This document shows, piece by piece, positions 1 to 38,501 of a DNA stretch of 38,501 nt. A model generated the notes under the pieces. That model searched no databases, was not told the DNA's origin, and saw only the letters and a program-made list of their open reading frames with translations. A program made the position numbers and the translations under genes. Source of the DNA: a virus; the IMG/VR virus record IMGVR_UViG_3300036944_000889, positions 1 to 38,501 of that record; one strand, written 5' to 3'. Positions within the stretch are counted from its first letter, which is position 1. Every line of letters begins with the position of its first letter.

Positions 1-588
1 AACAAATTCCCGACTATTTCTTATAACGGAGTAGATATTAAAAATATTACTCTGAGAACACGAGTTCTAGATAATTTCAAAAGAGATGCTAATAACTTTT
101 ACCCATACATAATCAAAGACGGTGAAACTGCTGACGCTCTAGCTTTTGATTATTACGATGATCCTAATTATGTCTGGCTTATCTATCTCATTAATGACAT
201 CATCGATCCATATCATGACTGGCCTCTAAGTTCATATGCATTCGATGAATATATGAAAGTAAAATACGGAAGTGTCTATGAAGCACAATCTACGACTCTA
301 TATTACAAAAAGAAGCCAGTGAAATATTATATGAACTTGGATACTAATACTCATTTAGCTGAGGCAGATTATGATGCATCAGTATCGGGTTACAACTGGA
401 AATTGATCACAGTAGACGAAGAAATAACTCTGCAATCTGCTACTACTCCAAACTTAACTATCTGGAGTGCTGTGGCCGCATACGATAGTGAATTCGAAGA
501 AAATGAGAATAAGAGACATATCAGACTGCTCGATAAACGTCTAGTGTCAGTAGTAGAAAGTCAACTGAAAGATTTATTGAATGAGTGA
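1..588 (+). CDS. 53: Baseplate wedge protein gp53 (5' end cut by window)
   Basis: The reading frame is open from base 1 to the TGA at 586-588, giving 195 visible residues. T4 gp53 is 196 residues, so only the extreme N-terminus is missing. A segment near residues 56-76, reading roughly YVWLIYLINDIIDPYHDWPL, has the aromatic-rich character typical of gp53 wedge proteins. In T4, gp53 joins baseplate wedges to each other and to the hub. An internal ATG at 253 is in frame but is not the start, because the upstream codons belong to the same domain. The gene overlaps the next one by 8 bases (581-588), suggesting coupled translation. Family assignment rests on length, motif and synteny with gp5, gp25 and gp6. 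Confidence 0.85.
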   Translation, partial: NKFPTISYNGVDIKNITLRTRVLDNFKRDANNFYPYIIKDGETADALAFDYYDDPNYVWLIYLINDIIDPYHDWPLSSYAFDEYMKVKYGSVYEAQSTTLYYKKKPVKYYMNLDTNTHLAEADYDASVSGYNWKLITVDEEITLQSATTPNLTIWSAVAAYDSEFEENENKRHIRLLDKRLVSVVESQLKDLLNE

Positions 589-2110
589 ACAGACATCCGG
601 TAAAACTTCAAGAGGCTTAGGCACACTAGAAAACTTTACCGCAGTAATTAAAAATGTAGACAATAGCATGAGTCTCAGTATTTCTGAGCTAATCACTGAT
701 ATGTCAATCTATGAAGATATTTTTGCTAAGACAATCTACGGACACGTCTCGATCAAAGATTCTGTTAATCTGATGAACGGAATGTCTACTGATAAAATTC
801 AGGGAATCAAAGCTTTTCCGATCGTCGGTGAAGAATATCTAGAAGTCGAATATAAAGTTTCAGGCGAAAAATTTGAACCGGTTAAAAGACGATTCGCAAT
901 ATATGCTATCAAAGATATTAAAATCAATAAAGAACAAACAACACGCGATTATGTGATTCACTTTTGCTCCGAGGAACACCTAATAGATGCTACTTCACTA
1001 GTTCAGAAGAGTTATAAAACTACTATCGACGAAATGGTTAAAGATATTCTCATTGCATATCTAAAAGTTAATGATGAAACCAAAGACGGAAAGCGAAAGA
1101 AAGCTTACGACATTCAGCCGACTAAAGGCACTCAGCATATAATCATTCCAAAGCTCTCACCTCTGGATTCTATGGATTTCTTAGCTAAAAGATCTATCGC
1201 TAAAACTACGTTCGAGTCGGCATCTTATCTATTCTTCGAAAACAAAGACGGGTTTAACTTCTGCGATATCGAATATCTAATTCATCGCGGAAAAGCTAAG
1301 CTTAAAAAATTCAAGGACGACGAGAATCCGTATCAGTACTACTATAGCGACACTAAGATTGCTGACAAGACTGATGACAGAAAGTCGTTCAAGACAATTC
1401 TATCGATGACTCAGAAGCATAAATTCGATACCGTCGAAAAGATGAAGCGTGGATACTTTGAAAGTGAAATTATGTGGTACGATTTCATCAAGAAAAAGAT
1501 CGGACATAAGCACTATAAATTTGCTGATAAATATACAGACTTCAATGTTCTTGGAGCTGGTGGTAAATCTTCTGTTAGTGAATCTTCTTATCCAGAAAAT
1601 AGCTTAGACTTTATCAGAAGTGTTACAACAGAACCGGAATCGGGTGTTGCTAAAATTCTTGGAATCTTTGGATTGACTAAGGAACAACCCAGCAAAAATT
1701 CTAAAGCATTCTGGATTCCAAAAGATTCATCAGAACCAGAAACATATCTAGAAGACATCTATCCAAATCGTGCTTCGTACATGACCAGACTAGCTCAAAA
1801 TATGTTTACGGCAGAAGTATACGGAGATCCAACTATCACAGCTGGAGATGTTATTCTGTTAGATCTACCAGAAATTAGTGGATCTACTGTAGCAAAAGGA
1901 TTTGATACTTTTCTTTCTGGTTATTTTATGGTGACGTCGATACATCATAGACTAACAAGTGAAACTTATAGTTGTACATACGATCTATTCAAAAATGGAT
2001 TTTCTACTCCGGTTATAAGCACAGAAAATGCAGATAGACCGGAACCTTCAAATTCAGCGTACTTAAATAATGCAGCAGACCTCGGAGTGAGTAGTAATGC
2101 AAAAAAATAA
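581..2110 (+). CDS. Probable baseplate hub protein (gp27-like role)
   Basis: This is a 509-residue protein. Its N-terminal part (about residues 15-145) has the pattern of phage hub proteins: a stretch reading IYEDIFAKTIYGHVSIKD, then a GEEYLEVEY strand, as in gp27/gpD-like tail-hub folds. It sits directly before the gp5-like gene, and gp27 forms the ring that holds gp5 in T4. T4 gp27 is shorter (391 residues) and is encoded elsewhere, so equivalence is inferred from position and fold-like pattern, not clear sequence identity. The start overlaps the end of gene 53, and the end overlaps the next start by 14 bases. It could instead be another hub-associated structural protein. Confidence 0.6.
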   Translation: MSEQTSGKTSRGLGTLENFTAVIKNVDNSMSLSISELITDMSIYEDIFAKTIYGHVSIKDSVNLMNGMSTDKIQGIKAFPIVGEEYLEVEYKVSGEKFEPVKRRFAIYAIKDIKINKEQTTRDYVIHFCSEEHLIDATSLVQKSYKTTIDEMVKDILIAYLKVNDETKDGKRKKAYDIQPTKGTQHIIIPKLSPLDSMDFLAKRSIAKTTFESASYLFFENKDGFNFCDIEYLIHRGKAKLKKFKDDENPYQYYYSDTKIADKTDDRKSFKTILSMTQKHKFDTVEKMKRGYFESEIMWYDFIKKKIGHKHYKFADKYTDFNVLGAGGKSSVSESSYPENSLDFIRSVTTEPESGVAKILGIFGLTKEQPSKNSKAFWIPKDSSEPETYLEDIYPNRASYMTRLAQNMFTAEVYGDPTITAGDVILLDLPEISGSTVAKGFDTFLSGYFMVTSIHHRLTSETYSCTYDLFKNGFSTPVISTENADRPEPSNSAYLNNAADLGVSSNAKK

Positions 2111-3038
2111 TTATATGGGTCGAGACGGCTTCAATTGGTTCTTTGCTAAAGTAGAAGATCGTCACGATCCTTTGTGCCTTGGCCGAGTTAGAATTAGAGT
2201 ATTTGGAGTTCATCCTGAAGATGAGAACTTAGTACCAAATGATCATCTACCATGGGCAATGCCAATTCAACCTATCACCTCAGCTGGAATGTTCGGAATT
2301 GGAACTTCTCCAACTGGTCCCATCGAAGGAACTCATGTGTTTGGTTTCTTTGCTGATGGAGATGATTGTCAGATTCCGTTTGTTCTTGGAACTGTAGCAC
2401 TTGGAACTGGGCACTTCAAATTGACTGGGCAGTCAGACAATTCGTATGATTCTATTGTAGACTCTACTGCTCCTGTTGCCTCTCTGGGCAAGATCTCTGG
2501 ATCGTTTGCTGTAAAAGCTGGACCGATCGGTCGTCAATTCATGAAAGACTTTGGTCTAAAAGATTTTCAGGCTGCAGCTATTATGGGAAATCTTGGATTA
2601 GAATCTGCTGGCATGCAGTGTAATATCAGAGAACTTGGAAATGGTGGCGGAAAAGGACCCGCTTGGCCTCGTGGAACTCTCAGAAAAGGATACGGCTGGG
2701 CTCAATGGACTAATCCCGACAGATTAGATAAGTTCATCGATTATGTTAAAGCAAACTTTAATGGATACGACATCACCCAAAATGCGGCAACAGATGATCA
2801 CAACTATGCATTCCTTGTTCATGAATTACGAACATACAAAAGCAAGTGCATCCCGGCGTTAAAGCAAACAAAGACTCTAGAAGAAGCAACCTCGTCATTC
2901 ATGGATACTTTTGAAAAGCCGAAGAAGATATACGCGCACTTAGATCGCAGAATAAATTACGCTAAGCAAGCTCTAGCTTCTATGAATGCTTCGTCTGTTC
3001 CAACTAATTCAACAGCAAAGAATATTAAGAATGGTTAA
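2097..3038 (+). CDS. 5: gp5-like hub protein: OB-fold plus tail-lysozyme-like domain
   Basis: This is a 313-residue protein. Residues about 8-110 look like the gp5/VgrG OB-fold, with DPLCLGRVRIRVFGVHP, then LPWAMP and a GTHVFGFFADGDD strand. Residues about 140-300 look like a phage tail lysozyme domain, with AAAIMGNLGLESAGM; Glu169 in this motif is the likely catalytic acid. T4 gp5 also has OB-fold then lysozyme, but the T4 protein continues into a beta-helix needle. Here the gene stops and the needle is a separate gene that overlaps it by 8 bases. The start at 2097 has GGAG at 2084-2087. The role would be local peptidoglycan cleavage during tail penetration. Confidence 0.8.
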   Translation: MQKNNYMGRDGFNWFFAKVEDRHDPLCLGRVRIRVFGVHPEDENLVPNDHLPWAMPIQPITSAGMFGIGTSPTGPIEGTHVFGFFADGDDCQIPFVLGTVALGTGHFKLTGQSDNSYDSIVDSTAPVASLGKISGSFAVKAGPIGRQFMKDFGLKDFQAAAIMGNLGLESAGMQCNIRELGNGGGKGPAWPRGTLRKGYGWAQWTNPDRLDKFIDYVKANFNGYDITQNAATDDHNYAFLVHELRTYKSKCIPALKQTKTLEEATSSFMDTFEKPKKIYAHLDRRINYAKQALASMNASSVPTNSTAKNIKNG

Positions 3039-4920
3039 CACACAAATTACTGATTTTCTATTAAGTTCTATTATTACTGTAGATCCAGAAATTGAAGCAA
3101 AGCTTTCTGGAGCACTTGAAATAGTAGACGGATTTGCTAGATTAACTGATGAAAATCTATTAGATGTGTTTACTGATTTCATCTTTTCTGGTGGATCAGA
3201 GTTAACGTCATTAGATCTGTCTTTTGCTCAACAAGACTCGGTATCGGTAAGTCAAGATATAGTTTCGACTCTGGTTAATCCAATCGCAGTTCCAATTACT
3301 TCTAATTCTAGTAGTCCAGTATATGCTAGAACTCCGTCTAATACTGTAGCTACTATTTCAGACACTCAACCTACTTCGTATTCCGTTACTCCAGTTGGAA
3401 TAGAACCTCCGTCTCCGTTTAGAGGCCAATATCCGTATGTCCATACAATGAAATCGGAGTCTGGCCATATTCGCGAAGTCGATGATACTCCGGGGCACGA
3501 AAGAACTCTTGATTATCACTGTGCTGGTACCTACGAAGAGATTGACAAAACTGGTAGACGAGTAGTCAAAGTGGTCGGAGATGATTTCAAGATCATCGTC
3601 CAAGACCAGCACATCTACATTGAGGGGACTCATAATCTATACGTCAAGGGAAATATCAATATCACATGTCTGAATGATGTGCATATCAATTCTGGTGGCA
3701 GACTTGAAATTAACGCAGCAGAAGATGTTAGAATTAGAGGTAAGTCTGTCTCTATCGAATCTACTTCTGGTGACATCAATATGTATTCTGGCAAAAATTT
3801 CAACACCACTTCTGCCGCTAATACTAACATGACAGCTTCGGCTAATTTCAATTTAGAATCAAAAGTCGATATGAATGTTATTGGGCTAGCATATAAAATC
3901 AAAACAAAAAGCTTTGATCTGAAATCTGATACTTATGTTGATATGCAAGCTGGAGATAATCTCGAAGCTAAACTCGGTGGCGATTTTGTGGTATCTTCAG
4001 TTAAGTCTTCTATCAAAAGCAGTGGAGCTCTAGCAGTAGACGCAGCAACAATCTCTATGCAAAACGGAGAATCTACTGATGCAACAGATGCTCTTGAAGC
4101 TGAAGCTGGAGCACTAGCTAAAAAGACTGGATTGAGCACACCACCAAGCAGAGAAGGATCCGTTCCTTCTGTTATGGAATCGCTAGTTCAGGGGCTTGAT
4201 GATGATCCAGATTCGGCGGAATCTGCTGTAGCATCAGCTCTAGAATCAGGAAGACTATCTCAGGAAGAATTAGATGTAGCAAATGCAGAAACTCTATCTG
4301 ATGGTCCTACCGACGAAGCTCAAGGTAAGCTGATCGCTCCTATCGGTAGCACTGGAGGAATCGAGAAATACAATAGCAGCGCGATCAATGATGCTCTGCC
4401 TCTGTCACAACATTATAAGTTAGCTCATCTTTCAACTAATTGCGTATTCCCATATAAAGTAATCGACCAAGTCGCTCCTTCAGCAGATCGAGGTGGAAGA
4501 TTTATGACTAAAGCACAAATCGCAGCTAATCTTTCTCTACTTGCTCAGAATGTACTTGAACCAATTCGTGCTAAATTTGGACCAATTAAAATCAATTCTG
4601 GTGTAAGATCTGGACCAAATATTGGCGGAGGACAGCATGGAACCGGTCAGGCTGTAGATATTACTTACGGATCACGATCTACCGATCCGGCAACTATGCT
4701 AGAAATCGCAAAGTGGATTAGAGACAACGTAGCATTCGACCAACTTATTCTTGAATACGGAAAGAGTCAGATCTGGACTCACGTCTCTTTTGCTGCTCCA
4801 AATAGTGGATGTAAGTGGACTAAAAATAGAGGTGAAGTCAAAACTTGCCCGAATGCTGGACAAGGTGGAAAAATCCACTATGTGTCTGGTCTACAGCCGC
4901 TAGCATGGAGACCTAAGTAA
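3031..4920 (+). CDS. Needle protein: gp5C-like beta-helix with C-terminal M15 peptidase
   Basis: I place the start at ATG 3031, which overlaps the previous stop, giving 629 residues; an upstream ATG at 2986 would force a long overlap. Residues about 126-345 carry repetitive short beta strands (NLYVKGNINITC, HINSGGRLEINA, VRIRGKSVSIES) typical of the gp5C/VgrG triple-stranded beta-helix. Residues about 456-620 resemble an M15 D-Ala-D-Ala-type peptidase: INSGVRSG, then QHGTGQAVDI, then IWTHVSF. His536, Asp543 and His584 are the expected zinc ligands. This would place a second peptidoglycan-cutting enzyme on the penetrating spike, next to the lysozyme-like gp5. The middle (about 345-455) is acidic, low-complexity linker. 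The stop shares one base with the next start (TAATG). Confidence 0.82.
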   Translation: MVNTQITDFLLSSIITVDPEIEAKLSGALEIVDGFARLTDENLLDVFTDFIFSGGSELTSLDLSFAQQDSVSVSQDIVSTLVNPIAVPITSNSSSPVYARTPSNTVATISDTQPTSYSVTPVGIEPPSPFRGQYPYVHTMKSESGHIREVDDTPGHERTLDYHCAGTYEEIDKTGRRVVKVVGDDFKIIVQDQHIYIEGTHNLYVKGNINITCLNDVHINSGGRLEINAAEDVRIRGKSVSIESTSGDINMYSGKNFNTTSAANTNMTASANFNLESKVDMNVIGLAYKIKTKSFDLKSDTYVDMQAGDNLEAKLGGDFVVSSVKSSIKSSGALAVDAATISMQNGESTDATDALEAEAGALAKKTGLSTPPSREGSVPSVMESLVQGLDDDPDSAESAVASALESGRLSQEELDVANAETLSDGPTDEAQGKLIAPIGSTGGIEKYNSSAINDALPLSQHYKLAHLSTNCVFPYKVIDQVAPSADRGGRFMTKAQIAANLSLLAQNVLEPIRAKFGPIKINSGVRSGPNIGGGQHGTGQAVDITYGSRSTDPATMLEIAKWIRDNVAFDQLILEYGKSQIWTHVSFAAPNSGCKWTKNRGEVKTCPNAGQGGKIHYVSGLQPLAWRPK

Positions 4921-5183
4921 TGCCTGCGGCATGTAGAGTTGGAGTAGATTCTGCTGGTGGTTTGATTTCGGGTGGAGGTCAAACTACAGTGAAGATTGGA
5001 GGATATGCTGTTAGCGTCGTTGGCGATGCTATACAATCTCATGGAAGCTCTCCTCATGATTCTAGCACAATGTCAACTGGTTCGTCTACTGTAAAAATTG
5101 GTGGAAAAGCAGTTTGTAGGAGTGGAGATTCTGCCACATGTGGTCATACCGCTACTAGTAGTTCTACTGTGAATATCGGATAA
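4920..5183 (+). CDS. PAAR-domain spike tip protein (gp5.4-like)
   Basis: An 87-residue protein made almost entirely of a PAAR domain: an N-terminal MPAACRVGVDSAGG, two TVKIGG strands, and late His and Cys residues (SHGSSPHDS, VCRSGDSATCGHT) that would bind the metal ion at the tip. PAAR proteins cap the beta-helix needle of contractile machines, as T4 gp5.4 does. The gene lies immediately after the needle gene and shares one base with it, which fits co-assembly. It ends in STVNIG, so nothing extends beyond the PAAR fold. Confidence 0.9.
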   Translation: MPAACRVGVDSAGGLISGGGQTTVKIGGYAVSVVGDAIQSHGSSPHDSSTMSTGSSTVKIGGKAVCRSGDSATCGHTATSSSTVNIG

Positions 5184-5186
5184 ATA
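5179..5186 (+). promoter_or_regulatory. Near-consensus T4-type late promoter (GATAAATA)
   Basis: GATAAATA matches the T4 late box TATAAATA at 7 of 8 positions. It overlaps the stop codon of the PAAR gene and lies 21 bases before the gp25 start. Assignment is by motif and position only. Confidence 0.4.
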
Positions 5187-5207
5187 TTCAATTAACTGGA
5201 GATAAAA

Positions 5208-5621
5208 ATGGCCTCGAATTTCACAGCAACTGAAGAAGTATATTCAGACTTCAATGTTAACTTTAACATTCATCCAATTAAGGAAGATCTAACTCGGTTA
5301 GTGAACGAAGATGCTGTGCTTAGATCTATTAAAAACATAGTTCAGACAGATCATTATGAACGACCATTTCGTCCTATGTTTGGAGCCAACATTAAAAAGT
5401 ATCTGTTTGAACAGCTCAACCCAATTACTCTGCAACTTATCAAAAGTCAGATTGTGTCAGCTCTAGCAAACTATGAGCCCAGAGCAAATATTATAGATGT
5501 CGTGGTGTCTTCATCTTCTTCTGATAATAATTCTGTAGAAATTACAATCACATTTTCTACTATAAATAATCTAAGACCGGTTACGACGACCATCACCCTT
5601 GCATTAGATAGAGTACGTTAA
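5208..5621 (+). CDS. 25: Baseplate wedge protein gp25
   Basis: A 137-residue protein, close to T4 gp25 (132). It shows the conserved gp25 layout: an N-terminal DLTRLVNEDAVLRSIKNIV segment, a RPFRPMFGANIKKYLFEQL segment, and the hallmark EPR triplet in NYEPRANI, followed by a C-terminal beta strand pair. gp25 is part of the wedge core and sits near the sheath initiation site; related proteins exist in type VI secretion (TssE). GGAG at 5198-5201 precedes the ATG. The stop shares one base with the gp6 start. Confidence 0.92.
   Translation: MASNFTATEEVYSDFNVNFNIHPIKEDLTRLVNEDAVLRSIKNIVQTDHYERPFRPMFGANIKKYLFEQLNPITLQLIKSQIVSALANYEPRANIIDVVVSSSSSDNNSVEITITFSTINNLRPVTTTITLALDRVR
5561..5568 (+). promoter_or_regulatory. 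T4-type late promoter box TATAAATA
   Basis: An exact TATAAATA lies inside the 3' end of gene 25, 52 bases before the gp6 start. It is one of seven exact copies in the window, all upstream of a gene start. Confidence 0.45.
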
Positions 5622-7378
5622 TGGCATCAAATTCAGCACTAGTCGTATCAGATTTAGATTTTGATACCATTAGAAGTAACTTAAGCGAATATCTCAAATC
5701 ACAGTCTAGATTCAAAGACTACGATTTTGATGGCTCTAACTTGTCGGTCTTGTTAGATGTTCTTTCATACAACACGTTTATGAATAACTTCTACACCAAC
5801 ATGGCTATCTCTGAGTCATTCTTAGATTCTGCTCAAATCAGAGACTCTGTTGTGTCCAGAGCTAAGGAGCTGAACTATCTACCTCGCTCATATACTTCAG
5901 CTAAAGCATATGTCGACATTGCAATTGAAGCAAATGATTCTCCAGCCATTATCACTATTCCAAAGGGAACTCCTTTTAATAGCAGAATCGACAATTCGGT
6001 CTATACTTTTACCACTGATAGTGATATTGTGGTGTCTGCTGCTGACGAATATACCGCCGCGAATGTGGCCATCTACGAGGGAGTGTATGTCACCGAATCT
6101 ATCGTAGTAAACACCGATATCGAAAACCAGAAGTTTGTTATCAGTAATGTAAATGTAGATACTAGCAGCATTACTGTAGTCGTACAAGCTAGCTTAACGG
6201 ATACAACTAATTCGGAATATCAATCAGCTACATCTCTTCTGGGATATTCAGCAGTGTCTAAGATCTTCTTCATTCAACCGGCGACCAAAGATCGATATGA
6301 AGTAGTCTTTGGCGACAACAGTGTTGGTGTTAAGCCTATAAACGGCAACGTGATCTATATCACATACCGAATTGCTAAAGGAAGTGCTGCAAACAAATCT
6401 CGAGATTTCATGGCTAGTGGAACTGTATCTGGATATAATAGCTCAGACATTACTGTAACTACAAACCTAGAAGCATTCGGCGGAAACGAGCTAGAGACTA
6501 TTCAATCTATTAAATACAAAGCTCCAAGACATTATCAGACTCAAGAGCGCGCAGTAACAACTAGCGACTATAAGACTATTCTATTCGAAAAATACAGCGA
6601 CATCAGAGCTATTAACGTATACGGCGGCGAGCAAGTAATTCCACCACAGTACGGAAAAGTATATGTGTGCATAGACTTCTCAAATTTCGATGGAATTCCA
6701 GCATCGCTCAAGACTGATATCGAATCATTCTTAACTCTTAAAATGCCAATTTCAATTTCTCCAGTTATCACATCAGCAGATTATACATATATCGGTGTTA
6801 CTGCAGATATTCTTTATGATTTAGGATTAACTTCGAAGTCGCCAAATGACATCAAAAACTTAATTTATTCTGCGATTCAAGATTACAACGACACATCTCT
6901 GGATGAATTCAATATCACATTTAGATATTCTAAGCTCGCGGCCGCATGTGATGGAGCAGATTCTTCAATCGTAAGCTCGAATATCACTGTTCAGATGATC
7001 AAAGATATATCACCAGAGCTAGATACTGCTACGTCATATTCGCTAGATTTTCAAAATGCTATCATCGCTGGAACTCTTGAATCTAGTACGTTCACATATA
7101 ACAATGTTTTATGCTATTTCAAAGATGATTCGGACGGATCTATTCATCTTAAAACTGTCGACACTGGAACTGAAGTAACAGTTACTAATGATTTGGGAAA
7201 TGTCAATTATTCAACCGGAGTTTTATCTCTAAATGCTCCAGCAATTTCCGATTATTCTGGGTCAGCTATAAAGCTATATGCTAAGAGTTCTACTAATGAT
7301 TTCTCTGGTTCAAAAAACACTATTCTATCCATTAGAGCTGAAGACATAATTCCAACAGTAACAGCGGTTAGAACATGA
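5621..7378 (+). CDS. 6: Baseplate wedge protein gp6
   Basis: A 585-residue protein (T4 gp6 is 660). The N-terminus has the gp6/baseplate J-like pattern: FDTIRSNLSEYLKSQSRFKD, then YDFDGSNLSVLLDVLSYNT and NNFYTNMAISESFLDSAQ, followed by SRAKELNYLPRS. The centre carries ERAVTTSDYKTILFEKYSDI and a GEQVIPPQYGKVYVCI strand. gp6 dimers form the continuous inner ring of the baseplate and control the sheath-contraction switch. It starts on the gp25 stop (TAATG) and ends overlapping the next start by 4 bases (ATGA). Confidence 0.9.
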   Translation: MASNSALVVSDLDFDTIRSNLSEYLKSQSRFKDYDFDGSNLSVLLDVLSYNTFMNNFYTNMAISESFLDSAQIRDSVVSRAKELNYLPRSYTSAKAYVDIAIEANDSPAIITIPKGTPFNSRIDNSVYTFTTDSDIVVSAADEYTAANVAIYEGVYVTESIVVNTDIENQKFVISNVNVDTSSITVVVQASLTDTTNSEYQSATSLLGYSAVSKIFFIQPATKDRYEVVFGDNSVGVKPINGNVIYITYRIAKGSAANKSRDFMASGTVSGYNSSDITVTTNLEAFGGNELETIQSIKYKAPRHYQTQERAVTTSDYKTILFEKYSDIRAINVYGGEQVIPPQYGKVYVCIDFSNFDGIPASLKTDIESFLTLKMPISISPVITSADYTYIGVTADILYDLGLTSKSPNDIKNLIYSAIQDYNDTSLDEFNITFRYSKLAAACDGADSSIVSSNITVQMIKDISPELDTATSYSLDFQNAIIAGTLESSTFTYNNVLCYFKDDSDGSIHLKTVDTGTEVTVTNDLGNVNYSTGVLSLNAPAISDYSGSAIKLYAKSSTNDFSGSKNTILSIRAEDIIPTVTAVRT

Positions 7379-10068
7379 GAGAAATAGAACAAAACATCTA
7401 TTCACTAGTCGAAACTCAATTCCCTAGATTCTATAGAGAGTCTGGGGATAATTTTGTTGAGTTTACCAAAGCATATTACGAGTGGATGGATTCTCTTGGT
7501 GGTGAATCTAGAAATATTCTAGAATATAGAGATATTGATTACACCGTAGATGCATTTCTAGACAATTTTAAGCAAGAATATCTAGTAGATCTCCCGCATC
7601 TAGTCGCTGCTGATAAGAGATTCTTAGTTAAACACATTCAAGATTTGTATAAATCTAAGGGTTCTTCTCAATCTTTCAAATTATTTTTCAAACTCGTATT
7701 CGGTCAAGATGTCGAAATATACGATCCAGGTAAAGACGTTCTAAGAGCGTCTGATGGTATCTGGAAAGTACCGACGTATCTAGAATGTGCAAAATCCGAT
7801 AGATCATTCTCTTTCTTAGGAAAAAATATCACCGGAAGTAGTTCTGGTGCTACAGCTTTCGTCGAGAACGTAGTCAGAAGAAAAATCGGCGAAAGATTTA
7901 TTGATATTCTATACATTACAAGTGTCGCTGGTACTTTTGAAACTGGTGAAAAACTTAGTGATGACAACAGCCTCGAGGATGCACCTCTAGTAATTGGATC
8001 TCTAAATTCTATTACTATCACATCTGGTGGATCTAATAATGCTATCGGTGATGTTCTAACTCTAACCAGCTCAGACGGAAAGTCCGGTAAAGCTATCGTC
8101 AGAGCTGTTGAAAATGGAACCGGAAAAGTAACATTCACACTGGCAAATGGTGGATTTGGATTTACTGTTAACGCAACTCCAATTGTTTCTAATGCCGTTG
8201 TTATTGTCTCTGCCTCAAACGGAACATTTACTCCATTCATGGACGTAGTACAACCACTACAGAGATTTAATTATACGAGCTTAAGTGGAGCTAATACGTA
8301 TGCTCTACTAGATTCTGTTATCGCTTATAACTCATCAAATGCCGCTATTGCTAATGGCTATGTTGTCAGTGTATCTACCTCGAATACTACAGCAGGAAAT
8401 CTGATTATCAGCAGCGTCTATGGAAATTGGTCTACCGCGAATACAATCAAACTTGCATCTAATTCTGCTATTGTTGCTAATCTAGTTTCAACTCAAAACG
8501 TCTCTGCCACAGCTACTGTTGTTGGTTCTAATTCTACAGCTCTTGGGTTATATAATATTTCTGGTACAATGTATAATTCAGCTCATCTAGTAGGCAAGCT
8601 AGGCGAGCCACTTGGATTAGCTTCTTCCAACACCACAACTCAAAGTCTGACTGGCAACGGAACTTTATTTTCGGCCAACTCTGGAACACAAGTTTATTTC
8701 AGAGCTAATGGCGTTGTATTCGGGACTGTAAACACAACAATCTCGAACACTTCAATTCAATTAACTAGCAATTCTCTTTATACTTTTACTAATGCAACAG
8801 TCTGGAAAGCTCTAACTGTAGCTACGGCAAACACTGGAAGAATTTATAATTTAGGATCTGGCGCAACATTTTCAGTCGGAACTCTAAGCGATACTCAGGC
8901 TGTGACTACATACGATGAAGCTCTATCTGCGTATAATACAGGAAATGTTTGCTTCTTAGATATGCTAATTGACGGATCAAATTCTAATACTTCTGGTTAC
9001 GGATTTTCTGGAAACTCTTCAATTGGATACAGCAGCGGAAAGATTAAGGACGCTCTGAGTGTAGCCAACGTTACAATCGGAAAAATCGAGTCACTCTCTA
9101 GTGTAAACCCAGGAAATAACTATAACGCAGATCCGTTTGTTTTAGTACTAGAAGATGTTATCTACGCGCATAGATTCGCCGAAGCACACATCACAATCGC
9201 AAACACCAATAGCCTGTTTTCTCCCGGCGATAAATTAATTCAGGATATTTCTATTGATAGAAAAGTACTAACCGTTTCATCAAATACTGGAGCATTCTCT
9301 TTAGGAGAAGGTGTTATCCAGACTACGTCTGGCGCAAAAGGAATCATCACGTCAATCGGATCGTCTACTCTAGTTGTAGAGCCAATTGAAAATACAGTTT
9401 TTGTTTCTGGAAATAACGTAGTTGGTCAAACTACATCAGCTAACGCTGCTATATCTGGAATTTCTACTGTAACAACATTTGCTCAGGCTAATGGATTAAT
9501 CACTGAAGTGAGTGGCGACGTTCTAACAATCAGAGATACGTCTTTTGCATACCAATTCAGCAACTCATCATCTGTGTATAGTAAAAATACTCAGGGGACA
9601 AGACTTGGTGAAGGTGTTATCGGTAACATCGTTCTAACTACAGATGATTATATGGGTCTCAATTCCTCAGTTTCAAGCAAAGTAAAAACTGCTAGTGGTA
9701 TTGTTTCTGAAGTAGAGATTCTAGAATCTGGCTTCGGACATTCGGCTAATTCTGTGATAACTCTTAACGCAGCAAATTCTTCCGCCGAAATTATCTACGG
9801 AGTTGCTGGAGTTTATCGTCAAGGCAAAGGTGAAGGAACTTGGCAGAACAACAACGGAAAATTAAATTCTGACAAATATCTCCACGACAACTATTATTAT
9901 CAAGAATACTCATATGAAATTCAGTCATCACTTTCTTTAGATAAATATTCAGACATGCTTAAGAAAGTACTTCATGTGGCCGGAACTGAATTATTTGGTA
10001 AGGTCATTATTCAAACTGAATATCCACTAGCTCTAAGCGCACCAAACACAGAAATCACAGAGAGTTAA
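7375..10068 (+). CDS. Probable baseplate wedge protein in the gp7 position
   Basis: An 897-residue protein between gp6 and gp8, where T4 has gp7 (1032 residues). The N-terminal 140 residues are helical and charged (ETQFPRFYRESGDNFVEF, AYYEWMDSLGG, HIQDLYKSKGSSQSFKLFF), which is the conserved N-terminus of structural proteins at this place in marine T4-like phages. The remainder is beta-rich with repeated modules of the form F-x-GE-x-VIQ, for example at about residues 640-690, and a C-terminal helical part with KVLHVAGTELFGKV. Equivalence to T4 gp7 is inferred from gene order rather than clear sequence similarity. Confidence 0.6.
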   Translation: MREIEQNIYSLVETQFPRFYRESGDNFVEFTKAYYEWMDSLGGESRNILEYRDIDYTVDAFLDNFKQEYLVDLPHLVAADKRFLVKHIQDLYKSKGSSQSFKLFFKLVFGQDVEIYDPGKDVLRASDGIWKVPTYLECAKSDRSFSFLGKNITGSSSGATAFVENVVRRKIGERFIDILYITSVAGTFETGEKLSDDNSLEDAPLVIGSLNSITITSGGSNNAIGDVLTLTSSDGKSGKAIVRAVENGTGKVTFTLANGGFGFTVNATPIVSNAVVIVSASNGTFTPFMDVVQPLQRFNYTSLSGANTYALLDSVIAYNSSNAAIANGYVVSVSTSNTTAGNLIISSVYGNWSTANTIKLASNSAIVANLVSTQNVSATATVVGSNSTALGLYNISGTMYNSAHLVGKLGEPLGLASSNTTTQSLTGNGTLFSANSGTQVYFRANGVVFGTVNTTISNTSIQLTSNSLYTFTNATVWKALTVATANTGRIYNLGSGATFSVGTLSDTQAVTTYDEALSAYNTGNVCFLDMLIDGSNSNTSGYGFSGNSSIGYSSGKIKDALSVANVTIGKIESLSSVNPGNNYNADPFVLVLEDVIYAHRFAEAHITIANTNSLFSPGDKLIQDISIDRKVLTVSSNTGAFSLGEGVIQTTSGAKGIITSIGSSTLVVEPIENTVFVSGNNVVGQTTSANAAISGISTVTTFAQANGLITEVSGDVLTIRDTSFAYQFSNSSSVYSKNTQGTRLGEGVIGNIVLTTDDYMGLNSSVSSKVKTASGIVSEVEILESGFGHSANSVITLNAANSSAEIIYGVAGVYRQGKGEGTWQNNNGKLNSDKYLHDNYYYQEYSYEIQSSLSLDKYSDMLKKVLHVAGTELFGKVIIQTEYPLALSAPNTEITES

Positions 10069-10071
10069 GTA

Positions 10072-12369
10072 ATGGCAGTCGTATCAAACACTAGATTATT
10101 CAACGTCAAGAGCGCTACAGATTATTACGCTCCGCTGGTGGATATTGGCAATAATCAATTTTATGTATTCACAGCTAGACATATGCCTTGGGCTAATTCT
10201 ACGCCAGCTATTATTACAGATTCTTTCAAAGAAACTGAATACACTATATTTGAAGAAATGATCTGTGGAAAGAATATCAGTACCGATGACGTTAAACAGA
10301 TGATCGATCGTAATGATTGGACATCTGGAACAAAATATGCTATGTACGATGATACTGATGCCGATCTACTTATTAAAAAGTTTTTCGTTGTTACGCCGGA
10401 AGGTGGCAACTATCATGTGTTCAAATGTCTGAATAATAATTCTGGAATTGCATCAACTAGCCAGCCACTATTCAGTGAGACTTCGGCTGACGATACGTCC
10501 TACACTACAGCAGACGGTTATCAGTGGAAATACATGTATTCTATTAGTTCTGCTGATTATTCAAAGTTTTCTACCGCGAGCTATATTCCGGTTGTTGCTA
10601 ACGCATCAGTAACAGCTTACTCCGTAAATGGATCGATCGATTCTATTCTGGTAGTTTCTGGTGGTAGTAATTATCTTTCCACCTCAAATGGTTACTTCAG
10701 CGAAATCGCAGTAAGCGGAAATACACGAGTTCATGCTCTTAAATCTGGAAGTTCGGCTAATAACAACTTCTATACTGGATCTGCAGTATACATCGAGTCT
10801 GGAACCGGCGCTGGGCAGATCAGAGAGATCACCGACTATCAAGTGACTGCGAACCAATATTTAGTGAGTGTTGATACTGTCTTTTCTCCACAACCAGATT
10901 TATCGTCAAAGTATATTATCTCACCTAGAGTGAACATTCTTGGTGATGGAACTGGAGCTAAAGCTCTAGCTTCTATTAATTCAACATCAAAAGCTCTAGA
11001 TTCTGTGCAGATTATTAATGTTGGATCTAGCTATACTTACGCTAATGTTCAGATCATCGGAAACACTGGATCTATCGTAGCTAACTCAGCCGGAGTTAGA
11101 GCTATTATTTCCCCCCGTGGCGGCCACGGGGCTGACATTAATAAAGAGCTGAATGCTAATAAAATTGGAATTAGTGTCACTCTATCTAATACTGAATCTA
11201 ATACTATCTCAACAACTAACGACTACTCTCGAGTTGGCGTTATTAAAAATCCTGTCTTTGCTAACGTAGCTCTAACTCTAGTAGATTCAACTGGATCATT
11301 TACAGCTGGCGAAGAGGTTATTCAATACATCGGATCTAACACCGCAGTTAATCTCATAATCAATGATGTGGCCGAATATTCATACAACGCTGGAAATTAT
11401 GTGAATCTAAATCTATCTGCTGCAACAACTCTGACTACAAACAATGTTGTGTATCAGACATCGCCGAGTGCTGCTAATGGTGTGGTTATTAATGTATCTG
11501 GAAACACAGTTACGGTTCGTCAAGATTCTGGAAAGTTCTCAGCTGCAGCTACTATTTTCCAGGCCGGAAACGCCTCAGTGAACAATGTTATTTCTACCAT
11601 CACATCTGGACTATCAAATACTCTATATGGATTAGATTCCTCGAATACTCTGTTTTCTACTAATTCGATATCTACAATTGAGGTTAGCTTAAATGGAACT
11701 CGACTACTTAATCATGATCTTCTAGTTTCAAATACTAACTCGGTGAGCTACACAGTCAACTCAACCGCAGTGTTACTTTATAACAAAACTCTATCAAACA
11801 CAGACATTATCACGATTAACAAATATATCAAAACTGCTCTGCTTTCAAACTCACAATACTCAGCAATCGGAACAGTAGTAACATCAAATTCTACCGCAGT
11901 ATCTCTTACTTCGGTGACTGGAAAATTTGTGACTGGATTTACCACTCTTGGATTAACTAGCGGAATTGCCGCTAATGTGTCTGCCCTATCATCCCCATAT
12001 AGAGTATTTTCGCAGACTCTGAAGTTAACAGGAACATATTCAAATGGATCTGCTTCCTTTGCTCTAGACGATTATTGCGAACAGGGAATTCCAGGTCAAG
12101 GTGGAGCTTTTGGTTACATTCAAGACATCAGAGATTATGCTAACGGAACATACCAGTTTTCTCTAACTGGAGTCAAGGGAACCTTCCAAGCTGGAGCAGA
12201 TAAATATATAGAATCAGAGAGTGGAAATAAAATTGTCGCTGTTTCTAGTATAGTGCAGCCAGATCTTATTAAATATACTGGTGATATTATCTATGCAGAA
12301 AATATAGAATCTGTGCAAAGAGCAAATACTCAGTCGGAGACTATCAAATTAGTCTTCAAGTATTATTAA
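10072..12369 (+). CDS. 8: Baseplate wedge protein gp8, enlarged
   Basis: A 765-residue protein; T4 gp8 has 334. The first 170 residues carry gp8-family landmarks: FTARHMPWANS, a Met- and acid-rich helix, RNDWTSGTKYAMYDD, YHVFKCLNNNSG, then TTADGYQWKYMYSIS. A later ISPRGGHGADI motif (near residue 350) also recurs in gp8 of related phages. The C-terminal half is additional beta-rich, Asn/Ser/Thr-rich sequence with modules like those in the preceding protein. gp8 binds gp7, gp10 and gp53 in the wedge periphery. It starts 3 bases after the previous stop. Confidence 0.8.
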   Translation: MAVVSNTRLFNVKSATDYYAPLVDIGNNQFYVFTARHMPWANSTPAIITDSFKETEYTIFEEMICGKNISTDDVKQMIDRNDWTSGTKYAMYDDTDADLLIKKFFVVTPEGGNYHVFKCLNNNSGIASTSQPLFSETSADDTSYTTADGYQWKYMYSISSADYSKFSTASYIPVVANASVTAYSVNGSIDSILVVSGGSNYLSTSNGYFSEIAVSGNTRVHALKSGSSANNNFYTGSAVYIESGTGAGQIREITDYQVTANQYLVSVDTVFSPQPDLSSKYIISPRVNILGDGTGAKALASINSTSKALDSVQIINVGSSYTYANVQIIGNTGSIVANSAGVRAIISPRGGHGADINKELNANKIGISVTLSNTESNTISTTNDYSRVGVIKNPVFANVALTLVDSTGSFTAGEEVIQYIGSNTAVNLIINDVAEYSYNAGNYVNLNLSAATTLTTNNVVYQTSPSAANGVVINVSGNTVTVRQDSGKFSAAATIFQAGNASVNNVISTITSGLSNTLYGLDSSNTLFSTNSISTIEVSLNGTRLLNHDLLVSNTNSVSYTVNSTAVLLYNKTLSNTDIITINKYIKTALLSNSQYSAIGTVVTSNSTAVSLTSVTGKFVTGFTTLGLTSGIAANVSALSSPYRVFSQTLKLTGTYSNGSASFALDDYCEQGIPGQGGAFGYIQDIRDYANGTYQFSLTGVKGTFQAGADKYIESESGNKIVAVSSIVQPDLIKYTGDIIYAENIESVQRANTQSETIKLVFKYY
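11113..11131 (+). other. GC-rich hairpin inside gene 8
   Basis: CCCCGTGG at 11113-11120 and CCACGGGG at 11124-11131 form a perfect 8-bp stem with a 3-base CGG loop, in an otherwise AT-rich genome. It encodes the conserved SPRGGHGAD motif, so codon constraint explains part of it. Confidence 0.6.
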
Positions 12370-12380
12370 CGAGGAAATAA

Positions 12381-15300
12381 ATGGCCCTAGATACAAACTT
12401 AAACGTTTCTCCTTACTTCGACGACTTCAGCGAAGAGAAGAACTTTCATAAAATTCTGTTTAGGCCACAAGCAGCAGTTCAAGCACGCGAACTAACTCAG
12501 CTTCAGACTATTCTTCAAAATCAAATTGAAAGATTTGGTGACAATATTTTCGTTGAAGGCACAATTATTCAGGGTTGTAACTTCACTCTAGATTCTAAGT
12601 ACAATTATGTTAAGCTTCCAGACCTAAGAGTAGACGGCCAGCCAACTAGCCCTGCTCAGTTTGTTGGATACAGAGTAGCTTCACCTACATCAAATCTTCA
12701 AGCTATCGTTGTAAACAGCGAAGATGGTCTAGAATCTCAGAACCCAGATCTGCACACTATCTATGTTAAGTACATCAATTCCGGAACAACCGGAGAAGTA
12801 GCATTTGCTAACAACGAAGATCTATATTTCTATTCTAACACTGATGTGGCTAACACGTCTAGCTTAGTAACAGAATATACTACTAAAGTTGCGCCAGGTC
12901 AAGTAAACTCTGTAGATACAAACCCAACCGGAAACGGATATGCGTTCAGCGTTGGTGAAGGAATTATCTTTCAGAAGGGATTCTTCATCCGTGTTGCTAA
13001 TAATCTCAGCACCGTAGTATCTAAGTATTCTAGCACACCAAACAATCTATCGGTTGGGTTTTCTACTACCGAAACAGTCGTTACTGAATATCAAGATAAT
13101 ACTCTATACGACGGAGCATCTGGTTTTACAAATGAGAACGCTCCTGGTGCGCATAGATTAAAGCTTACTCCAACTTTAACAGTCGCTAATTCTGATGCTC
13201 TACCTACAAATAATTTCTTCTCTTTAGTTGATTGGAAGAATGGTCTTCCAGTTAGAGTAAATCAAGTCACTCAATATAATGCTATCAATAAAGAGATGGC
13301 TAGAAGAGAGTACGAGACAAATGGCGATTTCGTAGTAAAACCATTCAAGCTTGGTGCTGAAATTGATACTGCATCATCTAACACATTCAACTTGGTTGTT
13401 AGCTCTGGTCTTGGATATATCAGCGGATATAGAGTCGAGCTTCAAAATTCTTCTAAGTATTCTACCAGAAAAGGTACAGATACTCAGACTCTTCTAAATC
13501 AAACTGTTTCTGCTAGCTACGGAAATTACGTAGTTGTCAACGAAGTAGCTGGTTACTTCTCAATTGGGTCTTCAGTTAATCTGTATGATACAGCAACTTC
13601 AGCTCTGACTAATGAGTCATATTCAACTATTTCTGCTTCTGGTACTCTAATTGGTACGGCAACAGTTCTTTCTTTCACATATTCTGAAGGAACGGTTGAC
13701 ACACCTACAGCCAAATACTATCTATATCTGACAAATATCCAGATGAATAGCGGTAAGGCATTTTCGTCGGTAAAGGGATGTGCTTCTTCTACGGGTATCG
13801 CTGATATTATTCTGACTAGAAATATTACAACTAACACAGATATTGCTGTTCTTACAGATCCAAATTTCAGTAAAACTATTTTCCCAACCGGGAAATCTTA
13901 TGTGAAGACTCTAGTTCCTGGCGCATCAGTAAATACATCGTTTATTTTCCGAAAAACAGATACAGTAAACGTATACTCGAACGGAATGAGCTCATCCGTA
14001 TCTCTGACCGGTAATCAACAATTCTATTATGGAACTGGAACCCTCACTTCTCTACAAGAAAAGGCAGTTATCGTTGTTCCTGCTGCTCAGCTTAACGTTA
14101 CAAATGCTACCGGAACAGTAACGACTTCAAGTGGAAGTGCTAACGTCACTGGTTCGTCAACTCTGTTCTTAACTGCATATCAGGAAAACGATTATATCAG
14201 AGTCGGAAATTCAACTGTCACTTCGGTCAAGCAAGTTAAGAGTATTGCGAACAACACATTCCTGACTGTGTCAAATGCATTCTCGGCAACATATACTTCA
14301 AATAATCACAATAAGTGTTACCCAAAGAATATTCCGGTCAATTTCCCTGATAGAAATTCTAGAGTTGTTCTAGCTAACACAACTTCTATGTCGTTCTTCT
14401 TAGTTAATGCTGCTAACACAGTAGAAACTCTAGCTGCTTCAGCAAATGCTTATATCTACTACGATGTTAAAGCAACTACAACAGCCGCTACTGAAAAGAC
14501 AATCAATAAAGATCGTGTTGTTTGTATCGATACTGCACTATTTGCTCCAATCGGTGGAACATTCACATGTAACACAAATAGCACAACAGTCACATCTACA
14601 AACACAACAGTCAATACATATATTTCAGCAGGATATAAATTATATCAAGCCAATAACTCGTCTAACTCAGCTCTTATTGGTACAGTTTCTTCTGTTAACT
14701 CTACAGCTATCGTATTAACTTCAAATGCTACTCTGAATTTAACTACGAATGCTATCACATATTCTGCTAATAACAGTACAGGAACACAGGGACCCTGGCC
14801 ACTTGGATTCCCAGACGTACATAAGATTTCAGCAGTATACAAAATCGGTGCCGGAAATAACTTCACTACAAATAGCTCATATGATGTAACATCTAGCTTT
14901 GTTCTAGATAAGAATCAGTCTGATACCGTATACGGAATTTCTAAATTAGCTAGAGCGCCTAGCGCAGCTAGCATGAACATTACAAACGGTGACAAGATCA
15001 CTGTAGTATTCGATGTGTTTACTATTCCAACCAGCTCTTCAGTTGGATTCTTCTCTGTAGATTCATATCCTATTGACGATGCTAATACATCAAACACTTC
15101 GGCTATTCAGACTCAAAACATTCCAGTATACACTTCATCTACTGGAGCTAAGATTGATCTCAGAGATTCAATCGACTTCAGATCTTATGTAGCTAATACT
15201 ATCTCAATTTCTTCTACTGCAAATGTTGCTACAGCATCTGCAACTTATGCCATTATCAATCCAACTTCTAACGTAACATTCTCTTCAAATGGATTCATTA

Positions 15301-16505
15301 CACCTGATCAATCATTTGGATATGATGTAACATATTACCTCGGAAGAATTGATAAAGTTCTGCTTACAACAAGCCAGACTGTATCAGTCATCGAAGGAAA
15401 GCCATCAGAGAACCCACAAGCTCCAGGTGAAAATCAAACCGGATTAACTCTGGGTACTGTGACAATTCCTCCGTATCCTACTCTAATTTCTTCACAGATT
15501 ACACACGACACCACACCACAATCAGTTGTAGCATTTACTACAAATCAGAATCGTCGCTATACGATGAAAGATATTAACTCGATCAATTCTAGAGTTAATA
15601 ATCTTGAGTATTATTCATCTCTATCATTACTAGAATCTAAAACTAAAAATCTAGTAATCAAGAGCGATGTGACTGGCCTAGATAGATTCAAGAACGGAAT
15701 TTTCGTAGATAATTTTGAAAGTGGATTTGCGTCAAATCTTTCTGATAAAGAATACTTTATTGCTGTAGATTCAGTAGAGACATCTCTGATTCCAAGATTC
15801 GATCAATTCAAAGTAGAGTTTGATTACAACTCTAATGAAAACGCAAACACAGCTTTACACCCGCACACTAAAACAAACGCAGTTGTGACTCTTCCTTATA
15901 CTGAGAAGACTCTGATTTCTCAGACAAATACTACCAGAACTCGTAGCATTACTGAAGGTTATTATAACTGGACTGGTCAGGCTGGAACAGTTCCTGCGTA
16001 TGACACTTATGTAGAACCAACTATTCCACCTAAGCCAGTAGATCCAAAACCGGAGCCACAACCACCTCCCCCAGGACCTCCGGTTCAACCACCAAAGCCA
16101 AGTGTTGCGAATACTCATCAGCCAAGATATACACCACCAACTAGAAATATCCCTCGTCCTCAGACTGGAAACTATGTTTGGATTGACGAATTAGATACTG
16201 CTATCTATGTTGGAGGAGATTTCAAAACTGGAAACGTAGTATACAACAGCGATCTTGGATATTATACTGTAACTGATAAGAGCCCTGCGCCAGTTTATGA
16301 CGGTAACACTATCAAGTATCCAACTGGCAACACTGACCCGGTTATTCCTCCTGCGCCAGTAACTCCAACTATTTCTCTACCCGAAACACCAGTTATCACT
16401 CCGTTCGTATTTGATGTTGCAGCAGTAGAGAAGTACATGGCCTCTGTCACTGCACAGAGTGGTGGGTTTAACGAGAGAACAAATCAATATAATTTCTGGG
16501 ATTAA
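12381..16505 (+). CDS. DUF4815-type virion structural protein, baseplate/fibre attachment
   Basis: A 1374-residue protein. The N-terminus (SPYFDDFSEEKNFHKILF, then QAAVQARELTQLQTILQNQI) is the signature of DUF4815 proteins, which occur in the baseplate/tail-fibre region of many T4-like marine phages, at the place T4 keeps gp9-gp10. The middle is beta-rich with a copy of a small shared beta module (about residues 575-640). Residues about 1210-1250 are a proline-rich linker (QPPPPGPPVQPP region), followed by a small C-terminal domain with YVWIDELDTAIYVGGDF. GAGGA at 12371-12375 precedes the start. The precise role is unknown; a link between wedge and fibres is inferred from position. Confidence 0.72.
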   Translation: MALDTNLNVSPYFDDFSEEKNFHKILFRPQAAVQARELTQLQTILQNQIERFGDNIFVEGTIIQGCNFTLDSKYNYVKLPDLRVDGQPTSPAQFVGYRVASPTSNLQAIVVNSEDGLESQNPDLHTIYVKYINSGTTGEVAFANNEDLYFYSNTDVANTSSLVTEYTTKVAPGQVNSVDTNPTGNGYAFSVGEGIIFQKGFFIRVANNLSTVVSKYSSTPNNLSVGFSTTETVVTEYQDNTLYDGASGFTNENAPGAHRLKLTPTLTVANSDALPTNNFFSLVDWKNGLPVRVNQVTQYNAINKEMARREYETNGDFVVKPFKLGAEIDTASSNTFNLVVSSGLGYISGYRVELQNSSKYSTRKGTDTQTLLNQTVSASYGNYVVVNEVAGYFSIGSSVNLYDTATSALTNESYSTISASGTLIGTATVLSFTYSEGTVDTPTAKYYLYLTNIQMNSGKAFSSVKGCASSTGIADIILTRNITTNTDIAVLTDPNFSKTIFPTGKSYVKTLVPGASVNTSFIFRKTDTVNVYSNGMSSSVSLTGNQQFYYGTGTLTSLQEKAVIVVPAAQLNVTNATGTVTTSSGSANVTGSSTLFLTAYQENDYIRVGNSTVTSVKQVKSIANNTFLTVSNAFSATYTSNNHNKCYPKNIPVNFPDRNSRVVLANTTSMSFFLVNAANTVETLAASANAYIYYDVKATTTAATEKTINKDRVVCIDTALFAPIGGTFTCNTNSTTVTSTNTTVNTYISAGYKLYQANNSSNSALIGTVSSVNSTAIVLTSNATLNLTTNAITYSANNSTGTQGPWPLGFPDVHKISAVYKIGAGNNFTTNSSYDVTSSFVLDKNQSDTVYGISKLARAPSAASMNITNGDKITVVFDVFTIPTSSSVGFFSVDSYPIDDANTSNTSAIQTQNIPVYTSSTGAKIDLRDSIDFRSYVANTISISSTANVATASATYAIINPTSNVTFSSNGFITPDQSFGYDVTYYLGRIDKVLLTTSQTVSVIEGKPSENPQAPGENQTGLTLGTVTIPPYPTLISSQITHDTTPQSVVAFTTNQNRRYTMKDINSINSRVNNLEYYSSLSLLESKTKNLVIKSDVTGLDRFKNGIFVDNFESGFASNLSDKEYFIAVDSVETSLIPRFDQFKVEFDYNSNENANTALHPHTKTNAVVTLPYTEKTLISQTNTTRTRSITEGYYNWTGQAGTVPAYDTYVEPTIPPKPVDPKPEPQPPPPGPPVQPPKPSVANTHQPRYTPPTRNIPRPQTGNYVWIDELDTAIYVGGDFKTGNVVYNSDLGYYTVTDKSPAPVYDGNTIKYPTGNTDPVIPPAPVTPTISLPETPVITPFVFDVAAVEKYMASVTAQSGGFNERTNQYNFWD

Positions 16506-16508
16506 TTA

Positions 16509-16516
16509 TATAAATA
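16509..16516 (+). promoter_or_regulatory. T4-type late promoter box TATAAATA
   Basis: An exact TATAAATA lies in the short gap after the DUF4815 gene, 26 bases before the chosen start of the next gene. Being intergenic, it is one of the best-placed late boxes in the window. Confidence 0.6.
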
Positions 16517-16542
16517 TAAAAAATAGTTTTTAGGATTCATTG

Positions 16543-19077
16543 ATGGCAACTACTATTACTTCTACCACTATAAATTCACAAAATCAATCCGACAGACCAA
16601 CTAGATCTGTCGGATCTTATGAAACATCTGATAATAGTGTTGCGTTCATTCGCGAGCAGGATATTGGTGTTTATGCATCTGGGCTTAGACCCAGCACTAG
16701 ATTATATGTGTTTTTCGACGGAATACTAGTTTCTGACTATATCACACCAGCAACTCTTGATTTTTCTCTGACAAATGCTAAGATCACAGATTTCAGATCT
16801 ACTGGATCGCGCGGAGATGCAGCGTATTCTAATAGCTCAGGTTATTTCTCTGCTATTTTGCACATCCCAAGAGGATCATTCTTTACTGGTGATAGACAAG
16901 TAATCATCACTGATGTTGCAGATTTAAGTCTATTGTCATCAGCATCAACTAGTGCTTCATATGTATTCCATGCGTTCAACCACTCTACAACATCTGCAAA
17001 TTCTTCAACTATCATTTCTACTAGACCATATACATATTCAGACACTTCAGCGATTTCTTCTAAGAATCCTTTAGCTCAATCAATCTACGTCGGATCTGAC
17101 GAACTAAATGGGGCGGAAGGTATTTTCGCTACAAGTGTTGATCTATATTTCTCTGCTAAGGATAGCATTCAGGGTGTAACAGTTGAAATTAGATCTATGG
17201 AAAATGGAGTTCCGACCACAAAAGTTCTGCCATTTTCTACTAAGGAAGTCTTAGCAAATACGATCACAACTTCTGCTACTGGAACTACAGCAACTAGAGT
17301 AACATTCAACGCTCCAGTATTTCTAGCTGCTGACAATTATTATGCTCTATGTATTACCGCAAATGGTAACAATCCAAATTATAGACTTCACACTGCAGTA
17401 GTTGGCCAACCGGATCTAGTAAGCAGCAGACCAGTAATCAAGAATTGGGGGTCTGGAGATCTATTCACATCTACTAACGGATTTACTTGGGTTCCTACTC
17501 AAAACGAATATCTCAAGTTCAAACTAAACAGAGCTGAATTCACATCTAGCGCAAATAGCTCAGTTAGCTTAGTGAATAAAAATTATGAGTTTATGTATCT
17601 CTCTAATACATACGACTACTTCGAACAAGGCGAATATGTATTCAAACTTGGATCAAATCAGGCATTTACTAATGCTACGACATCATCGAATACTATTTCA
17701 ATCAATTCAAATACTCTAGTTGTAACACTTCAAGGCTTAAGTGGAACAATCACATCTGGGTTTACTCAGTTCAGCAATACTACAATTCTTATCGCATCTA
17801 ACGGATCTGTATATGATACACTATTCGTTAACAATGTCACCAACACAACTTCCCTATCTCTAAAAAATAAGCCAAGACTTACTGGCAACGTATCTGTACA
17901 GAACACTCCTTCTGGTAGAGTTTCCGCGTTCAATCTGAATAAGCTAGATTTAACTCTAGAAGATTCTAACGCAGCAAACAGCTCATTCAAATTTACCAAA
18001 GGTGACACTATCATTGGTGTGATCTCTCAAGCTAATGCTCAAATCGGTGTTCTCCGAGATCGAGTAATTAACCGATTCACTCCGTTCTTCCATAACACCG
18101 TTTTCCCAGCTACTCAACTTGAGTTTGATATGGTAAGCACTGTTAGTGGAACGTATGATAACACATCAGTTGTTACTTATGATATGAATCATACGAACTA
18201 TATTTCTGACGCAGAAATCGTAGTTGCTTCTAGATCAAGTGAAATCGCTAATATGTCAAGCAGAAAATCTATGACTGCTAACATTTTTATGACATCTAAC
18301 AATTCTTATGTAAGCCCATTCATCGATCTAGACGGTGCTTCAGTTATTGCATATAAAAATCTTATCACTCCAGCCGCGTACGGAGAAAATACTAAGTCTG
18401 GTCTAGCCATCAATAAGTATATCTCTAAAACAATTACTCTAGCTAATGGTCTAGATTCTGAAGATCTGATTGTGTATCTAGATGCATATAAACCAGTCGG
18501 AACTTCTATTAACGTATACGGTAAATTCTTATCAGCATCTGATCCTGATTCCTTTGATTCTAAGGATTGGACTCTGCTACTTCAAGATAGTAGCACAGCA
18601 ATGTATTCGGATTCTATCAATCTAAATGACATTCGCGAATTCAAATTCACGGTACCAAAGTCACCATTCGCTACTGCTAAGTCTGGAGTAGTTTCAGTCA
18701 ACACTTCTTCCACAACTATGACCGGAATCAGCACAACCTTCACCACAGATTTAGCTATCGGCGATCTAATCAAGACTTATAGTGATTCAACAAAACTTAC
18801 TTTCCAAATTTCCAAAGTAACAGCTATTGCTAATAATACACAATTAACTATCGATAATGCAGCAACATTCACAACATCGGTTGGATCTTATGACAGAGTA
18901 GATTTCCCGAAGACTGCATTTATTAATGAACAGAACGATAACGTAATTCGTTATTATGATTCGACTGGTGTAATTCATGATGCATATTCAACATACGCTA
19001 TCAAGATTGTCCTTCTTGCTAATAATACTTATTCTGTTCCACGGGTTCTAAATATGAGAGCAATTGCAGTATCATAA
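16543..19077 (+). CDS. Baseplate/tail-fibre structural protein
   Basis: An 844-residue protein. I prefer the second of two adjacent ATGs (16543 over 16540), because AGGA at 16532-16535 is then 7 bases away. The N-terminus (RPTRSVGSYETSDNSVAFI, then GLRPSTRLYVFFDGI) is a conserved opening of large structural proteins that follow DUF4815 genes in T4-like marine phages. A later part (about residues 185-280) has a carbohydrate-binding-like beta sandwich pattern with VDLYFSAKDSIQGVTVEIRS. A small beta module shared with the DUF4815 protein lies near residues 715-785. It occupies the region where T4 has gp10-gp12. The stop shares one base with the next start. Confidence 0.6.
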   Translation: MATTITSTTINSQNQSDRPTRSVGSYETSDNSVAFIREQDIGVYASGLRPSTRLYVFFDGILVSDYITPATLDFSLTNAKITDFRSTGSRGDAAYSNSSGYFSAILHIPRGSFFTGDRQVIITDVADLSLLSSASTSASYVFHAFNHSTTSANSSTIISTRPYTYSDTSAISSKNPLAQSIYVGSDELNGAEGIFATSVDLYFSAKDSIQGVTVEIRSMENGVPTTKVLPFSTKEVLANTITTSATGTTATRVTFNAPVFLAADNYYALCITANGNNPNYRLHTAVVGQPDLVSSRPVIKNWGSGDLFTSTNGFTWVPTQNEYLKFKLNRAEFTSSANSSVSLVNKNYEFMYLSNTYDYFEQGEYVFKLGSNQAFTNATTSSNTISINSNTLVVTLQGLSGTITSGFTQFSNTTILIASNGSVYDTLFVNNVTNTTSLSLKNKPRLTGNVSVQNTPSGRVSAFNLNKLDLTLEDSNAANSSFKFTKGDTIIGVISQANAQIGVLRDRVINRFTPFFHNTVFPATQLEFDMVSTVSGTYDNTSVVTYDMNHTNYISDAEIVVASRSSEIANMSSRKSMTANIFMTSNNSYVSPFIDLDGASVIAYKNLITPAAYGENTKSGLAINKYISKTITLANGLDSEDLIVYLDAYKPVGTSINVYGKFLSASDPDSFDSKDWTLLLQDSSTAMYSDSINLNDIREFKFTVPKSPFATAKSGVVSVNTSSTTMTGISTTFTTDLAIGDLIKTYSDSTKLTFQISKVTAIANNTQLTIDNAATFTTSVGSYDRVDFPKTAFINEQNDNVIRYYDSTGVIHDAYSTYAIKIVLLANNTYSVPRVLNMRAIAVS

Positions 19078-19334
19078 TGACAACATACCCCAACACTCTT
19101 TACCCGTTTGGTTATCAAAAAACTGATGATGATCAGTACGTCAGAGATTCTATGACTTCCGCAATCTTAAACATCGATCATGCTGAATTTGAAGCATATA
19201 AGAAAAATAGAGAAAGAGCACTGAAAGCTCAGGCAGTTCTTGCTGAAGTTGACTACTTAAGATCAGAGTTGAGTATTCTCAAAAACATGGTAGCAGAGTT
19301 TATAAATAATCATAACGATAATACTAATAAGTAG
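19077..19334 (+). CDS. Small coiled-coil protein, unrecognised
   Basis: An 85-residue protein. Residues about 35-75 are rich in Glu, Lys, Ala and Leu with heptad-like spacing (EFEAYKKNRERALKAQAVLA, then EVDYLRSELSILKNMV), suggesting a coiled coil. It starts on the stop of the preceding structural gene (TAATG) and lies directly before the giant repeat fibre, so a fibre-attachment or fibre-assembly role is possible but unproven. It is one of only two genes here that end in TAG. No family recognised. Confidence 0.65.
   Translation: MTTYPNTLYPFGYQKTDDDQYVRDSMTSAILNIDHAEFEAYKKNRERALKAQAVLAEVDYLRSELSILKNMVAEFINNHNDNTNK
19301..19308 (+). promoter_or_regulatory. T4-type late promoter box TATAAATA
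   Basis: An exact TATAAATA lies in the 3' end of the small coiled-coil gene, 34 bases before the start of the 1277-residue fibre gene. Confidence 0.55.
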
Positions 19335-19342
19335 GATAAGTC

Positions 19343-22300
19343 ATGGCCAAAAGCTACGCAAATATTCAACCAGCATTTGATACGTGGGCTGGCCTTATCA
19401 CGAAGATTAACTATGTCTTATCAGACATTTCTACTGTTGTGCTTACTACTGACACCACAACAAACGGTGCGATTACAACAGGAAATGCTTACGTAAATGG
19501 ATTCTTCGGAGCTAATACTCTAACTGTACTTACTGCTCTACGAGGCGGAACTGGATCTACTTCTGCTCCTCTAACTATCGATTCCAATTTGAGTATGTCT
19601 GCTTCATATTCTTGGTATATAGGCAACTCTACAGTCAACACTTCAGCTAACTCTACAGTTCTTAGAATTGGAACTGGGACAATCAACTCTACGGCTTTTA
19701 CCGGTTCAGCAAACAACTCTACGTATCTGAATGGTCAAGCCGCTTCTTATTACACTAATGCTACCAACATTTCAACCGGAACTCTAGCGACTGCTCAACT
19801 TCCAGCAACAGCGAATATTTCTACAGCTCTTAATGTTGGTGCGAATGTTAACTTAAGTACATCTACCATTTCAATCGGTAACTCTACGGTTAACACAGTA
19901 GTTAATGCCACAAGCTTCTCCGGCACAGCTAACAACGCTAACAATCTTGGTGGAGTTACTCTAACAACTCTACAGACTCAAATTACCGGTAATGCTGCAA
20001 CGGCTTATACAAATTCTGTTACACAAGCAACTACTCTAGCTGGTACTGCTTATTCTAATGCTATTGCGGTTGCTGCTAATGCTACCAACATTTCATCTGG
20101 AACTTTAGCAACAGCCAGACTCCCGGCTACAGCTAATATCTCCACAGCTGTTAATATTGGTGCAAATGTCAATCTCACGACTTCTGGAATTTCAATTGGT
20201 AACTCTACGGTTAACACGACGGTTAATGCCACAAGCTTCTCAGGTATTGCTCTAACAGCTAATGCTGCAACATACGTAGGCAACTCTTCCGGCACAATCG
20301 GAAATATCGTAGCTTGGATTACTGGCAACTCTGCTACAGCATATACTAATGCCGCCGCTCAGGCAACTACACTATCTGCCGCCTCTTACACTAATGCAAC
20401 GGCTTTTGCGGCTAATGCTACTAACATTTCAACTGGAACTCTCGATACAGCAAGACTTCCAGCTACTGCTAATATTTCCACCGCGATTAATGTTGGTGCG
20501 AATGTTAACTTAAGTGTAACAGGAATTTCAATTGGTAACTCTAGTGTTAACACTACAGTTAATGCGACTTCATTCTCCGGTACAGCTAACAACGCTAACA
20601 ATCTTAGTGGAGTTACTTTATCAACAATTCAAACTCAGATCACTGGCAACGCGGCAACAGCATATACTAACGCAGTAGCGAGTGCTACAACTCTAGCCGG
20701 CACTGCTTACACCAACGCTATCGCAGTAGCGGCAAATGCTACTAACCTAACTTCTGGCACTCTAGCAACTGCACGTCTTCCAGCTACTGCTAATATTTCT
20801 ACTGCAGTAAATATCGGTGCAAATGTTAATCTCACAACTGCCGGCATCTCAATCGGAAATGCTACGGTTAATACAACTGTTAATGCCACAAGTTTCTCTG
20901 GAACAGCAGCAAATGCTTCTCTACTTGGAAGCATATCTCTAGCAACAATCCAATCACAAATCACCGGCAACGCAGCAACAGCTTACACAAACGCGGCTGC
21001 TCAAGCAACTACTTTATCGGCAGCAGCTTATACTAACGCGATTGCTATCGCGGCTAATGCTACAAACATCACGTCTGGAACTATTGATACAGCTAGACTT
21101 CCCTCAACAATCAATACGACTGCAGTTAATGTCGGTGGAAATCTAACTATCAATGTTAGCTCAATCCGAATTGGTAACGCTACAGTCTACGCTGTTCTAA
21201 CATCGTCTGGCCTACAAGGAGCTGGATTCACTAGCTCTAACGTATCATCGTTCAATACCAGAACAGGTGACATTACTCTGTTATCATCCGATATTGTTAC
21301 TGCTCTAACTTATACACCACTTAGTGCTAATGCGGCTGGAACTATTTCCGGAACTCTAACAATCGGAAGTTCTGGAGACCTTATCACTCGTGACGTTATT
21401 GCCTCACGAGAAGTTAGAAGCGGCAACTCAACAGTTAATACGGTTATCAATTCCACAGCATTCGCTATTGGAGCTGGAGTCATTAACTCTACTGCATTCA
21501 CCGGATCTGCTAACAATACAACTTATCTGAATGGTCAGCTAGCATCGTACTACACAAATGCTACCAACATTTCCACTGGAACTCTAGCAACTGCTCAACT
21601 TCCAGCAACAGCTAATATCTCCACTGCAATTAACATTGGAAACGTCAATATTAACACTAGTACTGTTAACGTGGGTAATTCTACTGTTAACGTCTCTATC
21701 AATGCCACAAGCTTCTCAGGAACAGCAGCAAATGCTTCTCTACTCGGAAGCGTATCTTTAGCAACAATTCAGAGCCAGATTACTGGTAACGCTGCAACAG
21801 CATATACAAATGCTGCCACTCTAGCTGCTACAGCATATACTAACGCTGCGGCTCAAGCCACTACTTTATCAGCAGCAGCATACACTAACGCTCTGGGTCA
21901 AGCAACTACTCTATCTTCTGCTGCGTATACCAACGCAACAACATTCGCAGCTAATGCAACTAATATTTCAAGCGGAACTTTAGCAACAGCTAGACTTCCA
22001 GCTACAGCTAATATCTCCACCGCGATTAATGTTGGGGCAAACGTAAATCTTACTACGTCAGGATTATCTATCGGTAACTCTAGCGTTAACGTCTCTATCA
22101 ACGCTACTAGCTTCTCTGGTCTTTCTGTTACTGCGACTACTGCAACATATCTCAGCAACACCTCAGGCACTCTAGCTAACGTATCTTCTTGGGTGACTGG
22201 AAACGCAGCTGCAGCGTATACTAACGCAGTAGCTCAAGCAACTACTCTAGCCGATACAGCATATTCTAATGCGATTGCTATCTCTGCTAATGCAACTAAC

Positions 22301-23176
22301 ATTTCAAGCGGAACTCTAGCAACGGCTAGACTTCCAGCTACAGCGAATATTGCTACTGCTCTGAACATTGGAGCGAATGTTAACTTAAGTGTAACCGGAA
22401 TTTCAATCGGCAACGCAACAGTTAACACCACAATCAACTCTACCAGCTTCTCTGGACTTGCTCTAACAGCTAACGCAGCTACTTATGTTGGTAACTCTTC
22501 TGGTACAATCTCGAATATTGCTTCGTGGATTAGTGGAAACGCTGCAGCAGCTTACACAAATGCTGCGGCTCAAGCAACTACTCTTTCGGCTGCCGCTTAC
22601 GCCAACGCAACAACATTTGCTGCTAATGCTACCAACATCAATTCTGGAACTCTTGATACAGCTAGACTTCCTGCAACGGTAAACGTAGCTACAACAATCA
22701 ATGTTGGAGCGAATGTTTCTCTGAACGTAAGCTCGATCAAAGTTGGTAATGCTACAGTTTATGCAATCATTGATTCTACCGGATTAACTACCTCAGTTGG
22801 AGCTTCTGGTGTTACGGCGTTTAATACCAGAACAGGAAATGTTACTCTAACTTCAGCCGATGTTACTACTGCTCTAGCATACACTCCAGTCAGTGCAAAT
22901 TCTGGTGGATCGATTGATGGTAGTCTAACTCTAACATCTTCTGGTGACTTTACATCACGAGACATTCTAAGCTCGCGTGAAGTTCGTGTTGGTAACTCTA
23001 CTGTTAACTCGGTAGTGAATTCGACATCTACTTCAGTAACAGATTTAGTATCAATTGGTAATTCTACTATAAATACTAGTATCAATTCAACAGCAATTTC
23101 CTTCAGTGGAAGTGCAATTAACGCATCATCAATTACAGGTAAAGCCATTGCAATGGCTATGATCTTCGGAGGATAA
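19343..23176 (+). CDS. Giant repeat-rich tail fibre protein
   Basis: A 1277-residue protein dominated by repeats rich in Ala, Asn, Ser and Thr. The basic unit is about 110 residues: an ANATNIS-x-GTLATARLPATA segment, a GANVNLTTSGISIGNSTVN segment, NATSFSG, and a helical ITGNAATAYTNAAAQATTL segment. I count nine copies of the TL(A/D)TA(R/Q)LP element. A second module beginning FNTRTGDITL occurs twice (near residues 630 and 1155). The C-terminus AIAMAMIFGG is typical of fibres in marine T4-like phages. Such proteins form long trimeric fibres or whiskers for host recognition. It carries dozens of N-x-S/T sequons. A short gap and a TATAAATA box precede it. Confidence 0.75.
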   Translation: MAKSYANIQPAFDTWAGLITKINYVLSDISTVVLTTDTTTNGAITTGNAYVNGFFGANTLTVLTALRGGTGSTSAPLTIDSNLSMSASYSWYIGNSTVNTSANSTVLRIGTGTINSTAFTGSANNSTYLNGQAASYYTNATNISTGTLATAQLPATANISTALNVGANVNLSTSTISIGNSTVNTVVNATSFSGTANNANNLGGVTLTTLQTQITGNAATAYTNSVTQATTLAGTAYSNAIAVAANATNISSGTLATARLPATANISTAVNIGANVNLTTSGISIGNSTVNTTVNATSFSGIALTANAATYVGNSSGTIGNIVAWITGNSATAYTNAAAQATTLSAASYTNATAFAANATNISTGTLDTARLPATANISTAINVGANVNLSVTGISIGNSSVNTTVNATSFSGTANNANNLSGVTLSTIQTQITGNAATAYTNAVASATTLAGTAYTNAIAVAANATNLTSGTLATARLPATANISTAVNIGANVNLTTAGISIGNATVNTTVNATSFSGTAANASLLGSISLATIQSQITGNAATAYTNAAAQATTLSAAAYTNAIAIAANATNITSGTIDTARLPSTINTTAVNVGGNLTINVSSIRIGNATVYAVLTSSGLQGAGFTSSNVSSFNTRTGDITLLSSDIVTALTYTPLSANAAGTISGTLTIGSSGDLITRDVIASREVRSGNSTVNTVINSTAFAIGAGVINSTAFTGSANNTTYLNGQLASYYTNATNISTGTLATAQLPATANISTAINIGNVNINTSTVNVGNSTVNVSINATSFSGTAANASLLGSVSLATIQSQITGNAATAYTNAATLAATAYTNAAAQATTLSAAAYTNALGQATTLSSAAYTNATTFAANATNISSGTLATARLPATANISTAINVGANVNLTTSGLSIGNSSVNVSINATSFSGLSVTATTATYLSNTSGTLANVSSWVTGNAAAAYTNAVAQATTLADTAYSNAIAISANATNISSGTLATARLPATANIATALNIGANVNLSVTGISIGNATVNTTINSTSFSGLALTANAATYVGNSSGTISNIASWISGNAAAAYTNAAAQATTLSAAAYANATTFAANATNINSGTLDTARLPATVNVATTINVGANVSLNVSSIKVGNATVYAIIDSTGLTTSVGASGVTAFNTRTGNVTLTSADVTTALAYTPVSANSGGSIDGSLTLTSSGDFTSRDILSSREVRVGNSTVNSVVNSTSTSVTDLVSIGNSTINTSINSTAISFSGSAINASSITGKAIAMAMIFGG
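19758..22690 (+). repeat. Nine-copy coding repeat (about 330-bp period)
   Basis: Copies of the TLATARLPATA element begin near 19780, 20102, 20438, 20759, 21080, 21580, 21977, 22311 and 22648. Several copies are near-identical as protein but differ at many synonymous sites, so the repeat is a protein repeat rather than recent DNA duplication. Confidence 0.8.
23068..23075 (+). promoter_or_regulatory. Possible late promoter box TATAAATA
   Basis: An exact TATAAATA lies in the 3' end of the giant fibre gene, 102 bases before the next start. The distance is large, so a chance match is possible. Confidence 0.3.
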
Positions 23177-23177
23177 A

Positions 23178-23552
23178 ATGGCCGCCCCAAATATTATTAA
23201 CATCGCGAACGTTACAGCTAAGACAACAACTGTTGTAATTGCTAACACGACAGGTTCATTCTCAGTTCTATCTAATGCTTCGGCTTCAGGTCAGGCATAT
23301 AAGGTGAATACTCTTCTTATCACTAACTATGCAGCAGTAGCAGCTAACGTTGCTCTGAATTATTATTCAGCTGCAGCTCTAGGTGGAACAGCTACTCCTT
23401 TAGCTAACAACATCACGATCCCAGTCGGGTCTACTCTGGTTCTACTAGATAAAGCTTCATCTATCTACTTAGAAGAAGATAAGTCTATCGGAGCTACAGG
23501 AACAGTCGGCAATACTCTATCAGTTATCGTGAGCTACGAGATCTTAGCCTAA
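23178..23552 (+). CDS. Small virion structural protein
   Basis: A 124-residue protein of beta-rich, hydrophobic/small-residue character: VTAKTTTVVIANTTGSF, KVNTLLITNYAAVAANVALN, then NITIPVGSTLVLLDKASSIY. This pattern recurs in short virion proteins coded beside tail fibres in marine myoviruses, and resembles a small beta-sandwich that decorates or caps another protein. GGAGG at 23168-23172 is a strong ribosome binding site one base after the fibre stop region. The stop shares one base with the next start. Function not established. Confidence 0.6.
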   Translation: MAAPNIINIANVTAKTTTVVIANTTGSFSVLSNASASGQAYKVNTLLITNYAAVAANVALNYYSAAALGGTATPLANNITIPVGSTLVLLDKASSIYLEEDKSIGATGTVGNTLSVIVSYEILA

Positions 23553-24865
23553 TGCCTAGAAGATGGTCTGGTAGTAGAATTTCTGCTAATAGTGCGAAAG
23601 CATTTTCTCAGTCGGACTTTTCAGTAAATCCGAGCCCAGGTGTATGGTCGCTTCAACAACTATCTGCATATAGAGCAGTTAATATGTGGCCATCATCAAA
23701 AACGAAATATGTTCTATATTCTTGGGGTGGTGATAAGTATAACATTCTAGGAAATACTACAAACAATGATAATCCACTTGCAACATCTATTCAGAATTAT
23801 ATTCCAGCAGTTGTAACTCATGAACCCGCTGCTTGGTCAGCATTTAGTTCTGGAACTCATGCGCTTGCAGTTAAAACTGATGGTACTCTCTGGTCATGGG
23901 GTAGAAATAATTATGGCCAGCTCGGAACTTCTACAAAAACTACTTATGGAAGTAGTGGTTACCCGTCATATTTACTAACATACACATCTAATCTGAATAT
24001 GTCTAGTCCAACTCAAGTTGGTGCGCTATCTACGTGGGCTTCTGTTTCAGCTGGTTATTTAAGCTCCGCAGCAGTTAAAACTGATGGAACTCTATGGACT
24101 TGGGGGCTTGGTACATTTGGTAGATTAGGCTTAGGAAATACTGCAACATATTCTTCACCAAAACAAGTCGGTGCTCTTACTAATTGGTCTAAAGTTTCTA
24201 TGGGAGACGGCGTGTGTGGAGCAATTAAAACTGATGGAACTCTATGGACTTGGGGCTCTGGTTCGCAAGGAGCTCTTGGTAGCGGAGCTACAGCCGATAG
24301 ATCATCTCCGGTTCAAGTTGGAGCTCTTACTACTTGGGCTACAATTGTTATGGCTGCATCTAAACTTGATGGTAGAAACTTTGCTTTAGCCACAAAAACT
24401 GATGGTACTCTCTGGTCATGGGGGTCAGGCGGAAACGGAGTTCTAGGATTAGGAAATACTACTTCGTATTCATCGCCAAAACAAGTCGGTGCTCTAACTA
24501 CATGGAGGTCAGTAGCCTGTACTTCTTCTCCTCAATCTAGATCCGTTATTGCAGTTAAAACAGATGGCACTCTCTGGTCTTGGGGTTATAATTCTGTTGG
24601 ACAACTTGGGCTTAATAATTTGACTGCGTATTCTTCACCAAAGCAAGTTGGAGCTCTAACTACCTGGTCAAAAGCCTCTATCACAAGAGGGCATGCTTTA
24701 GCCACAAAAACTGATGGCACTCTTTGGGCTTGGGGAGCTGGAACTAACGGTAAACTTGGATTAGATAATACTACTACGTATTCATCTCCAAAACAAGTTG
24801 GAACTTCTACCGCTTGGACGATTCCAGTAGCTTCTGTATCTGCATCTTTCGCGTTGAAAGGATAA
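23552..24865 (+). CDS. RCC1-like seven-module beta-propeller protein (copy 1)
   Basis: A 437-residue protein. After a 50-residue N-terminal segment ending in PSPGVWSLQQLSAYRAVN-like sequence, it carries seven WG modules. Six have the form A-x-KTDGTLW(S/T/A)WG, then GQLGLGNTT-like sequence, then SSPKQVGALTTW; the first is a divergent half (YSWGGDKYNILG). Seven such blades are what a closed RCC1-type beta-propeller needs. In eukaryotes RCC1 is a nucleotide-exchange factor; only the fold is suggested here. Lying among tail-fibre genes, the likeliest role is a surface adhesin or fibre tip, which is inference. Confidence 0.75.
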   Translation: MPRRWSGSRISANSAKAFSQSDFSVNPSPGVWSLQQLSAYRAVNMWPSSKTKYVLYSWGGDKYNILGNTTNNDNPLATSIQNYIPAVVTHEPAAWSAFSSGTHALAVKTDGTLWSWGRNNYGQLGTSTKTTYGSSGYPSYLLTYTSNLNMSSPTQVGALSTWASVSAGYLSSAAVKTDGTLWTWGLGTFGRLGLGNTATYSSPKQVGALTNWSKVSMGDGVCGAIKTDGTLWTWGSGSQGALGSGATADRSSPVQVGALTTWATIVMAASKLDGRNFALATKTDGTLWSWGSGGNGVLGLGNTTSYSSPKQVGALTTWRSVACTSSPQSRSVIAVKTDGTLWSWGYNSVGQLGLNNLTAYSSPKQVGALTTWSKASITRGHALATKTDGTLWAWGAGTNGKLGLDNTTTYSSPKQVGTSTAWTIPVASVSASFALKG

Positions 24866-24871
24866 TTTCAT

Positions 24872-26230
24872 ATGCAATGGAAAGGTTCTCGCGGTTCTTT
24901 CAATTCCCCAGTTCAACTGGGGAAAGGACCAAATTTAGATAATATCATCCCGTCACCGGGCGTGTTTAATGCCGATTCTATTTTTACTGGAAAGAACAGT
25001 ACTAAATGGCCAACAGTTACTCATTCTAGAGCAACTGGTGGGCAGCTTTGGGCTATGGGTATAGAATATGATAATGGCGGAAACAGATATTTTGCTTGTG
25101 GGTCTACAGCTTTAACTACAGTTGGAATTAGTTCTCCCGTTCAAATTGGAGCATATACTAACTGGGCTCAGATCTCCGCGTCACATTATCATGGAGTTAA
25201 TATTAAAACTGATGGCACTCTCTGGACTTCCGGCGTAAACTTTCATGGAATATTAGGTAAAACTACGGGGGCTACTACATCACTGAGCACCGCTGGAAAA
25301 TCTTCTTTGGCTCAAATTGGAGCTCTTACCAACTGGAAATTATCTGACTGTAATCAGTGGATGTCGGCAGCAGTTAAAACTGATGGAACTCTATGGGTCT
25401 GGGGCCAAAACTCCTCAGGTCAACTTGGTCTAGGTAATACCACATCATATTCATCACCAAAGCAAGTTGGAGCACTCACCAATTGGGCTTCTGTAAGTTT
25501 AGCTAAAAACACTGACCTCGCTTCTTCGAATCAAATAAGTGCTTTTGCAATAAAAACTGATGGCACTCTCTGGGCCTGGGGTCAAAACGGCGGAGGCCAA
25601 CTTGGTCTGGGTAATACTACTTCGTATTCATCACCAAAGCAAGTTGGAGCACTCACCAATTGGGCTTCTGTTTTCAATATAACTGCATCATCGGGGTCAA
25701 GTGCATCAAAAACTTTTGCATTAAAAACTGATGGAACTCTTTGGGCCTGGGGGAAAAATATTCATTATGGAGCTCCATTCAGTGTTAGTTCTCCTGTACA
25801 AATAGGAAAAGCAACTTGGAAAACTATAATTCCTGCTGGTAAACCTGGAGGTAGTACAGCTGGAGTTCACACTCTGATAGGAATCAAAACTGATGGCACT
25901 CTCTGGACTCTAGCTATCGGAAGTAATAATACTTTTTCTAATTTAATCACTGGAAAAAATACTACAGTCTATCAATTTTGCCAAATTGGAACTGATTCGA
26001 CTTGGAAAACAGTGTCGGCAAGTGGCATACGATCAGGCAGCCCTGATGGATCTCCGTTTGTTGCTGCAACTAAAACTAATGGCACTCTCTGGACTTGGGG
26101 TAGTGGAACTGGTGGTAAACTTGGTCTCGGCAGTACAACCTCATTCTCATCGCCTAAGCAAGTTGGAGCTCTTACTGTTTGGCAAGATGCTATCGCGATT
26201 AGAAAAAGAACAATGGCTCTGAGATCATAA
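24872..26230 (+). CDS. RCC1-like seven-module beta-propeller protein (copy 2)
   Basis: A 452-residue paralogue of the preceding protein, starting 6 bases after its stop with AAGGA at about 24858-24862. It shares the N-terminal pattern (WKGSRGSFNS, then PSPGVFNADSIF and a later KWP) and again shows seven modules. Three are canonical (WVWGQNSSGQLG, WAWGQNGGGQLG, WTWGSGTGGKLG) and four are degenerate (LWAMG, LWTSG, WAWGKNIHYG, LWTLAIG). The greater decay of this copy suggests divergence towards a different target. Each gene has its own start and a full set of blades, so this is not a frameshifted single gene. Role inferred as adhesin or fibre-associated. Confidence 0.75.
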   Translation: MQWKGSRGSFNSPVQLGKGPNLDNIIPSPGVFNADSIFTGKNSTKWPTVTHSRATGGQLWAMGIEYDNGGNRYFACGSTALTTVGISSPVQIGAYTNWAQISASHYHGVNIKTDGTLWTSGVNFHGILGKTTGATTSLSTAGKSSLAQIGALTNWKLSDCNQWMSAAVKTDGTLWVWGQNSSGQLGLGNTTSYSSPKQVGALTNWASVSLAKNTDLASSNQISAFAIKTDGTLWAWGQNGGGQLGLGNTTSYSSPKQVGALTNWASVFNITASSGSSASKTFALKTDGTLWAWGKNIHYGAPFSVSSPVQIGKATWKTIIPAGKPGGSTAGVHTLIGIKTDGTLWTLAIGSNNTFSNLITGKNTTVYQFCQIGTDSTWKTVSASGIRSGSPDGSPFVAATKTNGTLWTWGSGTGGKLGLGSTTSFSSPKQVGALTVWQDAIAIRKRTMALRS

Positions 26231-26236
26231 TAAATA
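26229..26236 (+). promoter_or_regulatory. Near-consensus late promoter (AATAAATA)
   Basis: AATAAATA matches the late box at 7 of 8 positions. It overlaps the stop codon of RCC1-like copy 2 and lies 33 bases before the sulfotransferase fusion gene. Confidence 0.4.
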
Positions 26237-26269
26237 GTCCATAGCATAGTTTAATGTGGAGTATTTACA

Positions 26270-28021
26270 ATGAAAAAACTATATTTTCTAGCCGGACTTC
26301 CTAGGTCTGGATCGACAGTTCTAGCCGCAATTCTAAATCAGAGACCAGATATGTACGTATCACCTACGTCTGGTCTATCTGATATGATTGGTCAGGCTAT
26401 TTCTGTCTGGGAAAATAACCCAACATATAAAGTTCAAGACAGAGATGAATCTGAAATTCTTCAGATCGCGATGGGAATCGCTCAGGGAAATTATTCTACT
26501 ATCGATAAGCCGATCATCGTCGACAAATCTAGATCTTGGCCAGCGCCACAGATCATGGAAACCATGTCTAAAGTCATGGGAGAAGCTCCTAAGATTATTG
26601 CCACAGTTCGGAATGTACCAGACTGCGCAGCATCTTTTGTTAGAATTGCTAAGCCAGAAAATCTTGATAAATTCTTACTCGAAGGGGGTCTGATCGAACA
26701 CCTCAAGACTTCATATCTGACTCTAGAAGCTGGATATGCTGAAGCCCCAGAAAACTTCTGTATCATTGATTATGATGATCTGATGGATGATCCCAAATCA
26801 CAGTTGAATAAAATTGAACAATTCTTAGAGCTAGAACCATTCGAATATGATATTACAAACATCGAAAGTTCAGCAGTAAAAGAAAAAGACGAAGAAGTCT
26901 GGAATATTCCTGATCTGCATAAGGTAGCACCAAAGCTAGAACGTCAACATTCACAGTCTGCTCTAGATGTTTTGGGACCTCGATATGCAGACTTCATGCA
27001 AGCTAGATTCTGGTTAGGCGAAACTCCAGAAGACAGAGAACTCACTCTTCTAGATAAACAACTAGAAGCATCTAAGGTTGGTGACTTCGAGCTTGGTTGG
27101 GAGTTAGCTCAGCAGCTAGAAAAAGAAGAACCTCTGAATAATCGTGCTGCATACAATCGTGGTTGGTATCTTCTGAATCAGGGAAGACTATCTAAGGGGC
27201 ATCGTCTTCTAGATAAAGGCAGACTAGAAAACGTATTCGGAAACAGAGTACCGAATACTCCTCAACCGATGTGGACAGGAACAGAAAGAGGAACCATTCT
27301 TCTGAATCTCGAAGGTGGTTTGGGAGATCAGATCTGGGGAGTCAGATTTGCTAAAAATATCTCCGCTCTGGGAAACAAAACAATCGTAGCCTGTTCGGGT
27401 GAACTCATTCCAACTCTGAAAGATTGTCCCGGAGTCACTGCTATCATCGATCATTCTGCAGTCGGTGGAGTATATCACGACTACTGGGTTCCTTCGATGT
27501 CCGCTATTCTACCTCTAGGATTAGAATACAAAGATATTTCCGGTAAGCCTTATATTGGCAAGCACCACAAATACTCTAATCCAAAGCGTCTACGAGTCGG
27601 AGTCAGATGGCAGGGCAATCCCAGATTCGAGCACGAACAACATAGAGTCTTTCCACCTGAACTCTTGTTCAACGTTCTAGAAAATTATGATATTGATGTT
27701 GTATCTCTACAAAGAGACGAAGGTGCTCAGCACACTCCTAGCTGGATGCTGACTCCAAATCTTGATACATGGGAAGACACTAGAATAGCAATTTCGGAAT
27801 GTGATTTGGTTATTTCGTCATGTACCTCGGTAGCACATCTATCAGCAGCTATGGGAAAGAAGACGTGGATTATTTCACCGATTCTTCCATATTTCCTCTG
27901 GGCTCCTCCAGGAGAAAAGACTTGCTGGTATAATACTGCTACTATATTCAAGCAAACTAAGCCAAACGAATGGGAAGAAACATTCGACATTATAAATAAT
28001 AGACTAAGAGGAGAAGTTTAA
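26270..28021 (+). CDS. Sulfotransferase-TPR-glycosyltransferase fusion enzyme
   Basis: A 583-residue protein with three parts. Residues 1-250 are a sulfotransferase: the 5'-phosphosulfate loop FLAGLPRSGSTVLAAILNQ (about 6-24), DKSRSWP (85-91), the 3'-phosphate motif VRNVPDCAASFVRI (113-126) and YDDLMDDP (168-175). Residues about 265-320 look like TPR helices (GDFELGWELAQQLEKEEP, YNRGWYLLNQGRL). Residues about 340-580 resemble the GT9-like domain of TPR glycosyltransferases: GGLGDQIWGVRFAK (349-362), GVRWQGNP (444-451), and DLVISSCTSVAHLSAAMGK (512-530). It would use PAPS and a nucleotide sugar. No signal peptide, so it acts in the cytoplasm. Position among fibre genes suggests it modifies fibres; altering host surface sugars is an alternative. 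Confidence 0.8.
   Translation: MKKLYFLAGLPRSGSTVLAAILNQRPDMYVSPTSGLSDMIGQAISVWENNPTYKVQDRDESEILQIAMGIAQGNYSTIDKPIIVDKSRSWPAPQIMETMSKVMGEAPKIIATVRNVPDCAASFVRIAKPENLDKFLLEGGLIEHLKTSYLTLEAGYAEAPENFCIIDYDDLMDDPKSQLNKIEQFLELEPFEYDITNIESSAVKEKDEEVWNIPDLHKVAPKLERQHSQSALDVLGPRYADFMQARFWLGETPEDRELTLLDKQLEASKVGDFELGWELAQQLEKEEPLNNRAAYNRGWYLLNQGRLSKGHRLLDKGRLENVFGNRVPNTPQPMWTGTERGTILLNLEGGLGDQIWGVRFAKNISALGNKTIVACSGELIPTLKDCPGVTAIIDHSAVGGVYHDYWVPSMSAILPLGLEYKDISGKPYIGKHHKYSNPKRLRVGVRWQGNPRFEHEQHRVFPPELLFNVLENYDIDVVSLQRDEGAQHTPSWMLTPNLDTWEDTRIAISECDLVISSCTSVAHLSAAMGKKTWIISPILPYFLWAPPGEKTCWYNTATIFKQTKPNEWEETFDIINNRLRGEV
27991..27998 (+). promoter_or_regulatory. T4-type late promoter box TATAAATA
   Basis: An exact TATAAATA lies in the 3' end of the fusion-enzyme gene, 22 bases before the next start, which also has AGGAG at 28009-28013. 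Confidence 0.5.
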
Positions 28022-28422
28022 TGTTTTATGTACTTGTAGAAAATGATAATATAATTCAATGCATTGATTATACTCCAGACGAAAATGATGGAGCATGGAG
28101 AGAAGCAATTGAAGTTAAACCAGAGCTGATCAGAAATCATCAGATCTACGGTGAACACTATTTCGATCTATCGAAAACTCCAATAGAAATTGTCTGGCCA
28201 GTTTTAGCTAGGCCAGTAGAAGATAGAAAAAATCAGGTAACAGGAATACTTGAATCTAGATCACTGGAAATCTGCCAGGAAGAAATGAATAAAGCTTTAT
28301 TTGAAAATCGTGATGTAGATAATTCTATTATTCAATCGGCAAGAGCCGATCGCGATACGAATCTAGCTCTTGTTTCAGCTTGTGTAAGTCATACTGATCT
28401 AGATGCTTTAGGCTTTGATTAA
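28021..28422 (+). CDS. Small protein of unknown function in fibre region
   Basis: A 133-residue acidic protein. The N-terminal half is beta-like (MFYVLVENDNIIQCIDYTP), and the C-terminal half is helical with charged residues (LEICQEEMNKALFENRDVD, ADRDTNLALVSACVSHTDL). Its size and place behind a fibre-modifying enzyme resemble fibre assembly chaperones, but I do not recognise a family. It starts on the previous stop (TAATG) with a strong AGGAG 7 bases upstream. A 103-base gap follows. Confidence 0.65.
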   Translation: MFYVLVENDNIIQCIDYTPDENDGAWREAIEVKPELIRNHQIYGEHYFDLSKTPIEIVWPVLARPVEDRKNQVTGILESRSLEICQEEMNKALFENRDVDNSIIQSARADRDTNLALVSACVSHTDLDALGFD

Positions 28423-28525
28423 GATGCTTTAATTGTTTTTGTCAAGATCTATTATACCATGATTCTAAAAGTATGTCAAGGAAAAAATGCACGTTTACTA
28501 AAAAAAGTTTAGGAATCAAAAGAAA
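28423..28525. other. Largest gene-free gap (103 bp)
   Basis: The gap holds the leftward sigma70-type promoter, a second TTGACA on the minus strand (28445-28440) without a good -10, and the second copy of a 10-base direct repeat AGATGCTTTA (28401-28410, 28422-28431). No convincing terminator was seen. A 17-codon ORF at 28459-28512 lacks a ribosome binding site. Confidence 0.6.
28451..28479 (-). promoter_or_regulatory. Perfect sigma70-type promoter, leftward
   Basis: On the minus strand, TTGACA (28479-28474) and TATAAT (28456-28451) are separated by exactly 17 bases, with a TG one base before the -10 box (extended -10). All twelve consensus bases match. It lies in the largest gene-free gap and points against every gene, so its transcript would run antisense into the 133-residue gene. 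Confidence 0.65.
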
Positions 28526-28861
28526 ATGGCAGCAAAAGCTAATATTATAATCGATCAGGGCGCTACGTTTAGTACGTATTTAGCTCTAACAAACGAGGCT
28601 GGAACTGTTATGGACTTAACGGATTACACTGCACGCGGTCATATCCGAAAATGGTATACCTCCTCGACATATACTTCATTCAACATTACTATCCCGACTC
28701 CAAATACTGGTTATGTTTATATTGCTCTAAGTGCAAATACTACAGCCAATATGGAGTCGGGTAGATATGTTTATGATATTGAAACTGTAGCGGCAAACGG
28801 AGTTATCACTCGCGTTATTGAAGGAGTTGTAACAGTAACTCCGGAGGTTACAAAAGCCTAA
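28526..28861 (+). CDS. Small beta-rich virion protein
   Basis: A 111-residue protein with a pattern common in small phage structural proteins: NIIIDQGATFSTYLALTNEA, then MDLTDYTARGHIRK, then an ESGRYVYDIETV strand and IEGVVTVTPEVTK at the end. The 'DQGATF ... DLTGY-ARG-IR ... G-YVYDIE ... EG-V-V-PEVT' layout is seen in phage tail or prophage proteins with an Ig-like fold. It follows the promoter-bearing gap and has AGGA about 11 bases before the ATG. It lies 2 bases before the next gene, suggesting a joint unit with the fibre genes downstream. Confidence 0.65.
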   Translation: MAAKANIIIDQGATFSTYLALTNEAGTVMDLTDYTARGHIRKWYTSSTYTSFNITIPTPNTGYVYIALSANTTANMESGRYVYDIETVAANGVITRVIEGVVTVTPEVTKA

Positions 28862-28863
28862 TC

Positions 28864-29181
28864 ATGTCAGGAATCACTGCTGTCATCAAACAAAACCTTG
28901 GAATGACTAACACAAAGCTTGTTGCGAGCGTTCCAGTTTTTGCGAGAGAAAAGAGTGAGCCAGTAATTAAAGCTCAACTTAGAGCTCAGACTAATTCAGC
29001 TACTTATGTTAGAGAGACTAACCCGATTATCCTTAAGAATGCTGGTCCGCCTGTTACGTCGATAACACAGGCAGATGATGTTAACATGGATAATCCTATA
29101 AATAATAGCGTACTAATATACAACGAGACTGATGAGCAGTTTCACTTAGATCAATTGTCGCTAGACGGTGGCGATTTTTAA
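28864..29181 (+). CDS. Small protein next to fibre genes, unrecognised
   Basis: A 105-residue protein with a basic N-terminal half (VIKQNLGMTNTKLVASVPVF) and an acidic C-terminus (NSVLIYNETDEQFHLDQLSL, then DGGDF). The C-terminal pattern resembles short attachment tails seen in phage fibre and baseplate proteins. It lies between a small virion protein and a 749-residue fibre, suggesting that it bridges or caps a fibre. I do not recognise a family. Confidence 0.6.
   Translation: MSGITAVIKQNLGMTNTKLVASVPVFAREKSEPVIKAQLRAQTNSATYVRETNPIILKNAGPPVTSITQADDVNMDNPINNSVLIYNETDEQFHLDQLSLDGGDF
29097..29104 (+). promoter_or_regulatory. T4-type late promoter box TATAAATA
   Basis: An exact TATAAATA lies near the 3' end of the 105-residue gene, 93 bases before the next fibre start. 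Confidence 0.35.
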
Positions 29182-29197
29182 TTTTAAAGGATAGGTA

Positions 29198-31447
29198 ATG
29201 GCGAATACAGTTTTACAAATTAGACGAAGTAATGCTACAGCAATTCCTGCGTCTCTGTTCGTCGGCGAATTAGCTTACTCAGGTAACTCTACTTCAAACT
29301 CACTCTTCATCGGTCACCCAGACGGATCGACTGGTGTTATTCGAATTGGTGGTGGTAAGTACGGTTACTTACACCAAGCAACACCGGGTGTGAACGCAGC
29401 TAATACCGTTAGAATTACTGATGCTAACGCATTCATTTCAAACACATATACTGCTGGACTGTTTGTTTCAGCTTCAATTGCCTCTCCTACTGCTAACTCA
29501 ACTGCAGCTCTTATCACGACAATTACTCCTCAGGCCAACGCTACTCAACTTGGTTCTTCGGCTACAGGTTCAAACACTGAACTAGTAACTTCTTACGCTA
29601 TTAAAACTTACGTCGACGGTAAGACTTCTTCGCTTTCTGCTGCTGGCTCAAACCAACAAATTCAGTTCAATAACTCTGGTGTATTTGGAGCTGATGCTAC
29701 ATTCACCTTCAACTCTGCAAACGATACGCTGTCAGTTGGTAACACAGTAATTACTGGAACTTTAACTACTGTTGGCTCTTCTCTTATTCTATCTACTGCT
29801 GCTGCAGCTCCAGTAATTACTCTAGCTTCTAACGCAACGACTTCGAATACTACTATTTCTGGTAACAATTTAGCTGTTACTCCAGTCGCAACTTTTGCGA
29901 ATGGTATCATCGTAACTGGCGCAGTAAACACCGGAACTCTAAACACAACTGGTATTGCAACTCTACAGTCTGCTAATATCAACGGTCTAACTACAATTAA
30001 TGCTAACTTAGTTGTTCAAGCTACTAACACATACATTAATACTCAGATGTTTACGGTTTCGACTAACTCAACCGTACAACCAATCTTAGCAGTATCAAAT
30101 GGTACAGTAACAAATACTACAATCTCTGGTTCAAACTTTATCGTTAATCCAGCTACTGCTCTAAACGGTGCAGTAACAGTATCGAATACACTCAATGTCA
30201 CTGGCTTATCTACTCTAGCTACGGCTAACGTAACTGGCCTGGCTAACGTATCTTCTCTAAACGTCGCAGGATCTGGTACTGTAGGGACTCAAATTTCTGT
30301 TGGGGCTAACGTTGTAATTAACACTACTGCACACAGAACTGGTAACTCTACTGTTTACACTAATGTAACATCTGCTGGTATTACTTCTACTGGATCTCTA
30401 GCTGCAGCATCGATGACTGCAACTGCGAACATTAACGCAGCAAACTTTATTGCTTCGGCTAACGTTAATGCGGTGAACATGACAATCACTGGAGTCACTA
30501 CTCACTCTGGTGTAACTACGTTTAACAGTAACGTTATTGTTAACTCTACTGGATTTTATGTTAACGCAGCAACAATCACACTAGCTTCTAACGCTACAGT
30601 AAATACTTTTGCGATTACCTCAAACGCTACTGTAACAAATACAAATATTAATGGAACAAACTTCATCGTTTCTCCAGCTACTGCTCTAAACGGTGCAGTA
30701 ACAGTATCGAATACTCTGAACGTAACCGGTCTATCGACAATGGCAACTGCCAACGTAACTGGCCTGGCTAACGTATCTTCTCTAAACGTTGCTGGCGCAG
30801 GTACAGTTGGTACTTCTCTATCGGTCGGAGCTAACGTTGTAATTAATACTACTGCGTATGGAACTGGTAACTCTACTGTTTACACTAACGTAACATCTGC
30901 TGGCATTACCTCAACCGGATCTATCTCAGCTGCTAACTTCACGGCAACAGCTAACATCTCCGCCGTAAATATGAACATCTCTGGAAACCTAACGATTTCC
31001 GGTACAACTACAACAGTCGACACTGTAACACTTCAAGTCAAGGATAACTTCGTTAAGGTTGCTGCACAGAATGCTAACTTAGCAACAGACGTTGTTGACT
31101 TTGGTATCTACGGTGCAGCTAATACTGGTGGTGTTGCTACTTACTACGGTCTAGCTAGATCAGCAGCTAACAATGGTATGATTCTATTCAGTACAACTAC
31201 TGAACCGGGTGCGACTACTCTTACTGCTCCAACTCTAATGGCTCTATCCACCGCCTCTATCACTCTGACTACTGCTCTAGCTGCTACATCTGGTGGTACT
31301 GGAACAAATACCTACACAACTGGTGATATGATTTATGCTTCTGCTACGAACACTCTTTCTAAGCGTGCGGCTGGTGTTGAAGGCCAAGTTCTGCAGATGT
31401 TTTCTGGTGTTCCTACCTGGGGCGCTATTGATGGCGGAACATTCTAA
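29198..31447 (+). CDS. Repeat-containing tail fibre protein
   Basis: A 749-residue protein. The N-terminus (MANTVLQIRRSNATAIPASL, then FVGELAYSGNS, LFIGHPDGSTGVIRIGGG) is a widespread fibre opening in T4-like marine phages. The centre has Asn/Thr/Val-rich repeats, including an 83-residue module present twice (near residues 318-400 and 493-575). The C-terminal part has LQVKDNFVKVAAQN, ATYYGLARSAANNG, then GGTGTNTYTTGDMIYASA and GQVLQMFSGVPTWG, a common fibre or head-fibre tail segment. It would form part of the adsorption apparatus. AAGGA precedes the start. Confidence 0.75.
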   Translation: MANTVLQIRRSNATAIPASLFVGELAYSGNSTSNSLFIGHPDGSTGVIRIGGGKYGYLHQATPGVNAANTVRITDANAFISNTYTAGLFVSASIASPTANSTAALITTITPQANATQLGSSATGSNTELVTSYAIKTYVDGKTSSLSAAGSNQQIQFNNSGVFGADATFTFNSANDTLSVGNTVITGTLTTVGSSLILSTAAAAPVITLASNATTSNTTISGNNLAVTPVATFANGIIVTGAVNTGTLNTTGIATLQSANINGLTTINANLVVQATNTYINTQMFTVSTNSTVQPILAVSNGTVTNTTISGSNFIVNPATALNGAVTVSNTLNVTGLSTLATANVTGLANVSSLNVAGSGTVGTQISVGANVVINTTAHRTGNSTVYTNVTSAGITSTGSLAAASMTATANINAANFIASANVNAVNMTITGVTTHSGVTTFNSNVIVNSTGFYVNAATITLASNATVNTFAITSNATVTNTNINGTNFIVSPATALNGAVTVSNTLNVTGLSTMATANVTGLANVSSLNVAGAGTVGTSLSVGANVVINTTAYGTGNSTVYTNVTSAGITSTGSISAANFTATANISAVNMNISGNLTISGTTTTVDTVTLQVKDNFVKVAAQNANLATDVVDFGIYGAANTGGVATYYGLARSAANNGMILFSTTTEPGATTLTAPTLMALSTASITLTTALAATSGGTGTNTYTTGDMIYASATNTLSKRAAGVEGQVLQMFSGVPTWGAIDGGTF
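30149..30397 (+). repeat. 249-bp direct repeat, first copy
   Basis: This segment and 30674-30922 align without gaps at a fixed offset of 525 bases. They share long identical runs, including the stretches coding LNGAVTVSNTLNVTGLS and NVTGLANVSSLNVAG. Confidence 0.75.
30674..30922 (+). repeat. 249-bp direct repeat, second copy
   Basis: Second copy of the 525-base-offset repeat within the 749-residue fibre gene. Differences are scattered and mostly synonymous. Confidence 0.75.
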
Positions 31448-31450
31448 ATA
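31443..31450 (+). promoter_or_regulatory. Near-consensus late promoter (TCTAAATA)
   Basis: TCTAAATA matches the late box at 7 of 8 positions, overlaps the stop of the 749-residue fibre gene, and lies 48 bases before the next fibre start. Confidence 0.35.
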
Positions 31451-31466
31451 CTTTTGAATACACTCT

Positions 31467-31480
31467 CCGATATATATCGG
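31467..31480. other. 14-bp perfect palindrome upstream of fibre gene
   Basis: CCGATATATATCGG at 31467-31480 is a perfect inverted repeat in the 51-base gap between two fibre genes. It could be an operator, a small hairpin or a weak terminator; no T-run follows it. Confidence 0.55.
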
Positions 31481-31498
31481 TGTTAATGGAGTAGCCAA

Positions 31499-34400
31499 AT
31501 GGCGAACACAAAGATTCAATTCAAGAGGACGACTGTGTCTGGTCGTCTTCCTAACACTACAAATAGCTCAAACACTCAGTATATCGATGCTGGTGAATTT
31601 GCAGTAAACTTAGCAGACTCTAAAGTCATATCCTCAAACGGAACCGTAACGTTTGAAGTCGGTGCAAACTTAACAACATCTTATATCAGCAGCAACGTAA
31701 GCATCGGTGGAATTACGTTGATCAATACTACTGCTATGTCTACCAATAACATCTATACTTACGGAACAGTGAGAGTTCTGAATCAAGCTAACACCGCAAA
31801 GTATCAAGACATCTCAGTGGACGTTAATGGATATATCAACTTCTCGACGGTTGCGATCCAGACAACTCTTGTCGCAGGTACTGGTTATTGGAATTTAATT
31901 ACTTCTCTGGGTCCTCTAGTTGGTAACTCTCAGGTTGGTGGATATTATTTCAGCTCATCTAACAACGCAACTTCTGGATCTCAAGATACCGGAATCTATA
32001 GAATTGCCGCCGGTCAATTAACTGTTGGCAACTCAACAAAGGGTGACACCTCAGGCAGCATTGTTCTGTCAAATCTATACGCTGGAAATACTGCAGCTAA
32101 CACCGTAGCAAACACCACAACAATCAAGATTTCCACTAATGCTACTCTATATAGCACAATCAATTCTACTGCAATCAATGTTGGATCTAATACTGCGCAG
32201 TTTGGTACTGCGATGTATGTTTCAGCTAATGGCAACTTAACACTCAACGGCGTGGCTAACTTAGCTAATACGGTGTATGGTTGGTCTAAAGTAGATACCG
32301 CTATAGCAGTAAACACTTATTATAAAATTGCTGAGTTACCAACATCATCTAATGGAACATACGACCATGTTGTTATCGAAGGTCTTTTAGACGACAACTG
32401 GATCTCTACAAATAAAACCGAAGTTAAAATTCTATTCAGTAACAGAAATGCTTTTACTTACCGATATTATTTGAATGGAACTCGACAAAATGCATCAAAA
32501 ATTCTAGCTTTCTTAGAAGCTAATTCTGCTGTATCAATTTATTATGCTACAGAAGTCGGTGGGGCTTCTTATATATCAGCTTCGATGAATATCACTAAGA
32601 CGATAGGAGCAACAGTATTTGCTACTCCTGTTGCTAATACTACTCTGCCATCTGGTACAAGAAACTTCGATACTGCAAACTCATCATATACTCCTCTTCT
32701 AACAATTCCATATTCTGGTGTTCCTTCATATTCTGGCCAAAATATCATTCTTGCCAACACTACAACTTTTGGTGGTACGGCTAACAACGCTACTTATCTG
32801 AATGGTCAGCTATCATCATATTACACAAATGCTACAAATATTTCAGCTGGAACTCTAGCAACAGCAAGACTTCCAGCTGCTATTAACGTTGCAACTTCAA
32901 CATATGTCGGAAATGCTACCGTGTATACTGTTCAGAACGCAACTTCATTTTCTGGTACATCAAACAACTCTACATACCTCGGTGGATTTACCTGGGCTGC
33001 TCCGGGTGGAGTTGGGTCTGGGACAGCTAACACTGGTGCGTTCACAACTCTGACAACAACTCAGGGAAATATCGCCAACACAACTACTGCAACTACTGGC
33101 CAGGTAACTGCTTACGCTAGCATGCAAGGCGGTAGATCATATTACGCTTATGATATGAACAGCTATGCTGCTCTATATGAAGCTAGATTTGGTAACTCAT
33201 CGACTTCTACCAATATCCCGACTGGTATGACCGGCAATTTCTACTGGTACGGAATGGGAGCTGGTGACACATCAGCTAGAGGATTTGATCTCCTTGGAAC
33301 TTCATCTTCGCAACTATGGTTCAGAGAAAGATCGGCAAATACCTGGAACCAAGTTGTTACTGCAAATACTGCTCATACTTTAAACGGAGTCATCACATTT
33401 GCAGCTAACGCGTCATTCACAGGAAATGCTACTAACAGAATCATAGTTGGTTCTACAACTATTAATGCAACAACGTATAGCGGCACATCAAATAACGCTC
33501 TATATCTTGGAGGAACTGCGGCTGCTGGTTATCAGACAACAGCTGGATTGTCTGCTAATGTTCTAACTCTATCAGCCAACTTAGCTACATATGTCGGCAA
33601 CTCTTCTGGTACAATTGCTAACATCACGTCTTGGATCACTGGTAACGCTGCTACAGCTTACACCAATGCAGTAACAGTTGCAGCTAACGCTACTAACTTA
33701 TCTAATGGAACGGTTCCTACTGCTAGACTTGGATCCGGCACAGCTAACTCTACAACCGTACTTTACGGAAATGGAGTCTGGGCTGCAGCTCCAGGCGGCA
33801 GTGGATCTCCCGGCGGATCAAATACTCAATTACAATTTAATGACTCTGCAGCATTCGGCGGATCTTCTTCTCTAACATTTGATAAAACTACAGTAGTTCT
33901 AAGTGTTGGTAACTCTACCGTTAACACAACAATCAATTCTACCAGCTTCTCTGGTACATCAAACAATTCAACTAATTTTAATGGATCTAGCTTAGCAACA
34001 ATTCAATCTCAAATTACTGGTAACGCTGCTACAGCATATGCTAACGCAGTTGCTAATGCTGCTGCTCTGTATCAAACAACCGCTGGTTTATCTGCTAATG
34101 TTTTAACTCTCTCGTCTAACTTAGCTACTTATGTCGGTAACTCTTCTGGTACAATTGCTAACATTGCTTCCTGGATTACCGGCAACTCAGCAACAGCTTA
34201 TACCAACGCAGCTGCTCAAGCAGCAACAGCTTATACCAACGCGGTAACAGTTGCAGCTACTGATGCGACAACTAAAGCCGGAACAGCTTATACCAACGCG
34301 ATTGCTATCGCAGCTAATGCTACAAACATCTCAACCGGAACTCTAGCAACGGCAAGACTTCCAGCTGCTATTAACGTAGCAACATCAGTTTACGTAGGTA

Positions 34401-34660
34401 ACGCAACTGTATATACTACAACAAACGCTACTTCTTTCTCTGGTATCGCTAACAATGCAACAAACCTAAACGGACAAGCAGCTTCATATTATACAAACGC
34501 TACAAACCTTGCTACAGGCACAGTCCCTACTGCTAGACTTGCAACCGGTACTGCTAACTCTACAACCGTACTTTACGGAAATGGAGTCTGGGCTGCAGCA
34601 TCCGGTTCTGGCACTACAGCTGGTCGCGCATATGCATTTTCCTTAATCAACGGGATATAA
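31499..34660 (+). CDS. Large repeat-containing tail fibre with globular inserts
   Basis: A 1053-residue protein. The N-terminus (MANTKIQFKRTTVSGRLPNT, then YIDAGEFAVNLADSKV) is a fibre attachment-type opening. Residues about 260-420 are a non-repetitive globular insert (WSKVDTAIAVNTYYKIAELP, DHVVIEGLLDDNW). Residues about 540-640 resemble a knob domain (NFYWYGMGAGDTSARGFDLL, then SQLWFRERSANTWNQVV). The rest shares repeats with the 1277-residue fibre: YLNGQLSSYYTNATNIS, GTLATARLPAAINVAT twice, and YVGNSSGTIANI twice. Globular inserts between rod repeats are a usual place for receptor binding. Confidence 0.75.
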   Translation: MANTKIQFKRTTVSGRLPNTTNSSNTQYIDAGEFAVNLADSKVISSNGTVTFEVGANLTTSYISSNVSIGGITLINTTAMSTNNIYTYGTVRVLNQANTAKYQDISVDVNGYINFSTVAIQTTLVAGTGYWNLITSLGPLVGNSQVGGYYFSSSNNATSGSQDTGIYRIAAGQLTVGNSTKGDTSGSIVLSNLYAGNTAANTVANTTTIKISTNATLYSTINSTAINVGSNTAQFGTAMYVSANGNLTLNGVANLANTVYGWSKVDTAIAVNTYYKIAELPTSSNGTYDHVVIEGLLDDNWISTNKTEVKILFSNRNAFTYRYYLNGTRQNASKILAFLEANSAVSIYYATEVGGASYISASMNITKTIGATVFATPVANTTLPSGTRNFDTANSSYTPLLTIPYSGVPSYSGQNIILANTTTFGGTANNATYLNGQLSSYYTNATNISAGTLATARLPAAINVATSTYVGNATVYTVQNATSFSGTSNNSTYLGGFTWAAPGGVGSGTANTGAFTTLTTTQGNIANTTTATTGQVTAYASMQGGRSYYAYDMNSYAALYEARFGNSSTSTNIPTGMTGNFYWYGMGAGDTSARGFDLLGTSSSQLWFRERSANTWNQVVTANTAHTLNGVITFAANASFTGNATNRIIVGSTTINATTYSGTSNNALYLGGTAAAGYQTTAGLSANVLTLSANLATYVGNSSGTIANITSWITGNAATAYTNAVTVAANATNLSNGTVPTARLGSGTANSTTVLYGNGVWAAAPGGSGSPGGSNTQLQFNDSAAFGGSSSLTFDKTTVVLSVGNSTVNTTINSTSFSGTSNNSTNFNGSSLATIQSQITGNAATAYANAVANAAALYQTTAGLSANVLTLSSNLATYVGNSSGTIANIASWITGNSATAYTNAAAQAATAYTNAVTVAATDATTKAGTAYTNAIAIAANATNISTGTLATARLPAAINVATSVYVGNATVYTTTNATSFSGIANNATNLNGQAASYYTNATNLATGTVPTARLATGTANSTTVLYGNGVWAAASGSGTTAGRAYAFSLINGI
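33743..33789 (+). repeat. 47-bp identical direct repeat, first copy
   Basis: Identical to 34553-34599. It codes ANSTTVLYGNGVWAA within the 1053-residue fibre. Confidence 0.8.
34553..34599 (+). repeat. 47-bp identical direct repeat, second copy
   Basis: Identical to 33743-33789, 810 bases downstream and in the same reading frame, so recombination between them would give an in-frame deletion of 270 codons. Confidence 0.8.
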
Positions 34661-34663
34661 ATC
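34656..34663 (+). promoter_or_regulatory. Near-consensus late promoter (TATAAATC)
   Basis: TATAAATC matches the late box at 7 of 8 positions. It overlaps the stop of the fibre gene and lies 31 bases before gene 13, the first gene of the neck-terminase run. Confidence 0.5.
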
Positions 34664-34694
34664 CTAAATATAAAATAAAACGGAGAATAATTCT

Positions 34695-35438
34695 ATGGCC
34701 GGTCCTACCACACGAACAGAATTCAAAAATTATTGCTTACGCCGTCTCGGCGCGCCAGTTATTGAAATCAACGTAGACGACGATCAGGTTGAAGAGAGAA
34801 TTGATGATGCTCTGAAATATTATTGGGATTATCATTTTGATGGTTCCGAAAAGCAATATTATAAGCATCTGATTACCACTCAAGATATTACAAACAAATA
34901 CATTACTCTACCTGAAAATATTATTGGAGCAATCAGAGTATTCCCGATCGGAATGTCACTCTCGACTAATAACCTATTCAATATTCGTTATCAGATTGCT
35001 CTGAATGATCTTTATGATCTAACTTCTACTAGTATGGTGCCGTACTATATGGCGATGCAACACATTCAATTTCTAGAGCAGATGTTAGTCGGCGAGCAGC
35101 CAATTAGATTCAATCGTCATATGGATAGATTGTATATCGATATGGACTGGGACAAACTGAATGTTGGGGAATATATTGTTGTTGAAACATATCAGATCGT
35201 AGATCCAACAGAATATTCTGACGTATGGAATGATAGATGGCTCCTAAGATATGCCACGGCACTCATTAAGCAACAATGGGGAAGTAACGTTGGTGTGAAG
35301 TATAAAGGCATGAAACTTCCGGGCGGAATGGAATTCAATGGAGCTCAGATTTTCTCAGATGCTACAGCAGAAATTGATAAGCTAGAACAAGAAATGATTG
35401 TCAGTTATTCACTTCCTGTGCTGGATATGATCGGCTAA
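34695..35438 (+). CDS. 13: Neck protein gp13
   Basis: A 247-residue protein (T4 gp13 is 309). The opening RTEFKNYCLRRLGAPVIEIN, followed by VDDDQVEERIDDALKYYWDY and HFDGSEKQYYKHLIT, is characteristic of gp13 head-tail neck proteins in T4-like phages. A later GEYIVVETYQIVDP and WLLRYATALIKQQWGSNVGV complete the conserved pattern. gp13 joins the DNA-filled head to the tail. GGAG at 34682-34685 precedes the start, and the gene leads a compact run of 13-14-15-16-17. Confidence 0.88.
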   Translation: MAGPTTRTEFKNYCLRRLGAPVIEINVDDDQVEERIDDALKYYWDYHFDGSEKQYYKHLITTQDITNKYITLPENIIGAIRVFPIGMSLSTNNLFNIRYQIALNDLYDLTSTSMVPYYMAMQHIQFLEQMLVGEQPIRFNRHMDRLYIDMDWDKLNVGEYIVVETYQIVDPTEYSDVWNDRWLLRYATALIKQQWGSNVGVKYKGMKLPGGMEFNGAQIFSDATAEIDKLEQEMIVSYSLPVLDMIG

Positions 35439-35441
35439 AGC

Positions 35442-36146
35442 ATGTCAACTTCGTTTTTCTTCAATAACTTATCATCGAGTTCAGAACAAAGATTGCTTAA
35501 TGATCTTACTGTTGAATCAATCAAGATTCACGGAGTAGATGTTCTGTATCTTCCTCGAACAACTCCAAATATAGATCAGCTATTTCTAGAAGATCCAACT
35601 TCAGAATTCACAAACGCTATCTTGATTGAAATGTATATCAAGAACTTCGAGGGTTGGCAAGGTTCTGGAGATATGATGTCGAAATTCGGAATTTCTATGG
35701 CTGACCAGATTACTTTCTGCGTGTCTAGAACTAGATTCCAAGATGAGATCGGAGCTATTCATAATCTCATTCGTCCTAGAGAAGGCGATCTGATTTATTT
35801 TGCAATTCCTAATGCTATGTTCGAGGTTAAGTTTGTAGAACATGAATCTACTTTCTATCAAACTGGAGCACTTCAGGTATTTGAATTAAAGTGTGAACGC
35901 TTCAACTATTCTAATGAAAAGATTGATACCGGAATCGAAGATATCGATGTTATTGAAACTGATTATAGCAATGCCACAGACGGAAATAGAATTCTATCAG
36001 AGCCAGGATTATTCTTAACTACTGAAACCGGAAATCGTCTGATCATTGAAGACTACACTCCAGAAACAGACTCGACTATTCAGAATGATTATTTCGAGAC
36101 TGAGAATAATGATTTTGGATTCACAGCAACTAATCCATTTAGGTAA
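35442..36146 (+). CDS. 14: Neck protein gp14
   Basis: A 234-residue protein (T4 gp14 is 256). The N-terminal EQRLLNDLTVESIKIHGVDV, then YLPRTTPNIDQLFLEDP, and the KNFEGWQGSGDMMSKFGISM segment are typical gp14 features. A C-terminal FELKCERFNYSNEKIDTGIE follows. It partners gp13 in the neck. It starts 3 bases after the gp13 stop and is followed by gp15 after 6 bases. Confidence 0.88.
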   Translation: MSTSFFFNNLSSSSEQRLLNDLTVESIKIHGVDVLYLPRTTPNIDQLFLEDPTSEFTNAILIEMYIKNFEGWQGSGDMMSKFGISMADQITFCVSRTRFQDEIGAIHNLIRPREGDLIYFAIPNAMFEVKFVEHESTFYQTGALQVFELKCERFNYSNEKIDTGIEDIDVIETDYSNATDGNRILSEPGLFLTTETGNRLIIEDYTPETDSTIQNDYFETENNDFGFTATNPFR

Positions 36147-36152
36147 GATATA

Positions 36153-36986
36153 ATGTTAGGACGTACTTGGTACTTTGGCTCTATTAGAAAATACGTAACG
36201 ATCTTCGGATCGCTCTTTAACGATATTTCTATCAATAGAGTCGACTCAGACGACAAGACTGTTAAGACTATCAAGGTTCCTATTTCTTACGGACCAAAGG
36301 AACGTTATCTAACTCGCGAAGAACAGAACCCAGATCTGCTTCGTCCCATTTCTATGGTTTATCCACGAATGGCTTTTGAGATCACCTCGGTTACATACGA
36401 TTCATCTAGAAAACTGAATCCAATTGGAAAGTGCACAAGCGGATCTAGTTCAGCTGGAACTCTCAAGACTCAATATAATCCAGCTCCATACAACATCGGA
36501 TTTTCTTTATCTATAATTGCCAGAAATTCTGATGATGCTCTGAGAATCGTAGAACAGATTCTCCCATTCTTCAATCCATATATCAATGTTACAGCAAATC
36601 TTATTCCTGAGATGAATTATGATCCAGTAACAATTCCAATTTCTCTCGAGGCAGTTCAACAGGGCGAGGCTTATACTGGTTCTTTTGAGAGTCAAGAATT
36701 CGTGATCTGGAATCTCTACTTCAATCTCAAGGGTTATATCTACGGACCCATTCAAGACTCGAAGGTTATCAAAGAAATCTTTGTTAACTTCTATACTCCT
36801 TCTGGAGATCTTAACGCAGCTAACATGGAAGCCGCTACAATTCAAGAACACATATATATTAGGCCAGGCTTAACATCTAATGGAGAACCAACATCTAATA
36901 CTTCAGATTCGGTAGCCATTAGTCAAATTGATTCTACAGATGCTTATGGCTTTATTATTAATTATGTAAGAGATGCAGATGAATGA
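36153..36986 (+). CDS. 15: Tail sheath stabiliser gp15
   Basis: A 277-residue protein (T4 gp15 is 272). It opens with WYFGSIRKYVTIFGSLFNDI and carries VPISYGPKERYLTREEQNPD, then ISMVYPRMAFEITSVTYDSS, the conserved core of gp15 tail completion proteins. gp15 caps the finished tail and joins it to the neck. The gene ends in a TGA that overlaps the start of gp16. Confidence 0.92.
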   Translation: MLGRTWYFGSIRKYVTIFGSLFNDISINRVDSDDKTVKTIKVPISYGPKERYLTREEQNPDLLRPISMVYPRMAFEITSVTYDSSRKLNPIGKCTSGSSSAGTLKTQYNPAPYNIGFSLSIIARNSDDALRIVEQILPFFNPYINVTANLIPEMNYDPVTIPISLEAVQQGEAYTGSFESQEFVIWNLYFNLKGYIYGPIQDSKVIKEIFVNFYTPSGDLNAANMEAATIQEHIYIRPGLTSNGEPTSNTSDSVAISQIDSTDAYGFIINYVRDADE

Positions 36987-37380
36987 CTCTAACTCAGATC
37001 CAATTGCCAACATTCTGAATATCACTCCCATCGTTAAAGAAGACGGTGTTGTAATTTATCAGGAAGAAACTGAAACCTACACAGAAATTGATTCAGATAT
37101 TGCTTATGCCAGAAGCATGATGTACAATACCATCAAAGACGCAGCAGACGCAGTCGATACGATGTTAGATTTGGCTAAACAGAGTCAACATCCCAGAGCA
37201 TTCGAGGTTGTAGCTACTCTGCTTAATGCTAAGCGTGAAGCAACAAAGGACTTATTAGATCTTCATAAAGTAAAGAAAGATCTAAATAAAGAAGATCCAA
37301 CTGGCCCAGATACAGTAAACAATAATCTGTTCATCGGGTCAACTGCAGATCTATTAAATATGCTTAAAAACAAAGAGTAA
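36979..37380 (+). CDS. 16: Terminase small subunit gp16
   Basis: A 133-residue protein (T4 gp16 is 164). The helical, acidic pattern and ARSMMYNTIKDAADAVDTML, then QHPRAFEVVATLLNAKREAT and KDLLDLHKVKKDL match small terminases of T4-like phages. It recognises DNA for packaging and stimulates the gp17 ATPase. I prefer ATG 36979 because AAGAGA then lies 5 bases upstream; an in-frame ATG at 36973 would add two residues. It overlaps the gp15 stop and lies 6 bases before gp17. Confidence 0.85.
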   Translation: MNDSNSDPIANILNITPIVKEDGVVIYQEETETYTEIDSDIAYARSMMYNTIKDAADAVDTMLDLAKQSQHPRAFEVVATLLNAKREATKDLLDLHKVKKDLNKEDPTGPDTVNNNLFIGSTADLLNMLKNKE

Positions 37381-37386
37381 CACAAT

Positions 37387-38289
37387 ATGGCAGCTAAGCC
37401 TGAAACATATATGGGAAACCGCAATCTTAAGCGGTCTGGAGTAGAACTCGGTTGGGATGCAGAACAACTCAGAGAATATGTCAAGTGCTCTGAAGATCCA
37501 GTTTACTTTATCAAAAATTATATCAAGATTGTAAATATCGATAAGGGTCTAGTTCCGTTTGAGCTCTGGCCTTTCCAGGAAGATATGATCAGAACTGCTA
37601 TGGATAACAGATTTGTTATCGCTAAGATGCCCCGTCAGGTCGGTAAGACTACTACCGTAGCTGCTCTGCTTCTGTGGTATGTTCTATTCAATAGTACATT
37701 CAAGATTGCTATTCTAGCCAACAAGGAAAAACAGTCTAGAGAAATCTTATCCAGAATTCAATTAGCTTTTGAGCATCTGCCAAAGTGGCTACAGCAAGGT
37801 GTTGTGGAATGGAACAAAGGTAATATTGAATTAGAAAATGGTTCAAAGATTCTATCATCATCTACATCTTCTACCGCTATTCGTGGTGATTCGTTTAATC
37901 TGATTTATCTCGACGAGTTCGCGTTCGTTCCGTCTAATCTTCAGGATGAATTCTTCGCCTCGGTATATCCTACTATTTCTTCGGGTGAATCATCTAGAAT
38001 TCTGATCACGTCTACTCCAAACGGAATGAACATGTTCTATAAAATCTGGACAGACTCTGAGCAGGGTAGAAATAGATATAAAAGAGTTTCAGTTCATTGG
38101 TCAGATGTTCCCGGAAGAACTGCTGCTTGGCGAGAAGAAACTATCTCAAACACATCAGAGCGTCAGTTCTCACAAGAGTTTGAATGTGTTGATGGAAAAA
38201 GTATTATTACAATTAAAAATAGAAAAAGCGGCAAAACCGAAGAAATCACACTCGAAGATTTTATAAATAAATTGAGTGTAAATTCTTAG
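37387..38289 (+). CDS. 17: Terminase large subunit gp17, N-terminal half fused to N-intein
   Basis: A 300-residue protein. Residues 1-266 are the T4-type terminase ATPase: WPFQEDMIR, Walker A KMPRQVGKTT (80-89), Walker B LIYLDEFAF (172-180), and the coupling motif TSTPNG (208-213). A full gp17 has about 550-610 residues with a C-terminal nuclease, which is missing here. After QFSQEFE (260-266) the sequence changes to Cys267 and an intein-like segment (CVDGKSIITIKNRKSGKTEE) of 34 residues, ending in TAG at 38287-38289. The nuclease half must come from a second gene beyond the window, joined by protein trans-splicing. No frameshift is visible in the ATPase part. Confidence 0.88.
   Translation: MAAKPETYMGNRNLKRSGVELGWDAEQLREYVKCSEDPVYFIKNYIKIVNIDKGLVPFELWPFQEDMIRTAMDNRFVIAKMPRQVGKTTTVAALLLWYVLFNSTFKIAILANKEKQSREILSRIQLAFEHLPKWLQQGVVEWNKGNIELENGSKILSSSTSSTAIRGDSFNLIYLDEFAFVPSNLQDEFFASVYPTISSGESSRILITSTPNGMNMFYKIWTDSEQGRNRYKRVSVHWSDVPGRTAAWREETISNTSERQFSQEFECVDGKSIITIKNRKSGKTEEITLEDFINKLSVNS
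38185..38286 (+). other. N-terminal half of a split intein (IntN)
   Basis: Codons 267-300 of the terminase gene. It begins with the nucleophile Cys1 in a block-A-like C-x-x-G pattern, followed by alternating beta residues and a Glu/Lys-rich segment ending in LEDFINKLSVNS. At about 34 residues it is far shorter than usual N-inteins (about 100) and stops before block B, as in the atypically split terminase inteins known from metagenomes (AceL-TerL, GOS-TerL). Confidence 0.78.
38262..38269 (+). promoter_or_regulatory. T4-type late promoter box TATAAATA inside N-intein
   Basis: An exact TATAAATA lies within the intein codons, 29 bases before the HNH start. It could give the endonuclease gene its own late transcript. 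Confidence 0.45.
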
Positions 38290-38298
38290 GAAACTGGA

Positions 38299-38501
38299 AT
38301 GAATTATAGAAAAATTTGGGAATCGGTAAATGGTCCTATACCTAGAGATGAATCTGGATTTTCTTACGAAATTCATCATATAGATGGAAATAGAAAAAAT
38401 AATTCTATAGATAATCTGGTATGCCTTTCTATTAAAGATCATCTCCAGCTTCATTTAGACCAGGGAGATTGGGGAGCTGCGGCTCTGATTGCTAGAAGAT
38501 T
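38299..38501 (+). CDS. HNH homing endonuclease between split-intein halves (3' end cut by window)
   Basis: An ORF open from ATG 38299 to the window edge (67 complete codons). It has the HNH_3-type motif YEIHHIDGNRKNNSIDNLVC (residues 24-43) followed by LSIKDHLQLHLDQGDWGAAA, a layout frequent in phage-encoded free-standing homing endonucleases. The double His and the Asn pairs are the expected metal-binding and catalytic positions. AGGA at 38288-38291 is 7 bases upstream. It starts 9 bases after the terminase TAG and is in the same reading frame. It is probably the enzyme that spreads this split-intein cassette into intein-less terminase genes. Confidence 0.85.
   Translation, partial: MNYRKIWESVNGPIPRDESGFSYEIHHIDGNRKNNSIDNLVCLSIKDHLQLHLDQGDWGAAALIARR

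What the first reader, a model, noticed from the sequence alone, without database searches (positions are those of the whole stretch)
38185..38501. Large terminase broken by a split intein with an HNH endonuclease gene between the halves
The terminase ATPase runs intact to QFSQEFE, then changes to a Cys-led intein N-terminus of only 34 residues and stops; an HNH homing endonuclege gene starts 9 bases later. Known fractured genes in phages combine split inteins with a free-standing endonuclease, and terminase is a known site for atypically split inteins with very short N-parts. The break falls between the packaging ATPase and the nuclease, so active packaging motor would need protein trans-splicing.
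Basis: partly seen in the sequence, partly recalled or inferred. Interest (0 to 1): 0.9.

Follow-up and report, generated by a model that had tools for sequence, protein, structure and literature searches.

The report
Split-intein terminase with HNH homing gene
In this uncultured T4-like phage the gene for the DNA-packaging motor is cut in two by a mobile element, a split intein with a DNA-cutting homing gene next to it, so the motor must be rejoined after translation; the arrangement belongs to an already known family (AceL-/GOS-TerL split inteins) that proves widespread and mobile.

Summary
TerL (gp17) ORF 37387-38289 is a normal T4-type packaging ATPase up to Glu266, then carries a 34-residue Cys-led intein N-fragment and a stop. 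An HNH gene starts 9 nt later and runs off the record, so the C-half lies outside the held sequence. Relatives supply the missing part: L174 (HNH domain 82% identical) and over a dozen other distinct contigs show TerL-N+IntN / HNH gene / IntC+TerL-nuclease, the intein ending SHN, mostly before CEF(L/I)GS. Intact TerLs read QEFE|CEFLGSS with nothing inserted. The IntN-family profile matches solved CatN (1.6e-10), an IntC matches CatC (6e-10), and a contiguous relative folds as a HINT domain. So this is a member of the known atypical TerL split-intein family. The window's TerL groups with empty-site relatives while IntN and HNH resemble other carriers, so the element is mobile. Trans-splicing in this phage is inferred, not shown.

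The parts
37387..38184 (+). TerL (gp17) N-terminal extein: packaging ATPase, residues 1-266
   Evidence: PF03237 Terminase_6N 7.7e-26; 88% aa identity to intact TerL of L001
38185..38289 (+). Intein N-fragment, 34 aa, Cys1, with stop TAG
   Evidence: 44-58% identical to IntN of L174/L082; shuffle test 102 vs max 51; IntN profile hits CatN 6dsl_A 1.6e-10
38288..38292 (+). AGGAA, Shine-Dalgarno-like, overlapping the IntN stop, 6 nt before the HNH start
   Evidence: sequence; similar purine-rich stretches before the homing gene in many relatives
38299..38501 (+). HNH homing endonuclease gene, 5' part only (67 aa), cut by the contig end
   Evidence: HNH_3 7.4e-15, PHROG 12324 4.3e-24; 82% identical to the L174 HNH in the same position

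Best explanation
The gene for the large terminase is interrupted at its conserved QEFE|CEFLGSS codons by a mobile element made of an atypically split intein (short IntN, long IntC) plus a separate HNH homing endonuclease gene between the halves. Three proteins are made, probably from one transcript: TerL-ATPase+IntN, the HNH endonuclease, and IntC+TerL-nuclease. IntN and IntC bind, form a HINT domain and splice QEFE to CEFLGSS, restoring full-length TerL. The endonuclease cuts uninterrupted terL alleles of co-infecting phages, and repair copies the whole element in. Shown: the TerL-N/IntN/HNH order in the window and the full order in relatives, family membership, mobility from trees. Inferred: presence of the C-half just beyond the contig end, trans-splicing, cleavage of the empty site.
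For: Full architecture in relatives, L174 closest by HNH (82%). IntC ends SHN, mostly before CEF(L/I)GS. IntN profile and IntC match CatN/CatC. Contiguous homologue L175 modelled at pLDDT 94 matches gp41-1, DnaB, VidaL and Cat inteins. The TerL-N tree puts the window with empty-site L001-L003 (SH-aLRT 96-97) and needs at least 15 gains or losses of the element, while IntN and HNH resemble carriers. HNH motif residues are intact and the HNH has a plausible ribosome site. The homing-gene tail overlaps the IntC start codon in relatives.
Against: The C-half is not in the record. IntN alone (34 aa) has no significant hit in PDB and is recognised only through its family. Codon-position differences in IntN give no clear purifying signal (8/9/11 to 10/9/17); this is a short, loosely conserved segment, so that is weak either way, but it is not positive evidence. 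No splicing or cleavage has been measured.
Confidence: 0.92

Rival explanations
1. A self-splicing group I intron carrying an I-TevIII-like HNH gene interrupts terL, and the 34 residues are read-through into the intron.
For: The HNH domain's relatives in isolated phages include I-TevIII, an intron endonuclease (51% over 78 aa for the L019 homologue); intron-split terL is known in phage ICP1 (PMC10448857).
Against: No Rfam intron in the window, L019, L076 or L015, nor in 37900-38501 at E<=1. The 34 residues are homologous to intein N-termini of other phages, and the downstream halves in relatives begin with an intein C-part that an intron would not need.
Confidence: 0.04
2. TerL works as two separate chains without splicing (genes in pieces, as for the NrdA split by a homing gene), the intein parts being vestigial.
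For: Insertion of a homing gene that leaves a working two-chain ribonucleotide reductase is reported (cited in PMC10448857).
Confidence: 0.02
3. Chimeric assembly, or a dead terL with a functional copy elsewhere.
For: The contig ends inside the element; only about 38.5 kb is held.
Against: Independent contigs from many metagenomes show the same join; the reading frame and the HNH motif are intact.
Confidence: 0.02

Closest known systems
AceL-TerL / GOS-TerL / Cat atypical split inteins
   Same: Phage TerL gene, very short IntN (25-37 aa) and long IntC (104-115 aa), Cys+1 (PMC11766414); sequence match of the family to CatN/CatC
   Different: IntN of 34 aa from a distinct subgroup (CVDGKxxITIKN..); HNH homing gene after IntN. 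I could not read the primary papers to see what lies between the halves in AceL/GOS.
Fractured genes: split inteins with free-standing homing endonucleases (Dassa et al. 2009; from my own knowledge, paper not held)
   Same: Essential phage gene split by a split intein with a homing gene between the halves
   Different: Here the nuclease is HNH_3, in sister loci GIY-YIG with the same C-terminal domain
I-TevIII and related HNH intron endonucleases of T-even phages
   Same: HNH domain, 51% identity over 78 aa for the L019 homologue
   Different: I-TevIII is intron-associated; the match covers only the first 41% of the protein, so the C-terminal domain is not shared at that sensitivity
Campylobacter phage IBB_35 terL
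   Same: terL interrupted by an intein together with an HNH gene (PMC3322345)
   Different: mobE-like HNH, described there as intein plus intron; distant phage group

Membership tests
Atypical TerL split inteins (AceL/GOS/Cat) | Short IntN with Cys1/Ser1 after the TerL ATPase half | tested here: met
   34 aa, Cys1; shuffle test and profile vs CatN 1.6e-10
Atypical TerL split inteins (AceL/GOS/Cat) | IntC of about 104-115 aa ending HN before Cys+1 and the TerL nuclease half | tested here: inconclusive
   Lies beyond the contig end; met in L174, L019, L082 and others with the same order of parts
Atypical TerL split inteins (AceL/GOS/Cat) | Protein trans-splicing | not testable with these tools
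   needs expression of both halves
Fractured genes | Free-standing homing endonuclease gene between the intein halves | tested here: met
   HNH ORF 9 nt after IntN in the window; IntC follows it in relatives, while in the window the far side is beyond the contig end
HNH homing endonuclease | HNH_3 domain with intact motif residues | tested here: met
   7.4e-15; EIHHIDGNRKNN..DHLQLH intact
HNH homing endonuclease | Cleavage of the uninterrupted site and homing | not testable with these tools
   only indirect: patchy presence on the TerL tree
Group I intron | Conserved intron core | tested here: not met
   no Rfam hit; a core beyond 38501 cannot be excluded in the window itself, but none was found in L019, L076 or L015

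The most novel reading that the evidence does not exclude
Probability: 0.75. Interest if true: 0.6.

Novelty: new member of a known kind. Interest (0 to 1): 0.45.

Why it matters
It shows that the TerL split inteins used in protein engineering are a widespread, mobile lineage in T4-like phages, with natural diversity in IntN and IntC (useful for orthogonal protein ligation). It offers an evolutionary series that bears on how split inteins arise and are lost, and a clean case of exchanging a nuclease head on a constant domain at one target.

Tried and rejected
Group I intron: no Rfam match. Second terL, IntC or C-half inside the window: none. Continuation contig by exact 26-base pattern: none. 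Direct PDB search with the lone 34-aa IntN: no hit. Pfam HGTP_anticodon hit to the lone IntN (E 0.0085, below its cut-off): taken as chance. MAFFT of IntN against full inteins misplaced the IntN, so it was left out of the structure job. Codon-position test on IntN: uninformative. Double features listed under cyanophage terL matches (Sf-CH11, S-CAM22, S-CREM1) turned out to be a single terL CDS plus a slightly overlapping upstream ORF. Dassa 2009 and Bachmann and Mootz 2015 are not held.

Full report
Observation. The ORF at 37387-38289 is a T4-type large terminase N-half. It follows the usual neighbours: sheath stabiliser 36153-36986 and a 135-aa ORF at 36973-37380 that sits in the small-terminase position. 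Its ATPase domain matches Terminase_6N. After Glu266 the sequence becomes CVDGKSIITIKNRKSGKTEEITLEDFINKLSVNS and stops. An HNH_3 ORF starts 9 nt later, behind an AGGAA that overlaps the stop, and is cut off by the end of the record at 38501. The record is a 38.5-kb virus contig.

What replaces the normal sequence. In the nearest intact terminases, L001 (88%), L002 (86%) and L003 (81%), the protein continues QEFE|CEFLGSSNTLIDG and on to the nuclease domain. In L001 the Terminase_6N match ends at 277 and Terminase_6C begins at 305, while the break corresponds to residue 260 (L001 numbering, which starts at window residue 7), so it lies at the end of the ATPase domain, before the nuclease. The Cys is native as well as intein Cys1, as expected for an intein inserted before Cys+1.

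The missing half in relatives. Searching IMG/VR with the window's 67-aa HNH gave, as most of its best matches, genes lying between a TerL-N+IntN ORF and an IntC+TerL-C ORF; weaker relatives are free-standing between other phage genes. The closest HNH, L174 (82%), came in through the IntC search. It has TerL-N+IntN 1991-2932, HNH ATG 2945, IntC ATG 3507, and SHN|CEFLGS followed by Terminase_6C. A table of 75 distinct loci with an element at this site lists IntN lengths of mostly 27-47 and IntC mostly of about 107-121 residues. Most end SHN|CEF; a subgroup (L086, L121, L130, L134) has SHN|T.

Family. A profile of nine IntNs against PDB hits CatN 6dsl_A at 1.6e-10; the profile contains other family members, so this tests the family, and the window's place in it rests on the pairwise scores. 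The IntC of L019 hits CatC 6dsl_B at 6e-10, then gp41-1 and NrdJ-1. A naturally contiguous homologue, L175, modelled with pLDDT 94 and pTM 0.85, matches inteins throughout, including VidaL and Cat. The window IntN scores 102 against its best homologue, with 51 the highest of 2000 shuffles. A review gives AceL-TerL 25/104, GOS-TerL 37/115 and Cat 30/104 residues (PMC11766414).

Mobility. On a tree of 110 TerL N-halves the window groups with empty-site L001, L002 and L003 (SH-aLRT 96-97), and presence or absence of the element needs at least 15 changes (quick tree, no bootstrap; the sample was drawn by searches for TerL, HNH and IntC, so frequencies mean nothing). The window's IntN is closest to L082/L084 (58%) and L174 (44%), its HNH to L174 (82%) and L082 (73%), although their TerL is only 62-70% identical to the window's. 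The element therefore appears to have a history separate from its host gene.

Anatomy of the module in relatives. The homing gene's last codons (GKRNVL, stop) overlap the IntC start codon, often by about 8 nt from ATG to the stop, behind GGAAAACG-like sequence within the homing gene. L015 has lost the homing gene but keeps a tail ending LFNIITGKRYVL in front of IntC. L182, L221, L231 and L235 have short spacers and no detectable homing gene; L175 and L206 are single uninterrupted ORFs, i.e. cis mini-inteins. In many other phages the same site carries a GIY-YIG gene. The HNH and GIY-YIG proteins share about 100 C-terminal residues at 40-55% identity (E 1e-25 to 1e-32), whereas their N-terminal heads show nothing above chance. 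That this domain binds DNA is inferred from the usual layout of such enzymes. The direction of the changes (split to cis, or the reverse) was not tested. The window's own C-terminal part is beyond the contig end.

Mechanism. Best reading: trans-splicing restores gp17, and the HNH enzyme drives spread into empty alleles. Splicing, cleavage and the presence of the C-half in this very genome are inferred. Against a group I intron: no Rfam hit and intein homology on both sides.

Novelty. Membership in the atypical TerL split-intein family makes this a new member of a known kind; terL with intein plus HNH was noted in Campylobacter phage IBB_35 (PMC3322345). The head exchange and the series of forms at one site may be undescribed, but the key older papers were not available to me.

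Noticed in passing
L241 and L245 (Campylobacter phage CPX, NC_016562: about 2.7-3.2 kb minus strand and 25271-26599 plus strand): TerL is split at another site, after Walker B (FIDE|CAFI): the N-half ends in a 31-aa IntN (CVAGDTKITVRNKKTGVIEDITMEELYNRIG) and the IntC+C-half lies about 22 kb away on the other strand, so the two halves are not even neighbours. The IntC matches in 43 Campylobacter phage records.
   Followed up: partly
L240 (Vibrio phage VP-1, MH363700, 74807-78149): A cultured phage whose terL carries a contiguous mini-intein inside the Walker A motif (QSGK|C...HN|TT) and, at the same site as the window, IntN fused in frame to a GIY-YIG homing domain with IntC in a separate ORF.
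   Followed up: partly
L242 (Vibrio phage 1.244.A, MG592609) and L192: IntN and GIY-YIG homing domain form one ORF with TerL-N, while IntC+TerL-C is separate.
   Followed up: partly
L086, L121, L130, L134: IntC ends SHN before Thr instead of Cys (SHN|TEFIGSS or SHN|TMFLGSS), so this subgroup would splice with Thr+1.
   Followed up: no
window 23552-24865: ORF matching phage 'regulator of chromosome condensation' (RCC1-like repeat) families, PHROG 7220 at 1e-39, amid tail and baseplate genes.
   Followed up: no
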